From contig NZ_JABEQN010000003.1 of the NCBI RefSeq assembly GCF_014174165.1, forward strand, positions 186,001 through 250,000: 64,000 nucleotides of DNA, given 5' to 3'. The position numbers and the translations under genes were made by a program. Origin of the DNA: Gluconacetobacter dulcium (GTDB taxonomy: Bacteria > Pseudomonadota > Alphaproteobacteria > Acetobacterales > Acetobacteraceae). Shown here in pieces: positions 1 through 64,000 of the stretch (position 1 is the first letter of the stretch; each line of letters begins with the position of its first letter). Under the pieces are notes generated by a model. The model was not told where the DNA came from. It was given only the letters and a program-made list of their open reading frames with translations, and ran no database searches.

Positions 1-313
1 CGAACGACACACCACGAAAGATCAGGGCCAGCAACATCAGGACGATCGGCAGGTAGAGGGCCGGTAGAAGGGTTGCATAGGCGCCCGGAAACACGCCGTA
101 GAGCACGGCGCCCCCCAGGACCATCCACGTCTCGTTTCCGTCCCACACCGGCGCGATCGTATTGACCATGACATCCCGCCGGCCCTGATCGCGTTCCAGA
201 GCGAACAGCATCCCGATGCCCAGGTCGAACCCGTCGAGAATGACGTAGATCGTAATCGCGGCCACCAGGATGACGGCCCACACGATGGGGAGCCAATGTG
301 CGAAATCCATCAT
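1..313 (-). CDS. cydB: Cytochrome bd-type (CIO) quinol oxidase subunit II, partial
   Basis: This is the N-terminal part of the second subunit of the bd-type quinol oxidase; the gene runs off the left edge. The visible protein starts MMDFAHWLPIVW and contains YVILDGFDLGIGML and the conserved NTIAPVWDGNETW segment, both hallmarks of CydB/CioB. The subunit is an integral membrane protein that supports haem assembly on CydA while quinol is oxidised and O2 reduced without proton pumping. I chose the ATG at 313 because AAGGAG lies 7 nt upstream of it; a second in-frame ATG is at 310. The start lies just downstream of the cydA stop codon, so the two genes are co-transcribed and probably translationally coupled. 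It is truncated only by the window. Confidence 0.93.
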   Translation of the reverse strand, partial: MMDFAHWLPIVWAVILVAAITIYVILDGFDLGIGMLFALERDQGRRDVMVNTIAPVWDGNETWMVLGGAVLYGVFPGAYATLLPALYLPIVLMLLALIFRGVSF

Positions 314-315
314 GA

Positions 316-1749
316 TCAGGCTCCTTCACCGGGAATGGGGCCGGCGATCCCCGGATGCGTGTGCGTTGCCAGAACATCGGCGGCATGCGCGGGGCTGGCA
401 TTATGCTCGCCTTCCTCCGGCGCGCGGCCCAGCAGACGAAGCAGGATCACCAGGCCCGACCCGAACACGATCACATAGACCACGACGAAGGCCGTCATCG
501 TTACCGCCATGCTGGACAGGACGATGGGGGAAACACTCTCGGAAGTCCGTAGCAGGCCATAGACCGTCCAGGGCTGCCGGCCGACCTCGGTGGTTACCCA
601 GCCGCATAACAGTGCGATGAAGCCCGCAGGCGCCATGCACACCGCCACACGATGAAAGAACGGGCTGGTGAACAGGGCGCCGCTCCGGCGCAGCCATAGC
701 GACCAGAACCCGACCAGCGCCATCAGCATGCCGAGCGCGACCATGATGCGGAACGAAAAGAAAATGATCGGCGACGGCGGACGCTGGTCGCGGGGGAAAT
801 CCTTCATGCCCGGCACCTTGCCGTCGAGACTGTGCGTCAGGATCAACGAGCCGAGCAGCGGGACCTTGACGGCGTAATCCGTCCGTTCCGTCTTCATGTC
901 GGGAATTCCGAACAGAAGCTCCGGAGCCCGTCCCTCGGTCTCCCAGTCGCCTTCCATCGCCGCGATCTTCACCGGCTGGTATTTCAGCGTGTTCAGGCCA
1001 TGCGCGTCCCCCGCCAGAATCTGCAATGGCGCCACGATGGTGGCCATCCACATGGCCATGGAGAACATGACCCGCACCGGTTCGCGCGCCATCGCCCCAG
1101 CCCGCCGCGCCTTGAGCATATGCCACGCACCGGTCGCCCCCACCACGAACGCCACGGAGAGGAACGCCGCCAGCCCCATATGGACCAGCCGGAACGGGAA
1201 GGACGGATTGAAGATGATGGCCAGCCAGTCATCCGGCAGGAAACGCCCGGTGGCCGGGTCGATCGTATAGCCGCGCGGGGTCTGCATCCACGAATTCGAT
1301 GCCAGTATCCAGGTCATCGAAATCAGCGTGCCGACGGACACGCAGCAGGTGGCCGCGAAATGCAACCCTCGCCCCACCTTGTTCATGCCGAACAGCATGA
1401 CGCCGAGGAACCCGGCCTCCAGAAAGAAGGCGGTCATGACTTCGTAGGACAGAAGGACGCCCGTGATCGGGCCGGCTTTCTTCGAAAAGACCGACCAGTT
1501 GGTCCCGAATTCATAGGACATGACCAGCCCTGACACGACACCCATGCTGAAGACGATCGAAAACGCCTTGATCCAGTATCGGTACAGATCAAGAAAGACC
1601 TGCCGTCCGGTCTTGAGCCACAGCCCCTCCAGAACGGCCAGATAGGCCGCCAGCCCGATGGAGAAGGCCGGAAAGATGATATGAACGCCCACGGTGAAGG
1701 CGAACTGAAAGCGCGCAAGGAGGAGCGCGAGGTCTGGAGCGGTCTGCAT
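316..1749 (-). CDS. cydA: Cytochrome bd-type (CIO) quinol oxidase subunit I
   Basis: Catalytic, haem-bearing subunit of a cytochrome bd-type ubiquinol oxidase in the cytoplasmic membrane, 477 aa. His23 in the segment GVHIIFPAFS corresponds to the conserved haem ligand of helix 1, and GDAHGLNTLKYQPVKIAAME is the family's quinol-site landmark. The Q-loop after it is short, without the long insertion of E. coli CydA, which is typical of the cyanide-insensitive (CioA) branch common in acetic acid bacteria. The frame is open upstream to 1842, but I start at ATG 1749 because AGGAAGG lies 5 nt upstream and the protein then begins at the family-typical point. It is first in an operon with cydB. Two copies of the palindrome GGCATGCC lie in its leader. 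Confidence 0.95.
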   Translation of the reverse strand: MQTAPDLALLLARFQFAFTVGVHIIFPAFSIGLAAYLAVLEGLWLKTGRQVFLDLYRYWIKAFSIVFSMGVVSGLVMSYEFGTNWSVFSKKAGPITGVLLSYEVMTAFFLEAGFLGVMLFGMNKVGRGLHFAATCCVSVGTLISMTWILASNSWMQTPRGYTIDPATGRFLPDDWLAIIFNPSFPFRLVHMGLAAFLSVAFVVGATGAWHMLKARRAGAMAREPVRVMFSMAMWMATIVAPLQILAGDAHGLNTLKYQPVKIAAMEGDWETEGRAPELLFGIPDMKTERTDYAVKVPLLGSLILTHSLDGKVPGMKDFPRDQRPPSPIIFFSFRIMVALGMLMALVGFWSLWLRRSGALFTSPFFHRVAVCMAPAGFIALLCGWVTTEVGRQPWTVYGLLRTSESVSPIVLSSMAVTMTAFVVVYVIVFGSGLVILLRLLGRAPEEGEHNASPAHAADVLATHTHPGIAGPIPGEGA

Positions 1750-1773
1750 CAGCACCTTCCTAAAAGCGGAACA

Positions 1774-1813
1774 TCGGCATGCCGTCCCGAGAACAGGTCC
1801 CCCTCGGCATGCC
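1774..1813. repeat. Repeated palindrome upstream of cydA
   Basis: The 10-mer TCGGCATGCC occurs at 1774-1783 and again at 1804-1813, exactly 30 bp apart, about three helical turns. Its core GGCATGCC is self-complementary. The pair lies 25-64 nt upstream of the cydA start, in the gap shared with the divergent peroxidase gene. It could be an operator for a dimeric regulator or chance in GC-rich DNA; no known factor is assigned. Confidence 0.35.
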
Positions 1814-2024
1814 ACAATGGTCCGGTATTTCTGCCAGATCATTCACCAAACGGGCGTCCAGTATCTTTTCCTTATGGAATTATTTCTTCTTGCAAGCGGG
1901 AGCAGATTTTGCCCGGCCCGGTTACTTCCTCCACCCCGGCCGCTTGTCATAAACAGCCATCCGCCTATGCTGAACATCAGTGCGCGTTGTATATACGAAC
2001 CCGTCCGCAGGGAGTTTCAGTCCG

Positions 2025-3059
2025 TTGGTCACACCGCAACCCGTTGGTACGAAGCTGACCCAGGCAGCCATCTTTCTTGTCGCAACTTTAAGCGAGAGCG
2101 TTTCGATCAACGCCCAGATCCGCGATCTTCTGGGAGATCTCTCATCTCTGGTGCGCGGGGTCGGCTTTCGGGTGCCCGATGGACGGTTAAGCTGCATCAC
2201 CGGCATCGGTTCGCATGCCTGGGATCAACTCTTCGGCACCCCCCGCCCGCGAGACCTTCATCCGTTCCAGGAAATCCGGGGCGTACATCATGCTCCCGCC
2301 ACGCCGGGCGACCTGCTCTTTCATATCCGCGCGACCCGGATGGATCTGTGTTTCGAACTCGCGGCAGCCATCGTCTCCCGGCTGGAAGGCGCCGGCGAGA
2401 TCGTGGATGAAGTCCACGGGTTCAAATATTTCGACGAGCGCGATCTGCTCGGCTTCGTGGACGGAACCGAGAACCCTACCGGACAGCCGGCGCTCGACGC
2501 GGCCATCGTCGGAGACGAAGACCCCGCCTTCATCGGCGGCAGCTATGTCATCGTCCAGAAATACCTGCACGACCTCAAGAAGTGGGATGCCATTCCCACC
2601 GAAGTCCAGGAACATATCATCGGCCGCCGCAAGGTGTCGGATATCGAACTCGCGGACGCGGCCAAGCCCAGCTATGCCCATAATGTCCTCACCAATATCG
2701 AGGAAAATGGGCAGCAATTGCAGATCGTGCGTGACAACATGCCCTTCGGCGAAGTGCGCAAAGGGGAGTTCGGCACCTATTTCATCGGCTATGCGCGCTC
2801 TCCCGCGCGCACCGAGCAGATGTTGCGGAACATGTTCGTCGGCAAGCCGCCCGGCAATTACGACCGGCTTCTCGATGTCAGCACGGCCGTGACCGGCGCC
2901 CTGTTCTTTATCCCTACCGGCGAATTTCTCGATGGCGCGCCAGACATGGGCGCCGAACCGCCAGAACCGGACGGCCAGCCCCCCTCTTCCGCCCCATCCA
3001 CCGATCGGCAGGGCGCGCGCGCGCGGGACGGCTCGCTTGGCATCGGCTCCTTGAAGTAA
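2025..3059 (+). CDS. DyP-type haem peroxidase with encapsulin cargo-loading tail
   Basis: Dye-decolourising peroxidase of the YfeX-like bacterial class; it reduces H2O2 with haem and oxidises a broad range of substrates. The signature GFVDGTENP lies at about residues 143-151 with the catalytic Asp at about 146. The likely proximal His sits in SYAHN near residue 219 and the distal Arg region near 255-260. After the catalytic domain comes a Pro/Ser-rich flexible linker of about 30 residues ending in DGSLGIGSLK at the very C-terminus. That is the consensus targeting peptide that docks cargo inside type 1 encapsulins, and the encapsulin gene follows 11 nt later. Start: TTG 2025 gives the family-like MVTPQPV with GGAG 10 nt upstream; the frame also allows GTG 1980. 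Function is confident, the start is not. Confidence 0.93.
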   Translation: MVTPQPVGTKLTQAAIFLVATLSESVSINAQIRDLLGDLSSLVRGVGFRVPDGRLSCITGIGSHAWDQLFGTPRPRDLHPFQEIRGVHHAPATPGDLLFHIRATRMDLCFELAAAIVSRLEGAGEIVDEVHGFKYFDERDLLGFVDGTENPTGQPALDAAIVGDEDPAFIGGSYVIVQKYLHDLKKWDAIPTEVQEHIIGRRKVSDIELADAAKPSYAHNVLTNIEENGQQLQIVRDNMPFGEVRKGEFGTYFIGYARSPARTEQMLRNMFVGKPPGNYDRLLDVSTAVTGALFFIPTGEFLDGAPDMGAEPPEPDGQPPSSAPSTDRQGARARDGSLGIGSLK

Positions 3060-3070
3060 GGAAACCTGAC

Positions 3071-3886
3071 ATGAATAATCTCCACCGGCATCTGGCCCCC
3101 ATTTCGAGCGCGGCCTGGGCGCAGATCGAGGAAGAAGCCGCCCGCACCATCCGCCGCCACCTCGCCGGCCGGCGCGTCGTCGATACGGCGGAGCCGAAAG
3201 GCACCGCATTCGCGGGGGTCGGCACAGGGCGCGGCACGCTGATCGACGCCCCCGGACACGGTATCCGTGCCCTGCGGCGTGACATTCTCCCGCTGGTGGA
3301 ACTGCGTGTTCCCTTTACGCTCCTGCGTAGCGAGATCGACGCCGTCGAGCGTGGGTCTCTGGATTCCGACTGGCAGCCGGTCAAGGACGCGGCAAGGCAG
3401 ATTGCCTTTGCCGAGGATCGCGCGATCTTCGACGGCTACGCGGCAGCGGGTATTCCCGGCATCCGCAACGGCACATCGAATGCCCATCTGAAGCTGCCCG
3501 CCCTGGCCAAGGATTACGCGCATACCATCGCCGAAGCCTTGAGCGCGTTGCGTCTGGCCGGCGTGAACGGTCCCTATTCGGTGGTTCTGGGGGCGCAGGC
3601 TTTCGCGAATGTCAGCGGCGGCGACGATGACGGCTATCCCGTCCTCAACCATATCGAGAGCATGATCGACGGAAAAATCGTCTGGGCGCCGGCCATCGAG
3701 GGCGCGTTCGTCGTGTCGATGCGCGGCGGCGACCTGGCGCTGGATATCGGGCAGGATTTTTCGATCGGCTACCTGTCCCACTCGGCGGACGCGGTCGAGC
3801 TTTACTTGCAGGAAAGCTTCGTCTTCCGTGTCCTGACGAGCGAAGCGACCGTCGCCATCGAACCGGCCGAACAGCCTGCGGCCTGA
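3071..3886 (+). CDS. Type 1 encapsulin shell protein
   Basis: Encapsulin (linocin-M18/bacteriocin family, HK97 capsid fold), 271 aa, close to the family's usual 265. It self-assembles into an icosahedral protein nanocompartment in the cytoplasm. Family landmarks are the N-terminal HLAPISSAAWAQIEEEA helix that binds cargo peptides, the AEPKGTAFAGVGTGR segment after the N-arm, and the C-terminal DFSIGYLSHSADAVELYLQESF strand region (residues about 234-255). The start is the only well-placed ATG, with AGGAAACC just upstream. It follows the DyP peroxidase by 11 nt, and that enzyme ends in the matching cargo peptide, so the pair should build a peroxidase-filled compartment. A perfect 10-bp GC hairpin just after the stop probably ends the operon. 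Confidence 0.95.
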   Translation: MNNLHRHLAPISSAAWAQIEEEAARTIRRHLAGRRVVDTAEPKGTAFAGVGTGRGTLIDAPGHGIRALRRDILPLVELRVPFTLLRSEIDAVERGSLDSDWQPVKDAARQIAFAEDRAIFDGYAAAGIPGIRNGTSNAHLKLPALAKDYAHTIAEALSALRLAGVNGPYSVVLGAQAFANVSGGDDDGYPVLNHIESMIDGKIVWAPAIEGAFVVSMRGGDLALDIGQDFSIGYLSHSADAVELYLQESFVFRVLTSEATVAIEPAEQPAA

Positions 3887-3892
3887 TCGCCC

Positions 3893-3917
3893 GCCCGCGC
3901 CCCGAACGGGCGCGGGC
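3893..3917 (+). terminator. GC-rich hairpin after the encapsulin gene
   Basis: GCCCGCGCCC at 3893-3902 pairs perfectly with GGGCGCGGGC at 3908-3917 around the 5-nt loop CGAAC, starting 7 nt after the encapsulin stop. There is no U-tract, so it is either a weak intrinsic terminator or an mRNA 3-prime stabiliser. Confidence 0.6.
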
Positions 3918-4013
3918 AACGGATGCGGGCATGGAGCGTTTTATACCAGCAGGCCCTGGCCGCCCCTTTCGAAGCAGACAGACTCATCGCAAGCCTGCAC
4001 AAGGATTATTGGA

Positions 4014-4349
4014 ATGGAAACCCCCCTGGAATCCTCTCCCGAACGAGATGCACGCATTCTCGCCAAGGCAAAGGAGATGTGGATTGCCGACGGCAGGCCC
4101 GGCGCCGGGCCGGATGCCTACATGGAAGCCGCGTCCGACCTGATCGGGATGGAACTCAATGCCGATGCCGGGCAGATCCCGGTGGAATCTCCCGTTCCCC
4201 TCGACGCCAACGGTCAGCCCATCGAAGATGCGCGGCTGGAAGACAATCTGGGCAATCCCGGCGGGTCCATGAACGAACTGGACAACAAGCGGGAAACCCC
4301 GTTCGCAACCCGGCAGGAAGAAGAGAAAGCCCTGAAAGACGAGGCCTGA
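4014..4349 (+). CDS. DUF2934 domain-containing protein
   Basis: A 111-aa soluble, acidic protein. Residues about 9-35 (RDARILAKAKEMWIADGRP, then PDAYMEAA) match the short DUF2934 domain, a helical unit found in many small alphaproteobacterial proteins of unknown function. The rest is low-complexity, rich in Asn, Glu and Pro (DNLGNPGGSMNELDNKRETP) and probably disordered, with a charged Glu/Lys C-terminus. It has no signal peptide or membrane segment. It stands alone between the encapsulin operon and a 59-aa gene. Function is unknown; such proteins often occur beside stress genes, but nothing in the sequence proves that role. Confidence 0.8.
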   Translation: METPLESSPERDARILAKAKEMWIADGRPGAGPDAYMEAASDLIGMELNADAGQIPVESPVPLDANGQPIEDARLEDNLGNPGGSMNELDNKRETPFATRQEEEKALKDEA

Positions 4350-4456
4350 CGCACGCAGGCCATAAGGGTATCTGACGCGCGCCCGGCAGCACGGGCGGCA
4401 GCGGCAGACGATCTGACCGTCAGGTCCCGGACAGAAAACCCCATGGGAGGCTTCGG

Positions 4457-4636
4457 ATGATCGCAATCTATCTCGACGCCAGGAGCGATCCCGTCGCCCC
4501 TCGTGAAAACGGATGGTACATCATGGATGGCCCTACCATCCTTCTGGCAGGCCCCTTTTCCAGCAGGGAAGAGGCCGTGCTGTCGATCGACCAGCAGGAA
4601 CCGGACCCTGAGGCAGGCGGCCCCTCCCCTTTCTGA
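4457..4636 (+). CDS. Small protein of unknown function (59 aa)
   Basis: A short open frame with a good ribosome site (GGGAGG, 6 nt before ATG 4457). The product begins MIAIYLDARSDP, contains NGWYIMDGPTILLAGPFSS and ends in an acidic Pro/Gly-rich tail, DPEAGGPSPF. There is no signal peptide or transmembrane helix. The central WYIMDG...LLAGPFSSREEA pattern looks like a small beta-alpha unit, but I do not recognise the family. It ends 15 nt before the convergent dnaE2 stop. The strong Shine-Dalgarno and GC-biased codons argue for a real gene. Confidence 0.55.
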   Translation: MIAIYLDARSDPVAPRENGWYIMDGPTILLAGPFSSREEAVLSIDQQEPDPEAGGPSPF

Positions 4637-4651
4637 GCATACAGCCCCGGT

Positions 4652-7600
4652 TTAGTGAAAATTTCTCGATTTCACGAGAACGCTCTCAGCTTGCGGCTCT
4701 TTATCCGCCCCGATGGCTCCGCCTGCGCCCCGATTGCCGACATCGGTCAGAAGATCGGAAAGATCCGTGATCTCGCGCGCCACGAGATGCACGACATCCC
4801 CTTCTTTCTGCACATTTCCCGTGACGGCGAGCATCTGCCCCGCCATGACCCGGCTGCGATACCGATCGAACAGATCCCGCCATATAATGACGTTCAACGC
4901 GCTGGTTTCATCTTCCAGCGTCAGGAACACCACCCCCTCAGCCGAACCGGGGCGCTGGCGCACCAAAACCAGCCCCGCCGCCATCAGGCGCCTGCCATCC
5001 CTGGATTCGATTGCCTGCCGGCAGGACACGATACCCATCCGGCGCAGGTCGTCACGCAGAAAGGCGACCGGATGGTCGCGCAGGGTCAGGCCGATGCGGT
5101 TGTAATCCCGCGTCACCTCGGCCCCCTCACGCATCGGCTGGAGCCGCACAGCGGGTTCATTCGCCTCCCGCGCGACAGAGGCTGCCGCGAACAGCGGCAA
5201 GGGCTCGTCACGCAACGCCTTGATCGCCCACAGCGCCTCGCGCCGTGGCAGGCCAAGGCCCGGCCGGAACGCATCGGCCTCGGCCAGATGCGTCAATGCC
5301 GCCCCCCTGACCTCTGCCCTGCGCCAGAGATCATCGACTGACGCGAAGGGGCGTTGCCCCCGGACGCCCACAATGCGCGCCGCATCCTTCTCGGTCAGGC
5401 CCTTGACCAGGCTCATCCCCAGCCGGACGGCGAAACACCCTTTTTTCGTCGCCGGTCCTTCCAGCGTGCTGTCCCAGCGCGAGGCATTGACGCAGACCGG
5501 CCGCACCTCGACCCCATGTTCCCGCGCATCGCGCACCAGTTGGGCCGGCGCATAGAACCCCATCGGCTGGGAATTGAGCAGTGCGGCCAGGAACACATCG
5601 GGGTGCTTGCATTTCATCCAGGACGAGGAGTAGGCGAGGATCGCAAAGCTGGCGGCATGGCTCTCCGGAAAACCGTAAGACCCGAAGCCTTCGAGCTGCT
5701 GATAGATCCGCTGCGCAAAGGCTTCGGAATAGTTTTTCTTCTTCATCCCCTCGATCAGCCGGGACTGAAACTGCGACATATTGCCGGTATGCTTGAACGT
5801 GGCCATGGCCCGTCGCAACTGGTCCGCCTCTCCCGCCGAAAAATCGGCGCAGACCATTGCCACCTGCATCGCCTGTTCCTGAAACAACGGAATACCGAGC
5901 GTTTTCTTCAGCACGTTTTTCAGCTCCGGCGTCGGATACTCTTCCTCTTCCAGTTTTTCACGGCGGCGGAGATAAGGATGGACCATATCGCCCTGGATCG
6001 GCCCCGGCCGGACGATGGCGACCTCGATCACCAGATCATAGAATTCACGCGGCTTCAGACGCGGCAGCATGGACATCTGGGCGCGGGATTCGATCTGGAA
6101 CACGCCAATCGTATCCGCCTTGCAGATCATGTCGTAGGTCTCGGCATCCTCGGCCGGAATGGTGGACAGCGTGACATGCTCGCCTTTATGCTCGGCCAGC
6201 AGATCGAGCCCCTTCTTCATGCAGGTCAGCATGCCCAGTGCCAGGCAATCGACCTTCATGAATTTCAGGACACCGATATCGTCCTTGTCCCATTCGATGA
6301 TCTGGCGATCGTCCATCGCCGCCGGCTCGACCGGGACCAGCTCGTCCAGCCGGTCATGGGTCAGCACGAAGCCCCCCGGATGCTGGGAGAGATGGCGCGG
6401 CACGCCGATCAGGCAGCAGGCCAGATCGAGCGTCAGCCGGATGCGCCGGTCGGACAGATCGATGCCGGTATCCCTGAACAACGCGGGGTCCGCTTCCTTC
6501 GACCAGCCCCAGATCTGGCCGGACAGCGTGCGGATCAAATCTTCCGGCAAGCCCATGACCTTGGCGACATCGCGCAATGCGCCCTTGGCGCGATAACGGA
6601 TCACCACCGCCGTCAGGGCCGCCCGATTGCGGCCATAATGGCCGTAGACCCACTGGATCACCTCCTCGCGCCGCGCATGTTCGAAATCGACATCGATATC
6701 GGGCGGCTCGCGCCGCGCCTCGGAAACGAACCGTTCAAACAGCAGATTATTGCGCGCGGGGTCGATGGCGGTGATGCCCAGCACGTAGCAGACCGCACTA
6801 TTGGCCGCCGATCCCCGCCCCTGACACAGAATGTCCTGGGAACGGGCATGGCGGACGATACTGTTCACAGTCAGGAAATAGGGTGCGTACTGCATGCGCC
6901 CGATCAGGGCCAGCTCATGCTCCAGGCTTTTCCTGACCGTATCGGGAATCCCTTCGGGATAGAATTTTCCAGCCCCTTTCCAGGTCAATGCCTCCAGCGC
7001 CTGCTGCGGCGTCTGCCCCGGCACCGACACCTCGTCGGGATATTGGTAGGCCAGGTCTTCCAGGCTGAATGTGCAGCGCTCCACGATCTCGATCGTGCGG
7101 TCGATCGCCTCGGGATAGCGGCCGAACAGACGCGCCATCTCGTGAGGCGGCTTGATATAGCGATCGGCGTGGCGCTCCCGTGCGAACCCGGCCTCGTCTA
7201 TGGTGGTATTATGTCGAATGCAGGTCACGACATCCTGCAAAACGCGCCGATCATGCGTGTGAAACAGCACATCGTTGGTCACCACCGTCGGCACCCGCGC
7301 CCGATGCGCCAGGCCGGCCAGTTCATACAGCCGCATCTGATCATTGGGCCGCCGTCGCAGCGTCAGCGTCATAAAGGCCCGATCATGAAACGCGGCCTTC
7401 AGCATCCGCAGATGCTGCGCGCAGTCCTCATCCGCCCTGTCCGGAATCAGGAGAACGAGCGACCCCTCGCCCCAGGAGACCAGATCCTCCCACAGCAGAT
7501 GGCATCCTCCCTTCCCTGCCCGCGTCTTGCCGATGGTCAGCAGGCGGCACAGGCGGCCATAGGCGGCCCGATCGGTCGGATAGACCAGCACGGGCGAAAA

Positions 7601-7816
7601 ATCGGCCAGGTCGAGGCGACAGCCGACGACGAGCCGTATCCCGGCCTCCTTCGCCGCCACATGGGCCTGCACCATGCCGGCCAGCGTATTCCGGTCGCAC
7701 AACCCCAGGGCTTCGACCCCCAGCGCCTTCGCCCGCCGGAACAGTTCGGCCGGCGACGACGCCCCGCGCAGGAAGGAAAAATAACTCGTCACCTGCAATT
7801 CGGCATAGCGGGTCAT
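4652..7816 (-). CDS. dnaE2: Error-prone DNA polymerase III alpha subunit DnaE2 (ImuC)
   Basis: Translesion polymerase of the C-family, 1054 aa, the catalytic member of the ImuA-ImuB-DnaE2 mutasome. An N-terminal PHP domain ([16 protein letters not shown] near residue 11) is followed by the polymerase palm: PDIDVDF at residues 372-378 supplies two catalytic aspartates, and the downstream [12 protein letters not shown] segment the third. Helix-hairpin-helix and OB-fold regions form the C-terminal third ([18 protein letters not shown]). Relative to replicative DnaE it is short and lacks the extended C-terminal tau-binding tail, as usual for DnaE2. Its ATG overlaps the imuB stop by 4 nt, so it is translationally coupled and falls under the LexA-box promoter upstream of imuA. 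Confidence 0.97.
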
Positions 7817-9366
7817 CCGAAGATCCCGTGCAGGAACCAGCCCTGCGACCCGGTTTCGCCATGTTCCCCATCGCCGGCCCGGTAGATCCAGAACCGCTCG
7901 CCGGATGTATCTTCCACCCGGAAATAGTCACGGGCCGTGGTCAGTTCGGCATCCCCCTTCCACCATTCGCCAAACACGCGCTCCGGCCCGTCGGCGCATC
8001 GCACCTTCCGCCGGACACCGCGCCAGATAAAGAAGATCGGCGGCTGATCGGGCAATTCGGCCATGGCGTGCACGGGCTCGGGCCGGGGCAGCAGGCGCAT
8101 CGGACGCGGCCAGTGATCCGGCCAGTCCTTCGCCTCGTCCGGTGCCAGCGCCGGCACGCGGCAGAAGGAGCGTTCGGGCATGTCGCTTTCGACCGGCATA
8201 AAGCGATACAGCGCCTGCGTACCCACGCGGTTGGCCAGACTGTCGATCAGGCCCGAAACATCAGGCTCATCCGCCTCGTCCAGCAACGACATGGCCTGGC
8301 GCACGCCCATCGGCTCGGCCCACGACACCGTCAGCACCATCCGTTCGATCCCGAAACCAGGGTCGATCGTCTCGATCTTCTCGCACAAGAGGCGGATCAG
8401 CCGTCCGGCGGCCCGCACCGGCTGGGCGGTGGCAATCCGGATCGCCTCGGCGCGGCTGTCTACGCGGTGCAGCAGCAGGTCGAAACACCGGCCCCCCTGC
8501 CCGCGCTCTTCCAGCAACTGGCAGAGGGGCGGCACCAGCGTGCCGATCATGCGCGCGATCGTCTCGGCGGCACCGATCGGCTCGGCGAAATTCCGGCTGA
8601 CCTCTACCGGTTCGACGGGGCGGATCGGGACGATGGCCTCCGCCACCCGCCCGAATGCCTGGTCCAGCCGGCGCGCGACCTCCGGCCCGAAACGCAGTGC
8701 CAACGGCGCGCGCGGCATACCGGCAAGCGGGCCGATGCGGGACACGCCAAGAGCATGCAGCCCATCGACGATATCATCGGGCAGGCGCAGTGCCGCGATG
8801 GGCAGATCGGCCATCGCGGCGGCCGCCTCGCCGGGGGGTACGACCAGCATCCGTGCCCGCCCGTAGCGCGCCAGCGCATGGGCGGCCCCCAAACTATCGG
8901 CAACGGCTGCCTTGGCCGTGACCCCGGTGCGCCGCAGCCGCAGGACCATCGCCGCCAGCATGGCCTGCTCGCCCCCATGCAGGTGATCGGCCCCCGTCGT
9001 ATCCAGCACAATGCCATCCGGCGGGTCGACGGCCACGACAGGGGCCATGCGGCGCTGGAACCACAGGGCCAATTTTTCCAGCCCCTCGCGGTCCCCCTGT
9101 GGATCGGCGTCCATGATGGTCAGATCGGGATACAGCGCCTGTGCCTTGGCCACCGGCGTGCCAGGACACAATCCCGCCTTGCGGGCGACGAGATCGACCG
9201 AGCGCACGACCCGGCGCCGTCCTGCACGGCCCACCAGCGCCAGCGCGGCCTCAGGCGCGGGCGCGTCGGCGCCCAACCGCCTCCTGATCCGATCCGTCGG
9301 CCAGAACGGCAGGTAGAGCGAGACGATTCTCGACAAGCCCGCTCTGGGCAAGTCTCCCCTGGCCAT
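7813..9366 (-). CDS. imuB: ImuB, catalytically inactive Y-family polymerase homologue
   Basis: Y-family DNA polymerase-like scaffold of the SOS mutasome. In this family ImuB binds the beta clamp and recruits DnaE2. The Y-family core starts at [18 protein letters not shown], where active DinB/UmuC proteins have an Asp-containing IDMDxFYA motif; here the catalytic acidic residues are replaced, the ImuB hallmark. The C-terminal third ([25 protein letters not shown]) matches the ImuB C-terminal region. Start: ATG 9366 has GGAGG 6 nt upstream, better than ATG 9396. It overlaps the end of imuA by about 116 nt, which is unusually long but fits tight coupling. Followed by dnaE2 with a 4-nt overlap. 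Confidence 0.93.
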
Positions 9367-10063
9367 CGCAGGCCTCCACTTCAAAAATGGCTTCATCCCC
9401 GGCCCGTGCCCGGATCAGTTCCAGCCGCCAGCGTGGCCGCCCCACACCGGGCACCGGCAGCGCGACCGATGGCAGAACCGACACCCGCCAGCGCGTGACG
9501 CTGGCCGTCGACTGACCGAAATCGGCCGCCCCGGTCGGCCGCCTCCAGCGCCGGAGCGCGATGCCCAGCGCCCCCGAGGTCTCGGCCGCCAGTTGCAGGC
9601 GGCGCGACGCCGTCATCGACAGCCGCGCCACTTCCGCCACCACGGCCCCCAGGCCGCCATGTCGCAGCCCCTCCTCAAAACAGGCCAGCACATCCACATC
9701 CGACCGGGCCTCGACATAGATGACCCGCCGCCCCGACAGCCCTACCTGCATCAGGGCCGGCGCGAACACATCCTGACGGCTGACGATCCACAGCACTTTT
9801 CCCCGCGTGCGCCCCGCGATCCCTGCCGCGAACTGGCCGGCCGCCGCGGCATGAAGGGCATCGCATCCTCCCCCCGCCACTTCATGAAGAGCCCCCAGCA
9901 TCAGCCCCCCGCCCGGCAACCGGCTGTCGATCTCATCCAGACCGAATGGCAGGACAGCCCGCCTGCGCCCCGAGCGGCCCCCCAGACGACTGATCTGCTC
10001 CCGCAGCACCTCCAGCGCGGGACGGGATTCGGATGCGGGCATGTGGCAGGACAGTCCATCCAT
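9251..10063 (-). CDS. imuA: ImuA, RecA-like mutasome protein
   Basis: First gene of the imuA-imuB-dnaE2 damage-tolerance cassette. The protein has the truncated RecA/SulA-like fold of ImuA: VLREQISRLGGRSGRRRAVLPFG (quoted in part: LREQISRLGG) near the N-terminus, then GLDEIDSRLPGGGL and GALHEVAG, and a later RRLQLAAETSGALGIALRRW region. ImuA is thought to link the mutasome to RecA. Start: the frame is open to 10153, but the promoter with its LexA box lies at 10106-10141, so an internal ATG must be used. ATG 10063 has GGTGGA 5 nt upstream; ATG 10042 and ATG 10102 are alternatives. The 3-prime end overlaps imuB. Confidence 0.9.
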   Translation of the reverse strand: MDGLSCHMPASESRPALEVLREQISRLGGRSGRRRAVLPFGLDEIDSRLPGGGLMLGALHEVAGGGCDALHAAAAGQFAAGIAGRTRGKVLWIVSRQDVFAPALMQVGLSGRRVIYVEARSDVDVLACFEEGLRHGGLGAVVAEVARLSMTASRRLQLAAETSGALGIALRRWRRPTGAADFGQSTASVTRWRVSVLPSVALPVPGVGRPRWRLELIRARAGDEAIFEVEACDGQGRLAQSGLVENRLALPAVLADGSDQEAVGRRRARA

Positions 10064-10105
10064 GGCGTTCCACCGAGGCTTCCCAATCGGTGGACGGGTC
10101 ATTAT

Positions 10106-10120
10106 GTTCTCTATTTGTTC
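10106..10120 (-). promoter_or_regulatory. LexA (SOS) box in the imuA promoter
   Basis: GTTC-TCTATTT-GTTC on the plus strand (GAAC-N7-GAAC on the coding strand) is an exact match to the alphaproteobacterial LexA operator GTTC-N7-GTTC. A TTGACG -35 element for imuA lies at 10136-10141, so the box covers the expected -10 region and LexA would occlude RNA polymerase. This implies DNA-damage induction of imuA-imuB-dnaE2. Confidence 0.85.
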
Positions 10121-10247
10121 CATATCAGGGACAGGCGTCAACGACTTTCGCACCGGGCCGCCCTATTTGATCCACAGCGCGCCATGGCGGAAACTACAGG
10201 CACTCATCAGGGAATAACCCCATTTTCAGGGCGTTACGGGAGCAATC

Positions 10248-12320
10248 GTGGCCGACGGATATCTCGACAGGCTGAATGACGCGCAACGCGCCGCCGTGAC
10301 GCACGGAGTCGCACAGGGTACAGCCCCTCCGGCCGCGCCTCTTCTGGTCATCGCCGGGGCCGGATCGGGCAAGACCAACACGCTGGCCCACCGTGTCGCG
10401 CATCTGCTCGTCAACGGTGCCGATCCCCGCCGCATCCTGCTGATGACCTTCTCACGCCGCGCGAGTGCCGAGATGGCACGGCGGGTGGAGCGGATCTGCG
10501 CCCAGGTGCTGGGCGACAGGGCCGGCGCGCTGGCCGGTGCCCTGGGCTGGACCGGCACGTTCCATGGGATCGGCGCGCGGATCATCCGCGCCCATGCCGA
10601 ACAGATCGGCATGGACCCGGCCTTTTCGATCCATGACCGCGAGGATTCCGCCGACCTGATGAATCTGGTCCGGCACGAACTGGGGTTCTCCCGGACCGAA
10701 AGTCGCTTCCCGGCCAAAGGCACCTGTCTGGCGATCTATTCCCGCGTGGCGAACGCCGAGCAACCGCTGGCCGATGTGCTGCCGAAGCATTACCCGTGGT
10801 GCGCGGGCTGGCAGGAGCAGCTCAAGACGCTGTTCGGCACCTATGTCGCGGCCAAGCAGGCCCAGAACGTGCTGGATTATGACGACCTGCTGCTGATCTG
10901 GGCGCAGATGATGGGCGACCCGATCCTGGCCGCCGAAATCGGCGGGACATGGGACCATGTGCTGGTCGACGAATATCAGGACACCAACCGGTTGCAGGCC
11001 AGGATCCTGCTGGGCATGAAGCCCGACGGCGCGGGGCTGACCGTCGTGGGCGACGATGCCCAGAGCATCTATGCCTTCCGGGCCGCGACGGTGCGCAACA
11101 TCCTCGATTTCCCGTCCGCCTTCCCTACCCCGGCCACCGTGCTGACGCTGGAGCGCAATTATCGTTCCAGCCAGCCGATCCTCGCCGCCGCCAACGCGGT
11201 GATCGAACGGGCCTCCGAACGGTTCACCAAGAATCTGTGGACCGACCGCGCATCCGACGCCCTGCCCCGCCTGGTCTGCGTGAAGGACGATTCCGACCAG
11301 GCCCGCTATATCGTCGAACGGGTGCTGGAAGACCGCGAACAGGGCACGATGCTGAAGCAGCAGGCGGTGCTGTTCCGCGCCGCGCACCATAGCGGCTCAC
11401 TGGAAGTCGAACTGACGCGGCGCAACATCCCGTTTGTGAAGTTCGGCGGGCTGAAATTTCTCGACAGCGCCCATGTCAAGGACGTGCTGGCCATGCTGCG
11501 CTTTGCGGAAAACCCACGCGACCGGGTCGCCGGGTTCCGGGTGATGCAGTTGCTGCCCGCCGTAGGCCCGACCTCGGCCCGGCGTGTGCTGGACGCCATG
11601 CAGGACGCGCCGGACCCGATCGCCGCCCTGATGCAGGTCAGGGCACCGGCGCGTGCGGGCGAAGGCTGGGCCGGATTTGTCGACACGATGCACGGCCTGC
11701 GCAACCGCACCGCCGGCTGGCCGTCGGAAATCGGCCTGATCCGCCACTGGTATGAACCCCATCTGGAACGATTGCATGAGGACGCGACCACCCGCCTGTC
11801 CGACCTGCGGCAACTGGAACAGATCGCGGGCGGCTATCCGTCCCGCGAGCGGTTCCTGACCGACCTGACGCTGGACCCGCCGGACGCGACTTCCGATCAG
11901 GCCGGCGTGCCGCTGCTGGATGAAGATTACCTGATCCTCTCCACCATCCATTCCGCCAAGGGGCAGGAATGGCGGAGCGTCTTCGTCCTCAACACGGTCG
12001 ATGGGTGCATCCCCTCCGACCTCGGTACCGGTGAAACCGAGGAGATCGACGAAGAACGCCGCCTGCTCTACGTCGCCATGACACGGGCGAAGGACTCCCT
12101 CGACCTGATCGTGCCGCAGCGTTTTCACGTCCACGGACAGCATGGCATGGGCGACCGGCATGTCTATGCCGCGCGAACGCGCTTTATCGACCCGGCCATG
12201 CTGCCCCTCTTCGAAACACGCGCCTGGCCGGTCGTCACGCCGGAGGATGCAAAACGCCGGAACGCGGCAAAACAGGTCCGCATCGACATGGCCGCACGGC
12301 TACGCGACATGTGGGGGTAG
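10248..12320 (+). CDS. UvrD/Rep-family ATP-dependent DNA helicase
   Basis: Superfamily 1A 3-prime to 5-prime DNA helicase, 690 aa. The Q-motif LNDAQRAAV is at residues 9-17, Walker A GAGSGKT at 37-43, motif II DEYQD at 241-245, QSIYAFRAA (motif III) near 276, LERNYRSSQPI (motif IV) near 303, and RRLLYVAMTRAKDSL (motif VI) near 605. It ends soon after the 2B/2A core, lacks the UvrD C-terminal extension and has no nuclease domain, so it is not AddA/RecB. Start: GTG 10248 preceded by GGGAG. It is divergent from imuA, but I find no LexA box on its own side. It probably acts in repair or recombination; the exact partner cannot be told. Confidence 0.9.
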   Translation: MADGYLDRLNDAQRAAVTHGVAQGTAPPAAPLLVIAGAGSGKTNTLAHRVAHLLVNGADPRRILLMTFSRRASAEMARRVERICAQVLGDRAGALAGALGWTGTFHGIGARIIRAHAEQIGMDPAFSIHDREDSADLMNLVRHELGFSRTESRFPAKGTCLAIYSRVANAEQPLADVLPKHYPWCAGWQEQLKTLFGTYVAAKQAQNVLDYDDLLLIWAQMMGDPILAAEIGGTWDHVLVDEYQDTNRLQARILLGMKPDGAGLTVVGDDAQSIYAFRAATVRNILDFPSAFPTPATVLTLERNYRSSQPILAAANAVIERASERFTKNLWTDRASDALPRLVCVKDDSDQARYIVERVLEDREQGTMLKQQAVLFRAAHHSGSLEVELTRRNIPFVKFGGLKFLDSAHVKDVLAMLRFAENPRDRVAGFRVMQLLPAVGPTSARRVLDAMQDAPDPIAALMQVRAPARAGEGWAGFVDTMHGLRNRTAGWPSEIGLIRHWYEPHLERLHEDATTRLSDLRQLEQIAGGYPSRERFLTDLTLDPPDATSDQAGVPLLDEDYLILSTIHSAKGQEWRSVFVLNTVDGCIPSDLGTGETEEIDEERRLLYVAMTRAKDSLDLIVPQRFHVHGQHGMGDRHVYAARTRFIDPAMLPLFETRAWPVVTPEDAKRRNAAKQVRIDMAARLRDMWG

Positions 12321-12344
12321 AGCCGGCCGACGTGTCGCGCTCTA
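12318..12344. terminator. Possible bidirectional hairpin between convergent genes
   Basis: TAGAGC at 12318-12323 pairs with GCTCTA at 12339-12344 across the 15-nt loop that separates the helicase stop from the molbindin stop. The stem is short (6 bp) and is followed by TTTA on the plus strand. Weak, but the position between convergent genes fits a shared terminator. Confidence 0.35.
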
Positions 12345-12548
12345 TTTACCCACCATCACGTCCGATGCCTTGATAACGGCATAGGCTTCATCGCCAACCG
12401 CCAAGGCGAGATCGTCGATCGCCTCGTTCGTGATCGCCGAGGTGATCACGACGCCCCCGCCGATATCAATCGTCACATGGCCGGTGGTCTGGCCTTTGGT
12501 CACCGCCGTGACCGTGCCCTTGATCTGATTGCGCGCGCTCAGTTTCAT
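12342..12548 (-). CDS. Molybdopterin-binding (Mop/TOBE) protein
   Basis: A 68-aa single Mop domain (molbindin). It starts MKLSARNQIKGTVTAVTKG, the classic SARNxxxGxV signature, and continues VTIDIGGGVVITSAITNEAIDDL and VGDEAYAVIKASDVMVG (quoted in short pieces of the family pattern). Such proteins assemble into rings that bind molybdate or tungstate in the cytoplasm as storage or buffer. The full length equals one Mop repeat, so nothing is missing. It is the last minus-strand gene after galE but is separated by 107 nt and is functionally unrelated to the polysaccharide genes. The ribosome site GGGAG lies upstream. Confidence 0.92.
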   Translation of the reverse strand: MKLSARNQIKGTVTAVTKGQTTGHVTIDIGGGVVITSAITNEAIDDLALAVGDEAYAVIKASDVMVGK

Positions 12549-12655
12549 GCCGTCTCTCCCTGGGTATCGTTTCCTGCGTGGCCGACCTGACCCGCGCGCA
12601 TGCCCGGATCACGGCCGGAATGGCCGCTGCATGGGCCGACCGGCCGTCGCCGCGC

Positions 12656-13663
12656 TTATCCGCCTTGGACGGGACCATATCCATGGGGGTGTTCCAGGCG
12701 CCAGCGGTAAGCCGTAGCGACGATCTCGTCGAGTTCCACGAAGCGCGGCGTCCAGCCGGTTTCCCGCCGCAGACGGTCGGCGCCCGCGACCAGCCGGGCG
12801 GGGTCGCCTGGGCGGCGGGGCGCCAGATGCCACGGCACCACACGCCCGGTCACCCGCTCCACGCTGCGGATCACCTCCATGTTCGAATGCCCTCGCCCGG
12901 TGCCGACGTTATAGACCACGCTGCGATCATGGATCGCATCCAGCGCCGCCAGATGGGCATGGGCCAGGTCCGTGACATGGACATAGTCGCGGATGCAGGT
13001 TCCGTCGGGCGTCGGATAGTCGTCGCCGAACAGATGCAGCGCCTCCCTCCGCCCCAATGCCGCATCGATCACCAGCGGGATCAGATGGGTCTCCGGCCGA
13101 TGGTCCTCCCCGAGCCGCCCGTCGGGATCGGCGCCGGCGGCATTGAAATAGCGCAGGCACGCGCTGCGCAGCCCATGAATCCGGTCGGCCCACAGCAGGG
13201 CACGCTCCACCATATGCTTGCTTTCGCCATAGGGAGAACCGGGAACGATCGGCGTCGCTTCCGTGATCAGCGCATCCTCCGTCTGCCCGAACAGCGCCGC
13301 CGTCGAGGAAAACACGAAACGCTTCACGCCATGGCGGATGCAGGCGTCGATCAGCGTGAAGCCCAGCCCCCCATTGGCTTCCATGTAGCGCAGCGGGTGC
13401 TGCATGCTCTCCCCCACCAGCGACAGCGCCGCGAAATGCAGCACCCCGGCCCACGGGCCGCTGGCCAGGATCGTATCGACCAGCGCGCGGTCCGCCAGGT
13501 CGCCCTCGACGAACGTCACCCCGTCGGGCACCGCCTCCCGATGCCCCGTCCGCAGATTGTCGAACACCAGCACATCATGCCCCGCATCCCGCAGGGCGGC
13601 GACCACATGGCTGCCCACATAGCCCGCCCCACCGGTCACCAGAAAACGGGATCGTTCTGTCAT
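12656..13663 (-). CDS. galE: UDP-glucose 4-epimerase
   Basis: NAD-dependent epimerase of the short-chain dehydrogenase superfamily, interconverting UDP-glucose and UDP-galactose in the cytoplasm; 335 aa, full length. The NAD-binding motif GGAGYVGSH is at residues 11-19, the catalytic Ser/Thr in FVFSSTAALFG near 120-121, and the YxxxK pair in PYGESKH is Tyr145/Lys149. RYFNAAGADPDGRLGE near 170 is the typical GalE substrate-loop motif. It lies 36 nt after manC on the same strand, so it probably supplies UDP-galactose for the surface polymer encoded upstream. It could also serve LPS. Confidence 0.94.
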   Translation of the reverse strand: MTERSRFLVTGGAGYVGSHVVAALRDAGHDVLVFDNLRTGHREAVPDGVTFVEGDLADRALVDTILASGPWAGVLHFAALSLVGESMQHPLRYMEANGGLGFTLIDACIRHGVKRFVFSSTAALFGQTEDALITEATPIVPGSPYGESKHMVERALLWADRIHGLRSACLRYFNAAGADPDGRLGEDHRPETHLIPLVIDAALGRREALHLFGDDYPTPDGTCIRDYVHVTDLAHAHLAALDAIHDRSVVYNVGTGRGHSNMEVIRSVERVTGRVVPWHLAPRRPGDPARLVAGADRLRRETGWTPRFVELDEIVATAYRWRLEHPHGYGPVQGG

Positions 13664-13699
13664 CTTCGCTGCCTCGACTTCTCTTGCAATCTGTAACCA

Positions 13700-15163
13700 T
13701 CAGGTCCGGTTATAGGTGTCCTCGAAGCGGACGATATCATCCTCTCCCAGATAGGACCCGGTCTGGATCTCGATCAGCACCAGCGGGATCCGGCCCGGAT
13801 TTTCCATCCGATGGGTGCATTCCTGCGGCAGGTAGATGCTCTCGTTCTCATGGACGGTGATCTGCTCGGCATTGCGCGTCACCAGCGCCACGCCACTGAC
13901 GACCACCCAATGTTCCGCCCGATGGTAATGTTTCTGGAGCGACAGCTTCTCGCCCGGCATCACGACGATGCGTTTCACCTGGAAGCGCGCATCCTGGATC
14001 AGGCTCTCATAGAAGCCCCATGGCCGGTAGCACCGGTTATGGGCCTCCGCCTCCTTGCGCCCCTGGGCCTGCAGCCGGGTCACGATCTTCTTCACGTCCT
14101 GCGCCCGGCTCTTCTGCGTCACCAGCACGGCATCACGGGTCGTCACCACCACGACATCATCGAGCCCGACAACGGCGGTCAGGATCTCGTCCGACCGAAC
14201 GTAGCTGTCATGCACCCCTTCCAGGCAGACATGACCCTGCGTCACGTTGCCCGCGCCGTCCTTCTCGCCGATATCCCACAGCGCATTCCAGCTTCCGATG
14301 TCGGTCCAGCCGAAATCTCCGGCGATGACCGCCGCGTGGTCGGTATGTTCCATCACCGCGTAATCGAAGGAAATATCCGGCGCCGAGAGAAACGACGCCG
14401 GGTCGAGGCGCTGGAAGATCAGGTCGCCGGTGCGACGCTCCACCGCCTGCCGCACAGGCGCCAGCACCACCGGAGCATGGACTTCCATTTCCTGGAGCAG
14501 GGTGTGCGCCGTAAAGACGAACATCCCCGAATTCCACATATACTTGCCCGACGCCACCAGTTCGGCGGCGGTCTCCGCATCCGGCTTCTCGATAAACCCG
14601 GCGACCGTGCTGACCTCGGGCAGTCTGGCCAAAGGTTGGCCGGCCTCGATATAGCCGTAACCGGTTTCCGGCCGGGTCGGATGCATGCCGAAGACGACGA
14701 TATGGCCCCGCTGCGCCGCAGCCGCCGCCACCGGCAGAAGCTGTTCCAGCGTTTCCGGCCGGGTCATCACCGCATCGGCCGCCATGATCCACAGCACCGC
14801 ATCCGGATTGCTTTCCGCGGCCAGCAGGGCCGCGGCGGCAATCGCCGGCGCGGAGTTGCGACCGGCCGGTTCCAGCACGATCCGCGCGTTCTCGATCCCT
14901 GCCTCGCGCAGTTGCTCGGCAATCAGAAAGCGATGGTCGTGGTTGCAGATCACGATCGGGGCCGCGAACATCGCCCCAACCCCACGGCACGCCGTCTCCT
15001 GCAGCATCGTCCGGTTCCCTACCAGCGACCAGAGCTGCTTCGGATAGCTCGCCCGCGACAGCGGCCACAGCCGGCTCCCCGTTCCGCCAGACAGAATGAC
15101 CGGAACAATCTTCGTCGTGCTCGCCGCCTGCGCGCCAATCACCGGAAGCGTCGTGTCAGACAT
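13700..15163 (-). CDS. manC: Mannose-1-phosphate guanylyltransferase / mannose-6-phosphate isomerase
   Basis: Bifunctional type II phosphomannose isomerase/GDP-mannose pyrophosphorylase, 487 aa. It makes GDP-mannose, donor for mannose residues in acetan- and xanthan-like polymers. The nucleotidyltransferase signature GGTGSRLWPLSR is at residues 26-37; the C-terminal cupin isomerase domain (about 365-480) contains RPWGFYESL, MPGEKLSLQKHYHRAEHWVV and the metal-binding histidines. The start ATG has a near-perfect Shine-Dalgarno (AAGGAGG, 5 nt spacing). A 200-nt gap separates it from the GT8 gene upstream, so it may have its own promoter. Homologues are called xanB, aceF or manC. Confidence 0.95.
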   Translation of the reverse strand: MSDTTLPVIGAQAASTTKIVPVILSGGTGSRLWPLSRASYPKQLWSLVGNRTMLQETACRGVGAMFAAPIVICNHDHRFLIAEQLREAGIENARIVLEPAGRNSAPAIAAAALLAAESNPDAVLWIMAADAVMTRPETLEQLLPVAAAAAQRGHIVVFGMHPTRPETGYGYIEAGQPLARLPEVSTVAGFIEKPDAETAAELVASGKYMWNSGMFVFTAHTLLQEMEVHAPVVLAPVRQAVERRTGDLIFQRLDPASFLSAPDISFDYAVMEHTDHAAVIAGDFGWTDIGSWNALWDIGEKDGAGNVTQGHVCLEGVHDSYVRSDEILTAVVGLDDVVVVTTRDAVLVTQKSRAQDVKKIVTRLQAQGRKEAEAHNRCYRPWGFYESLIQDARFQVKRIVVMPGEKLSLQKHYHRAEHWVVVSGVALVTRNAEQITVHENESIYLPQECTHRMENPGRIPLVLIEIQTGSYLGEDDIVRFEDTYNRT

Positions 15164-15363
15164 GGCATCCTCCTTTTGCTCTATTCAGCCACAATATCAT
15201 CTCGGAAACCGACGATCTCGCCACATGATCATAATCGGGGTGTCACGCCTTCATCCGATCATGCGATCTCATCTGCACGCGGAAGAAAGCTGGAGTGCAT
15301 ATGAAAAAACGACGCTGCACCATGGAACGATCTCCGCCATCCCGGACGGTTCTCTCAACGGTG

Positions 15364-16431
15364 TCAGAAGGATGCCTCGACGGAAGGTGTCAGGACAGAC
15401 TGGACCGCCCCTACATCCCGTCCGGATGCCCCCTGCAAGGCTTGCGACTGTTTCAATCTGCCCTCATAAGCAAGAATACGCCGTCTTTTCGCGCCAAACC
15501 CCCATGTGACCATCGCGTGCAAGCGCTTATAACGCTGCTGAAGATGATAGCGGAACCAGGTCGTGCGTTTCATACGGCGCCAATATCGCGCCGTTTCCGG
15601 ATAAGCGGACGCCACCTTGCCATAGACCGCGGAGGCTTCAGCGTTCCAGGGTGGAAAAGCGCCTTCCCACGGCTTCGGCCGTGACATGTAATGGACGATT
15701 CGTGGCCGTATAACGGAAAGAACGCGAATACTATTCATATATACCGGAAAATTCCATGCCAGCGACATCGAAAGACAGTGCGGCAGACCAACGAGGTTCA
15801 AAACATCCTGATCGGGAAAACGCGATGCGCCGGACTGGCCGGAAAACATCTTCCATGCTTCGGCTCCGATACGCGCCCATCCGTTGCGCTCCGCATAGAT
15901 CACGCCGGAATTAAAATACCGGCATGCGTCGACCGACGAGAGCCCAAGCGACGCAAAATGCGCCGCGATGGTACGACTCAGCCGGTCCGAATCGTCTCCC
16001 ACGAATGTCATCGGATCGGCGGCGGCGTAAAACATCCCGTAAGGAACGGGATTCAGCAACAGGTCGTCCAGCGGACCACGGATCTGGGTATCGCCGTCCA
16101 CATAAAGAAAAAAATCATAATGTTTCGGGAGAAGGTCCGCCAGAAACAGCCGTGCCAACATGGCGGGAGCGCCTCCGATATCGGCCTCGCTTCGGGTCAG
16201 AAACACGATATCCGCGCGTGCGCAAGCCTCGGCGAAAATCACTTCGGCGACCGGATCGATCCCGAATGCGATAATGACGATATCCGCCAGATCGCGCGGC
16301 GTGAACCGACGCGCCTGCAACGCGCTGACGAAGCTCGGAAAGAGATAAGATTGATCCGGCGTGTAGCAGACACAGATTCTTCGCATATCCTCGGGCTTCC
16401 GTTCGATTTGCGCGGGCTCTCGGGTTCGCAT
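15364..16431 (-). CDS. GT8-like glycosyltransferase
   Basis: Cytoplasmic, nucleotide-sugar-dependent retaining glycosyltransferase resembling family GT8. The DxD metal/sugar-nucleotide motif is DGD in FFLYVDGDTQ, residues 112-114 from the chosen start; ACRYFNSGVIY and the SRFPDQDVLN stretch are the typical following GT8-type elements. The protein begins RICVCYTPDQSY after a short basic leader. Start: the frame is open to 16533, but ATG 16431 is preceded by AGGAGA; ATG 16386 is an alternative. It sits in the exopolysaccharide arm between the GT25 gene and manC and should add a sugar to the lipid-linked repeat unit. The acceptor and sugar are not predictable. Confidence 0.8.
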   Translation of the reverse strand: MRTREPAQIERKPEDMRRICVCYTPDQSYLFPSFVSALQARRFTPRDLADIVIIAFGIDPVAEVIFAEACARADIVFLTRSEADIGGAPAMLARLFLADLLPKHYDFFLYVDGDTQIRGPLDDLLLNPVPYGMFYAAADPMTFVGDDSDRLSRTIAAHFASLGLSSVDACRYFNSGVIYAERNGWARIGAEAWKMFSGQSGASRFPDQDVLNLVGLPHCLSMSLAWNFPVYMNSIRVLSVIRPRIVHYMSRPKPWEGAFPPWNAEASAVYGKVASAYPETARYWRRMKRTTWFRYHLQQRYKRLHAMVTWGFGAKRRRILAYEGRLKQSQALQGASGRDVGAVQSVLTPSVEASF

Positions 16432-16587
16432 CGGATCATGCTCTCCTAATGGCGTTCGATCACACAGAGGGATTGGAACAAGTCGATGAATCCGGCTTCC
16501 ACTCCTTGCCACGGCCACGAGGTTTCGACGCATGACCTGGACATAAACGTTCTCGATTGCGATTGGATGTCACGTATTTTTCATCAC

Positions 16588-16604
16588 ATCATTTTAGAAA
16601 TGAT
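16588..16604. repeat. Short AT-rich inverted repeat between glycosyltransferase genes
   Basis: ATCATTT (16588-16594) and AAATGAT (16598-16604) are perfect inverted copies around TAG, in a locally AT-rich 210-nt gap (16432-16641) between the GT25 and GT8 genes. It could be a small terminator or operator site. Nothing else is visible in the gap. Confidence 0.3.
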
Positions 16605-16641
16605 TTTCTCGACGAGTATCGGCCGCCACGTCTCGGAGTCT

Positions 16642-17418
16642 TCATTGGTTTCGATAGTCGAACACGGATTGAGACCGATCCCGTCCGTTTATTTTCACCC
16701 TTGGCCCGGCCGTACGGTATACGCGCCCACGAATACGCTCGATGACACGGCCGCCATAATAGCGAGCGCTTTCAAGATGCGTAGGCTCCCGATCGGCGCG
16801 TCGGTCGACGACCGAACTTGGCACCGACAGTTCAAGGGCCGTCGGCGGGACGATCCCGGCAACGGGAATGCCGGTTGCCCATGGACGCTCCATCTCGACA
16901 TCGATCGGTCGGGAGAGCCGCCGGAAATTCCGTACGAAACGCTCGGCCGCATGGCGGGTCAAAAGATAGATCTGCGTCCCGAACTGCTGCGTCTGATATT
17001 GCACCACATGACGGTCCCATATCGGATAATTTTTCTCTGCGACATGGAATTTTGCCGGGAACCGTCCGAAGAACTTGAGGAAATGCACGCCCTTCGACGC
17101 CCAGTCGACCTCTGTCAGATGCAGTGTGACGGGCCAGTCGACGTAAACGTCGTCTTCAACGACCAGGATCTGGTCTGCCGTCGGGTCGGCAAGAAGCGCC
17201 TGCCATGCCCGGACATGGCTGCAATAGCACCCGATCTCGCCCGGCGCGAGCGCGCGCTTTATGTGCGCCCATGCCACGTCGAGATCATATTCGAACCCTT
17301 CGGCCAGACCGGTGGATGCATCGAAGAATTCCCACTCCACCCCAGCGGGAGGACGATGAAACGTGTCGCGTCGGGCACTACCTGCAACGCTGATCACGCG
17401 AATGAGCGTTTTTGTCAT
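16642..17418 (-). CDS. GT25-family glycosyltransferase
   Basis: LPS/EPS-type glycosyltransferase of family GT25, 258 aa. The conserved GEIGCYCSHVRAWQ (residues 60-73) and the acidic metal-binding motif VVEDDV (Glu88-Asp90) are the family hallmarks, followed by GTQIYLLTRHAAERF near 147. It is cytoplasmic, without a membrane segment. The start ATG has GAGGAAACGG upstream and lies 55 nt after the flippase gene. GT25 enzymes often transfer galactose or glucose to LPS or EPS precursors, and galE in the same locus would fit a galactosyl donor, but that is inference. Confidence 0.88.
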   Translation of the reverse strand: MTKTLIRVISVAGSARRDTFHRPPAGVEWEFFDASTGLAEGFEYDLDVAWAHIKRALAPGEIGCYCSHVRAWQALLADPTADQILVVEDDVYVDWPVTLHLTEVDWASKGVHFLKFFGRFPAKFHVAEKNYPIWDRHVVQYQTQQFGTQIYLLTRHAAERFVRNFRRLSRPIDVEMERPWATGIPVAGIVPPTALELSVPSSVVDRRADREPTHLESARYYGGRVIERIRGRVYRTAGPRVKINGRDRSQSVFDYRNQ

Positions 17419-17473
17419 CCGTTTCCTCGATCAAGAACATAATCTCCAGATGCCGCGCATCGGCACCGGATTG

Positions 17474-19057
17474 TCAGTGAAAGGAGTCCTGGGAGCCCTG
17501 TTCGACGATCGGCTGGCTGACAGGAAACGACACCGACTTGCCGAAGACGCTGCTTTCCTTTCCCCTTCTCGAAGATACGATATGACGGGCACGATCGAAA
17601 ACAAGTTTCTCGATCCCCTCCGGACGTCCCGAAAGAATCCAGAGCATGCAAAGACCGAACGTGTAGGCAATGGCGCCGCACGCGGAACAGGCAAACAGAT
17701 CGACCGCCGCATGCGCCAGCGTATCGACCGGCGGCAGCAGCCATTTCAGCCCCTCGACCGCCAGAACCATGAACAGGGATGCCCCGACGCTGCGCTTCCA
17801 CCCCAGCACCTGCTCCCAGACGCCAAGGCCGGTCAGGCCGCGCACCAGGAAAAGGCCAAAAACATCCGACGCGAGTTCCGACACAAAACGAGCGGCGATC
17901 ACACCTGAGAACCCCGCCCACAGCACACCTGCGATCGCGAGCGGAAATTTGACGCCGAATTCGAGAAGGTTGCGTTTCAGCAGTGTCTTTGTTCGTCCGA
18001 AGGTCAGAAGCAGCGGCCATGTCGCCAGCGTGAAGACCGCCGGCGTCAGGCTCAGCGCCAGCCAGCGGACCATGGGCACCGCCCCCACCCAGGCCGGGCC
18101 GACGACCACACGCACCGTACTATCCGCCACCAGGCTCTCGCCGATCAGCAGCGGCAACCCGACCGTCGCCATCGCCACCGATGCCTTCTGGTAACTCGCG
18201 GCCAATCGCTCCCTGTCTTCGCTGAGATGAGAGAACGCCGCCAGCAATGGCCGCGCCATCGGGGTGAAGAGGGCCAGAAACGGGATATTGGTAATGTCGA
18301 TCGCGGTCGAGAACATACCCAGGGCAGACCGGTTCATCACCTTGCCCAGAAGCAGGCGTTCGAACTGCCAGTTGAGGGCACTGACGATCTGCGCCATCGT
18401 CATCCATCCGGCGAAGCCCGCGAAAACATGAAGCTCACGCAGGCTCAGTCGCGGCCGGTATGGTGCGAAATAGTAGGATTGCGCCATCATGGCACCGGAA
18501 TATATCACCGTATTCAGTGCGATGGCCCAGTAGCTGTGCGTCAGAAGCGCGATCACCGTGCCGAAGACGAAGCTGATACCCTTGCCGGACAATTCGATGG
18601 CGAAGTCACGCCAGAAGCTGAGCTGCTTCTGAAACGCAACCATGCGCGGGCTCACGATCCCACGCATGAAGGGGCTCAGGCCGAGGAAGCAGACAAGCGG
18701 GAACAGGCGCGCGTCATGGTAGAACCGCGCAACAGGAAGCGCGCTGGCCACGAGAACGGCCATCAGGACGACGCCCCGGATCAGGCCGATGGTGAAAGCC
18801 GTGTCGTAATGCAGCCGCGCGACGGTCGGCAGGCGCAGCAGGGCCTGATTGATCTGTAATTCAAGGATCGCCTCCGTCAGCCCGCACAGGCTGGCGGCAA
18901 TCGCCACCAGGCCAAAATCAGCAGGCAGCAGGATGCGTGTCAGGACCAGCATGCTGGCGAGGTCGATGAATCGCGTCAGCAGGCGTGCCGCAACCATCAG
19001 CGCCGCACCCGTCGCGGCGCGCGAGCCGATATTGGCCGGCTGCGCTATCTCGGACAT
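17474..19057 (-). CDS. Wzx-like oligosaccharide flippase
   Basis: Polysaccharide biosynthesis protein of the MATE/PST superfamily with about 12-14 transmembrane helices, 527 aa; it should flip the lipid-linked repeat unit to the periplasmic face. Typical early features are the RLLTRFIDLASMLVLTRIL helix, LLPADFGLVAIA and LELQINQALLR, found across Wzx/WzxC/GumJ proteins. The frame is open upstream to 19390, but that stretch overlaps the GT4 gene and is polar. ATG 19057 has AGGAGA 5 nt upstream and starts a clean flippase. It overlaps the preceding GT4 gene by 13 nt. A polar C-terminal tail of about 40 residues extends into the cytoplasm. Confidence 0.9.
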   Translation of the reverse strand: MSEIAQPANIGSRAATGAALMVAARLLTRFIDLASMLVLTRILLPADFGLVAIAASLCGLTEAILELQINQALLRLPTVARLHYDTAFTIGLIRGVVLMAVLVASALPVARFYHDARLFPLVCFLGLSPFMRGIVSPRMVAFQKQLSFWRDFAIELSGKGISFVFGTVIALLTHSYWAIALNTVIYSGAMMAQSYYFAPYRPRLSLRELHVFAGFAGWMTMAQIVSALNWQFERLLLGKVMNRSALGMFSTAIDITNIPFLALFTPMARPLLAAFSHLSEDRERLAASYQKASVAMATVGLPLLIGESLVADSTVRVVVGPAWVGAVPMVRWLALSLTPAVFTLATWPLLLTFGRTKTLLKRNLLEFGVKFPLAIAGVLWAGFSGVIAARFVSELASDVFGLFLVRGLTGLGVWEQVLGWKRSVGASLFMVLAVEGLKWLLPPVDTLAHAAVDLFACSACGAIAYTFGLCMLWILSGRPEGIEKLVFDRARHIVSSRRGKESSVFGKSVSFPVSQPIVEQGSQDSFH

Positions 19058-20244
19058 GCGCTCTCCTGCCGCCTCGTCTTCTCCGTGGGGCCGGAGGAGA
19101 TGCCATGTTCCGAAACGCGACTGGCGGCCGAATGTCTCTTGGCAGGCGGTTGTCGTCGAACGATTTCCTCGTAGACACGCATATAATCCGGCACCAGGCG
19201 GCTCGCCTCGAATATCTCCGCCCCCCGCAGCGCGGCCCGCCCCATGGCCGCCCGCCTTGGCCGGTCGCGCATGATCTCGCCAAGCTCCCGCCCCATGATA
19301 TCCGGACGCCCTGGCGGGACGAGCCGCCCGGCGGCCCCGAACCCGAGCATCTCCGGCGTTCCGCCGACCGAGGTCGCGACGATCGCACACCCCGCCGCGC
19401 GCGCCTCGCCGATCGTCAGGCTGCCCGGATCGGCATAGGAGGCCAGCACGAAGATGTCGGTCTGACTGTAGAGAACTTCCGGGCCTTCCACATAGCCCAG
19501 GAAGATGATCCGCTCCGCCAGCCCCAAGGCGCCGACCCGTTCCTCCAGTTCAGCCCGATCGGGGCCTTCCCCGGCGATGTAGAGTGTCCATTCCGGCATC
19601 GACGACAACAGCGACGCCGCGGCCTCGATCACGTCGAACACACCCTTGCGCGCGTGAAGGCCGCAGATCAGCGTGATATTGGGACGGCGCAGCCGGGGCA
19701 CGCTCCCCGGCGCCCTGTCAGCTACGTCTACGTTCCGGGCCGATGCGACCGGCGCATTCCATACCACCCGCGTGCGATCCTGTGGAAAGCCCCGATCAAT
19801 GAGAGACTTCCGGTCGGCCTCGCTGACGGCGACGATCCTGTCCCCCAGGCGCATCAGAACCGAATGCCGGTCGAAGGAATTATGAACCGTCGTCACCAGC
19901 GGAACCCCCGCGAAGCGCGAAGCGACGGCGCCGACCAGCACGCCTCCCATCATGTGAGCGTGAAGGATGTCCGCGCCGATGGCGCGGCAGAGCCGCGTCA
20001 ACACCGCCATGCTGCGCAGCAGGGCAAAAGGCCTCCGCTGGTCCTGCGGCAGCGTCAGATGATGGACGCCCTCGCGTTCCAGCAGACGGACAAACGTTCC
20101 TCCGCCGCTACAGAAATAGACATGATGCCCTGCTCTCGCCTGCTCGCATGCCAGGTCGACAGCCACATGCACATTGCCGTTGCCACGGCCGCAATGCTTC
20201 GACAGATGAACAATCGTCCTTCGTGATCTGGAAAAATTGTTCAT
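19045..20244 (-). CDS. GT4-family glycosyltransferase
   Basis: GT-B fold, retaining glycosyltransferase of family GT4, 399 aa. The N-terminal domain shows TIVHLSKHCGRGNGNVH and ADILHAHMMGGVLVG; the C-terminal nucleotide-sugar domain carries ITLICGLHARKGVFDVIEAA, EWTLYIAGEGPDRAEL and the donor-site stretch GSLTIGEARAAGCAIVATS with its paired glutamate region. It is soluble, acting at the cytoplasmic face. It overlaps both neighbours by a few nucleotides, so it belongs to a tightly coupled operon. Linkage and sugar are unknown. The last 30 residues are basic and look disordered. Confidence 0.88.
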   Translation of the reverse strand: MNNFSRSRRTIVHLSKHCGRGNGNVHVAVDLACEQARAGHHVYFCSGGGTFVRLLEREGVHHLTLPQDQRRPFALLRSMAVLTRLCRAIGADILHAHMMGGVLVGAVASRFAGVPLVTTVHNSFDRHSVLMRLGDRIVAVSEADRKSLIDRGFPQDRTRVVWNAPVASARNVDVADRAPGSVPRLRRPNITLICGLHARKGVFDVIEAAASLLSSMPEWTLYIAGEGPDRAELEERVGALGLAERIIFLGYVEGPEVLYSQTDIFVLASYADPGSLTIGEARAAGCAIVATSVGGTPEMLGFGAAGRLVPPGRPDIMGRELGEIMRDRPRRAAMGRAALRGAEIFEASRLVPDYMRVYEEIVRRQPPAKRHSAASRVSEHGISSGPTEKTRRQESACPR

Positions 20245-21539
20245 GCTACCTGATCCTTCAATCCGTGGCGTCGCAGCGCGTCCGGATGGTCCGCCATGAC
20301 GGCCTCCGTGCCCCGCATCATCGGAATCCGATCTGCGGGCGCGGATGGCTGGCCGGCACGCGCCGCCACGGCCTCATCGACGATTTCCATGAAACGGCGA
20401 CGGAATGCCTCCTCCGAAAAACGCATGGCGTTGGCCCGGCAGGTTTCGGCATGGATACGATGGCGATTCTGTTCGAACCTCCGCACGGCCGCGACGATCG
20501 CCTCCGCCGTCTGCTCGGCAAACAGCAGCCCGGTAGGGTCGGTTGCATCCTCTCCAATCACGATGTCGCAGGCGCCGCCCACCCCGTAGGCGATGACGGG
20601 CGTGCCGCAGGCCTGCGCCTCCGCCATGACAATCCCGAAATCCTCGGCGGCGGCAAAGACGAACGCGCGCGCCCGCCCCATCAGCGAAACCAGTTCGTCG
20701 ATCCGCACGGGCTTGCGGATCTCGATATTCGGGCAACCCGCAGCAGCCGCCCTGATCGCCGCATCGCCCTCGCCTTCTCCCACGATGACAAGCCGACGAT
20801 CGGGCATCTTGCTGAATGCTGCTGCGATAAGATCGATCCGCTTGTATGGAACGAACCGCGAGACGACGAGATAGAAATCCTCCCTGTCCAATGAAAGGCG
20901 AAATTTATCTACGGAAACAGGAGGGTTGAGAACAATCGCCTCCCGCCTCCATGCTTTCTGCACGCGCCGGGCGATATAGCGTGAATTGGCGACGAACAGA
21001 TCCACCCCCGCGGCCGACCGCGCGTCCCAGTTCCGCAGCCGATGGAGAAGCCATCGCGTATAAAGACCCAAGCCCCCCCAACCCAGTCCGCGTTCCTCAA
21101 GATACCGGGCCTGGAGATCCCAGGCATAGCGCATCGGACTATGGACATAACTGACATGAAGCTGGTCCGGCCCGGTGATCACCCCTTTCGCGACCGCATG
21201 ATGGCTGGAAATCACGAGGTCATACCCTGTGAGGTCGAACTGCTCGACAGCCAGCGGCATCAGTCCAAGGAATTTACGGAAATGACGCCGGGCAAAGGGA
21301 AGCTTCTGAATAAACGAGGCCCTGACGTTATGCCCCTTTAAAAAACCTCTTTTGTTCTCTGGCATGAAGTCCGCGACGACGAAGACATCCGCCGTCGGGT
21401 AGCAGAGCAGGATCTGCTCCAGCACCTGCTCCGACCCGGCATGTTTCTCCAGCCATTCATGGATCACGGCAATCCGGGGGCCGGACTTTCCGCGCCCGGC
21501 AACCTCTTGCGCCGGCACGGCATGTGAATTGCGCATCAT
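20241..21539 (-). CDS. GT4-family glycosyltransferase (GumH-like region)
   Basis: GT4 glycosyltransferase, 432 aa. RIAVIHEWLEKHAGSEQVLE near residue 22 is a recurring start of GT4 mannosyltransferases such as the GumH/AceC group. DLVISSHHAVAKGV and HVSYVHSPMRYAWD follow, and the C-terminal domain has DFYLVVSRFVPYKRIDLIAAA and the EDFGIVMAEAQACGTPVIAY donor motif (E-x7-E). The presence of manC in the same locus makes a GDP-mannose donor plausible. It shares a 4-nt overlap with the genes on either side. The last 30 residues are low in conservation and probably an unstructured tail. Confidence 0.88.
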   Translation of the reverse strand: MMRNSHAVPAQEVAGRGKSGPRIAVIHEWLEKHAGSEQVLEQILLCYPTADVFVVADFMPENKRGFLKGHNVRASFIQKLPFARRHFRKFLGLMPLAVEQFDLTGYDLVISSHHAVAKGVITGPDQLHVSYVHSPMRYAWDLQARYLEERGLGWGGLGLYTRWLLHRLRNWDARSAAGVDLFVANSRYIARRVQKAWRREAIVLNPPVSVDKFRLSLDREDFYLVVSRFVPYKRIDLIAAAFSKMPDRRLVIVGEGEGDAAIRAAAAGCPNIEIRKPVRIDELVSLMGRARAFVFAAAEDFGIVMAEAQACGTPVIAYGVGGACDIVIGEDATDPTGLLFAEQTAEAIVAAVRRFEQNRHRIHAETCRANAMRFSEEAFRRRFMEIVDEAVAARAGQPSAPADRIPMMRGTEAVMADHPDALRRHGLKDQVA

Positions 21540-22684
21540 GTGGATGGCTCCATGCTGGGAGGACGGCGAACATGTGTCGGAACGGCATGCAGGGCGGCTT
21601 GGATGACGTTGGCCATGGCGGTACTGGCTTCCGCCCAGTTGTAGCGCAGCAGGCGCGCGGCCCCGGCCTCGCGGAGGCGATCGGCCAGCCCGTCCTCGTC
21701 AAGAAGACGCATGACCTGATGCACGAAAGCGTTCTGCGAGAACGGATCGGCGAACAGGGCGGCCTCACCGCAGACTTCGCGCAGGACAGGAATATCGCTC
21801 GCGACGACCGGGCAGGCGCAGGCCATCGCCTCGACCGCCGGCAATCCGAACCCTTCGTAGCGCGAGGGAAACACGAAGCAGGCGGCATGTTCATACAGCG
21901 CCCTCAGGGCGCCATCCGATACCCGGCCGAGATAGCGTGCAGCCCTCGGCATGTCTGCGCCGCCCTGCTGCTGGAAGATCCCGTCCCGCCGGGCTCCCGC
22001 GATGGCGAGCACCATGCCGCGTGCCTCCAGCGCCTCGCCGAGCTTTGCCAGAACGCGCAGGTTCTTGTGCGCGACGAGATTGCCCACGACGAGCACATAA
22101 CGCCCCGGCACCAGATCATTCTCGGCAAGAACCGTCGGATCGGCCACAACAGCCCGGACATGCTCCCCGCCTTCGGGAATGACGGAAACCTGCTCGGGCC
22201 GCGCACCGAGATGGCGTATGATCTCGCCTCGGGCGAATTCCGACACCGTGACGATCCGGGTCCGTCTCGCAATCAGGCCCGTCTGCATCACGCGATAGGT
22301 TGCCCGGAAGCGCGTGGAATAGGCTTCCGGCACGCTCGCCCATCCGCAATCATGGATCACGACGATCTGCCGTCGTGCCAGGAGTGGGGCGGTATTGCCC
22401 AGATTGACCAGAAGGCCGTCCGACGTTGCCCACGGAAGCATCGTCTGCTCCCACAGATGGCCGCTGCCGTAGCCGAATGGCCTGATCGGGACCTGTCCGG
22501 AACGCGCCACCTCCAGATCCCCTCCATCCTTGCCGGATGGAGGGACGACGATTTCCGAAATCATTCCCTGCCGCACAAGTCCGGCGGAAATTTCGGCGGC
22601 AAAACGCTGGACACCGCTCAGCGCCTGCCGCAGGAAACGGCCGTTCAGATAGACGGGGCGTTCCCGCGCCTCATGCGCGGTCAT
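21536..22684 (-). CDS. GT4-family glycosyltransferase
   Basis: GT4 glycosyltransferase of about 382 aa. RPVYLNGRFLRQALSGVQRF at the N-terminus is the typical GxxRF pattern of EPS mannosyl/glucosyl transferases; IVVIHDCGWASVPEAYS, RIVTVSEFARGEIIRHLG, YVLVVGNLVAHKNLRVL and EGFGLPAVEAMACACPVVAS (E-x7-E) follow in order. The frame opens at 22735, but ATG 22684 (MTAHEARERP) is preferred because the upstream 17 codons lie inside the Wzc-like gene and look unlike a glycosyltransferase. It overlaps the Wzc-like gene by 14 nt. The sugar donor cannot be read from the sequence. Confidence 0.87.
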   Translation of the reverse strand: MTAHEARERPVYLNGRFLRQALSGVQRFAAEISAGLVRQGMISEIVVPPSGKDGGDLEVARSGQVPIRPFGYGSGHLWEQTMLPWATSDGLLVNLGNTAPLLARRQIVVIHDCGWASVPEAYSTRFRATYRVMQTGLIARRTRIVTVSEFARGEIIRHLGARPEQVSVIPEGGEHVRAVVADPTVLAENDLVPGRYVLVVGNLVAHKNLRVLAKLGEALEARGMVLAIAGARRDGIFQQQGGADMPRAARYLGRVSDGALRALYEHAACFVFPSRYEGFGLPAVEAMACACPVVASDIPVLREVCGEAALFADPFSQNAFVHQVMRLLDEDGLADRLREAGAARLLRYNWAEASTAMANVIQAALHAVPTHVRRPPSMEPST

Positions 22685-24902
22685 AGCCGCCCAGATCCTG
22701 CGCCAGATAGGCATGCATGCCACTTTCCCGTCCAAGATCGTTCATGTCGGCCTGGGTCAGGATACCGCCCAGCACGCGCACGCCGCATGCGTGGAGCCGG
22801 CGCAGGGTGGTCAGCACCGCATCCATCTCGGTCCGCTGCCACCGCACGGCGATGACCGCGCCATCCACCAGCCGCCCGGCGGAAGCCGCATCCGGAATGA
22901 CCAGCGCCGGCGGCATGTCAACGAGGATCAGATCATAGAGGTTGCGTGCCTCGGCAATGATCGCCCCAAGCTGCTTCAGGTCCAGCAGATACCGTCCACT
23001 CCCGTTGGAGCGCGCGCCGCGCAGCGTGATCAGGTCGACATTCTGCATGATGTCGCGCGTGAGCCCCGGCAGGCCGGACCCATTCGGGCCATCCCCCTGC
23101 GGCGGCCGGAACGTCGGACGGATCGACACGCCGACCTGGCTGCGGCGGATGTCGGCGTCGATGATCAGCGCCCGCCCATGATTCCGCGCGGTGCTCGCGG
23201 CGAGGGCGACGGAAAGAAACGTCTTGCCTTCCCCCGGCAGGGCAGACGTTACCAGGACAGCCTGCGCGCGGAACCGGTCGTCGCCATGACGCAGCATGTT
23301 GCTGATATGATCGACGGAGAGCGTGTAGGACGATGTCCGGTATTCCATGAGCGGCCGGCGCTCGCGGCCGGCGAAGGGAACGACCCCGAGCGGAAACAAT
23401 GTCGTCTTCTGCTCAAGCTGTTCCAGCGTGCGCACGCCCGGCCTCAGCCTTTCGAGCATGATCGCACCGAAACAGCCCAGCGCGAGCGACAGAAGGCCCG
23501 CCGCACCGGTCAGTTGGCCCCGATGCGGGCCAGACGGACCCAGGGGCGTCTGCGCGTACGAAATGAGTACGGCATCGGGCTCCTGCATCGCCGCCTGGGC
23601 GGATGTCTGCTCGAACCGGGTCAGATAGTCGCGATAGACCACTTCGGCGGCGTCGGCCTCGCTGACGAGCTGGCGAAGCTGCACCTCGGCCACGTTTTCA
23701 CCCGCGACCGCTCCCTTGAGGTCACGCACGCGCGCCTCCAGCGTGGCGACCTGTGCGCGGGTCGCCTCGACCTGAGCCCGCAGGCTTCCGGCAATATGAC
23801 CCTCTTCCGCGCCAAGCTGGGCACGCAACCCGGCAATCGAGGAATCGAGCTGGCGCAGGCGCGGGCTTTCCGACATATCCGTCGTCCCGAGACCGGCCCG
23901 CTGTTTTTCCAGTTCCGCGAGTTCGCCCGACAGACGCTGGACGAGCGGAGAGGCCACCACGGCGGGCAAGGCACCCAGCGACCCACCGCGTCGCGCCGCC
24001 TGCACCTGGTCATAGGCGCTCTGCTGCTCGGCAAGCTTGTTGGAAGCTTCGGTCAGCGCAATATCCACGCGGCTCATCCGACGACCCGTCAGAGTCGTCT
24101 GGTCGCCATCGCGCGAGACTTCCTGGCTCAGAACCAGGCCATGCGCCCGACGAAATTCCTCGACCCGGCTTTCGGCCTTTGCCACACGGGCCTGAAGCGC
24201 CCCGATCTGTTCGTTCAGCCATTCATGGGCGTGGGCCACAGTGGTGATCTTGAGATCGCGCATGAAATCCAGATAGGCGGAGGCGTAGGCATTCGCGATC
24301 CGCGCACTCAGCGCGGCGTCGTTCGTCTTGGCACTGATCGCGAGCGTGTACGAGCGCCCGTCATTCCGGACCGTGACATGCCGCAGCAGCCAGTCCACCG
24401 CGACCTGACGCTGCTCCGCGCGCGTCAGCAACTGTGGGCGGACACGATCAAGGCCCAGGCGATGACGAACCATGTCGAAAACGCCCCACGGGCCGGGCAT
24501 CGGCGCGGGCGGATAAATGATCTGCTGGACCTCTGGCCGATGGACGAGGTCGATGCGATCGACCACCTTTCCCGCCATATCCCGCGAAAGCAGAATGTCG
24601 GTCTGGGTATGGATCATGAGCGTGTCGCCGCTTACGGCGCCGCCATGGGCCTGCAGATCGGTAAATTCCGTCTTTCCCGTATCCACGAGAAGCGAGGATT
24701 GGGTTTCATAATAGCGCGGGAGGGAAAAGATCACGCTCGCCAGGGGAATGAACAGCCCGGCCGTGATCAGCATGACCGTCCATTTCCTGCGCCGCACGAT
24801 GACCAGCGCATTTCCCAGGGGCACATGCTCCTCCGGCGCTGCCGCAAGCGGCAGGGGCGGCGGACCGACGAATGTTTCGTCGCGGACAGAAAGTATTGTC
24901 AT
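22671..24902 (-). CDS. Wzc/GumC-like polysaccharide co-polymerase with tyrosine-kinase domain
   Basis: Inner-membrane chain-length regulator and BY-type tyrosine autokinase, 743 aa. The Wzz domain spans about residues 28-480 with transmembrane helices near 41-61 and 465-483, and long periplasmic coiled-coil stretches at about 225-435. The cytoplasmic kinase has Walker A SALPGEGKTF at 553-562, Walker A-prime ALIIDADIRR at 578-587 and Walker B LILVDMPP at 658-665. The tail after residue 728 holds only two tyrosines (Tyr732, Tyr740), not the usual tyrosine cluster. It lies 10 nt after the priming transferase gene and overlaps the next GT4 gene. It should couple polymerisation to export through the Wza-like lipoprotein. 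Confidence 0.93.
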   Translation of the reverse strand: MTILSVRDETFVGPPPLPLAAAPEEHVPLGNALVIVRRRKWTVMLITAGLFIPLASVIFSLPRYYETQSSLLVDTGKTEFTDLQAHGGAVSGDTLMIHTQTDILLSRDMAGKVVDRIDLVHRPEVQQIIYPPAPMPGPWGVFDMVRHRLGLDRVRPQLLTRAEQRQVAVDWLLRHVTVRNDGRSYTLAISAKTNDAALSARIANAYASAYLDFMRDLKITTVAHAHEWLNEQIGALQARVAKAESRVEEFRRAHGLVLSQEVSRDGDQTTLTGRRMSRVDIALTEASNKLAEQQSAYDQVQAARRGGSLGALPAVVASPLVQRLSGELAELEKQRAGLGTTDMSESPRLRQLDSSIAGLRAQLGAEEGHIAGSLRAQVEATRAQVATLEARVRDLKGAVAGENVAEVQLRQLVSEADAAEVVYRDYLTRFEQTSAQAAMQEPDAVLISYAQTPLGPSGPHRGQLTGAAGLLSLALGCFGAIMLERLRPGVRTLEQLEQKTTLFPLGVVPFAGRERRPLMEYRTSSYTLSVDHISNMLRHGDDRFRAQAVLVTSALPGEGKTFLSVALAASTARNHGRALIIDADIRRSQVGVSIRPTFRPPQGDGPNGSGLPGLTRDIMQNVDLITLRGARSNGSGRYLLDLKQLGAIIAEARNLYDLILVDMPPALVIPDAASAGRLVDGAVIAVRWQRTEMDAVLTTLRRLHACGVRVLGGILTQADMNDLGRESGMHAYLAQDLGGYDRA

Positions 24903-24912
24903 GGCGGGTCGC

Positions 24913-25644
24913 CTAATGCGCGCCGTCGTGCCGAAGCACGGCGGGAATGGTCTTCAGGAGGATCAGAACGTCTTTCCAGAACGTCCAGTGCCTGACATAG
25001 GCGCTGTCGAGGGCGACGCGCCGGGCGTAGCTGGTATTGCTGCGCCCGCTGACCTGCCAGAGTCCGGTCAGGCCCGGTCGGGTCGCATAATAATAGGTGA
25101 TGTTCTCACCATACCGCTCGACCTCGGCCTGAACGATCGGACGCGGCCCGACCAGGCTCATGTCACCGCGCAGAACATTCAGCAATTGCGGAAGCTCATC
25201 CAGGCTGGTCGCCCGCAGGAAGCGGCCCAGCCGCGTGATGCGCGGATCGTGGCGCAGCTTCTGCGTGCTCGCCCATTCCTCACGGGCGGCTTCGTCCCGT
25301 TCCAGAAGCTCCTTCAGGACCTCATCCGCATTCGCCACCATGCTCCTGAATTTGAGGCAGCGGAAAATCCGTCCGTTCTCACCGATCCTGTTATGGCCGA
25401 ACAACGCGGCCCCCCCATCGCGCCGGACCAGCACGACGATCGCCAGCATGGCGGGCATGGCGAAGAACAACATCGCAGCCGCAATCATGACATCCATCAC
25501 GCGCTTGCGCGGATCGCGGATCGGCACGGCATTCTCGGGCCTGGCGACTTGCACGCCGATAAGCCCGGCATAGGGGACAACCACCGTCGCATCATCCGCG
25601 AGAAAGGCTGCCCCCATGAATTTTTCCTGTTGCAGACCAGACAT
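24913..25644 (-). CDS. Priming sugar-phosphate transferase (short GumD/PssY type)
   Basis: Polyprenyl-phosphate sugar-1-phosphate transferase starting repeat-unit assembly on undecaprenyl phosphate, 243 aa. A single N-terminal hydrophobic segment at about 49-73 is followed by the bacterial sugar-transferase domain: RCLKFRSM (95-102), SLDELPQLLNVLRGDMSLVG (147-166) then PRP, and GLTGLWQVSGRS near 191. It lacks the four-helix N-terminal part of WbaP/GumD, so it is the monotopic PglC-like form. It is first in the minus-strand arm and thus defines the operon promoter, which must lie in the AT-rich gap 25645-26724. The donor could be UDP-glucose, as for AceA/GumD, but that is inference. Confidence 0.92.
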   Translation of the reverse strand: MSGLQQEKFMGAAFLADDATVVVPYAGLIGVQVARPENAVPIRDPRKRVMDVMIAAAMLFFAMPAMLAIVVLVRRDGGAALFGHNRIGENGRIFRCLKFRSMVANADEVLKELLERDEAAREEWASTQKLRHDPRITRLGRFLRATSLDELPQLLNVLRGDMSLVGPRPIVQAEVERYGENITYYYATRPGLTGLWQVSGRSNTSYARRVALDSAYVRHWTFWKDVLILLKTIPAVLRHDGAH

Positions 25645-26724
25645 ACGAACACCTCGTCATCAGCGAAGAATGAAGCTGGCAGGCAAGTTGAAGCGGCGTG
25701 ATCTCAATCAGATCGCTACCTCCCTGGTATGACCGGGACGTTGCCTGCGCGGATGAGCAAAGCGCAATAATAAAAACAAGCCGTAATGTGTTTTTAATCA
25801 TTTTCGTAAGTATTATAGATATGAATACATCGTTATTTGTCTGTTAAAATACTGTTTGAATCTCGAAATCACTTTATTCATGTGCCAGAAAATGCCTGAA
25901 TCTCGTCCCCTCAGAGCGAAATTCTGATCACGCAAATGCGAGTTCCGCAGTGATTGCGAGAAAAATCCGCGATGACCGCCAACTAAAAATTAACGAAGAA
26001 ATTCTCTTTTTTTAACGTAATATTTCATTATTATACGAAACAATAGACCCGGACAGTTCTTATATTATCAAACATCCGTCTTTTCCTGTTTCTTTCTGGA
26101 ATGCTAGACGTTGTTGCTCGCACCATCAATTCATGGACACGTTCAACGGTAAAGCGTCGTGATTATTCCATGTCGGCAGCGGGGCGCGGCATCGCATAAC
26201 GCAGCCGGGGACATGGCGCGTGAGCGCAGCCTATAGTGAGAACGCAAGGGGTTATGATCATGCTCGAAAAGCCTGGCAGGATGATGAAAACCCATACAGG
26301 ATCTCTGATCGCCACGTTGATGGAACCGCGTTGCATGTTCACACCGCTCGAACCTCTCCGTCCTCTGCCGTCCTTCCGCCAAAGGTGGGGCGGCCCGCAA
26401 CCGACAGGGACGCCCCAGTTCGTGACGCCATTGTTATTTGACGGCAAACGAACAGGAAACGGTATATGTCGCAGAAACCAAACAGTTGGAAGGCCGTTAG
26501 CGCAGCGGGTTCGGTATCGACCTGAACCGATCCGGAGGCAATCTGGAGCACGGAGCCTTTTTTCTGTCAAAATTTCCTATAATATCTTCGTCATGCCGAA
26601 GCCTGTCCTTCTGGTCATTGTACAGAAGCGGCGCGGCGGATCGCAGGCCGTTGGCTTTTCATATATCCTCGGGATACGGCCCGGCGACAAAGCGTGCGCA
26701 TCGCGAGCGTGGAGTTAGCATGAC
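25645..26724. promoter_or_regulatory. Large AT-rich divergent intergenic region of the EPS locus
   Basis: About 1080 bp without a convincing gene, between the first gene of the minus-strand EPS arm and the SARP-like regulator. The stretch at about 25780-26110 is much richer in A/T than the rest of the window. A perfect -10-like TATAAT lies at 26578-26583 on the plus strand, about 140 nt before the regulator start, and ATTATA at 25812-25817 gives TATAAT on the minus strand, about 170 nt before the transferase. No good -35 elements accompany them. Short frames inside look non-coding. It probably holds both promoters and binding sites, and possibly horizontally acquired DNA. Confidence 0.5.
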
Positions 26725-28725
26725 GTGCCGACGACGGGGGCGAACATCCTAAAAATTCGACTGATCGGGCACATGGTCGCCATGACCCCGACAGGCAAAA
26801 ACGTTCTTCCGGCGGGAGCACGGAGAACACGGGGATTGCTGGCCATTCTGGCTCTCTCCAACCGCAAGCCCGTCATGCGTCAGCGCCTGACCGAACTTCT
26901 ATGGAGCACGCGTCCGACCGATCTTGCACGCGCTTCCCTGCGGCAGGAAATCCACCGCCTGCTCGACGCGCTCCAGCCTTTCGGCACCGAGATCATCGAT
27001 ATCGGGCGACATACATTAACGCTCAGGCCGGACCTGACATCGGTCGATGTGGAGGATATCTATACCGGAGACCTCGGTGCGCTGGACGATACGGTTGAGC
27101 CTGAGGAGATGCTGTTCACTGACCTGAACGGAATCGATCCAGCCTTCGATCAATGGCTCCAGACCCAGAGAGCGCGCTTCTCCCGCCATATCCAGCATCT
27201 GATGAAATCCGACCAGGTGAGCCCGGACAGTCTGGCACGCATTCTCCCCTCCTACTCTCCATCAGACAAAGACCCCATGCCAGGCGACGCTGGTCCTGAG
27301 ACCCCTCCCCCGATTGCGCGGGCGGGCCAGTTTCATGCGCAGCCGAACGATTCGCTTTCCGCTGGCCATTTTCCTTGGAAGAACGGTGCCCCGGGGCTCG
27401 AAACCTTGCGCCGCCTGTCTGATCCGCCCGCGATCGGGCCACGCCCACAGAACGGAAAAGGAGAAGGTGACTCTCAGCCACCGGCCGCCTCGGCGAAAGT
27501 GCGGTCCCTCAGTCTCACCCTCATGCCGATCGAGACGAAAGACCCATCCCTGAAGACGTTGGCGGACGAACTGGGAAGCCTGCTCAACATGATGTTCGTC
27601 GGGTCCGACGCCTTTACGCTGGTCATTTCCCAGCCGCCACGCGACGAACTGGATGCAACGGGCGATTGGATCGAAGCCCTCCGTGGCAAGCAGATCGATT
27701 TTCTGTGCACGGGCATCCTGCATTCCAGCGTGAAAGGCAATGAGGAACACCCGGCCCTGCTGCTGCGACTGATCGACGTGCAGAATGGCGGCGAGATGAT
27801 CTGGACAGTACGCGCCGCCCTGCCATCCGGTACCCGGCAGAATCCCGGCCTCGCCGCCCCCCTGCTTGCCAGGGCGGTTCTGTCGGCGCAATGGTCCGCC
27901 ATCCTTCGCCATGCCCGCCATCTTCTGAAATGCAGTATCCAGGCACTGACTCCCGATCAGTTGGCGGCCCGGGCGCTGGTCACGCTGCTACAGGCCCAGC
28001 CTCATGCCCTGCACGAAGCTGAAACCCTTCTCAAATTCGCGGAATGGCTCGGCCCCAATCAGCCGCTCGTCGCCATTGCCCGCGCCGTAACGGAGATGAC
28101 CCGCGCCAACGCGTTCCTCCAGGGCGACCATGCGGCGAGTGTGGCGCGCGCCTTGGCCGCCGCCCAACATGCGGCGGTTCTTTCACAGCATAATATCAGC
28201 CGGAACTTCCTGCTCGCCTTCGTTTATTGTCATATTCCCGGCTACGCGGACACGGCCGACGCGTTGCTCTCCCCATTCAAGAGCAATGACGAAGACGCTG
28301 ATCAGGCATGGTTCGCTCCCTACCGGGCACTTCAGGCCCTTCTTGCCTTGATAAACGGCCGAGAGGAAACCGCGCGAAATCTTCTGAAACATTATCGCAT
28401 ATCGGGAAACGCGCAGCCGCTCAGCGTCGCGATGGATCCCTGCGCGGTTCTTTACCTCTTCCTCGCCGATCTGCCCACGGAAGCAGTCCGGGTCGGGCGG
28501 ATGGTCGCCGCACTCTATCCGCAGCTTCCATCAGCGCTTGTCTACCATCTCGTCGCGCTCACCACCGAAGAGAACGGTGCGGAACGCACCGCCATCCTTG
28601 CCCGGCTCTCGGCGCTCGACCCGGAGCTGACGATCCGCCGCGTGATAATGAGCAATCCGTCTCTCCCGGCAGGGGCCCGCGCCAAACTCGCGACCGCATT
28701 GCACCTGACGGGCCTTCCGGAATGA
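26725..28725 (+). CDS. SARP-like transcriptional regulator of the EPS locus
   Basis: A 666-aa protein whose first 100 residues match an OmpR/SARP-type winged helix followed by the start of a BTAD-like helical region: KIRLIGHMVAMTPTGKNVLP, RTRGLLAILALSNRKPVMRQ, then LTELLWSTRPTDLARASLRQ and EIHRLLDAL. A Pro-rich, probably disordered linker spans about residues 175-250. The C-terminal 400 residues are alanine- and leucine-rich helical repeats, resembling the TPR-like module of this class. There is no ATPase motif and no membrane segment. Start: GTG 26725 with GGAG 10 nt upstream. It is divergent from the EPS arm and probably activates it. A strong terminator follows its stop. Confidence 0.75.
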   Translation: MPTTGANILKIRLIGHMVAMTPTGKNVLPAGARRTRGLLAILALSNRKPVMRQRLTELLWSTRPTDLARASLRQEIHRLLDALQPFGTEIIDIGRHTLTLRPDLTSVDVEDIYTGDLGALDDTVEPEEMLFTDLNGIDPAFDQWLQTQRARFSRHIQHLMKSDQVSPDSLARILPSYSPSDKDPMPGDAGPETPPPIARAGQFHAQPNDSLSAGHFPWKNGAPGLETLRRLSDPPAIGPRPQNGKGEGDSQPPAASAKVRSLSLTLMPIETKDPSLKTLADELGSLLNMMFVGSDAFTLVISQPPRDELDATGDWIEALRGKQIDFLCTGILHSSVKGNEEHPALLLRLIDVQNGGEMIWTVRAALPSGTRQNPGLAAPLLARAVLSAQWSAILRHARHLLKCSIQALTPDQLAARALVTLLQAQPHALHEAETLLKFAEWLGPNQPLVAIARAVTEMTRANAFLQGDHAASVARALAAAQHAAVLSQHNISRNFLLAFVYCHIPGYADTADALLSPFKSNDEDADQAWFAPYRALQALLALINGREETARNLLKHYRISGNAQPLSVAMDPCAVLYLFLADLPTEAVRVGRMVAALYPQLPSALVYHLVALTTEENGAERTAILARLSALDPELTIRRVIMSNPSLPAGARAKLATALHLTGLPE

Positions 28726-28778
28726 GAAAGACTCGCTCTGAAAAAGAAACATTCTGTGCGTGACGACACGACAAGTCG

Positions 28779-28813
28779 CCGGCGAAGGAATCCCTGTTCC
28801 TTCGCCGGTTATT
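28779..28813 (+). terminator. Intrinsic terminator after the SARP-like regulator
   Basis: A perfect 12-bp stem, CCGGCGAAGGAA (28779-28790) with TTCCTTCGCCGG (28797-28808) around loop TCCCTG, followed by TTATTT. It lies 54 nt after the regulator stop. Its downstream edge touches the stop codon of the small opposite-strand frame at 28809. Confidence 0.8.
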
Positions 28814-28910
28814 TCCTGCGTGAAATCCTGATCCAGCGGCCGATCAGCAGCGCAATCGGAAAGCTGAGAGCGATATAGGCGCCAATAGCGGCAAGAATTG
28901 TCTGGATCAT
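28809..28910 (-). CDS. Small membrane protein (33 aa)
   Basis: A short frame on the strand of the GT2 gene, 50 nt after its stop. The product, beginning MIQTILAAIGAYIALSF and ending in GRWIRISRRK, is one hydrophobic helix with a strongly basic C-terminus, so it would sit as a single-pass inner-membrane peptide with a positive cytoplasmic tail. The ribosome site is poor (ACAGG). No family is recognised. Position after GH16-GT2 suggests a role in the polymer locus, if it is translated. Confidence 0.4.
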   Translation of the reverse strand: MIQTILAAIGAYIALSFPIALLIGRWIRISRRK

Positions 28911-28959
28911 GCCTGTGCGCGATCGTCCCATGAATCAGTATATCGAAAAAAACAGGGCC

Positions 28960-29835
28960 TCATAAGGTCGCCGCCCGTTCCGGTGACATCCGACCGCGCA
29001 CGAGATCGAAAAAAGCCAGCATATTGCCCACCAGCCGCCCGCGCCGGTCTATATAGGGTTCCGGACGTATAGCCTTCACAATGTTGGAGAGCAGATTGCG
29101 GATAATATGCTCCCAGGCGCGCGTTCGCGGATACCCCTCCTTCTTTGCCGCGATATAAAGCGGGTTTGCACCCTGCGAATAGCCCAACTTGATCCCGGAA
29201 CTGCGGCCGCGTTTGACACCCAGATGAACACCCCGTGCGTCCGGCAGAAGCCGCACATCGCCATGGGCCGCCAGCCGACGCGAAAGATCCACATCTTCCT
29301 GCCATCCATAGAGCGGCAGGCGTTCGTCGAACGACAGGCCGAATGCGCGCATCGGCGCCAGGCGAAGCGCCATGTTGCAGCCATATCCGGTAAAGACAGG
29401 CTCCGGCCCTGATGGGCCATGGCCTTCTCCGCGCGCGGCCAGGATCGCCCGACCTGCGGCGACATCAAGGCCCGGCCCCTTGATCCCGTCGGCTAGAACC
29501 GCTCCGGTCACGACAACCGTACGAGCGTTCGTCTCCAGGTGTCTCTCGACCGCCTCAAGGTAATGCGGCTCGGCCAGGAAATCATCGTCAAAGAACATGA
29601 CGACATCGGCGCCGGGTATTGCGGCAAGGATCGCGTTCCGCTGCCGGGTCAATCCGCGCGGCCCGGTAATCAGGCGCACACCGGGAAACGCCTCCGCCGC
29701 GCCCTGCATATCCTCATCGGATGGCGCGCAGACGACAATTTCATCGGGTTGGCGGATCTGGCCCCTGAGGTCACGAAGTATTTCGGCAAGGACAGGCGCC
29801 CGTCCCGCCGTGGCAATTCCGACGACAATCTTCAT
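28960..29835 (-). CDS. GT2-family glycosyltransferase
   Basis: GT-A fold, inverting glycosyltransferase of family GT2, 291 aa. KIVVGIATAGRAPVLAEILR opens the nucleotide-binding domain, GLTRQRNAIL follows at about residue 61, and the acidic metal motif is FFDDDF in DVVMFFDDDFL near residues 80-84. GYGCNMALRLAPM and the WQEDVDLSRRL stretch near 182 supply the likely ED catalytic motif. It has no membrane helix. It starts inside the GH16 stop codon (4-nt overlap), so the two are coupled. It should add one sugar of the repeat unit. Confidence 0.9.
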   Translation of the reverse strand: MKIVVGIATAGRAPVLAEILRDLRGQIRQPDEIVVCAPSDEDMQGAAEAFPGVRLITGPRGLTRQRNAILAAIPGADVVMFFDDDFLAEPHYLEAVERHLETNARTVVVTGAVLADGIKGPGLDVAAGRAILAARGEGHGPSGPEPVFTGYGCNMALRLAPMRAFGLSFDERLPLYGWQEDVDLSRRLAAHGDVRLLPDARGVHLGVKRGRSSGIKLGYSQGANPLYIAAKKEGYPRTRAWEHIIRNLLSNIVKAIRPEPYIDRRGRLVGNMLAFFDLVRGRMSPERAATL

Positions 29836-30692
29836 GGCGTCTTCCTGCTTTGATAAACACGGACATAGTCAACTTCCATGATCGACGGGCTGGGCGTCTT
29901 GTCGATCGGCCAGCCGCCGCCCAATCCGAGATCGACGAGCACATCAAGGCCCGCAAGCGGACGCGGCGGGGTCGGCGTACGCCAGATCTCCCGGCGGTCG
30001 AAATAGACGATGACCCATTGCGGCGTCACGTCGGCACCATACGTGTGGAAGGCCTGCGACAGACTTCCTTTCGGAACGGCCTGGGTATGCATCTCCGAGT
30101 GGTTTTCACGGCTGTTTGCTGGATTCCGCTCCGTAACAGTCACGTTATAGGCGGCAGGAAAACGACCGTAATGCTCGATGATATCGACTTCCAGGGCATG
30201 TTTCCCCGATCCTGTCGGTGTCAGTTCCTCCAGCCAGAAGGCAGGCCACACCCCGTCCCCCGCCGGCAGGCGCGCCCGCATCTCGAAATAACCGTAAGGC
30301 GCGGTGAAACCGCTGCCGAAGCCAGGCGCGGACGACAGCAAACCGGACTGCCATTTGCCGTCCGCCGTGCGACGCATCTCGATGCGAAGGATTCCGTCCC
30401 GAACGCTGAAGGGCAAGCCCGGCTCCTTGTCACGGAAGGTGGCATCGCCGAAATCACCGCCCCACGGCGTATGCGCGCTCCAGACCGTATCAGGTCCGTG
30501 CGGCGAGACACTGAGATGGTCGAACTCCTCATCAAAGATCACGGCCCTGCCATCAAGATCGATCCTGCCTCCTGGAGCGGCCCCGAGCGCGCCCCCACCC
30601 CATCCGACACCCAGCGCGGCAAAACTGCCTGCCATCGCGGGGATGATACGCTGCCTCAGTCTTTCGACGATCGCTGAAATGGACATGGTCAT
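29832..30692 (-). CDS. Glycoside hydrolase family 16 protein
   Basis: Secreted or periplasmic beta-glycanase of family GH16 (endo-1,3/1,4-glucanase or related), 286 aa. The catalytic signature E-x-D-x-x-E is Glu168, Asp170 and Glu173 in HALEVDIIEHYG, giving nucleophile and acid/base. WPAFWLEE just before it and GYFEMRARLPAGDGVWP are the usual beta-jelly-roll landmarks. The N-terminus contains a hydrophobic stretch (IIPAMAGSFAALGVGWG) that may act as a signal or anchor. Start: ATG 30692 with AAGGAGG 4 nt upstream. First in a small operon with GT2, divergent from wzy. In polymer loci such enzymes trim or release the EPS or cut it in transit. Confidence 0.9.
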   Translation of the reverse strand: MTMSISAIVERLRQRIIPAMAGSFAALGVGWGGGALGAAPGGRIDLDGRAVIFDEEFDHLSVSPHGPDTVWSAHTPWGGDFGDATFRDKEPGLPFSVRDGILRIEMRRTADGKWQSGLLSSAPGFGSGFTAPYGYFEMRARLPAGDGVWPAFWLEELTPTGSGKHALEVDIIEHYGRFPAAYNVTVTERNPANSRENHSEMHTQAVPKGSLSQAFHTYGADVTPQWVIVYFDRREIWRTPTPPRPLAGLDVLVDLGLGGGWPIDKTPSPSIMEVDYVRVYQSRKTP

Positions 30693-30925
30693 GGCGCCTC
30701 CTTGGGCAAAGACTGTTTCTTGCGATGTGGTCTCGCCACCCGCCGATCAGAGGTCACCTCCCCTTCCATATTCCGGAAGACAGATACGCACCTGAAAAGA
30801 AACTTGATCTTCGCTTGGACGTAGACGATGGTTAATACATTCAACGCATTTCGTCCATCTTTTCGATTGATCACGCTTGGACGTTCGATGCGCAACGCCG
30901 CCTGGCCGCGGTGGAAGGGAGTCAC

Positions 30926-32407
30926 GTGGGCATCACGCTTTTCTTCCTGGTCCTGGCGCCTCTTTGCCTCCTATGGATCAATCGACCGGAGCGGCTGATC
31001 CAGCTCATGATCATCATGGGCATATTCGAGGCCAGCGCCGCGATCACGGTCGGCGGCTTCGGGATTGCCCCCAACACGCTGCCGGCCATAGCCATGGTTT
31101 GCTATATCGGCGCGCAGTTTCTGCTCGGCGCCCGCTATCCCGGCCGCGCACGGGTCTGGCCGCTTCTGATCCCGCTGCTCGTCGTCGCTGGCTGGGCAAT
31201 CCTGACATCCTGGCTGAGTCCGCGCTTTTTTGAAGGGCGCGTCTATGTCTGGCCCCAGAAATCGACGCCTCCCTTCGTCATCACCCCTCTCACGCCCAGT
31301 TCGGCGAACCTCAACCAGGACCTTTATCTCCTTCTCAACATCATCATTTTCGTGATGGTCGCGCTATACATGACCCGACAGGGCGCTCCAGGGCGGCCAT
31401 TTCATCCTGTCAGCATCCTGCGAGCCTATTTCGCGAGCGTACTGCTCGCCTTCGGCTTCGGCGTCTGGCAATTCGCCAGCCATGTCGCGCATGTCCCCTT
31501 CCCTTCGGACATGCTTTATTCGAATCCGGGATGGTCGATCCTTACCGAACAAACAGTTGGTTCCCTCCCCCGAATCAATGCAACTTTTTCAGAGCCATCC
31601 GCGTTTGGCGGCTACATGGCGGCTGGCGCCTTCTGTGCAGGATGGCTGATCCTCAATGACTTCCCTGGCACCCTTGTCAGAATCACGCTGGCCGCAGCCG
31701 TTGCCGGCGTTTTTCTTTCCACATCGGCAACAGGGATCGTCACTCTTGGGATCGGCGCGCTGATCGTGGTGCTCATGGGCGTTACAATCCACGCGAAGCG
31801 GTTCCTGCCCATGATAAAGCGGCGGGCCGTCCAGTTTCTGATTTTCAGTATCGTGATCATGGTCCTTGTGACCGTCATGACCCCGGACCTGCTGACCAGT
31901 CTCGGCACGATCGTCGACAGCGTGACGAACAAGCAGGACAGTGAATCGTACAATGCCCGCAGTTCCACCGATCTCGACAGCCTGCAAGCGGCCATCGACA
32001 CGTTCGGCTTCGGCGTCGGCTGGGGCAACAACCGGTCGTCGAGCCTGATCCCCGGCCTGCTCGCGGCAATCGGCATTCCCGGCATGCTCGGCCTCATCTG
32101 GTTCGCGTGGCGCCTCATCTCCCGTGTCAGGTCATTGCGCCGGATGGACCGGAAGCTGGAGGATATCCAGGTCGTCAACGGGGCCAGCGCGGCCCTCGCG
32201 GGCTATCTGGTTTCGGCATGTCTCTCCGCCCCGACGATCACCACTGCGTCTTTTTATGTCTTTCTTGCCCTGCTGATTTCCGGCATCGCCCGGGCGGAAG
32301 GCACACAGGCAAGCAAGGCGCCCGCCCCCCTCTTCCCTCCCGCCGAACGCCGTAGCCCGAACCCAGGCAGGATACGCGGAACCGCCCCCTCCAGCATTCG
32401 TGGGTGA
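30926..32407 (+). CDS. Wzy-like O-antigen/EPS polymerase
   Basis: Polytopic inner-membrane protein, about 493 aa with some 11-12 helices, the expected polymerase joining lipid-linked repeat units in the periplasm. Wzy proteins are poorly conserved; the support is topology, position and the periplasmic-loop pattern INATFSEPSAFGGYMAAGAF near residues 217-236, which resembles the conserved R/N-x-x-x-x-F-x-EPS-x-x-G motif of O-antigen ligase/polymerase families. Start: GTG 30926 has GGGAG 4 nt upstream; GTG 30911 is in frame but less well placed. The C-terminal 40 residues are proline-rich and polar. The stop overlaps the next gene by 8 nt. Confidence 0.82.
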   Translation: MGITLFFLVLAPLCLLWINRPERLIQLMIIMGIFEASAAITVGGFGIAPNTLPAIAMVCYIGAQFLLGARYPGRARVWPLLIPLLVVAGWAILTSWLSPRFFEGRVYVWPQKSTPPFVITPLTPSSANLNQDLYLLLNIIIFVMVALYMTRQGAPGRPFHPVSILRAYFASVLLAFGFGVWQFASHVAHVPFPSDMLYSNPGWSILTEQTVGSLPRINATFSEPSAFGGYMAAGAFCAGWLILNDFPGTLVRITLAAAVAGVFLSTSATGIVTLGIGALIVVLMGVTIHAKRFLPMIKRRAVQFLIFSIVIMVLVTVMTPDLLTSLGTIVDSVTNKQDSESYNARSSTDLDSLQAAIDTFGFGVGWGNNRSSSLIPGLLAAIGIPGMLGLIWFAWRLISRVRSLRRMDRKLEDIQVVNGASAALAGYLVSACLSAPTITTASFYVFLALLISGIARAEGTQASKAPAPLFPPAERRSPNPGRIRGTAPSSIRG

Positions 32408-33788
32408 TCAGACCGTGACAATACGATTTCCCGTCATGAACGGGCCATACAGACCAACGCGCAGAACAGGCATGTACCGCATCGTGGGAGCCGTCGCCTG
32501 TGCCGCGCCGTTATTTCCAACCCATGCTTCCGCCCAGGTCCTGAGCCAGTATTTCCCCGAAATTGGGCGAGGTGTCGGCGAAACCTGGGTCGATTCGGAA
32601 CAGATTCGCATTAGCAGGGAATTCCAGCCGCAGGGCCTGCATCTCGGCGGGTTCAAGCTGAACGGCGATCTGAACGAAGGCGTCGGCTACATCGACAATG
32701 CCAATCGCCTTCCCGGCGGCGGGCAGAGCGCGATCATCTCCACCGTCGCGCAGATCGGCCTCACCTCGGACTGGTCGGTGGACCGGCTCTACACCAATGC
32801 TTCCGTTTCCGATCTGCGTTATCCAAGCCAGGGTTCGCAGAACCAGACGACCTGGACAGCCGCGATCGGCGGTTACCACGATATCGCGAACGACAGGCTG
32901 GGTTTCGACTATTCCCACCTCAACCTCGTCCAGACACCCAACACGCTGGGCAGCTTTGCCACGATCCAGCCTGTGAAATACCAGGTCGACCGGGCGGCTC
33001 TCAGCTATACCGTCGCGCGCGATGGGCGCTTTTCCCTGATTCCGGAAGGGAACATAACGAATTTCTCATTCGATCAGGGAGCCCGCCTCCCATCGGCCAT
33101 CGGCATTTCCGTTCCTCAGACCTATCGTAACCGGGCAGTGATCGTCGAAAGTCTCACCGGCCGTTATCACTGGACGGAAGCCGCCAGCGCGCTGGTCATG
33201 CTGCGGGGTACCGAAATTCGGTACACGCATGGCCTCGCAGGCTATCCAGGCCGCGATTCCAACGGACTGGCCCTTATGGCGGGCATCGATTACAGCGCCA
33301 TTCATCTGATCGATTTGCGCGTTCTGGCCGGATACCAGCGTCGTTTCTACCGCAACGCAGCCTATCCCGATTACGCCACTCCGATCGTGGAAGCCCAGGC
33401 AAGCTGGGCACCTTCACGCCTGACGCGTCTCCAACTGGATGTCCAGCACGGGATCGAGGACAGCGCCTTCGAAAACGTGGCCGGCTTCACCTATACAAAT
33501 TTACAGCTCGGGCTCAGCCACCAGTACCGGCGCGACGTTATCCTCTCCGGTCACTTCACCTTTCAGAAAGGGCAATACCAGAACACGCCCACACGTCTCG
33601 TCGGCAGCATCCTCACGCAGGCCGGCGGCGACCAGACCATTTTCGGAGGAGGGCTTTCGGCCCAGTGGCTCGTGAACCGGCATCTCAGGCTGAATCTCGA
33701 TTATAATATCTCCAATCAGAACGTCCTGGGTACGACGGGAAAATTTACCGTCAATACCGTCATGATACGGGTGGACGTAAATCTGTGA
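32400..33788 (+). CDS. Outer-membrane beta-barrel protein (putative barrel porin 2-like)
   Basis: A 462-aa protein with a signal peptide (MYRIVGAVACAAPLFPTHASA, quoted in part as GAVACAAPLFPTHASA) and a body of alternating amphipathic strands with many Tyr, Asn and Gln, ending in a typical aromatic/hydrophobic final strand (VNTVMIRVDVNL). It resembles outer_membrane_beta-barrel/BBP2 proteins found beside polysaccharide export genes. Start is uncertain: GTG 32400 overlaps the wzy stop; ATG 32436 and ATG 32472 are possible and the last begins right at the signal peptide. It lies between wzy and the Wza-like gene and may provide the outer-membrane pore for the polymer. Confidence 0.75.
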   Translation: MGDQTVTIRFPVMNGPYRPTRRTGMYRIVGAVACAAPLFPTHASAQVLSQYFPEIGRGVGETWVDSEQIRISREFQPQGLHLGGFKLNGDLNEGVGYIDNANRLPGGGQSAIISTVAQIGLTSDWSVDRLYTNASVSDLRYPSQGSQNQTTWTAAIGGYHDIANDRLGFDYSHLNLVQTPNTLGSFATIQPVKYQVDRAALSYTVARDGRFSLIPEGNITNFSFDQGARLPSAIGISVPQTYRNRAVIVESLTGRYHWTEAASALVMLRGTEIRYTHGLAGYPGRDSNGLALMAGIDYSAIHLIDLRVLAGYQRRFYRNAAYPDYATPIVEAQASWAPSRLTRLQLDVQHGIEDSAFENVAGFTYTNLQLGLSHQYRRDVILSGHFTFQKGQYQNTPTRLVGSILTQAGGDQTIFGGGLSAQWLVNRHLRLNLDYNISNQNVLGTTGKFTVNTVMIRVDVNL

Positions 33789-33833
33789 CCTGAAACGATC
33801 ATCACCAATCAACCTCAACAGGGAAGTTCCGAC

Positions 33834-34424
33834 ATGTTGCCGCTTCGTCATACCCTTGGTGCTCGCACTGCAAGAATCGGCTTCCCGTTCGTGATCACGG
33901 GAGCATGCCTCGCCGGCTGCGCGCCCGGAGCCAATCTGACGCCGATCCCGCGCTATGACCCGGCAAGCTACACGATCGGTGTCGGCGACCGGATCAATGT
34001 GTCGACATTCGGCGAAAACCAGTTCCAGACCGATACGCGCGTGCCGGTCGACGGCAGCATTGCCTTTCCACTGATCGGCATGGTCAAGGCCGAGGGGCTG
34101 ACCACCAGGGAACTCAGCGAGCGCGTCGCCACGACCCTGAAGGACCAGCATATTCTCAGCAACGCACGGGTGACCGTGCAGGTCCTGGATTACCGCCCCA
34201 TTTCCGTCATCGGCGAAGTCGAACATGGCGGCCAATTCTCCTATCAGCCGGGCATGACCATGCTGAAGGCGGTGGCGGCCGCCGGCGGCTTCTCCTATCG
34301 CGCGTTCCAGGACTATGCCTATGTCGTTCGTCAGGAACCTGGCGGCGCGGTCGTCGGCCGCATCGAACCGCAGGATTACGTGAAGCCCGACGATGTCATC
34401 AAGATTTACGAACGTCATTTCTGA
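33834..34424 (+). CDS. Short Wza/GumB-like polysaccharide export lipoprotein
   Basis: Outer-membrane polysaccharide export (OPX) protein, 196 aa. A lipobox LAGC puts the lipidated cysteine at residue 29. The Poly_export domain follows: YTIGVGDRINVSTFGENQFQ (about 46-65) and VPVDGSIAFPLIGMV, then a single SLBB-type domain with ISVIGEVEHGGQF and YQPGMTMLKAVAAAGG. It is about half the length of E. coli Wza and has no C-terminal amphipathic helix able to cross the outer membrane, like GumB. It follows the barrel protein by 45 nt. It should connect the Wzc-like co-polymerase to the outer-membrane exit. Confidence 0.93.
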   Translation: MLPLRHTLGARTARIGFPFVITGACLAGCAPGANLTPIPRYDPASYTIGVGDRINVSTFGENQFQTDTRVPVDGSIAFPLIGMVKAEGLTTRELSERVATTLKDQHILSNARVTVQVLDYRPISVIGEVEHGGQFSYQPGMTMLKAVAAAGGFSYRAFQDYAYVVRQEPGGAVVGRIEPQDYVKPDDVIKIYERHF

Positions 34425-34771
34425 TCGACCGCCCGGAGGGCGGCATCTGGAACACCGGAAACCCCTCATCCCGCATGACGGGTTTCCGGCATTCAATCCG
34501 TATCCCACCGTCGATTCACCCGCGCACAAGATACGGATCGCCTGCCCGGAACCGAAAGCTGAGCGCCCGACCCGCCGTCGCGGGCCGTGTGCTCGGGTCC
34601 GGCACTCCAGATGCATCGCAGACTCCACTGGCCAAGGGTCAGGCCCCTCGAACGTCAGCTATTCGACGCACCCGGTCGAATGTTCCGGGGTGCGGAAACG
34701 ACCCACGATCCCACCGGTCATTCATCATACGCCCCACGATGCGGATTTCCCCAACGAGGTCGGGTTAGAAG
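34425..34771. other. Intergenic region with inverted repeat after the Wza-like gene
   Basis: No believable gene. It contains a 10-bp perfect inverted repeat, CCGGAAACCC (34455-34464) with GGGTTTCCGG (34480-34489) around a 15-nt loop, 30 nt after the export gene stop. It is probably the transcript end of the wzy operon although it lacks a U-tract. The rest is unremarkable. Confidence 0.5.
34455..34489 (+). terminator. Hairpin after the wzy-barrel-export operon
   Basis: Ten perfectly paired bases, CCGGAAACCC with GGGTTTCCGG, loop 15 nt, no T-run afterwards. The placement 30 nt after the last gene of the operon suggests a terminator. Confidence 0.5.
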
Positions 34772-35266
34772 ATGTCGATCACCTATGAAAGTATATTGAA
34801 GAAGGTTTCACGCGCTGCCTTCGGCACTGCAAGTATCATGCTGATGATCCTGTCCACAGGGCTCATCTTTTACGGCGTATTCAATCTGTTCTTCACGCTG
34901 CTGACATCCTGGCATGAGGGGCGCGGTGCGCTGCTTCTTGCCATCAGCTACGTCGTGATCGCTATCGCCGTTTTCGACGTGGCCAAATATTTCATGGAAG
35001 AGGAAGTCATTCAAAGTCGTGCCAAGGTGTCGCCCCTCGAAGCCCGCCTGAGCCTCACCAAATTCATCACGACGATCATTATCGCGATTTTCATCGAGGG
35101 GCTGGTCGCGGTTTTCGAAGTAAGCCGCGAGCACATACAGCAGATCTTCTATCCCATCGGACTCCTCGCGACGGCAACGGTGATCGTGCTCTCGCTGGCG
35201 GTTTACCAGCGGATCAGCGTGGATACTGAAAACCAGGAATCACGCACCATCATCCATTCGAAGTGA
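34772..35266 (+). CDS. Four-helix inner-membrane protein of unknown function
   Basis: A 164-aa protein with four predicted transmembrane segments at about residues 17-40, 52-74, 97-117 and 127-149, no signal peptide and a short polar tail. The loop DVAKYFMEEEVIQSRAKVSP after helix 2 is charged and cytoplasmic or periplasmic. The general topology resembles PsiE-like small membrane proteins, but I cannot assign a family. It starts at ATG 34772, without a strong Shine-Dalgarno. It stands alone between the EPS locus and the YciE gene. Confidence 0.7.
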   Translation: MSITYESILKKVSRAAFGTASIMLMILSTGLIFYGVFNLFFTLLTSWHEGRGALLLAISYVVIAIAVFDVAKYFMEEEVIQSRAKVSPLEARLSLTKFITTIIIAIFIEGLVAVFEVSREHIQQIFYPIGLLATATVIVLSLAVYQRISVDTENQESRTIIHSK

Positions 35267-35729
35267 TGCTGCCCTACTTATCCGCGTCGATATGGAAGGC
35301 TTTTTGCAAACTCAGCCTGTCGGCGATCGGAACGCCTGGGAGCCCGAGCAGAATCGGCATGACGGGGCCTTCTGCTGGGTTCCTTTCCCCGACTTATCCG
35401 GCTCCCCGACATTTGCTCTCCCGGCCACCCGGTCGATGGACTCCGGCATCGCCTGGCATTCATTCATGCACGGGTGCATCAGCAGAAATTTCGAATCCTC
35501 CGCAACCCTCCCGGCACAGGCGCGTAGGGTCAGACATGCCTACCGACGGGGGAGCTGCCATTCTTGATGGCGCTCTCGAGGCGGTCCCGGCGGATGAGAC
35601 CCGCCCACGGACGTGATCGACCGGCATCTCGCGCACCGCACCGTTTCCCGAGATGCAGGCCGGCTGGCGCTCCAGCGGACGACATCCGCCGAGGCTCCGC
35701 GCACCCCTTGAAACGGAAAGGAATTCATC
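35267..35729. other. Intergenic region without a recognisable gene
   Basis: 463 bp between the membrane protein and the YciE-like gene. Short frames occur on both strands, but none has a ribosome site, domain or credible length. No terminator hairpin, repeat or known operator was found; GGAAAGGAATTC at about 35714-35725 is the ribosome-site region of the next gene. Confidence 0.4.
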
Positions 35730-36236
35730 ATGGCCACCCAGGAGAAGACGCTATCCGATGCGTTCTATGAAACGCTGAAGGACATTTACTTTGCCGAGAA
35801 GCAGATCCTGAAGGCCCTCAAGAGATCCGTCCGCGCCGCCCAGGCGCCGGATCTCAAGAAGGCATTCGAAACCCACGCCACCGAAACCACCCGCCATGTC
35901 GAGCGGCTGAATGAGGTGTTCGGACTGATCGGCAAGGCGCCGCGCAGCAAGACCTGCGAGGCGACACAGGGCATCCTGGCGGAAATGGAGGAAGACCTCG
36001 AAACATTCGGCTCCACCGAGGCGGCGGACGCGGTCCTGATCGGCTGCGCTCAAGCCATCGAGCATTACGAAATCTCCCGCTACGGCACGCTCAAAGCCTG
36101 GGCTGCCACGCTCGGGCTTACGGAAGCAGAAGAATTGCTGTCCGAGACACTCGAAGAGGAGAAGCGGACCGACGCCCTCCTCATCGCAATCGCCGAGCGC
36201 GAGAGCAATCCGGAAGCGGCCCTCCAGCCGACATGA
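35730..36236 (+). CDS. YciE-like ferritin-fold protein (DUF892)
   Basis: A 168-aa all-helical protein of the YciE/DUF892 family, a ferritin-like four-helix bundle with two metal-binding Glu/His sites. Motifs in order: FYETLKDIYFAEKQILKAL near residue 11, FETHATETTRHVERLNEVF near 46, GCAQAIEHYEISRYGTLKAW near 105 and LLSETLEEEKRTDALL near 135. The conserved EKQ, ETxxH, EHYE and EEE acidic/His positions fit a di-iron centre. The ribosome site AAAGGAATT precedes ATG. These proteins are induced by general or osmotic stress in enteric bacteria. It has no clear operon partner here. Confidence 0.92.
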   Translation: MATQEKTLSDAFYETLKDIYFAEKQILKALKRSVRAAQAPDLKKAFETHATETTRHVERLNEVFGLIGKAPRSKTCEATQGILAEMEEDLETFGSTEAADAVLIGCAQAIEHYEISRYGTLKAWAATLGLTEAEELLSETLEEEKRTDALLIAIAERESNPEAALQPT

Positions 36237-36565
36237 CACGACCTGCCGGCGAAGCCTTCCATTCCTCGCGCCCCCAACGGTGGGCGAACGGGATGGAAGG
36301 TGCGCCGCACGGGTTGCCGAGACGCTAAAATTCATGCTGATCGCTCGTATGTGACAAACCTCCGATCCCTGCCGGCGGCTATATATCTGTTGATGGGCAG
36401 CCATGCCCCACGCGACGGTTCCACACCCCGGATCATGGAAAGATGGCGCTTGATACATTCCTGGAGGCGTAAGGGACCGCGCGGCGCCCGAAGAAGACGG
36501 CCGACGGAGATGCCGACCTGCGGGGCATTCCCACCGGATCAGCTACAAGCCCGCACCATCCGCTC
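36237..36565. other. Intergenic region upstream of the RND efflux operon
   Basis: 329 bp containing the promoter region of the efflux operon. The stretch near 36340-36400 is relatively AT-rich (CTATATATCTG), but I cannot define -35/-10 elements with confidence. No adjacent regulator gene of the TetR/MarR kind is present. Confidence 0.35.
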
Positions 36566-39500
36566 ATGAACGCCATCGTCCGGCTGGCGCTCGCACGGCC
36601 CTACACCTTCGTGGTCATGGCGATCCTGATCGTGATTGCCGGCGTGCTGTCGGCCATCCGTACGCCCAAGGACATCTTTCCCACTATCAGCATCCCGGTG
36701 GTCGCAGTCGCATGGACCTATACCAATCTCTCGCCGCAGGACATGTCGGGCCGCATCCAGCTTCCTTTCCAGCGCGCGCTGACAACGACGGTCAATGATA
36801 TCGAGCATATCGAAGGTCAGGCGCTGACCGGGATCGGAATCACCAAGGTCTTCTTCCAGCCCGGCGCCGATATCCGCCTCGCCAACGCTCAGGTCACCGC
36901 CATTGCGCAGACGCTGCTGCGCCAGCTTCCACTCGGCACGACCCCACCGCTGATCCTCAACTACAACGCCTCCACCGTGCCGATCCTTCAGCTCGGCCTG
37001 TCGGGCACGGGGCTGACCGAACAGCAGCTCTATGATTTCGGGTTCAATTTTATCCGCACCCGGCTGGTGATGGTGCCCGGCGCCGCCATCCCCTTCCCCA
37101 CTGGCGGACGGGTGCGGCAGATCCAGATGGATCTCAACCCCAGCCAGTTGCAGGCGCGGGGCGTCTCCGGCCTGGACGTGGCCAATGCCCTGTCCGTCCA
37201 GACCCAGATCACACCCGCCGGATTCGTGAAAATCGGCGAATATCAGTATAACCTCCGGCTCAACAACGCCCCGCTCTCGGTCGAACAGCTCAACATGCTG
37301 CCGATAAGAACGGTGAATGGCGCCGTGGTCCGTATTCGCGACGTGGCCCATGTGCGCGACGGCGCGCTGCCGCAGCAGAATATCGTCCATGTCGACGGCC
37401 AGCGCTCGGCCTTGCTGACGGTGCTGAAATCGGGCGAGACCTCTACCATCGCCATCGTCCAGGGCATCCGCGACACGATCCCCGATGCCCGGCGCGGCCT
37501 GCCAGCCCAGTTGAAGATCACGCCGGTCAACGACCAGTCGCTGTTCGTCAAGGCCGCCGTCAGCGGCGTGCTGCGCGAGGGTGCAATCGCGGCGGGGCTG
37601 ACCAGCCTGATGATCCTGCTCTTTCTCGGCTCGTGGCGCTCCACCCTGATCGTCGCCACGTCGATCCCGCTTTCGATCCTGGGCGCCATCGCTCTCCTGT
37701 CGGTCCTCGGCCAGACGCTGAACGTCATGACGCTGGGCGGCCTCGCCCTGGCCGTCGGCATCCTGGTCGACGAAGCGACGGTCACGATCGAAAATATCGA
37801 GCGCCATCTGGAAATGGGCAAGGACGTGCACGCCTCCATCATCGACGGATCGGGCGAGATCATCGTTCCGGCCTTCCTGTCGCTGCTGTGCATCTGCATC
37901 GTCTTCGTGCCGATGTTCTATCTGCCGGGTGTTTCGGGCTTCCTCTTCGTGCCGATGGCGCTGTCGGTGATGTTCGCGATGACGATGTCCTTCATCCTCT
38001 CGCGCACGCTGGTCCCCACCATGGCCATGTTCCTGCTGCGTGCCCACAGTCATGAAAGCAAGCCGGCCGGCGGCCTGTTCACCCGCTTCCAGCAGGGGTT
38101 CGAACGGCGCTTCGCCGCCTTTCGTGAGCGATACGGCGCGGTGCTGGAAGCCGTGCTGGCACATCGCGGCCGCTTCGTCGCCCTCTTCCTCGGCTTTGCC
38201 GTCCTCAGCCTGGCCTTCCTCCCCTTCCTCGGGCGTAATTTCTTCCCCCAGGTCGATGCCGGCGCGATGACGCTGCATGTGCGCGGCCCGGTGGGCATGC
38301 GGATCGAGGAAACCGCCGCCCTGTTCCTCGACGTCGAGAAAGCGATCCGCGCGCGCATCCCGGTGGAGGAGGTGCTGTCGATCGCCGACATGATCGGCCT
38401 GCCGAACAGCGCCATCAACGTCTCCTACAGCGCCTCCGGCACCATCGGCCCCGAGGACGGCGACATCCTGATCGCCCTGAAGGAGAACCATCACGCCACC
38501 CAACGCTATATCCGCCGCCTGCGTGCCGAACTGCCCCGCCTGTTCCCGCAGGCGAGCTTCGCCTTCCTGCCGTCCGACATCACCAGCCAGATCCTCAATT
38601 TCGGCGCCCCGGCCCCGATCGACGTCCAGGTCAGCGGCCCGCACCCGGATGAAACACGGCAGTTCGCCGAACTTGTCCTGCGGGAAATCCGCCACATCGA
38701 CGGGCTGGTCGATGCCCGGATCCAGCAGCCCGCCAACTATCCCGAACTGCGTTTCGAGGTCGACCGCACCCGTATCAACCAGCTTGGCCTGACCGAGGGC
38801 GACGTTACCAGCAGCATCGCGACCTCCATCGCCGGCACGTCCCAGACCGCGCCGCTGTACTGGCTGAACCCGCAGAACAACGTGACCTACCCGATCGCGG
38901 TCCAGATGCCGGAATACCGCATCGGTGCCCTTTCGGACGTGATCGGCCTGCCCGTAACCGGCACGGGCGCCCAGGCAACCCGCCCCCAGGTGCTGGGCGC
39001 ATTGGGCACGATCACGCGCGGCACAACATCGCCCGTCGAAGGGCAATACAACATCCGCCCGCTGATCGACGTCTTCGCCGGCAATGACGGCCGCGACCTC
39101 GGCGCCGTCGCGTCCGAGGTGCAAGAGGTGCTGACCCGTCTGGAGCACCAGCGCCCGGCAACGGTCACAGTCACGCTGCGCGGGCAGTACCAATCCATGA
39201 ACACCGCCTTCACCGGCCTGGGTGCCGGGCTGCTGGGCGCGATTGTGCTGATCTACCTGCTGATCGTCGTCAATTTCCAGAGCTGGACCGATCCCTGCAT
39301 CATCATCCTCGCCCTGCCGGCGGCGCTGGCGGGGATCTGCTGGATGCTGTTCGCCACCGGTACGCCGCTATCGGTCCCGGCCCTTACCGGTGCGATCATG
39401 TGCATGGGGGTGGCAACCGCCAATTCCATCCTCGTCATCGCTTTCTGCCGCGAGCAGCTCGACGAACATGGCGATGCGCTGCGAGCGGCGCTGACGGCCG

Positions 39501-39736
39501 GCAAGACCCGCCTGCGGCCCGTGCTGATGACCGCGCTGGCCATGGTCATCGGCATGCTGCCCATGGCTATGGGTTTCGGCGAGGGCGGCGAGCAGAACGC
39601 CCCCCTCGGCCGCGCCGTCGTCGGCGGTCTGGTCTTCGCCACCTGTGCCTCGCTGTTCTTCGTGCCGACCCTGTTCGCGATCATCTACGAACGACGCGCG
39701 CGGCTGGCCACGCGGGGAGCCTCGGCCCATGCCTGA
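36566..39736 (+). CDS. RND efflux pump, inner-membrane permease
   Basis: Trimeric proton-driven RND exporter of the AcrB/HAE-1 superfamily, 1056 aa, with 12 transmembrane helices and two periplasmic porter domains. Landmarks are ARPYTFVVMAILIVIAGVL at the N-terminus, PTISIPVVAVAWTYTNLSPQ, the loop FFQPGADIRLANAQV near 97 and FVPTLFAIIYERR at the end. Proton-relay positions are atypical: TM4 reads VDEATVTIEN (Asp402, Glu403) where AcrB has Asp-Asp, and TM10 reads GVATANSIL, so Ala952 occupies the place of the usual lysine. First gene of the operon; its stop overlaps the adaptor start by 8 nt. Substrate is unknown; no metal-RND signature is seen. Confidence 0.93.
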   Translation: MNAIVRLALARPYTFVVMAILIVIAGVLSAIRTPKDIFPTISIPVVAVAWTYTNLSPQDMSGRIQLPFQRALTTTVNDIEHIEGQALTGIGITKVFFQPGADIRLANAQVTAIAQTLLRQLPLGTTPPLILNYNASTVPILQLGLSGTGLTEQQLYDFGFNFIRTRLVMVPGAAIPFPTGGRVRQIQMDLNPSQLQARGVSGLDVANALSVQTQITPAGFVKIGEYQYNLRLNNAPLSVEQLNMLPIRTVNGAVVRIRDVAHVRDGALPQQNIVHVDGQRSALLTVLKSGETSTIAIVQGIRDTIPDARRGLPAQLKITPVNDQSLFVKAAVSGVLREGAIAAGLTSLMILLFLGSWRSTLIVATSIPLSILGAIALLSVLGQTLNVMTLGGLALAVGILVDEATVTIENIERHLEMGKDVHASIIDGSGEIIVPAFLSLLCICIVFVPMFYLPGVSGFLFVPMALSVMFAMTMSFILSRTLVPTMAMFLLRAHSHESKPAGGLFTRFQQGFERRFAAFRERYGAVLEAVLAHRGRFVALFLGFAVLSLAFLPFLGRNFFPQVDAGAMTLHVRGPVGMRIEETAALFLDVEKAIRARIPVEEVLSIADMIGLPNSAINVSYSASGTIGPEDGDILIALKENHHATQRYIRRLRAELPRLFPQASFAFLPSDITSQILNFGAPAPIDVQVSGPHPDETRQFAELVLREIRHIDGLVDARIQQPANYPELRFEVDRTRINQLGLTEGDVTSSIATSIAGTSQTAPLYWLNPQNNVTYPIAVQMPEYRIGALSDVIGLPVTGTGAQATRPQVLGALGTITRGTTSPVEGQYNIRPLIDVFAGNDGRDLGAVASEVQEVLTRLEHQRPATVTVTLRGQYQSMNTAFTGLGAGLLGAIVLIYLLIVVNFQSWTDPCIIILALPAALAGICWMLFATGTPLSVPALTGAIMCMGVATANSILVIAFCREQLDEHGDALRAALTAGKTRLRPVLMTALAMVIGMLPMAMGFGEGGEQNAPLGRAVVGGLVFATCASLFFVPTLFAIIYERRARLATRGASAHA

Positions 39737-40916
39737 CCCCGCACCAGGGACGATACAGGGCGACCGGCCCCAGCCCCGGCTCGGCCGGTTCGTGCTGATC
39801 GCGGGCGCGGTCTTCGCGCTGGTCCTGGTGGCAGGCACGCTTCTGCGCCTCCATGCCCGCCACCTGCTTCATGCATCGACACAAGCCGCCGCCATCCCGA
39901 CAGTGAGCATCGTCCACCCTGGCGGCATGGCAACGGACAGGCTGGTCCTGCCCGGCCGGTTGCAGGCCTGGTACAGCGCGCCAGTCTATGCGCGGACCAA
40001 CGGCTATCTCCGGCGCTGGTACGTCGATATCGGAGAAAAAGTGCAGGAAGGGCAGTTACTGGCGGAGATCGACACACCGGACGTCGACCAGCAGCTCGCC
40101 GCCGCCCGCGCCGCGCTGGCGACCCGCACCGCCCAGCGCGACCTCGCCGGAATCACCACCCGCCGCTGGGACCGCCTCAACGCGCAGAACGCGGTCTCGC
40201 AACAGGAAACCGACGAACGAAGAGGCAATTTCGCCGCTAGCGAAGCCATGCGCCACGAGGCGGCGGCGGATGTGGAGCGGCTGCAAACCCTCTCCGGCTT
40301 CAAGCATATCGTGGCGCCGTTCGCCGGCGTGGTCACCAGCCGCGCCACCGACATCGGCGCGCTGATCGCCGCCGGCACCGCGGCGGCGCAGCCGCTCTTC
40401 ACCGTCTCCGATGTCGTCCGGTTACGGCTCTATGTCAGCGTCCCCCAGACCTATGCCGCGAGAATGCAGGACGGCATGGTGGTCGCGTTCACGGTGCCCG
40501 ACTATCCCGGCCGAACCTTTCAGGCCCACCTCATTCATTCCTCGGACGCGGTCGATCCCCAATCCGGCGCGATGCTGGTGCAGCTTGTCTACGATAATGG
40601 CGAAAACCTGCTGAAACCGGGTGCCTATGCCCAGATCGCCTTCACCTTCCCCGGCACCGATCCGAGCAGGGGCACCGATCTCGTCCGCGTGCCCGCCAGC
40701 AGCCTGCTGTTCCGACGCAATGGCACGACCGTCGCCCTGATGGATTCCAGCCACCATGTCAAAATCCAGCCCATCACCATCGTAACCGATTTCGGCACCG
40801 AACTCGCGGTCACGGGTCTGCCGCCACAAAGCGCCGTCATCGACAATCCCAGGGACGATCTGCGCGACGGCGATGCCGTCGAACCGCGGGAACCGGAGCA
40901 CCCGCATGGCGCCTGA
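39729..40916 (+). CDS. RND efflux periplasmic adaptor (MFP)
   Basis: Membrane-fusion protein joining the RND permease to the outer-membrane channel, 395 aa. One N-terminal anchor helix (FVLIAGAVFALVLVAGTLL at about 21-39) precedes the beta-barrel and lipoyl domains: LPGRLQAWYSAPVYARTNGY, GEKVQEGQLLAEIDTPDVDQ, then a helical hairpin of about 65 residues and the second lipoyl half IVAPFAGVVTSRATDIGALI. Start ATG 39729 overlaps the permease stop; an upstream frame extension to 39645 would enter the permease gene. Followed by the outer-membrane factor with an 11-nt overlap. Confidence 0.92.
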   Translation: MPDPAPGTIQGDRPQPRLGRFVLIAGAVFALVLVAGTLLRLHARHLLHASTQAAAIPTVSIVHPGGMATDRLVLPGRLQAWYSAPVYARTNGYLRRWYVDIGEKVQEGQLLAEIDTPDVDQQLAAARAALATRTAQRDLAGITTRRWDRLNAQNAVSQQETDERRGNFAASEAMRHEAAADVERLQTLSGFKHIVAPFAGVVTSRATDIGALIAAGTAAAQPLFTVSDVVRLRLYVSVPQTYAARMQDGMVVAFTVPDYPGRTFQAHLIHSSDAVDPQSGAMLVQLVYDNGENLLKPGAYAQIAFTFPGTDPSRGTDLVRVPASSLLFRRNGTTVALMDSSHHVKIQPITIVTDFGTELAVTGLPPQSAVIDNPRDDLRDGDAVEPREPEHPHGA

Positions 40917-42399
40917 GCGCCGGCGTTTGTCCCGAGCACGGGTGACAGGGGCAATTTTTCCCGGCCGGGTGCAGGGCGGCCCCCTGCTTCTGACCCTCAC
41001 CCTGCTCGCCGGCTGCGACCTGGCCCCGCATTACCAGCCCCCGTCGTCCCCCACCCTGCCCACCACCTTCAAGGAAACCGGCCCCTGGACCCCGGCCCAC
41101 CCGTCTGACGCATCGGCGCGCCAGGATTGGTGGACGATCATGGCCGACACCCGACTGAACGATCTGGAAGCCCGGATCGAACTTGGCAGCCCGCAACTCG
41201 CGGCGGCAGTCGCGCGATATGATCAGGCCCGCGCCCTGGTGCGACGCGCGCGCGCCGAATTCTTTCCCCAGATCGACGCGTCCTCCAGCGCCGAGCGCGA
41301 GCGGGCCGTCCTTCCCCAGACCGGCAATTATTTCGATTATCGTACATACAGGGCTGGGGGCACCGTCTCGTGGGAGCCCGACATCTGGGGCCGCATCCGC
41401 AACCTCGTCGCCGCCGCGCGGTCCGAGGCCCAGGCCAGCGCCGACGATCTGGCCGGCATGCGCCTCAGCCTGGAAGCCGAACTGGCCGAGGATTATTTCC
41501 AGTTACGCGGACTGGATGCCCGGATCGACGTGCTGCGGCGCACGGTCAGCGCCTACCAGGCGGCATTGAACCTGACCACGACGCGCTTTAGTGGCGGCGC
41601 CGCCAGCGAACTCGATGTCGGCCGAGCCCGCACCCAACTGGCCTCCGTACAGTCCGAACTGGACCAGCAGGTGGCCAATCGCGCCCTGACCGAACATGCC
41701 ATCGCGGTACTGATCGGCGAGGAACCCTCCCTTTTCTCGCTCCCGCCGGTCAGCACGCTGGACCCGGTCCCGGTCATTCCCACCACGGCCCCGTCTGCCC
41801 TGCTGCAACGCCGGCCGGATGTCGCCGCCGCCGAGCGGCATATGGCGGCGGCCAACGCACGCATCGGCATCGCGCGGGCGGCTTTCTTCCCCGCCATTAC
41901 CCTCGGCGCCTCGGGCGGATCGGCGACGACGACCGGCATGCTCATCTCCTCCGGCACAGGCGTCTGGGCACTCGGCCCGGCACTGGCCACACTGGCGGTC
42001 TTCGACGGCGGCCGGCGCTTCGCCGATCTGGCGGCCATGCACGCCGCCTATGCCGAAATGGCCGCGAATTACCGGCAAACATCCCTCACGGCCTTCCGCG
42101 AGGTCGAAGATCAGCTTGCCCTGCTCAACCATCTGGCCGACGCCTCCGCGCGACAGGAGGAAGCCGTTACCGCCGCCGCCCGCACCAACCAGTTGGCGAC
42201 GATCCAGTATCGCGAAGGCGCGGTGGATTATCTTCAGGTCGTCATCGCCCAGACAGCGGAACTTCAGGCACGCGAGGGCATGATCGCCATCGTCACCCGC
42301 CGCCTGGTCGCGGGGATCGACCTCGTGCGGGCCATGGGTGGCGGATGGCGGGCGGGGCAAGCGGCCAGTCCGCCATCCCCCACCCTGCGACTTCGTTAA
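40906..42399 (+). CDS. RND efflux outer-membrane factor (OprM/NodT type)
   Basis: TolC-like outer-membrane channel lipoprotein of the NodT family, 497 aa. A signal peptide ends in the lipobox LAGC with Cys37 the lipidation site, followed by DLAPHYQPP typical of this family. Two OEP repeats follow with motifs YDQARALVRRARAEFFPQI, SWEPDIWGRIRN, RRPDVAAAERHMAAANARIG and YREGAVDYLQVVIAQ. Start ATG 40906 has GGAG 8 nt upstream; an earlier in-frame start at 40873 lies inside the adaptor. Last gene of the three-gene efflux operon. It ends 220 nt before nuoA. Confidence 0.93.
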   Translation: MAPERRRLSRARVTGAIFPGRVQGGPLLLTLTLLAGCDLAPHYQPPSSPTLPTTFKETGPWTPAHPSDASARQDWWTIMADTRLNDLEARIELGSPQLAAAVARYDQARALVRRARAEFFPQIDASSSAERERAVLPQTGNYFDYRTYRAGGTVSWEPDIWGRIRNLVAAARSEAQASADDLAGMRLSLEAELAEDYFQLRGLDARIDVLRRTVSAYQAALNLTTTRFSGGAASELDVGRARTQLASVQSELDQQVANRALTEHAIAVLIGEEPSLFSLPPVSTLDPVPVIPTTAPSALLQRRPDVAAAERHMAAANARIGIARAAFFPAITLGASGGSATTTGMLISSGTGVWALGPALATLAVFDGGRRFADLAAMHAAYAEMAANYRQTSLTAFREVEDQLALLNHLADASARQEEAVTAAARTNQLATIQYREGAVDYLQVVIAQTAELQAREGMIAIVTRRLVAGIDLVRAMGGGWRAGQAASPPSPTLRLR

Positions 42400-42622
42400 A
42401 TCGCCGTTAAAGATTGCCCGGCCAGCAACCCGGTCTCCGCGCCCCACGTTCAGCCGGCATAGCGCGTTATGGTTCGAACAGACCGTTTCCAGAAAAAGAA
42501 CGCAGGCCGCAACCTGCACCGATCAGTTCCCGACCCAGAATAGATATTTTCAGAACAGCCCCTGAGCGATCCCAACACCGACGCACGCGGCATCGCCACT
42601 CCCGGTAGCCGCGACCAACCCG

Positions 42623-43039
42623 ATGGTCTCGTCCATGTGTAGCTTCTGTGTGCTGCATCCGTTGATGCTTTACGCCATCGCCATTGCGGTGCTGCTGTCG
42701 GTGATGCTGGCCCTGGCATCCGTCACCGGCAACCGCCGGGTCGGGGCGGCCCGTGGCGCGTCGATGAACCTGCCGTTCGAATCCGGCATCCTGCCCGTGG
42801 GTTCGGCCCATCTGCGCCTGCCGGTGCAATATTACCTGATCGCCGTGTTTTTCGTGATCTTCGATGCCGAGGCGGTCTTCCTGTTCTCATGGGCCACGGT
42901 GGTGCGGCAGGCCGGGTGGCAGGGCTACGCCGCGGTGGTTCTATTCCTTGGCTTCCTGGCCGTCGCGCTGGCCTATCTGTGGCGCAGCGGTGGCCTGGAA
43001 TGGGGCCCGACGCAACGACTGACCCGAAAGGTACTCTAG
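42623..43039 (+). CDS. nuoA: NADH-quinone oxidoreductase subunit A
   Basis: Small membrane subunit of complex I, 138 aa, with three transmembrane helices. Conserved features are [20 protein letters not shown] and [16 protein letters not shown], containing the acidic residues that line the quinone/proton channel entry. First gene of the 13-gene nuo operon. The ATG at 42623 lacks a clear Shine-Dalgarno; ATG 42635 is an alternative. It is followed after 1 nt by nuoB. Confidence 0.94.
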
Positions 43040-43040
43040 C

Positions 43041-43682
<642 letters not shown>

Positions 43683-43691
43683 ACGGAGGCG

Positions 43692-45476
43692 ATGATGATC
43701 GTGGCCACCCCACCCCGGCCGGCCGATCTTCGCACGTCCGAAACCATGTTCGAACAATTGGCGCATGCCCCCGCGCCGGTGATCCTGGCCATCGAGCCCA
43801 CGCGCGACGGCGTCCCGACGGTGTGGATCGTGCGGCAGGACGTGCATGCGGCACTCGCCCGCCTGAAACAGCCGGACACGGCGCTCCGCATGCTGCTCGA
43901 TCTCACGGTGATCGACGAGCGCGAACGCAGGCATCGCGGTAGCCAGCCCCCATCCGCCTTCACCCTGGTCTATCACCTGCTCTCGTTCGCCAACGCGGGT
44001 GACGAACTGCGCGTGAAAGTCCCCCTGCCGGAAGACCGCCCGCACGCCCCCACCATCAGCGACCTGTGGCCGAACGCGAACTGGTACGAATGCGAAGCCT
44101 GGGATCTGTTCGGCATCGTCTTCGACGACCACCCGTTCCTGCGCCGCATCCTGACGCCCCCCACATGGACCGGCCACCCCCTGCGCAAGGACCATTACGC
44201 CCGCGCCACCGAAATGCCGCCCTACAGCCTGACCGAGGACGCGGAAAAGCGCGAGCAGGAAGCCCTGCGCTTCGACCCCGGCCAATGGGGCATGCGCCGG
44301 CATTCGGCGAACACCGATTTCATGTTTCTCAATCTCGGCCCCAATCACCCCAGCGTGCACGGTGTCTTCCGCATCGTGCTGCAACTGGAGGGCGAGCGGA
44401 TCGTCGATGCCGTGCCCGATATCGGCTTCCACCATCGCGGCGCCGAGAAGATGGGCGAGCGCCAATCCTGGCACAGCTACATCCCCTATACCGATCGCGT
44501 CGACTATCTGGGCGGCGTGATGAACAATTTCCCCTATGTCATGGCGGTGGAAACACTGGCCGGCATCCAGGTTCCGCCCCGCGCGCAGATGATCCGCGTG
44601 ATGTTGGCCGAACTGTTCCGTATCGCCAGCCACCTGGTCTTCTACGGCACCATGAGCCAGGACGTGGGCCAGCTTTCGCCCGTGTTCTACATGTTCACCG
44701 ACCGCGAGCGGGTGTTCGAGATTATCGAATCCATCTGCGGTTTTCGCATGCATCCGGCCTTCTTCCGCATCGGCGGCGTGGCGATGGACCTGCCCGTGGG
44801 CTGGGACGGCCTGATCCGCACGTTCCTCGACTACCTGCCCAAACGCCTCGACGAGTACGAGAAAATGGTGATGCGCAATGGTATTTTCCGCGCACGCACC
44901 AAGGGGGTGGGCGCCTACACGCTGCGCGAGGCGATCGAATGGGGCGTCACCGGCCCTGGTCTGCGCGCCTGCGGCCTGGAATGGGATTACCGCCGCCAGG
45001 CCCCCTATGCCTGCTACGACCAGCTCGCATTCGATATCCCGACTGCCACGAACGGCGATTGCTACGACCGCGTGGTGGTGCATATCGCCGAAATCCGCCA
45101 GAGCCTGCGCATCGTCCGCCAGTGCGTCGACAACATGGCGGCCGGCCCGATCAAGGCGGACCACCCGCTCACCACGCCGCCGCCCAGGGCGCGGACGATG
45201 CACGACATCGAAACCCTGATCCATCATTTCCTGAACGTGAGCTGGGGCCCGGTCATTCCGCCCGGCGAGGCGCGCGGCTGCGTGGAAGCCACCAAGGGGC
45301 TCAACCAGTATCATCTGATCAGCGACGGCGGCACCATGTCCTACCGCACCCGCATCCGCACCCCGTCCTTCCCGCATTTGCAGATGATCCCGCTGATCAG
45401 CCGCGGCGCCATGATCGCCGACCTGATCGCCATCATCGGCAGCATCGATTTCGTGATGGCCGATGTCGACCGCTGA
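43692..45476 (+). CDS. nuoCD: NADH-quinone oxidoreductase fused subunits C and D
   Basis: Fused NuoC-NuoD, 594 aa, as in E. coli. The NuoC part (about 1-190) ends with [20 protein letters not shown] and GHPLRKD; the NuoD part begins after about residue 200 with [20 protein letters not shown] and continues with the quinone-site region [12 protein letters not shown], and [15 protein letters not shown] near 420. The D part forms the ubiquinone pocket with NuoB. In most alphaproteobacteria nuoC and nuoD are separate genes, so the fusion is notable. The start is the first of two adjacent ATGs (42-type context GGAGGCGATG). It overlaps nuoE by 14 nt. Confidence 0.97.
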
Positions 45477-45957
45477 CACGCCCCTCCCCGCCGAGTTGCG
45501 GGCGCGGATCGCCGATCTGGCGCGCACCGAACACCAGCCCCGCGCGGCCTCGGTTTCCGCCCTTACGATGGTGCAGGAGCGGTTCGGCTGGGTCAGCGAC
45601 GCGCACCTGCTCGAAACCGCGTCCCTGCTGGGCATGTCGCCGGCCGATCTCGACGGCATCGCCACCTATTTCAACCTGATCTTCCGCCGCCCGGTGGGAC
45701 GGCACGTCATCATGCTGTGCGACAGCGTCTCGTGCTGGATCATGGGCCGCGACACGGTCTGCGCGCGCCTGCAAGCCCGGCTGGGCATCCGGCCGGGCGA
45801 AACCACGCCGGACGGCGCGGTCACGCTGCTGCCCATCGTCTGTCTGGGCCATTGCGACCACGCGCCGGCCATGCTGGTGGACCGCACCCTGCATGGCGAC
45901 CTGGACGCCGAAACGGCGGAACGGCTGGCCGACGGCCTGCGAGGGGCGGCATCATGA
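45463..45957 (+). CDS. nuoE: NADH-quinone oxidoreductase subunit E
   Basis: Thioredoxin-fold [2Fe-2S] subunit of the NADH dehydrogenase module, 164 aa. The cluster N1a ligands are Cys86 and Cys91 (MLCDSVSCW) and Cys127 and Cys131 (VCLGHC). VQERFGWVS near residue 37 is another family mark. It binds NuoF. The start overlaps nuoCD; the stop overlaps the nuoF start codon (ATGA), which indicates coupled translation. Confidence 0.95.
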
Positions 45958-47249
45958 GCCCGTCCGAACGCCCTCTGACCGCCATGATCGGCCTGCCGGA
46001 CGGACCGCCCGATTGCGCCGCCTATGGCCGCGCCGGCGGCTGGCAGGCGGTGCGCCGCGCCCTGCGCGACATGACACCCGAGGCGGTCATCGACCTCGTC
46101 ACCGCATCGAAACTGCGCGGACGCGGGGGGGCGGGCTTCGGCACCGGCCAGAAATGGAGCTTCGTCCCTAGGGACCCGGCCGCCACCCGCCGCAAATACC
46201 TCATCGCCAACGCGGACGAGATGGAACCGGGCACCTTCAAAGACCGGCTGCTGCTGGAAGGCAATCCGCTGCAACTGATCGAAGGCATGATCGTCGCTGG
46301 TTACGCCATCCAGGCCGGCCATGGCGTGATCTTCCTGCGCGGCGAATACCATCTGGCGCTGGAGCGCCTGAACCACGCCATCGCGGAAGCCCGTGAGGTC
46401 GGGTGGCTGGGCGAGAATATCCTCGGCTCCGGCTTCGGGTTCGAAATCCATGTCCACGCCAGCGGCGGCCGCTATATCTGCGGCGAGGAAACCGCCCTGC
46501 TGACCGCGCTTGAAGGCCGCCGGGCGCAGCCGCGCAGCAAGCCCCCCTTTCCGCAGGTCGGCGGCCTGTGGGGCGCGCCCAGTGTCGTCAACAATGTCGA
46601 AACGCTGTGCAACCTGCCGCACATCGTCACCAACGGCGCGGCGTGGTTCCTCTCGCTCGGCCTCGGCCCGGACAGCGGCACCAAGATCTATGGCGTCAGC
46701 GGCCGCGTGCGCCGCCCAGGCGCGTGGGAACTGCCGATGGGCACCCCGCTTCGCGAGATCATCGAGCAGCATGCCGGCGGCATGCGCGACGGCTACCGGT
46801 TGCGCGCCTTCCTGCCCGGCGGCGCCTCCACCGCGTTTCTCGACGCCGGACAGATCGACGTGACGATGGATTATGGCACGGTGGAAAAGGCGGGCAGCCG
46901 GCTGGGTACCGGCCTTGCCATCCTGCTGGACGACCGCACCTGCCCCGTCGGCATGCTGCATAATCTGGAACATTTCTTCGCCCAGGAATCCTGCGGCTGG
47001 TGCACCCCCTGCCGCGATGGCCTGCCCTGGGTGGAACGCCTGCTTGGCGCCATCGAGTCCGGTACCGGCGAACCCGAGGATCTGGACCGCCTGCACGACC
47101 ATGCCCGCATGCTCGGCCCGATGGGCCGCACCTTCTGCGCCCACGCCCCCGGCGCCATGGCCCCGCTGGCCAGCGGGCTGAAGCTGTTCCGCGAGGATTT
47201 CGACGCCCACATCCACCAGCGGCGCTGCCCGCTGCGTGAAACCGCCTAG
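45954..47249 (+). CDS. nuoF: NADH-quinone oxidoreductase subunit F
   Basis: NADH-binding, FMN- and [4Fe-4S]-containing subunit, 431 aa. The NADH-site loop GRGGAGFGTG is at residues 56-65, the FMN-binding region continues with NADEMEPGTFKDRLL and GGRYICGEETALL, and the N3 cluster motif SCGWCTPCRDG is near 345. It oxidises cytoplasmic NADH and passes electrons through FMN to N3. The start is ATG 45954, which overlaps the nuoE stop; a much longer in-frame extension upstream lies inside nuoE and is a shadow. Confidence 0.96.
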   Translation: MSPSERPLTAMIGLPDGPPDCAAYGRAGGWQAVRRALRDMTPEAVIDLVTASKLRGRGGAGFGTGQKWSFVPRDPAATRRKYLIANADEMEPGTFKDRLLLEGNPLQLIEGMIVAGYAIQAGHGVIFLRGEYHLALERLNHAIAEAREVGWLGENILGSGFGFEIHVHASGGRYICGEETALLTALEGRRAQPRSKPPFPQVGGLWGAPSVVNNVETLCNLPHIVTNGAAWFLSLGLGPDSGTKIYGVSGRVRRPGAWELPMGTPLREIIEQHAGGMRDGYRLRAFLPGGASTAFLDAGQIDVTMDYGTVEKAGSRLGTGLAILLDDRTCPVGMLHNLEHFFAQESCGWCTPCRDGLPWVERLLGAIESGTGEPEDLDRLHDHARMLGPMGRTFCAHAPGAMAPLASGLKLFREDFDAHIHQRRCPLRETA

Positions 47250-47262
47250 AAGGAACGGGACG

Positions 47263-49959
47263 ATGGCGACGATCCTCATCGACGGCCGCGCCTGCCCCGC
47301 CCGCACGGATGAAAATCTGCTGCAAGCCTGTCTCGAAGCCGGCGCCGATCTCCCTTACTTCTGCTGGCATCCCGAACTCGGTTCGGTCGGCGCCTGCCGC
47401 CAGTGCGCCGTCAAGCAGTTCAGCGGCCCGGACGACAAGACCGGTCGCATCGTCATGGCGTGCATGACGCCCGTCACCGACGGCACGATCCTGTCGATCG
47501 ACGACGCCCAGGCACGGGAATTCCGCGCCGGCGTCGTCGAATGGCTGATGACCAACCACCCGCACGACTGCCCCGTCTGCCCCGAAGGCGGCGAATGCCA
47601 TTTGCAGGACATGACGGTCATGACCGGGCATGACCGGCGCCGCTACCGCTTTACCAAGCGCACGCACCGCAACCAGGATCTGGGGCCGTTCATCAATCAT
47701 GAAATGAACCGCTGCATCGGCTGCTATCGGTGCGTGCGCTTTTACCGCGATTATGCCGGCGGCGAGGATCTCGCAGCCTTCGGTGCCCACAACGACCTTT
47801 ATTTCGGCCGCTATGAAGACGGCGCGCTGGAAAACGCCTTCAGCGGCAATCTGGTCGAAATCTGCCCCACCGGCGTCTTCACCGACAAACCCTTTTCCAG
47901 GATCTACAGCCGCAAATGGGACATGCGCGGCGCCCCCTCCGTCTGCGCGCACTGCGCCGTCGGCTGCAATACCATCGTCAATGCGCGGCAGGGCACGGTG
48001 CGCCGGGTGATCAACCGCTATCACGACGCGGTCAATCGCTATTTCCTGTGCGATCGCGGGCGCTACGGCCACGGCTTCACCTCCGCGCCCACCCGCCCGC
48101 GCGCCCCCATGATGCGGCAGGACGGCATCCCCGTTCCCGTCTCGATCGCGACCGCGCTGGAGCGGTTCGCCGCCATGGCCGCCGACGGCCCGATCGTGGG
48201 CATCGGCTCGACACGCGCATCGCTGGAATCCAATTTCGCCCTGCGTGCCCTTACAGGCGCCGCGCGGTTCTCGACCGGGCTGACGCAGCCCGACCACGAC
48301 CTGGCGATGCTGGTCCCGGCGCTGCTGCGCGCGACACAGGCGCGCAACCCCAGCCTGCACGACATGGAATCCGCCGACGCCGTTCTGGTCCTGGGCGAGG
48401 ATGTCTGCGTCACCGCCCCGCGCCTTGGCCTGGCGCTCCGCCAGACGCTGCGCCGGGCCGCCTACCCGGCCGCCGACACGGCCAGGGTGCCGCATTGGAT
48501 GGATGCCGCCGTGCGCATGCTGGGGACCGACGCCCCCTCGCCGCTGCTGGTGCTCACCCCCGCCCCCACCGACCTGGACCCGGTCGCGGCCACGACCCAC
48601 CGCGCGGCCCCCGACACCCTCGCCCGGCTGGGCTTCGCCATCGCCCACCGGATCGACGCCTCGGCGCCCGACGCGCCGGACCTGTCGGAAACGGAAATCC
48701 AACTGGCGGACAGGCTCGCCAGCGCCCTGAGGGCCGCCCGGCGCCCGCTGATCGTCGCCGGCCTGCAATACGCCAATGCCGCCCTGCTGCACGCCGCCGC
48801 GAACATCGCCACCGCCCTGCATGCCGCCGGCACCGACCCGGCGCTTTCGCTGGTGATGCCCGACTGCAACAGCATGGGCATGGCGCTCCTCGGCGGTCTG
48901 CCGCTCGACGACGTGCGCGCCATGGCCCGCGCCGGCCGCATCGGCACGCTGGTGGTGATGGAAAACGACCTGACCCGCCGGCTGGATGCCACGGCCCTGC
49001 ACGACCTTCTCTCCGCCGTCCCCCATCTGGTCGTCATCGACCATATCGCCACGCCGCTGACGCATGTGGCCGAGCTGGCTCTCCCCGCCGCCAGCTTCGC
49101 CGAAAGCGGCGGCACGCTGGTCAGCACCGAGGGCCGCGCCCAACGCTTCCTGCCGGCAGTCCTCCCGGACATGCCGGTTCAGGAAAGCTGGCGCTGGGCC
49201 CAACATCTTACCCACACCATGACCGACAGCCCCCACTGGACGGACCTCGACCAGATCATTGCCGCCATGGCGCAAGACATCACGGCCCTGTCGAGGGTCG
49301 GCAGCGCCGCTCCGGGCGCCGACTATCGTCTCGACGGTCGCAGGGTCCGCAGCGAACCGGCAAGGATCAGCGGGCGCACCGCCGTACGGGCCAATATCAG
49401 CGTTCGGGACCGTCCCCTGCCGCAATCGCCCGACACACCGCTCTCCCCCTCGATGGAAGGCGCCTACACCCCCGACATGCCCGGAGCCCTGGTACCCTTC
49501 TATCAGGTTCCCGGCTGGAATTCCGTCCAGTCCCTCAACCGATTCCAGCAGGAAATCGGCGGCCCGATGCGGGGCGGCGACGCCGGCATCCGCCTGCTGG
49601 ACGATGCCCCCCAGGCACTGCCCGACTGGCATTACGACATCCCCGCCCCTTTCAGCTTCGGCCCGGACGATTTCCTGCTGCTGCCCGAGCACCGACTGTT
49701 CGGCACAGAGGAACTCAGCGCCCTCTCTCCACCCATCGCCGCGCGCGCGGCACCGGCCGCCCTGCGCCTCGGCACCCTGCCGGCGGGGCTGGCGGACGGC
49801 ACCCTGGCCAGCATCACGCTGGCCGGCGAACCCGTCACCCTGCCGGTTCGCCACGACCCGGCACTTCCTCCCGGCATCGCTCTGTGCCCTCCACATCTGG
49901 CAGCGCGCGCCTTCAATGCCCCCATCCGCGTGCGGCTTCGCCGGGTAGATGCGCCATGA
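47263..49959 (+). CDS. nuoG: NADH-quinone oxidoreductase subunit G
   Basis: Large iron-sulphur subunit of complex I, 898 aa, close to E. coli NuoG (908). The N-terminal [2Fe-2S] N1b ligands include Cys34, Cys45 and Cys48 (VGACRQCAV); [4Fe-4S] clusters are ligated in [14 protein letters not shown] and [11 protein letters not shown]. The extra N7 cluster set (CAHCAVGC with a following FLCDRGRYG) is present, as in E. coli. A molybdopterin-oxidoreductase-like domain fills the rest, and the C-terminal stretch [36 protein letters not shown] closely resembles the enterobacterial protein. Start ATG 47263 follows AGGAACGGGA. The stop overlaps nuoH. Confidence 0.96.
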
Positions 49960-50912
49960 CCGCCCCGATGCCGGTCATCATCGGCGTAACCCTCGTGGTT
50001 CTGCTGGGTCTGGCAACATTCCTGACATGGTTCGAACGCCGGCTGCTGGGGCTGTGGCAGGACCGGTACGGCCCCAACCGCGTCGGGCCTGGGGGCATTC
50101 TCCAGGCCGTGGCCGACGGCATCAAGATCCTGTTCAAGCAGGACTGGATTCCGCCCTTTGCCGACCGTGGCGTCTTCGTGCTGGCGCCGGCGATCGGCAT
50201 GATGACGGTGCTGCTGTCCTTCGGCGTCGTGCCCGTGACCGCGTTCTGGAGCATTGCCGGCGACCTGAATGTCGGCCTGCTGTTCGTGCTGGCGATGATG
50301 GGCATGGGCGTCTACGGCGTGGTGCTGGCCGGCTGGGCCTCCAACAGCAAATACGCGCTGCTTGGCGGCATGCGGGCGGCCGCGCAGATGATCAGCTACG
50401 AAGTGTTCATGGGTCTGTCGGTGCTGGGCGTCGTGATGCAGGCGGGCTCGTTCACCATGCGCGATATCGTGCTGGCACAGTCCGGCCTGTGGTTCGTCGT
50501 GCCGCAGGCATTGGGCTGCGCGGTGTTCACCCTGGCCGGCATCGCGGAGACGCACCGCCTGCCCTTCGACCTGCCGGAAGGCGAAAACGAACTCGGCGCC
50601 GGCTTTCACACCGAATATTCGGGCATGAAGTTCGGCATATTCTTCCTGGCCGAATATGCCGGGGTGGTCCTGATCTCGGCCTTGCTGGTCACGCTGTATC
50701 TGGGCGGCTGGCAGGGGCCGCTGCTGCCGCCGGCGCTGTGGTTCGCGCTCAAGACCGGCGCGCTGGTCTGCCTGTTCATCCTGCTGCGCGCGGCCCTGCC
50801 CCGCCCGCGCTACGACCAGTTGATGGCCCTGGGCTGGAAGATCCTGCTGCCGCTGTCCCTGATCAACATCGCCGCCACCGGCGCAATCCTGCTCCTGCAC
50901 GCGCCGGGATAG
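49956..50912 (+). CDS. nuoH: NADH-quinone oxidoreductase subunit H
   Basis: Membrane subunit linking the peripheral arm to the proton pumps, 318 aa with about 8 transmembrane helices. The signature [20 protein letters not shown] near residue 27, [15 protein letters not shown] near 50, and the quinone-cavity loop [20 protein letters not shown] near 195 are all conserved. Start ATG 49956 overlaps the nuoG stop (ATGA). The frame remains open far upstream inside nuoG, which is a shadow. Confidence 0.96.
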
Positions 50913-50935
50913 AAAAAGCAAGAGGAAGGCATGCC

Positions 50936-51448
50936 ATGTTCGGAATCCTGCGCACGCTCTGGCTGACCTTCCTGCATGCGGGCCACCGTCGCGTGACGGT
51001 GGGCTATCCCGAGCACAAGCCACCCCTGCCGCCGCGCTATCGCGGCCGCATCATCCTCTCGCGCGACCCTGACGGCATGGAACGCTGCGTGGCCTGCAAT
51101 CTGTGCGCGGTGGCATGCCCCGTCGACTGCATCAGCCTGCAGAAAGCCGAGCAGGACGGCAGATGGTACCCCGATTATTTCCGCATCAATTTCTCCCGCT
51201 GCATCTTCTGCGGCATGTGCGAGGAAGCCTGCCCCACCTACGCCATTCAACTGACGCCCGATTTCGAGATGAGCGAATATCTGCGGCCGAACCTGGTCTA
51301 TGAAAAGGAAGATCTGCTGATCAGCGGAACGGGAAAATACCCCGACTACAGCTTCTTCCGTGTCGCAGGCGTAAAAATTCCCGGCAAGGACAAGGGAGAA
51401 GCCGAGCGCGAAGCGGCCCCGATCGACCTCCATACGCTGCTGCCTTAG
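50936..51448 (+). CDS. nuoI: NADH-quinone oxidoreductase subunit I
   Basis: Ferredoxin-like subunit with two [4Fe-4S] clusters (N6a, N6b), 170 aa. The ligands are Cys51, Cys54, Cys57 and Cys61 in [11 protein letters not shown] plus Cys65, and Cys89, Cys92, Cys95 and Cys99 in [11 protein letters not shown]. It carries electrons from NuoG to NuoB. Start: ATG 50936, with AGAGGAAGG upstream. It sits 23 nt after nuoH and 15 nt before nuoJ. Confidence 0.96.
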
Positions 51449-51463
51449 AGGGGAAGAGGCACC

Positions 51464-51985
51464 ATGTCGGACCTGCCTTTCATCCTGTTCTCGCTGGTCG
51501 CCGCCGTGGCGGCCATCATGGTCGTCACGCGCGCCGTCGCGGTGCATGCGCTGCTCTATCTGGTCGTGGTCCTGCTGTCGCTCGCCGGCGTGTTCTTTGC
51601 CCTGGGCGCGCCGTTCGCCGCGATGCTCGAAGTCATCATCTATGCCGGTGCCGTGATGGTGCTGTTCGTCTTCGTGGTCATGATGCTCAATCTGGGCCGG
51701 AGCGACCGCGACCGCGAACGGCACTGGATGGCACCGGCGGTCTGGATCGGGCCGGCTCTCCTGTCGGGTCTCCTGCTCATCGCACTCTGCACCACGCTGC
51801 GCACCATCCCCCCCACGGCGGCTTCCGACACCATGGCTCCGATCGGGCCGCAATCGGTCGGCCTGCTGCTGTACGGCCCCTACGTGCTGAGCGTGGAACT
51901 GGCCTCCTTCCTGCTTCTCGCCGGCCTGGTCAGCGCCTTTCATATCGGCCGCAACATCCGCGGCACCGGCACGGGAGAGCCGTGA
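51464..51985 (+). CDS. nuoJ: NADH-quinone oxidoreductase subunit J
   Basis: Membrane subunit of complex I, 173 aa with five transmembrane helices. The conserved helix VIIYAGAVMVLFVFVVMML near residue 63 (containing the pi-bulge region) is followed by LNLGRSDRDRE. The ribosome site GGGAAGAGG precedes ATG 51464. It is followed after 1 nt by nuoK. Confidence 0.95.
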   Translation: MSDLPFILFSLVAAVAAIMVVTRAVAVHALLYLVVVLLSLAGVFFALGAPFAAMLEVIIYAGAVMVLFVFVVMMLNLGRSDRDRERHWMAPAVWIGPALLSGLLLIALCTTLRTIPPTAASDTMAPIGPQSVGLLLYGPYVLSVELASFLLLAGLVSAFHIGRNIRGTGTGEP

Positions 51986-51986
51986 C

Positions 51987-52298
51987 ATGAGCGCCGCCTC
52001 CCCCACCCATGCGCTGCTGCTGGCCACCCTGTTATTCGCGGTCGGGATGCTGGGCGTGCTGGCCCGGCGCAACCTGCTGCTGATGCTGATGTCCATCGAG
52101 ATCATGCTGAACGCGGCGGCCCTGGCCTTTATCGCCGCCGGCGCCCGCTGGCACGCCGCACAGGGGCAGGTGATGTTCCTGATGATCCTGTCCCTCGCCG
52201 CCGCCGAAGCCGCCGTCGGGCTGGCCATCATCCTGCGTCTGCATTCCGCCGGCCGCCCGACGCTGGACGCCGATACCGGCAACCGACTGAAGGGATAA
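51987..52298 (+). CDS. nuoK: NADH-quinone oxidoreductase subunit K
   Basis: Small antiporter-like subunit, 103 aa with three transmembrane helices. The conserved glutamates sit in LMLMSIEIMLNAAALAF (helix 2, Glu36-type) and in AAAEAAVGLAIILRL (helix 3), as required for proton transfer. Lies between nuoJ and nuoL with 1-nt and 4-nt gaps. Confidence 0.95.
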   Translation: MSAASPTHALLLATLLFAVGMLGVLARRNLLLMLMSIEIMLNAAALAFIAAGARWHAAQGQVMFLMILSLAAAEAAVGLAIILRLHSAGRPTLDADTGNRLKG

Positions 52299-52302
52299 GG
52301 TC

Positions 52303-54153
52303 ATGGACGCGCTGCTTCTGCCGCTGATCGTCGCCTGCCCCCTCCTTGCGGCCGGGGTCCTGTTCCTGTCGGCGGGCCGCATGCCCCCGCTCCCTTCCTG
52401 CGTGATCGGCGCCGGATCGGTCGGGCTCTCGGCCCTGATGGCGGTCGTGCTCGCCATCGGCTTTCTCCAGACGCCCCCGCCTACCGGCGCGCTGCACGCC
52501 ACGCTGTGGTCATGGATGCAGGTCGAGGGCTTCAGCGCCCGGATCGCCTTCATGCTCGACCCGCTGTCACTCGTCATGATGCTGGTCGTCACCGGCGTCG
52601 GTTTCCTGATCCTTCTTTACGCCTGCGGCTACATGCACGATGACCCCGACATCGCGCGCTTCTTCGGCTGCATGACCCTGTTCGTCGCGGCCATGCTGGT
52701 CCTCGTCTTTTCGTCGGACCTGCTGAGCCTCTATATCGGCTGGGAAGGCGTGGGCATCTGCTCCTACCTGCTGATCGGCTTCTGGCATACCGACACCGCC
52801 AACGTCACCGCCGCGCGCAAGGCGTTCATCGTCACCCGCATCGGCGATGCCGCCATGCTTTGCGGCCTGCTGCTGCTGGCCACGCGGGCCGGCACGCTGG
52901 ATGTCGCGTCAGTTCTCCAGACCGTGACCACCCGCCCTGCCGACCTGCAAGCCGCAATAGCCGCCTTCCTGCTGCTGGGCGGCGCCGTCGCCAAATCCGC
53001 GCAGGTGCCGCTTCAGACCTGGCTGCCCGATGCCATGGCCGGCCCGACTCCCGTCTCCGCCCTGATCCATGCCGCAACCATGGTGACCGCCGGGGTCTAT
53101 CTGATCGCGCGGCTTCATCCGCTGTTCGCGTCGATCCCGGTCGCGATGACGGCCGTCGCCCTGATCGGGCTGATCACACTTCTGCTGGCCGCCGGCAGCG
53201 CCCTGGTGCAGACCGACATCAAACGCATCCTCGCCTATTCGACCATGAGCCAGATCGGCTACATGTTCCTCGCCCTCGGCACCGGCGCGTGGCAGGCGGC
53301 AATCTTTCATCTGGTCACCCACGCCTTCTTCAAGGCCCTGCTGTTCATGGCGGCCGGCGCGATCATCCTGCGCGTTCATCACCGGCAGGATATCTATCAG
53401 ATGGGCGGCCTGGCCCACGCGATGCCGGGCGTGTTCGCCGCCTTCCTGGCCGGCAGCGCGGCACTGGCCGGCCTGCCGCTGCTGACCGCCGGTTTCTACA
53501 GCAAGGAAATGATCCTCCAGGGCGCCTGGCATGCCGATCCCATGCTCTGGGCCGGTGCCCTGCTCGGTGCCTTCGCGACGGCGATCTATATCTTCCGCTG
53601 CGTCTTCATCGTGTTTTTCGGACCCCGCCACACTGAGCCCCACGGTCGCACGGGCGCCATCATGGCCATTCCTCTCGTCTGCCTCGCCGTTCTCGCACTG
53701 ACTGGCGGATGGATGGAAATGCCCGATGCCATCGCCCCGGTGCATCTGCTGTCCAACCTGCTGTCCCCCCTGTTCGGCGCGCCGATGCCGGAAGGCCCGC
53801 ACTGGCTGCTGTGGGCAGGATCGCTGGTCCCCCTCGCCGGCATCGGCGTGGCATGGATGCTGTGGCAACCCCGCACCGGAACGCGGACACCGCCGGAGAA
53901 CGCCCTCGCCCGCCTGGCCCGCGCCGGCTGGGACTTCGATACGCTTTACGACGTGCTGATCGTCCGGCCCTTCACCACGCTGGGCCAGTTGAACCAGACC
54001 GACATCTGCGATCGCCTCTCCGATGCCACGGCGGCAACGGCGCGCGCCGGCGGCCGGGTGTTCGGCCGCATGCAAAGCGGGCAGGTCCGCCGCTATGCCG
54101 GCTGGATCGCGGCCGGCACGGTCGTCGCCCTGTGTCTGGGAGTCCGGCCATGA
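52303..54153 (+). CDS. nuoL: NADH-quinone oxidoreductase subunit L
   Basis: Distal proton-pumping subunit, 616 aa, with about 14 core helices and the long lateral helix. Landmarks: LLSLYIGWEGVGICSYLLIG near 145, TWLPDAMAGPTPVSALIHAA near 245 and QTDIKRILAYSTMSQIGYMF near 305, each with charged residues of the proton channel. Its family is Mrp-type antiporter. The stop overlaps the nuoM ATG by 4 nt. Confidence 0.96.
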   Translation: MDALLLPLIVACPLLAAGVLFLSAGRMPPLPSCVIGAGSVGLSALMAVVLAIGFLQTPPPTGALHATLWSWMQVEGFSARIAFMLDPLSLVMMLVVTGVGFLILLYACGYMHDDPDIARFFGCMTLFVAAMLVLVFSSDLLSLYIGWEGVGICSYLLIGFWHTDTANVTAARKAFIVTRIGDAAMLCGLLLLATRAGTLDVASVLQTVTTRPADLQAAIAAFLLLGGAVAKSAQVPLQTWLPDAMAGPTPVSALIHAATMVTAGVYLIARLHPLFASIPVAMTAVALIGLITLLLAAGSALVQTDIKRILAYSTMSQIGYMFLALGTGAWQAAIFHLVTHAFFKALLFMAAGAIILRVHHRQDIYQMGGLAHAMPGVFAAFLAGSAALAGLPLLTAGFYSKEMILQGAWHADPMLWAGALLGAFATAIYIFRCVFIVFFGPRHTEPHGRTGAIMAIPLVCLAVLALTGGWMEMPDAIAPVHLLSNLLSPLFGAPMPEGPHWLLWAGSLVPLAGIGVAWMLWQPRTGTRTPPENALARLARAGWDFDTLYDVLIVRPFTTLGQLNQTDICDRLSDATAATARAGGRVFGRMQSGQVRRYAGWIAAGTVVALCLGVRP

Positions 54154-55649
54154 TCGCTCTTCCCGCGCTCGTCCTGCTGCCGGCAACGGGCGGCGCCATC
54201 GCGTGGCTGTCCGACCGCGGCCCCGAGGCACGCCACCGCCCATGGTGGGTCGCGATCACGACCATCGTTCTGCAAACGCTTCTGCTGTTTTACGTCACCT
54301 GCGCCGCCGACTGGGGCCATGGTCCGTGGCTTGCCCATTTTTCCGCCCCCTGGGTTCCGGCCCTGGGCATCGCCGCGCGCATGGACATGGACGGGCTCAG
54401 CCTCGTGATGCTGTGGCTGACGACCATCCTCTCCTTTCCCTGCGTGATCCTGTCCGCGCGCGATGTCGGCGAGCGGCCGGGCCTGTTTCACCTGCTCCTG
54501 CTCGCGACGATCGCCGGCATCGACGGTGTCTTCCTGGCCACGGACCTGTTTCTGTTCTTCTTCTTCTGGGAACTGATGCTGGTGCCGATGTATGTGCTGA
54601 TCCTGCAATGGGGGCATGAGGACCGGCGCCGCGCCGCCATCAAGTTCTTCCTGTTCACCCAGGGCGGCGGCCTGCTGATGCTGGTGGCGATCCTCGGCCT
54701 CGTCATCCTGCACCAGCATGCCACGGGCATCGTGACCTTCGATTATTTCGCGCTGGCCGACACGCCGCTGATGCCGACCGCCGCCATGGTGCTGATGCTC
54801 GGCTTCTTCGCCGCCTTCGCGGTCAAGCTGCCGGTGGTGCCGCTGCATGTGTGGCTACCCGACACCCATACGCAGGCGCCCACCGCCGGCAGCGTGCTGC
54901 TGGCGGGCATCCTGCTGAAAACCGGTGGCTACGGGCTGATCCGCTTCGTCGTGCTGCTGTTTCCCGACGCGGCCAGCCGGTTCACACCGGTCGCCCTGGC
55001 AATGGGCGCCGCCGGCATCCTGTACGGCGCGTGGCTGTCACTGGCGCAGGACGACATCAAACGCCTGATCGCCTACAGCAGCGTCAGCCATCTGGGCTTC
55101 GTCCTGCTGGGCGTCTTTTCCGGCTCCCCCATGGGCATGCGCGGCGCGGTGGTGCAGATGGTCGCCCACGGACTGAGCACCGGCGCCCTGTTCATCATCG
55201 CCGGATCGCTGCAAGACCGCCTGCACACGCGCGACATGCGGCGCATGGGTGGCCTGTGGCAGGCCCTGCCGCACCTCTCCTCCGTCGGCCTGTTCTTCGC
55301 CATCGCCTCGCTCGGCCTGCCGGGCATGGGCAATTTCGTCGGCGAGTTCCTCGTGCTGCTCGCCACCTGGCGCATCAGTCCGCCGATCGCGGCCCTCGGT
55401 GCCGCCGGTCTGGTGCTCTCGGCGGTCTATTCGCTCACCATGGTCGGCCGCGCCTTCTTCGGGCCGCCCCATGCCGGAGAAGGCGCCGACCATGCGCCAC
55501 CGGCGGATTTCGGCGCCCGGCATATGGCGGTGCTGGGCCTCACCATGGCCCTTCTGCTGGTGCTGGGCACCTACCCCCAGCCGGTCCTGAACCTGTCGCT
55601 GCCGGCAACACCCCTTGCCATGCCGGAGATGGAGGCCCCCCAGCCATGA
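54150..55649 (+). CDS. nuoM: NADH-quinone oxidoreductase subunit M
   Basis: Antiporter-like proton-pumping subunit, 499 aa with about 14 transmembrane helices. FFFFWELMLVPMYVLI near 133 contains the conserved channel glutamate, VVPLHVWLPDTHTQAPTAGS near 232 and AQDDIKRLIAYSSVSHLGFV near 300 are hallmark motifs. Start ATG 54150 overlaps the nuoL stop (ATGA); the longer frame upstream is a shadow inside nuoL. The stop overlaps nuoN. Confidence 0.96.
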   Translation: MIALPALVLLPATGGAIAWLSDRGPEARHRPWWVAITTIVLQTLLLFYVTCAADWGHGPWLAHFSAPWVPALGIAARMDMDGLSLVMLWLTTILSFPCVILSARDVGERPGLFHLLLLATIAGIDGVFLATDLFLFFFFWELMLVPMYVLILQWGHEDRRRAAIKFFLFTQGGGLLMLVAILGLVILHQHATGIVTFDYFALADTPLMPTAAMVLMLGFFAAFAVKLPVVPLHVWLPDTHTQAPTAGSVLLAGILLKTGGYGLIRFVVLLFPDAASRFTPVALAMGAAGILYGAWLSLAQDDIKRLIAYSSVSHLGFVLLGVFSGSPMGMRGAVVQMVAHGLSTGALFIIAGSLQDRLHTRDMRRMGGLWQALPHLSSVGLFFAIASLGLPGMGNFVGEFLVLLATWRISPPIAALGAAGLVLSAVYSLTMVGRAFFGPPHAGEGADHAPPADFGARHMAVLGLTMALLLVLGTYPQPVLNLSLPATPLAMPEMEAPQP

Positions 55650-57106
55650 CCGCCCCGCTTTCGGGCCTGCCGCCATCGCTGCCGATCCTGGGTGGCGGCA
55701 TCGCACTGCTCATGCTGTCCATCGCCTGGCGCCGCTCGGAAGCGCGCGCCATCGTCATTGCGCTGGCAACGCTGCTTCTGGCCTTCGCCAGCCTGTGGTC
55801 GCCTGTCCTGGCCTGGCCCGGCGACCCGGTCGGCATCTTGTTCGTGCCCGACGGATGGTTCGCCTATATCGCCGGTCTGATCCTGCTGTCCTCGGCCGCA
55901 TGCGTCATCATGGCGTGGCGCGAGGCCGGTACCCCGGCCGATGAGTTCTATCTGCTGCTGCTGCTCGGCACGCTCGGTGCGCTGGTCATGGCCGGCAGCG
56001 CGGACATGGTGATCTTCTTCCTGGGGCTGGAGACGCTGAGCCTGTCGCTGCTCGGCCTGATCGCCTACCATCGCAACCAGCCCACGGCCGACGAGGCGGC
56101 GATCAAATACCTGATCCTGGCCGGACTGTCCTCCGCGATCCTGCTGTTCGGCCTCGCCCTGTCCTATGCCGAAAGCGGGAGCCTGCGCTTTGTCGCGCCG
56201 TCCCTGGCCGGCCCGGACGGACCGGCGCTGCCCCTGGCGGCAACGGCGCTGGTGCTGACCGGCCTGTTCTTCAAACTGTCGGCCGTTCCCTTCCACACCT
56301 GGCTCCCCGACGTCATGGAGGGCGCGCCGGTACCGGTCGCGTCCTTCATCGCCGTTACCTCCAAGATCGCCCTGTTCGCGGCCCTCGCACGTTATTTCGC
56401 GGGCGCCGATCTGCTCCGCCCCGACGCCGCGGGCATGGAACTGGCCATCGTCGCCGTGCTGAGCATGTTCGGCGGCAACCTGCTGGCGCTGGGACAGACC
56501 AACCTCAAGCGCCTGCTGGCGGGCTCGTCCATCGCCCATGTCGGCTACCTGCTGCTCGCCCTCCTGTCGCCGGGGCCGTTTGGCCTGGCCAGCGCCGCCT
56601 TCTATCTGGCGGCCTATGCCGCCGCGACATCCGGCGCCTTTGCCGCCATGCGCGGCGCATCCGGCCTGTCCGACATTGCCGGGTGGCGCGGCATGTTCCG
56701 CCGCCGACCAGCCCTGGCGCTGGCCATGGCCGTCATGCTGATCTCGCTGGCGGGCATTCCCCCGGCCATCGGCTTCTTCGCCAAGACCTACATCGTGATC
56801 GCAGGTGTTTCAGCCCGGCGGGTCGTGCTGCTGGTCGCATTGGTCGCAAGCAGCATCATCGGGCTCTATTATTATCTCAACGTCGTGCGCGCGATGATGG
56901 AGCCCGTGCCGGAGGATCATCGCGCGGTGCGCGGCACGCAGGCGAATACCGTCCTGATCACCGCCCTGGCCATCGTTACGCTTCTGGCCGGCCTCTTTCC
57001 CGAAATGCTCGTCCGGCAGACCCGCGCCCTTCTGCAACCCGTGCCTGTCCTGAGCGCCGCCAGCCTGCCGCCCACCGCGCCTCACGACATCCTGTACAAG
57101 GAATAA
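55646..57106 (+). CDS. nuoN: NADH-quinone oxidoreductase subunit N
   Basis: Antiporter-like subunit closest to the membrane-arm centre, 486 aa with about 14 helices. Landmarks: IFFLGLETLSLSLLGLIAYH near 126, AAIKYLILAGLSSAILLFG, PFHTWLPDVMEGAPVPVASF near 214 and QTNLKRLLAGSSIAHVGYLL near 286. Start ATG 55646 overlaps the nuoM stop by 4 nt. It is the last nuo gene; a hairpin (57120-57146) follows 13 nt after its stop. Confidence 0.96.
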   Translation: MTAPLSGLPPSLPILGGGIALLMLSIAWRRSEARAIVIALATLLLAFASLWSPVLAWPGDPVGILFVPDGWFAYIAGLILLSSAACVIMAWREAGTPADEFYLLLLLGTLGALVMAGSADMVIFFLGLETLSLSLLGLIAYHRNQPTADEAAIKYLILAGLSSAILLFGLALSYAESGSLRFVAPSLAGPDGPALPLAATALVLTGLFFKLSAVPFHTWLPDVMEGAPVPVASFIAVTSKIALFAALARYFAGADLLRPDAAGMELAIVAVLSMFGGNLLALGQTNLKRLLAGSSIAHVGYLLLALLSPGPFGLASAAFYLAAYAAATSGAFAAMRGASGLSDIAGWRGMFRRRPALALAMAVMLISLAGIPPAIGFFAKTYIVIAGVSARRVVLLVALVASSIIGLYYYLNVVRAMMEPVPEDHRAVRGTQANTVLITALAIVTLLAGLFPEMLVRQTRALLQPVPVLSAASLPPTAPHDILYKE

Positions 57107-57119
57107 GCCGATACGCCAC

Positions 57120-57146
57120 ATCGGCCCTGTCTTTCGCGGGGCCGAT
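57120..57146 (+). terminator. Hairpin after nuoN
   Basis: ATCGGCCC (57120-57127) pairs perfectly with GGGCCGAT (57139-57146) around an 11-nt loop, 13 nt after the nuoN stop. No U-tract follows. It may terminate or attenuate the nuo operon before the CBS gene. Confidence 0.45.
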
Positions 57147-57219
57147 ACCCATCTGATCGATACGGACAGGTCCGCGACGCACACGACACAGCAACAACCC
57201 GCGAAAGGGAGAAGACGTC

Positions 57220-57678
57220 ATGACCGCCACCGTTCTCCAGGTTCTGGAAAGCAAGGACCGTCACCTCTTCACCGTCCATGAAAACACGCCGATCCGCGAA
57301 ATCGCCCGTCTCATGACACAGAACCGTATCGGCGCAACGCCCGTGCTCGACGAATACGCGCATCTCGCCGGCCTGGTCTCGGAACGCGATCTTGTCGCGG
57401 CACTGGCCGGACACGGCATGGACGTGGCCCACCTGACGGCCCGCGAGATCATGGCCCGCAACGTGCCAACGACAACACTCGACGAAGAGATCCTGAAAGT
57501 CGGCCGCAAGATGACCGATTACCGGTCCCGCCACCTGCCCATCATCGACAACGACGCCGTGATCGGCATCGTGAGTATCGGCGATATCGTGAAATTTCGC
57601 GTGGACGAAGCCGAACGTCTGGTATCGGCAATGCAGGATTATGTCTGGCGCAGCGACCATGCCTCGGTCGGTCGCTGA
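57220..57678 (+). CDS. CBS-domain protein
   Basis: A 152-aa protein made of two CBS domains (about residues 8-68 and 75-133) that together form one Bateman module, binding adenosine nucleotides or similar ligands as a sensor. Motifs: ENTPIREIARLMTQNRIGAT, PVLDEYAHLAGLVSERDLVAAL for CBS1 and MTDYRSRHLPIIDNDAVIGIVSIGDIVKF for CBS2 (quoted in part). It has no enzyme or transporter domain attached. The start has a good site (AAAGGGAGAAG). It lies 113 nt after nuoN and may be separately transcribed. Such stand-alone CBS proteins are common in alphaproteobacteria; target unknown. Confidence 0.92.
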   Translation: MTATVLQVLESKDRHLFTVHENTPIREIARLMTQNRIGATPVLDEYAHLAGLVSERDLVAALAGHGMDVAHLTAREIMARNVPTTTLDEEILKVGRKMTDYRSRHLPIIDNDAVIGIVSIGDIVKFRVDEAERLVSAMQDYVWRSDHASVGR

Positions 57679-57961
57679 TCATCGCGTCCCGCGTCGGGGG
57701 GAGCACGAAGCAGGCAGCGCAACGCTATAAAACCGATTATCATTGCATAAACATAATATTTTGGCAAGACCAGCCGCGCGCACCTTCTGCGGGATGCTCC
57801 CCGTCCTTTTCTTTCATTTTATTTCAGAATTACAATAAGAAATATTCCATGTGATAAATATGCAACAATGTTCAGACTCAGAACAGATTCGTTTCGGACT
57901 GCATATTTTTGCATTGAAATGAAATCGTGATCCGCTTCACGTTATCTCGACGTCGCAACAA
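57679..57961. promoter_or_regulatory. AT-rich region upstream of the TonB-dependent receptor
   Basis: 283 bp, strikingly AT-rich compared with the flanks (for example TAAACATAATATTTTGGCAAG near 57747). It should contain the promoter of the receptor-oxidase-cytochrome genes. A stretch GATTATCATT at about 57735-57744 looks like half of an iron-regulator box, but the match is partial, so I assign no regulator. Confidence 0.45.
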
Positions 57962-60622
57962 ATGGCGCGGGAGCACAGTCATTCCATGACCCTACGGCGA
58001 AGCCTGATCACAGCCACCATTCTCGCCATACAGTTCGATATCGCCAGCGCGATCGCCCAGACCGCGACGACATCCGAGACGCCTGCATCCGGCCAGCGTT
58101 CCGCCGCAAAGAGCCGGAAAATATCGGGAACGACCGCCAATCCCGCCGGAACGCACACCGCAGCGACACCGGCAGTCGCCGCGTCCTATCAGGCGCCGCC
58201 CGATGCCGGCGAGGCCGTGATCGTGACCGGCACCCATGACAGCAACCGCCATGCCCGCCAGAGCAGTTCGCCGATTTCGGTCATCACGGCGGCTACCCTG
58301 ACCCGTTCAGGGCAATTGAACCTGGCGGATGCGCTGACGCGCACCTACGCCTCCATCAACATACAGGCCAAAGGCAGCGACACCGCCGCCCTCACGTCGT
58401 CAATCCGCATGCGCGGCCTCAATCCCAATCAGGTGCTCGTTCTGGTCGACGGCAAGCGCCGCCACGTCACGGGTAACATCATCCAGAACTCCGGCCCCAG
58501 CTTCGGCGCCACCGGCGTCGACCTGAACATGTTGCCCGCCAACATGATCGACCATATCGAAGTTCTGGAAGACGGCGCCGCCGCCATGTACGGTTCCGAT
58601 GCGATTGCCGGCGTCGTCAACATCATTACGAAAAAAACAAGCCATGGACTGAATGTCTCGGCACAAACCGGCGCAAATGCCTATAACGGCGATGGCTGGC
58701 AATATCAGGTCAATGCCGATGGCGGTTTCAAGCTCGGCAATGACGGCTACATGCACCTGAGCGGACAGGTCTATCACACCGATCATTTCGTCACGAAAGG
58801 TGCCAAGGACCATCGTCTTCTCGGCTACTGGCCGGCAGGGGCCAACACCAGCGGCTATTATACCGGCATTGTGGCGAACCCGCTCCCCGTTCCCGTCACC
58901 TCGAACAAGATCATGAGCACGCCGGAAGAAACGCGCGAAAACCTCGGCATCGATTTCGGAAAACCCATTGGTGAAAAAGTCGATTTCTACGGACAGATCA
59001 CCTATGGCCACCGGCATGCGGAAGCGATCCAGAATTACCGCGTCCCCAATATCGCGCCTACGATCTATCCTTCCGGTTTCTCCCCGCTGGAAACGATCGA
59101 AGAAAACGACTATGCCGCGATGCTCGGCATGAAGGGTCGTGATTTCTTCGGTTTCGACTGGGATATCAGCACCCAGTATGGCGCGGACGAAGATAATATC
59201 GGCAACAAGAACACGGCCAATCCGGGGCTGCTGAGCAGCCGGTGCAACAACGGCAACGTCGCCAATATCTCGACCGTCGGCTGCGGCATCACGCCGACCA
59301 CGGTACACACGCAGAGCTACCGCAACGCCCAGTGGACCAACAATCTGGATTTCCGGCGGCATATCGACATCTTCCATACGGTCCCGATGACGCTGGCCCT
59401 CGGTGGCGAACATCGTCTGGAAACGTACGAGATCGTGGCCGGTGAACCCTCGTCCTACCAGGTCGGCGGAACCCAGGGTTATGTCGGCATCGCACCGCAA
59501 AGTGCCGGAAACTGGAGCCGCGATATCTGGGCGGCCTATATCGACGGCGACTTCCACATGCTGAAGAACTGGGATCTCGATTTCGCCGGCCGTTTCGAAC
59601 ATTATACCGATGTCGGCAATACCCAGAACGGCAAGATCTCCACCCGCTACGACATCACGAAACGGGTCGCCGTCCGCGGCACCATCAGCACGGGCTTCCG
59701 TGCTCCGACCATGGCGGAACAGCATTTCAGCACCATGAGCGTCAACCCGACGGGCGCCGCCGGCCTTCTCCCCGTCAGTTCCGCCGCCGCCGCGCTGCTC
59801 GGCGCCCGGCCGCTGAGACCCGAATATTCGGTCAATGCCAGCGGCGGCCTGGTCGTCGAACCCGTCGATGGTTTCCATGTCGAGGCCGATGTCTATCAGA
59901 TCAATCTCCGCAACCGCATCGGCCAGGGCGGCGTGACCAAGGGGCTGACCGCGATCAACGCCATTCAGGCCATGGGCTATGCCCTGCCGGTCAACGATAT
60001 CGATCCGCAGAACGTCTCGGCCTACTATTTCGCCAATATCGGCAGCACCCGCACGCAGGGCCTCGACATCAAGGCCGATTACACGTTCCACCTGCACCAA
60101 TACGGTAACCTGATGCTCACGATGGCGCTGGACCTCAACCGCACGCGCCTGCATCACGCCGCCACGTCAGGGACAGGCGCCTCCCTGCTTAACGCGCAGA
60201 CGATCGGCTATCTCACCACGGCCTACCCGCGCAGCAAGATCATCCTGAACGCCTATTATACGATCGCAAACTGGGACTTCAACATTCGCCAGACCCGTTA
60301 TGGCGAAACGACCGACATGATGACCTATCAGGACTGGACGAACGGCTCGCTCACCTGCGCGAGCGGCGGCGCCCTGCGCTACTCCAACTCCTGCTTCGGC
60401 CAGTTCAAGAACACCCCCCGCTGGCTGACCGATCTCGAGATCGGCTATCGGGTCGACCGGCGCTGGCATCTGGCGGTCGGCGCCAACAACGTCTTCAATG
60501 TTCGTCCGCGCAGACTGCCGGACATCCTCAACAGCGGTGGGTACACGGTCTATGATGCAAGTTCCTCGCAGGTGCCTATCTCGGGTGGCTATTATTATGG
60601 GCGCGTGAATGCCACATTCTGA
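57962..60622 (+). CDS. TonB-dependent outer-membrane receptor
   Basis: Outer-membrane active transporter powered by TonB-ExbBD, 886 aa. A signal peptide (SLITATILAIQFDIASAIAQ near residues 14-33) is followed by a low-complexity linker, the TonB box-like AVIVTGT (85-91), the plug domain (about 95-220; LTSSIRMRGLNPNQVLVLVD, EVLEDGAAAMYGSDAIAGVV then NIITKK) and a barrel to the terminal Phe (YYYGRVNATF). Start: ATG 57962; ATG 57986 directly precedes the signal peptide and is equally possible. The substrate is not evident; the TPR-less plug and long linker resemble catecholate/sugar-type receptors. It precedes the D-amino-acid-oxidase-like gene by 78 nt. Confidence 0.93.
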   Translation: MAREHSHSMTLRRSLITATILAIQFDIASAIAQTATTSETPASGQRSAAKSRKISGTTANPAGTHTAATPAVAASYQAPPDAGEAVIVTGTHDSNRHARQSSSPISVITAATLTRSGQLNLADALTRTYASINIQAKGSDTAALTSSIRMRGLNPNQVLVLVDGKRRHVTGNIIQNSGPSFGATGVDLNMLPANMIDHIEVLEDGAAAMYGSDAIAGVVNIITKKTSHGLNVSAQTGANAYNGDGWQYQVNADGGFKLGNDGYMHLSGQVYHTDHFVTKGAKDHRLLGYWPAGANTSGYYTGIVANPLPVPVTSNKIMSTPEETRENLGIDFGKPIGEKVDFYGQITYGHRHAEAIQNYRVPNIAPTIYPSGFSPLETIEENDYAAMLGMKGRDFFGFDWDISTQYGADEDNIGNKNTANPGLLSSRCNNGNVANISTVGCGITPTTVHTQSYRNAQWTNNLDFRRHIDIFHTVPMTLALGGEHRLETYEIVAGEPSSYQVGGTQGYVGIAPQSAGNWSRDIWAAYIDGDFHMLKNWDLDFAGRFEHYTDVGNTQNGKISTRYDITKRVAVRGTISTGFRAPTMAEQHFSTMSVNPTGAAGLLPVSSAAAALLGARPLRPEYSVNASGGLVVEPVDGFHVEADVYQINLRNRIGQGGVTKGLTAINAIQAMGYALPVNDIDPQNVSAYYFANIGSTRTQGLDIKADYTFHLHQYGNLMLTMALDLNRTRLHHAATSGTGASLLNAQTIGYLTTAYPRSKIILNAYYTIANWDFNIRQTRYGETTDMMTYQDWTNGSLTCASGGALRYSNSCFGQFKNTPRWLTDLEIGYRVDRRWHLAVGANNVFNVRPRRLPDILNSGGYTVYDASSSQVPISGGYYYGRVNATF

Positions 60623-60700
60623 CATCCGCTCTTCATCTGGATGGAGGGAGGGGACAAACGGCCCCTCTCCGGCGCCACTTCTGCACTGGGCTTCGCGTAT

Positions 60701-61984
60701 ATGACCAATCGGAACAGGACTATCGGACGGAGGCATCTTGTCGCGGGGGCCTCCGCCTGCGGCGTCGTCGGCGCATTCGCGGGGGGGCGCCTCGTGCGCG
60801 CCCAAACCCCGCAGCCGGCTGCGCCTTCTCCCCCCGCGCAGCCAGCCCCGCTCCCCCGGCGGCGCATCAGGCTTCAGCCCTTCGATCTGCGGGCCGACCA
60901 GATCACCGACATCAAGGTCTGTCTGCGCCCCTTTCGCGCCATGGGTCCGCGTTTTGACGTCGAGCATGTGGGGAACAAGCTGGTCTTCCATAATTATGGC
61001 CATGGCGGCAGCGGCTGGTCCCTCTCCTGGGGCTCGGCGAGCGTGGTCGTCGAGAAGGTCTCCACCACCCTGCAACGCAAGGTCGCGGTCATCGGCTGTG
61101 GCATCATCGGCCTCACCACCGCCCTTACCGCACAACGCGCCGGCTTCGACGTCACGATCTACACGAAAGACCTGCTGCCCCGGACGCGGTCGGTTCGCGC
61201 CAACGGCAGTTGGACGCCGGATTCCCGCATTTCCCTGACCGCTCCGGCCGGCCCGGAATTCGCCGACCTGTGGGAAAGAATGGCCCGGATCTCCTGGGCC
61301 ACCTATCGCGACTATCTCGGCCTGCCCGGCAATCCCGTGGAATTCATAGAACATTTCTCCTTATCCGACCGGCCGTTCGATGCGCCGCATGAGGAAAGGC
61401 CCGATGGTCGCACCGGCGATTACGCCTCGACCGGAATGCCCCAGCACGGCTCCGAATTCGCCCGCTATTCGGGTCGCATCAAGGATATCGTCCCGGCGGC
61501 TGAAGAACTCACGCCCGCGGAGAGCCCCTTCGCTGCCCCGTACGCCAAGCGCGGTTCGCTCATGCTCTATAATTTCGCCTCCTACGGGCATCTGCTGATG
61601 TCGGAATTTTTCCAGGCTGGCGGCCATGTCGTGATCCGGGAGTTCCACGACCCCAGCGAACTGACCTCCCTGCCGGAAAAGGTGATCATCAACTGCCCCG
61701 GCTACGCGGCGCGCGACTGGTGGAACGATAAGAGCCTCATCCCCGTCAGGGGGCAGACGGCATGGCTCCCGCCCCGGCCGGACCTGCCATACGGCCTGCA
61801 TTATCACGGTGCATCGGCCGTCTCGAAAACGGACGGGCTGATGGTTCAGGCCTATGATCTGGATAATGAGGGCGAGATGGGAAGCGTCGGCAATTCCTTC
61901 GAACATCCCGACCGTTCCGAGTCGGAAAGAGCGATCAAGGTTCTGGCGGACCTGTTCGCCCGTTCGCCCATTTCGGAAGGGTGA
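60701..61984 (+). CDS. Tat-exported D-amino-acid-oxidase-like FAD oxidoreductase (apparently circularly permuted)
   Basis: Periplasmic flavoprotein of the D-amino-acid oxidase (DAO) superfamily, 427 aa from ATG 60701 (ATG 60641 adds 20 residues). The N-terminus carries a twin-arginine signal, TIGRRHLVAGASACG with a hydrophobic core and an A-Q-like cleavage area, then a Pro-rich linker (about 36-52). Next comes LRPFRAMGPR and HNYGHGGSGWSLSWG (residues 75-111), normally the C-terminal DAO signature with the carboxylate-binding Arg, and only then the FAD motif VAVIGCGIIGLTTAL with Gly132/134/137. IINCPGYAARDWW and IPVRGQTAWL follow as in DAO. The protein ends soon after, lacking the signature at the normal place. 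A cytochrome c gene follows 5 nt later, suggesting a dehydrogenase coupled to the respiratory chain. Substrate unknown. Confidence 0.85.
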   Translation: MTNRNRTIGRRHLVAGASACGVVGAFAGGRLVRAQTPQPAAPSPPAQPAPLPRRRIRLQPFDLRADQITDIKVCLRPFRAMGPRFDVEHVGNKLVFHNYGHGGSGWSLSWGSASVVVEKVSTTLQRKVAVIGCGIIGLTTALTAQRAGFDVTIYTKDLLPRTRSVRANGSWTPDSRISLTAPAGPEFADLWERMARISWATYRDYLGLPGNPVEFIEHFSLSDRPFDAPHEERPDGRTGDYASTGMPQHGSEFARYSGRIKDIVPAAEELTPAESPFAAPYAKRGSLMLYNFASYGHLLMSEFFQAGGHVVIREFHDPSELTSLPEKVIINCPGYAARDWWNDKSLIPVRGQTAWLPPRPDLPYGLHYHGASAVSKTDGLMVQAYDLDNEGEMGSVGNSFEHPDRSESERAIKVLADLFARSPISEG

Positions 61985-61989
61985 GCCCC

Positions 61990-62460
61990 ATGCCCCGCAC
62001 GCCATTCGCCCGCCTCATGCGTTCCCGCGTGTTCCATGCAGCGGCCCTGAGCATCGCCTCCGCCTCGCCGCTTCACGCCGCCAGACCTGTTGCCGCTCCC
62101 GTTCCGTCCTTCACGGCCGAGCAGGCGCAGCACGGGGCGGATCTCTACCAAACCGCCTGCGCCATGTGCCATGGCGCCGATCTCAACGGCAATTTCCAGA
62201 CGCCGTCCCTCAAAGGGCGGCTGGTGGCAAACTGGGCGGGAACACCGCTTTCCCGTCTGACAGGCTATATCCAGCGCGCCATGCCGTTAATGGCTCCCGG
62301 CACGCTATCGACGGAAGATGCAACCGCGCTGGTCGCGTTTCTTTTGCATGAGAACGGCGCCGCCCCCGGCAAATCGCCCCTGCCGGCCGTGGAAAAACGG
62401 CAGGCATTTCTTAAATTTCCTGCCCTTGCGATAGGACCTGACAAGTCCTCTGCCAAATAG
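61990..62460 (+). CDS. Small monohaem c-type cytochrome
   Basis: Exported class I cytochrome c, 156 aa. A signal peptide (FHAAALSIASASPLHAA, about residues 15-31) precedes the haem-binding motif CAMCH at 57-61, and the likely methionine axial ligand lies in MPLMAPGTLS near 103-108. Two family marks, GADLNGNFQTPSLKG and FLLHENG, surround the haem. It should take electrons from the oxidase-like protein in the periplasm and pass them to a terminal oxidase or a further cytochrome. The frame begins at GTG 61981; I prefer ATG 61990 with GGAAGG upstream. It follows the flavoprotein stop by 5 nt. Confidence 0.9.
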   Translation: MPRTPFARLMRSRVFHAAALSIASASPLHAARPVAAPVPSFTAEQAQHGADLYQTACAMCHGADLNGNFQTPSLKGRLVANWAGTPLSRLTGYIQRAMPLMAPGTLSTEDATALVAFLLHENGAAPGKSPLPAVEKRQAFLKFPALAIGPDKSSAK

Positions 62461-62951
62461 GCCGAGAGAAATCCGTCGGCATTCCGCTTTACCGGGGCCG
62501 AACAGAATCGTCAGCGCAGGACGGGCGGACCCGCAGATAAAATCGAAAAACCGGTGCCTCGGTCCTGAACCGGGGCAATATCCATCAACCGGCATGAATG
62601 GATATTGCCCCGCATCATCCCGCGCGGAAACATCCACCAGATGACAGATCAGGCGAACACCTTGCCGGCTGGCGAAATGCGGGCGGCCGGCCGCATTCCG
62701 GTCGGCATGTCAGTCCTGTTCCGCGCATGGTGACGACAATCGCGATCGGTGCGGCGCATCCGTCATCGAATTTGCCCCTTTTCTTCCAAAGGAAAGACCG
62801 AGAGGACAGGATAGGACTGCCTTCGTCCGAACCCGCCGGACCTTGAGGCCCAGGCGACAGAGCCGATTGCGTCCGAAGAGTCATTTACGCAGCCGCTGAA
62901 CAATCCGAGCCGTGACGCGTTATCAGGACACCTATTCCCGGAGTCCCCGCG
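62461..62951. other. Non-coding region after the cytochrome gene
   Basis: 491 bp without a convincing gene: the short frames lack ribosome sites and domains. It holds a 14-bp perfect inverted repeat at 62572-62611. The segment just before 62952 is the leader of the next small gene (GGAGTCCCCGCG). Confidence 0.45.
62572..62611. repeat. Perfect 14-bp inverted repeat
   Basis: GGGGCAATATCCAT at 62572-62585 is mirrored by ATGGATATTGCCCC at 62598-62611 with a 12-nt spacer. No T-run follows on either side. A fold-back RNA hairpin or a DNA site for a dimeric protein are both possible. Its arms contain an AT-rich core unlike the GC-rich terminators nearby. Confidence 0.55.
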
Positions 62952-63131
62952 ATGCTGACCCTTCTCGTGATCATCCTGATCATCTTCGCCATCGGTGGTG
63001 GCGGCTATGGTGTCCGTTCCGGCTGGTATGGCGGGCCGCGAGGCTCGGGATTCAACGGGCTGGGCCTGTTGCCGATCATCGTGATCATCATCGCCCTGTT
63101 CCTGCTTTTCCGCGGTCCGGGAGGGCCATGA
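62952..63131 (+). CDS. Small two-helix membrane protein (DUF3309-like)
   Basis: A 59-aa protein starting MLTLLVIILIIFAIGGGGYG, with a Gly/Arg/Tyr-rich central loop (WYGGPRGSGFNGLG) and a second hydrophobic helix (LLPIIVIIIALFLLF) before a Pro/Gly tail. The layout of two hydrophobic stretches around a WYGG-type loop resembles the short DUF3309 membrane proteins. Good ribosome spacing (GGAG, 9 nt). Function unknown. Confidence 0.65.
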   Translation: MLTLLVIILIIFAIGGGGYGVRSGWYGGPRGSGFNGLGLLPIIVIIIALFLLFRGPGGP

Positions 63132-63846
63132 GCCGCCCTCCCCGACCCATGTCGCTACCGTGCTCCACACAAAAACCGTTCTTTTAAAATGAATTTCTCG
63201 TATCCTGACAGAGGCTTGCCATTGGGTTTCAGGGCCTGACGAGGCACGCTGGCAGGCACCGTCGCCTCGTCCACCCGCGCCAGATTCGTTGCATGCGGAA
63301 CGGATAGGGACAGATGACGCTCGTCATCGGGACAGGAAAACCATTCGGATGATACGCGGGCGTTGCGGCCGCCACGGGAGGGATCAATGCGGGCGCCGCC
63401 GGATGCCGCATCATGAAACGCGTGGGCAGGATGGCGGTCGTGATTATGGAAAACTTTCATCTCATGCCGTTTATTCGGCATACAGGGCCACGTCCCCTCT
63501 TCCTCCGATCACCACCTCCCGCGCGCGATCGGACCCAACCGCAGAAATACCCTGCTCATCGTAGTGGGACACAACGATTCTGTGATTCATACAAAATCAC
63601 AATGGCAGTTCCTGGGGGAACAGAAAATCCGATTGAAATAAAACGGGAATACGAACTCCAGAAAATTGGTGAGTAACGAATAAAAAGAAGCGTTTTACTC
63701 GAATCAGTTGGCGGAGCTTTTTTCTGCTCCGCCATTGATGGATGTCTATTGCGGAATATTTTTATCATGAAAGTGAGATTTCATGAGGGCAATAGCGTTC
63801 AGAATCCTCTGCAATTGCCAGCCAATCGAGAAGATACGGCAGCCGG
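63132..63846. other. Non-coding region near the right end
   Basis: 715 bp with no supported gene. It is more AT-rich from about 63580 to 63800 and contains the inverted repeat at 63710-63733. A minus-strand frame at 63155-63481 has weak third-position bias and no recognisable domain. It probably includes the 3-prime region of the MXKDX gene to its right. Confidence 0.4.
63710..63733 (-). terminator. Possible hairpin downstream of the MXKDX gene
   Basis: GGCGGAGC (63710-63717) and GCTCCGCC (63726-63733) form a perfect 8-bp stem around TTTTTTCT. It lies 114 nt beyond the stop of the minus-strand MXKDX gene and could end its transcript. The T-rich segment is in the loop, not after the stem, so this is weak. 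Confidence 0.4.
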
Positions 63847-64000
63847 TCAGTTGGGCTTGGTCATACCGTCATGCGACGGGGCCATCATCATGCCGTCATG
63901 GCTCATCGAATCCTTGGACATCGCATTTTTCTCCATGCCGTGACCGGTGGCATCCGCATGTTTCCCCATGCCGTCTTTGGACATGGTGTTCGGCGCCATC
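63847..64000 (-). CDS. MXKDX-type pentapeptide repeat protein, partial (C-terminal end)
   Basis: The right end of the window carries the last 51 codons of a minus-strand gene. The peptide is made of loose Met-containing repeats: MSKDGM, MEKNAM, MSKDSM, MSHDGM, ending GMTKPN and stop. This is the MXKDX repeat family: short, signal-peptide-bearing, Met/Lys/Asp-rich proteins found in the envelope of many proteobacteria, with a possible metal or oxidative-stress role. The N-terminus lies beyond the window, so start and signal peptide cannot be judged. Confidence 0.75.
   Translation of the reverse strand, partial: MAPNTMSKDGMGKHADATGHGMEKNAMSKDSMSHDGMMMAPSHDGMTKPN

Follow-up and report, generated by a model that had tools for sequence, protein, structure and literature searches.

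A D-amino acid oxidase homologue with reversed segment order, encoded between a TonB-dependent receptor and a cytochrome c in Gluconacetobacter dulcium

D-amino acid oxidase (DAAO) is among the best-studied flavoenzymes. In the canonical order of DAAO and DASPO, the Rossmann strand with the FAD-binding GxGxxG comes first in the chain and the HNYGHGG signature comes last. Natural circular permutation of proteins is a known phenomenon. None of the open-access PMC matches listed describes a permuted DAAO, in agreement with the first-pass annotation of the present locus, which knew of no published case. PMC9844085, a paper on the discovery of new DAAOs, contains none of the terms ‘permut’, ‘N-terminal’ or ‘signal peptide’. 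We describe here a gene of Gluconacetobacter dulcium whose product carries the DAAO/DASPO segments in reversed order, together with its relatives in two phyla.

The window, by which we mean the whole 64,000-nucleotide stretch of contig NZ_JABEQN010000003.1 that was analyzed, contains the gene and the two neighbors listed in Table 1. The open reading frame and its translation were checked, and the first-pass annotation was right about the coordinates and about three motifs, LRPFR at residues 75-79, HNYGHGGSGWSLSWG at residues 97-111 and VIGCGIIG at residues 130-137 of the 427-aa protein. The translation likewise bears out its claim that the signature precedes GxGxxG and that the protein stops where the signature normally begins; the C-terminal end reads ...KVLADLFARSPISEG, also written ...AIKVLADLFARSPISEG. 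A second, normally placed copy, which that annotation might have overlooked, was sought in the translation of the 427-aa ORF, and no other HNYGHGG-type signature is present at the C-terminus. An alternative in-frame ATG upstream at 60641 would yield a protein of 447 aa, and the start at 60701 fits that of the close relatives L002 and L003. The four named relatives nearest to the protein all come from Gluconacetobacter (L001-L004, identity 90-97%). In the G. liquefaciens DSM 5603 orthologue (L001/L012) a frameshift falls within the region of the signal peptide, and in that of G. tumulicola LMG 27725 (L004) the reading frame stops after 118 codons, with the match continuing in the same frame. 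As these two of the four orthologues look damaged, the window copy may be dispensable in some species.

Table 1. Features of the permuted gene, its product and its flanking genes (positions in the window)
Feature	Position	Strand	Details and basis
TonB-dependent receptor, 886 aa, directly upstream	57962..60622	+	PF00593 E=1.8e-35; PF07715 E=2.6e-21
Circularly permuted DAAO-like flavoenzyme gene	60701..61984	+	427 aa; sequence, profiles, predicted fold
Predicted Tat signal peptide (GRRHLV..., hydrophobic stretch, LVRA^QT)	60701..60802	+	read from sequence
Pro/Ala-rich linker, residues 35-60, low confidence	60803..60880	+	sequence; block pLDDT 56-72
Former C-terminal segment in its new place, residues 61-123 (strand with the Arg, HNYGHGG loop, former last helix)	60881..61069	+	
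RPFR; R79 is the aligned counterpart of pig Arg283, which binds the substrate carboxylate	60926..60937	+	alignment
HNYGHGG signature, residues 97-103	60989..61009	+	H97, Y99-G103, G105, S109-G111 invariant (34 rows)
Former N-terminal four fifths, residues 126-427 (from the Rossmann start as far as the helix preceding the Arg strand)	61076..61981	+	VIA-align
GCGIIG, FAD dinucleotide-binding GxGxxG, residues 132-137	61094..61111	+	G132, G134, G137 invariant (34 rows)
Monohaem cytochrome c, GTG start overlapping oxidoreductase stop	61981..62460	+	PF13442 E=2.4e-13

The reversed order is read directly from sequence comparisons. For residues ~51-123 the only counterpart in canonical oxidases is the C-terminal end, and residues ~126-420 correspond to the N-terminal four fifths. 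When the N-terminal piece (residues 60-121, 62 aa) was searched alone against the sequences of solved structures, its best match was to residues 325-372 of 7ct4 (E=3.1e-8), and 17 of the 18 distinct sequences at E<=1 were DAAO or DASPO, matched at their C-terminal ends. The remainder of the protein, searched alone, matched the N-terminal parts of DAAO and DASPO more weakly (6rkf, E=3.1e-5; 1c0i, E=1e-4). The Pfam model of the DAO superfamily (PF01266) scored 76.7 bits against a curated cut-off of 27.9, in two stretches, with model positions 272-352 upstream of positions 1-86; the GxGxxG at residues 132-137 is present but lies behind the C-terminal part of the model and does not open the catalytic chain. 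A paralogue on contig 30 of the same genome has model positions 293-350 ahead of 1-73, and nine other proteins of the genome follow the model unbroken over ~1-350 (50 matches in the genome scan).

The family profile aligned to DAAO/DASPO chains as two pieces in swapped order in the three full alignments examined; against 7ct4, profile 104-382 corresponds to chain residues 18-304 and profile 51-110 to chain residues 319-378. A canonical profile, built from eight canonical bacterial DAAOs, matched each of the 34 proteins in our alignment A1 as two significant pieces whose order was reversed. These members had been preselected by a script demanding the reversed motif order, and the test was therefore repeated without the filter on loci fetched by similarity alone. 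The order was reversed in 34 of the 38 loci (30 of 34 genomes); the four others (L059-L062) are weak, non-permuted matches (E ~5e-7 to 6e-6) and were left out of the family counts. The same profile produced no domain match at iE<0.01 in 2040 shuffled sequences. In the window protein, canonical profile positions 253-322 fall at residues 51-123 (E=2.3e-13 for the N-terminal segment) and positions 2-197 at residues 128-353. With a canonical Streptomyces DAAO as the query, a search of 229 genomes matched alphaproteobacterial genes in two reversed pieces; in G223, query residues 239-319 are followed ~25 bases on by residues 8-241. Among the ORFs read, none was an intermediate with the signature at both ends. 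Both pieces of the protein are thus homologous to one protein, with the old ends joined and new ends elsewhere, and the protein is almost certainly a natural circular permutant of DAAO/DASPO.

The predicted structures are consistent with this conclusion. AlphaFold2, supplied with a 34-row family alignment, produced one compact fold (mean pLDDT 88.6, pTM 0.84), in which residues 61-420 are mostly above 90 pLDDT and the blocks of the N-terminal segment reach 95-99. The model has strands at residues 70-75, 87-90 and 93-97, a helix at 109-120 and then a strand at 127-131; the ~6 residues between that helix and the last strand correspond to the short linker that the first-pass annotation placed where the old termini meet. 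VIA-align placed residues 126-420 of the model on residues 1-268 of pig DAAO (1kif_A; Z 19.6, rmsd 2.6, 248 aligned) and residues 124-420 on residues 2-263 of human DASPO (Z 20.6), leaving the last ~70 residues of the target unmatched because these structural alignments are sequential. For 1kif the sequential TM-scores were 0.50/0.61. The superposition covers four fifths of the protein in order, and the moved segment itself is folded by AlphaFold2 with high confidence. The model of a second member, L055, which is 28% identical in A1, was comparable (pLDDT 89.8, pTM 0.88), with residues 101-358 on pig DAAO residues 1-269 (Z 22.1). Because the models align to pig DAAO 1-268 and 1-269, the cut would fall after the helix near pig residue 268; sequence and predicted fold together show the new ends between the helix ending there and the Arg-bearing strand. 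The place of the N-terminal segment in the DAAO-like fold is judged from sequence homology, secondary structure and the pLDDT and pTM values. Structure prediction, a check proposed in the first-pass annotation, gave a DAAO-like fold and no sign of an unrelated domain at the N-terminus. We recognized no solved permuted DAAO among the best 60 of the 83 matched sequences, or among the best 50 rows of the fold lists, where canonical DAAOs stand on top.

We compared the active-site positions by the numbering of pig DAAO, in which Arg283 binds the substrate carboxylate and Tyr228 is an active-site residue. The HNYGHGG signature of DAAO and DASPO is present in full in the window protein, and the His307- and Gly313-equivalents are retained in 41 of 41 permuted rows. 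The Arg283-equivalent, R79 in the window protein, is Arg in 40 of the 41 permuted rows and in seven of the eight canonical rows. The Tyr228-equivalent is Ser in the window protein and Tyr in 14 of the 41 permuted rows; the canonical rows have Tyr (5/8) or Phe (3/8). A 29-row clade, with the window protein among its members, carries a V/I/F-Q pair on the next strand at a place mostly taken by GG in canonical rows, and those of its rows that were read show G-S/A-GWSL following the signature. With Ser as its Tyr228-equivalent, the window protein has a substrate pocket unlike that of DAAO; the alignment suggests that carboxylate binding is probably kept and the rest of the pocket changed.

All genome counts for the family are lower bounds because the searches score few candidates per genome. 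In the order, at least 26 of 150 genomes match the window protein at E<=1e-10, its own included, and the reversed order was read in 25 of these 26; the remaining genome (G067) holds pieces at contig ends only. In the phylum, at least 24 of 398 genomes match at E<=1e-5, 20 of them with the permuted form (own included), and in the class at least 14 of 289 match the family profile at E<=1e-20, all reversed. In the class of G358, at least one of 274 genomes matches at E<=1e-20, namely G358 itself. Plasmid records with the permuted form came from Kozakia, Niveispirillum, Rhizobium, Bradyrhizobium and, outside the phylum, Nonomuraea gerenzanensis; in Mesorhizobium the form is read by collinear match only, split over two reading frames. 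The family thus takes in Alphaproteobacteria, Nonomuraea (Actinomycetota) and a single genome from a different class of proteobacteria, and the reversed order recurs across ~26-97% identity and in a second phylum. The suggestion that similar bacterial sequences may exist unremarked also held, as the records seen with an annotation say ‘FAD-dependent oxidoreductase’.

We built a tree of 51 rows, comprising 41 permuted rows (rotated in silico), eight canonical bacterial DAAOs and two rows that are ThiO-like by eye. In this tree, which is without eukaryotic DAAOs, has few canonical rows (8) and contains one very long branch (L133), the 41 permuted rows fall on one side of a branch with support 95/91, which fits a single origin. 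L133, from a 1.9-Mb alphaproteobacterial genome (G659), is a very divergent permuted DAO whose signal is Sec-like and not Tat-like by eye. The permuted DAO of G358 (L048/L136), the member from the other proteobacterial class, is closely preceded by an in-frame stop and shows no signal to the eye; horizontal transfer followed by decay is possible there.

The Tat signal reported in the first-pass annotation is present in the sequence. It was read by eye and by a simple script as GRRHLVAGASACGVVGAFAG...LVRA^QT, also written MTNRNRTIGRRHLVAG...LVRA^QT, with the twin arginine, the hydrophobic stretch and the cleavage site in place, and it is conserved: the script found the twin-arginine pattern in 26 of 27 cytochrome-paired loci, the 27th being L001, which is frameshifted there. 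Tat substrates fold with a cofactor such as FAD before export. From its signal sequence, the window enzyme is very probably exported via Tat. Lipobox and Tat were scored by simple pattern in the 64 permuted loci examined, two of which (L129 and L162) look like one species. A lipobox was found in none of the 27 Acetobacteraceae loci outside genus g21, as against Tat plus lipobox in 26 of the 37 others, and by these patterns the family members look mostly exported. In L058 and in the members from rhizobia and Nonomuraea, the chain begins a short way ahead of the RPxR strand with no convincing signal by eye, and these look cytosolic; the ‘tat’ flag that the script gave L140 was discounted because it lies upstream of the annotated start. 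Since permuted members that look cytosolic exist, export does not on its own account for the permutation. On the rhizobial plasmids, the signal-less permuted DAO adjoins a thiamine-diphosphate enzyme in all three loci (L140, L160 and L161). In L140 and L161 it comes after a gene annotated as a FAD-binding oxidoreductase (the BBE domain was tested for in L140), and in L160 it is split into two annotated reading frames.

The window copy is flanked only by the TonB-dependent receptor and the cytochrome c gene, with no acylase beside it. In L001-L003, the three further Gluconacetobacter loci that were tested, a receptor copy (90-96%) precedes the orthologue; G043 (L107) has a 66% copy ahead of it, and 49-50% copies lie beside the permuted gene in three g21 genomes. 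The cytochrome c gene has an alternative start, an ATG at 61990, and homologues of it were recorded in the comparison of 46 loci. A CxxCH ORF on the same strand, within ~50 nt of the stop, follows the permuted gene in 27 of 27 Acetobacteraceae loci outside g21, and in the 37 other permuted loci no CxxCH ORF was found within 1.3 kb downstream (less at a contig or stretch end). The 27 loci represent a difference between groups and are far from being 27 independent events, because the cytochrome group is one lineage.

The contig-30 paralogue, which is 67% identical to the window protein, has different surroundings. It and its relatives lie in a cluster with a LysR gene, PF00144 serine hydrolases, a canonical DAO protein whose nearest solved structure is a glycine oxidase, and an S45 acylase whose nearest solved relative is D-succinylase (7eby, E=1.9e-156). 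D-succinylase works on derivatives of D-amino acids and reportedly recognizes the L-isomer as well (PMC11241749, PMC7431475). The Acetobacteraceae cluster of LysR, PF00144 and canonical DAO genes was observed in L080, L095, L100-L103, L109 and L115, with the acylase in all but L109, and looks like a D-amino acid scavenging locus. Among the 46 loci compared, an acylase homologue lies near the permuted gene in seven (L080, L095, L100-L103 and L115). The acylases of L080 and L095 start with twin-arginine sequences, and L095 combines acylase, PF00144 hydrolase, permuted gene and TonB receptor in one locus. A remnant third copy of the permuted DAO (L081; G000 contig 8, 25568-25936), with an in-frame TAG and beside a canonical DAO and a piece of an S45 acylase, has the look of a contig-30 cluster copy that has decayed. 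The cluster contents point to D-amino acids that would be released outside the cytoplasm; the window copy is without such neighbors.

We considered two other explanations of the order itself. The N-terminal segment is short (~60 residues) and could in principle be a domain of unrelated origin that arrived at a short motif by convergence. However, some 50-70 residues are aligned, at E=3e-8 to a solved DAAO and E=2.3e-13 to the canonical profile, the model shows strand-strand-strand-helix in this segment, and the rest of the protein is without it; we consider such convergence very improbable. A sequencing, assembly or gene-fusion artefact, for which nothing was found to speak, is scarcely credible, given the same order in the 30 genomes of the unfiltered search, in 25 of the 26 matching genomes of the order and in a second phylum. 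An assembly artefact is excluded because so many genomes agree. As to function, we consider it reasonably likely, taking the statement as a whole, that the gene encodes a permuted DAAO/DASPO homologue, probably Tat-exported with FAD, which would act as a periplasmic flavin dehydrogenase feeding the cytochrome c. The old C-terminal unit (Arg strand, HNYGHGG loop and last helix) now stands ahead of the Rossmann strand that was once at residue 1. The motif and its conservation suggest that the chain folds with FAD in the cytoplasm and is then exported to the periplasm by Tat. There it may oxidize a D-amino acid or related amine that the TonB receptor system brings in or that is set free in its vicinity. 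The gene order suggests that electrons would pass to the cytochrome c of the next gene and on to the respiratory chain. On the strength of that gene order there is a good chance that the cytochrome c is the electron acceptor; a D-amino acid as the substrate of the window copy has about an even chance.

The same permuted fold could still belong to an oxidase that uses O2 and makes periplasmic hydrogen peroxide, the cytochrome c neighbor being due to chance or regulation. DAAO and DASPO are established oxidases, canonical DAAOs use oxygen, and none of the 37 relatives outside the cytochrome lineage has an adjoining cytochrome c ORF, yet they keep the Arg and HNYGHGG. In the cytochrome lineage, however, the cytochrome c gene comes directly next in 27 of 27 loci, where the lipobox of many other members is missing, suggesting a partner, and we regard the oxidase as unlikely. 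The enzyme might act on another amine or an imino acid with its diverged pocket, a reading that falls a little short of an even chance; the Ser at the Tyr228-equivalent and the V/I/F-Q pair that replaces the canonical GG in the 29-row clade favor it, and the conserved Arg283-equivalent and the D-succinylase-like acylase adjoining the paralogue speak for a D-amino acid.

On a broader and more tentative scenario, which we think possible but would not bet on, a single permutation of a soluble DAAO freed the start of the chain from the buried FAD-binding strand. It would have given rise to a mostly extracytoplasmic family coupled to respiration in one of two forms, lipoproteins with a lipid anchor or soluble enzymes of the periplasm that pair with a dedicated cytochrome c. 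The acetic acid bacteria would then have a module for D-amino acid respiration in the periplasm, made up of a TonB receptor, a D-specific acylase, other hydrolases, the permuted dehydrogenase and the cytochrome c. The open-access papers searched describe no module of this kind. Such a module, if shown, would be the more novel part of the system, and coupling to the cytochrome c, if true, would be a new bacterial route for respiratory electrons from D-amino acids outside the cytoplasm. A natural permutant with a whole clade is also a ready-made experiment on how segment order bears on folding, FAD binding and export, and the permuted protein offers an alternative scaffold for DAAO biosensors. 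The family further highlights a blind spot, in that annotation dependent on motif order and sequential structure aligners catch only about four fifths of permuted proteins. A viral origin was also explored and rejected. BFVD gave four matches at E<=0.001 (a FAD dependent oxidoreductase, a D-arginine dehydrogenase, a glycosyl transferase and one uncharacterized protein), none of them informative, and tblastn of the Nonomuraea relative in phage records gave one short match. PADLOC returned one meaningless Rossmann match.

Compared with known systems, the permuted protein shares its fold, GxGxxG, RPxR arginine and HNYGHGG with DAAO and DASPO (pig 1kif, human 6rkf, Rasamsonia 7ct4). After rotation, the core lengths are also alike, at 317-365 in the permuted rows, where they depend on the chosen cut point, and 315-364 in the canonical rows, of which five were measured. 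It differs from these enzymes in the permuted order, the Tat signal, the Ser at the Tyr228-equivalent and the cytochrome c neighbor. The eight canonical bacterial DAAOs, from Streptomyces, Streptantibioticus, Nocardia, Tsukamurella, Mycobacterium, Burkholderia and Vibrio (L138, L139, L142-L144, L158, L159 and L163), have the normal order and sit on the branch next to the permuted clade. The DadA-type D-amino acid dehydrogenase belongs to the same superfamily and resembles the window enzyme in the proposed chemistry, that of a dehydrogenase feeding respiration. Membership in DadA itself was rejected, the protein scoring 31.1 and 37.8 bits for PRK00711 and PRK12409 against cut-offs of 383 and 494; L059-L061, which are DadA-like by eye, have the normal order and no HNYGHGG. 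The gluconate, sorbitol and fructose dehydrogenases of acetic acid bacteria are GMC-type flavoproteins and not members of the HNYGHGG group. What the periplasmic FAD and cytochrome c dehydrogenases of these bacteria have in common with the window enzyme is the proposed layout only, an exported flavoprotein with a cytochrome c subunit.
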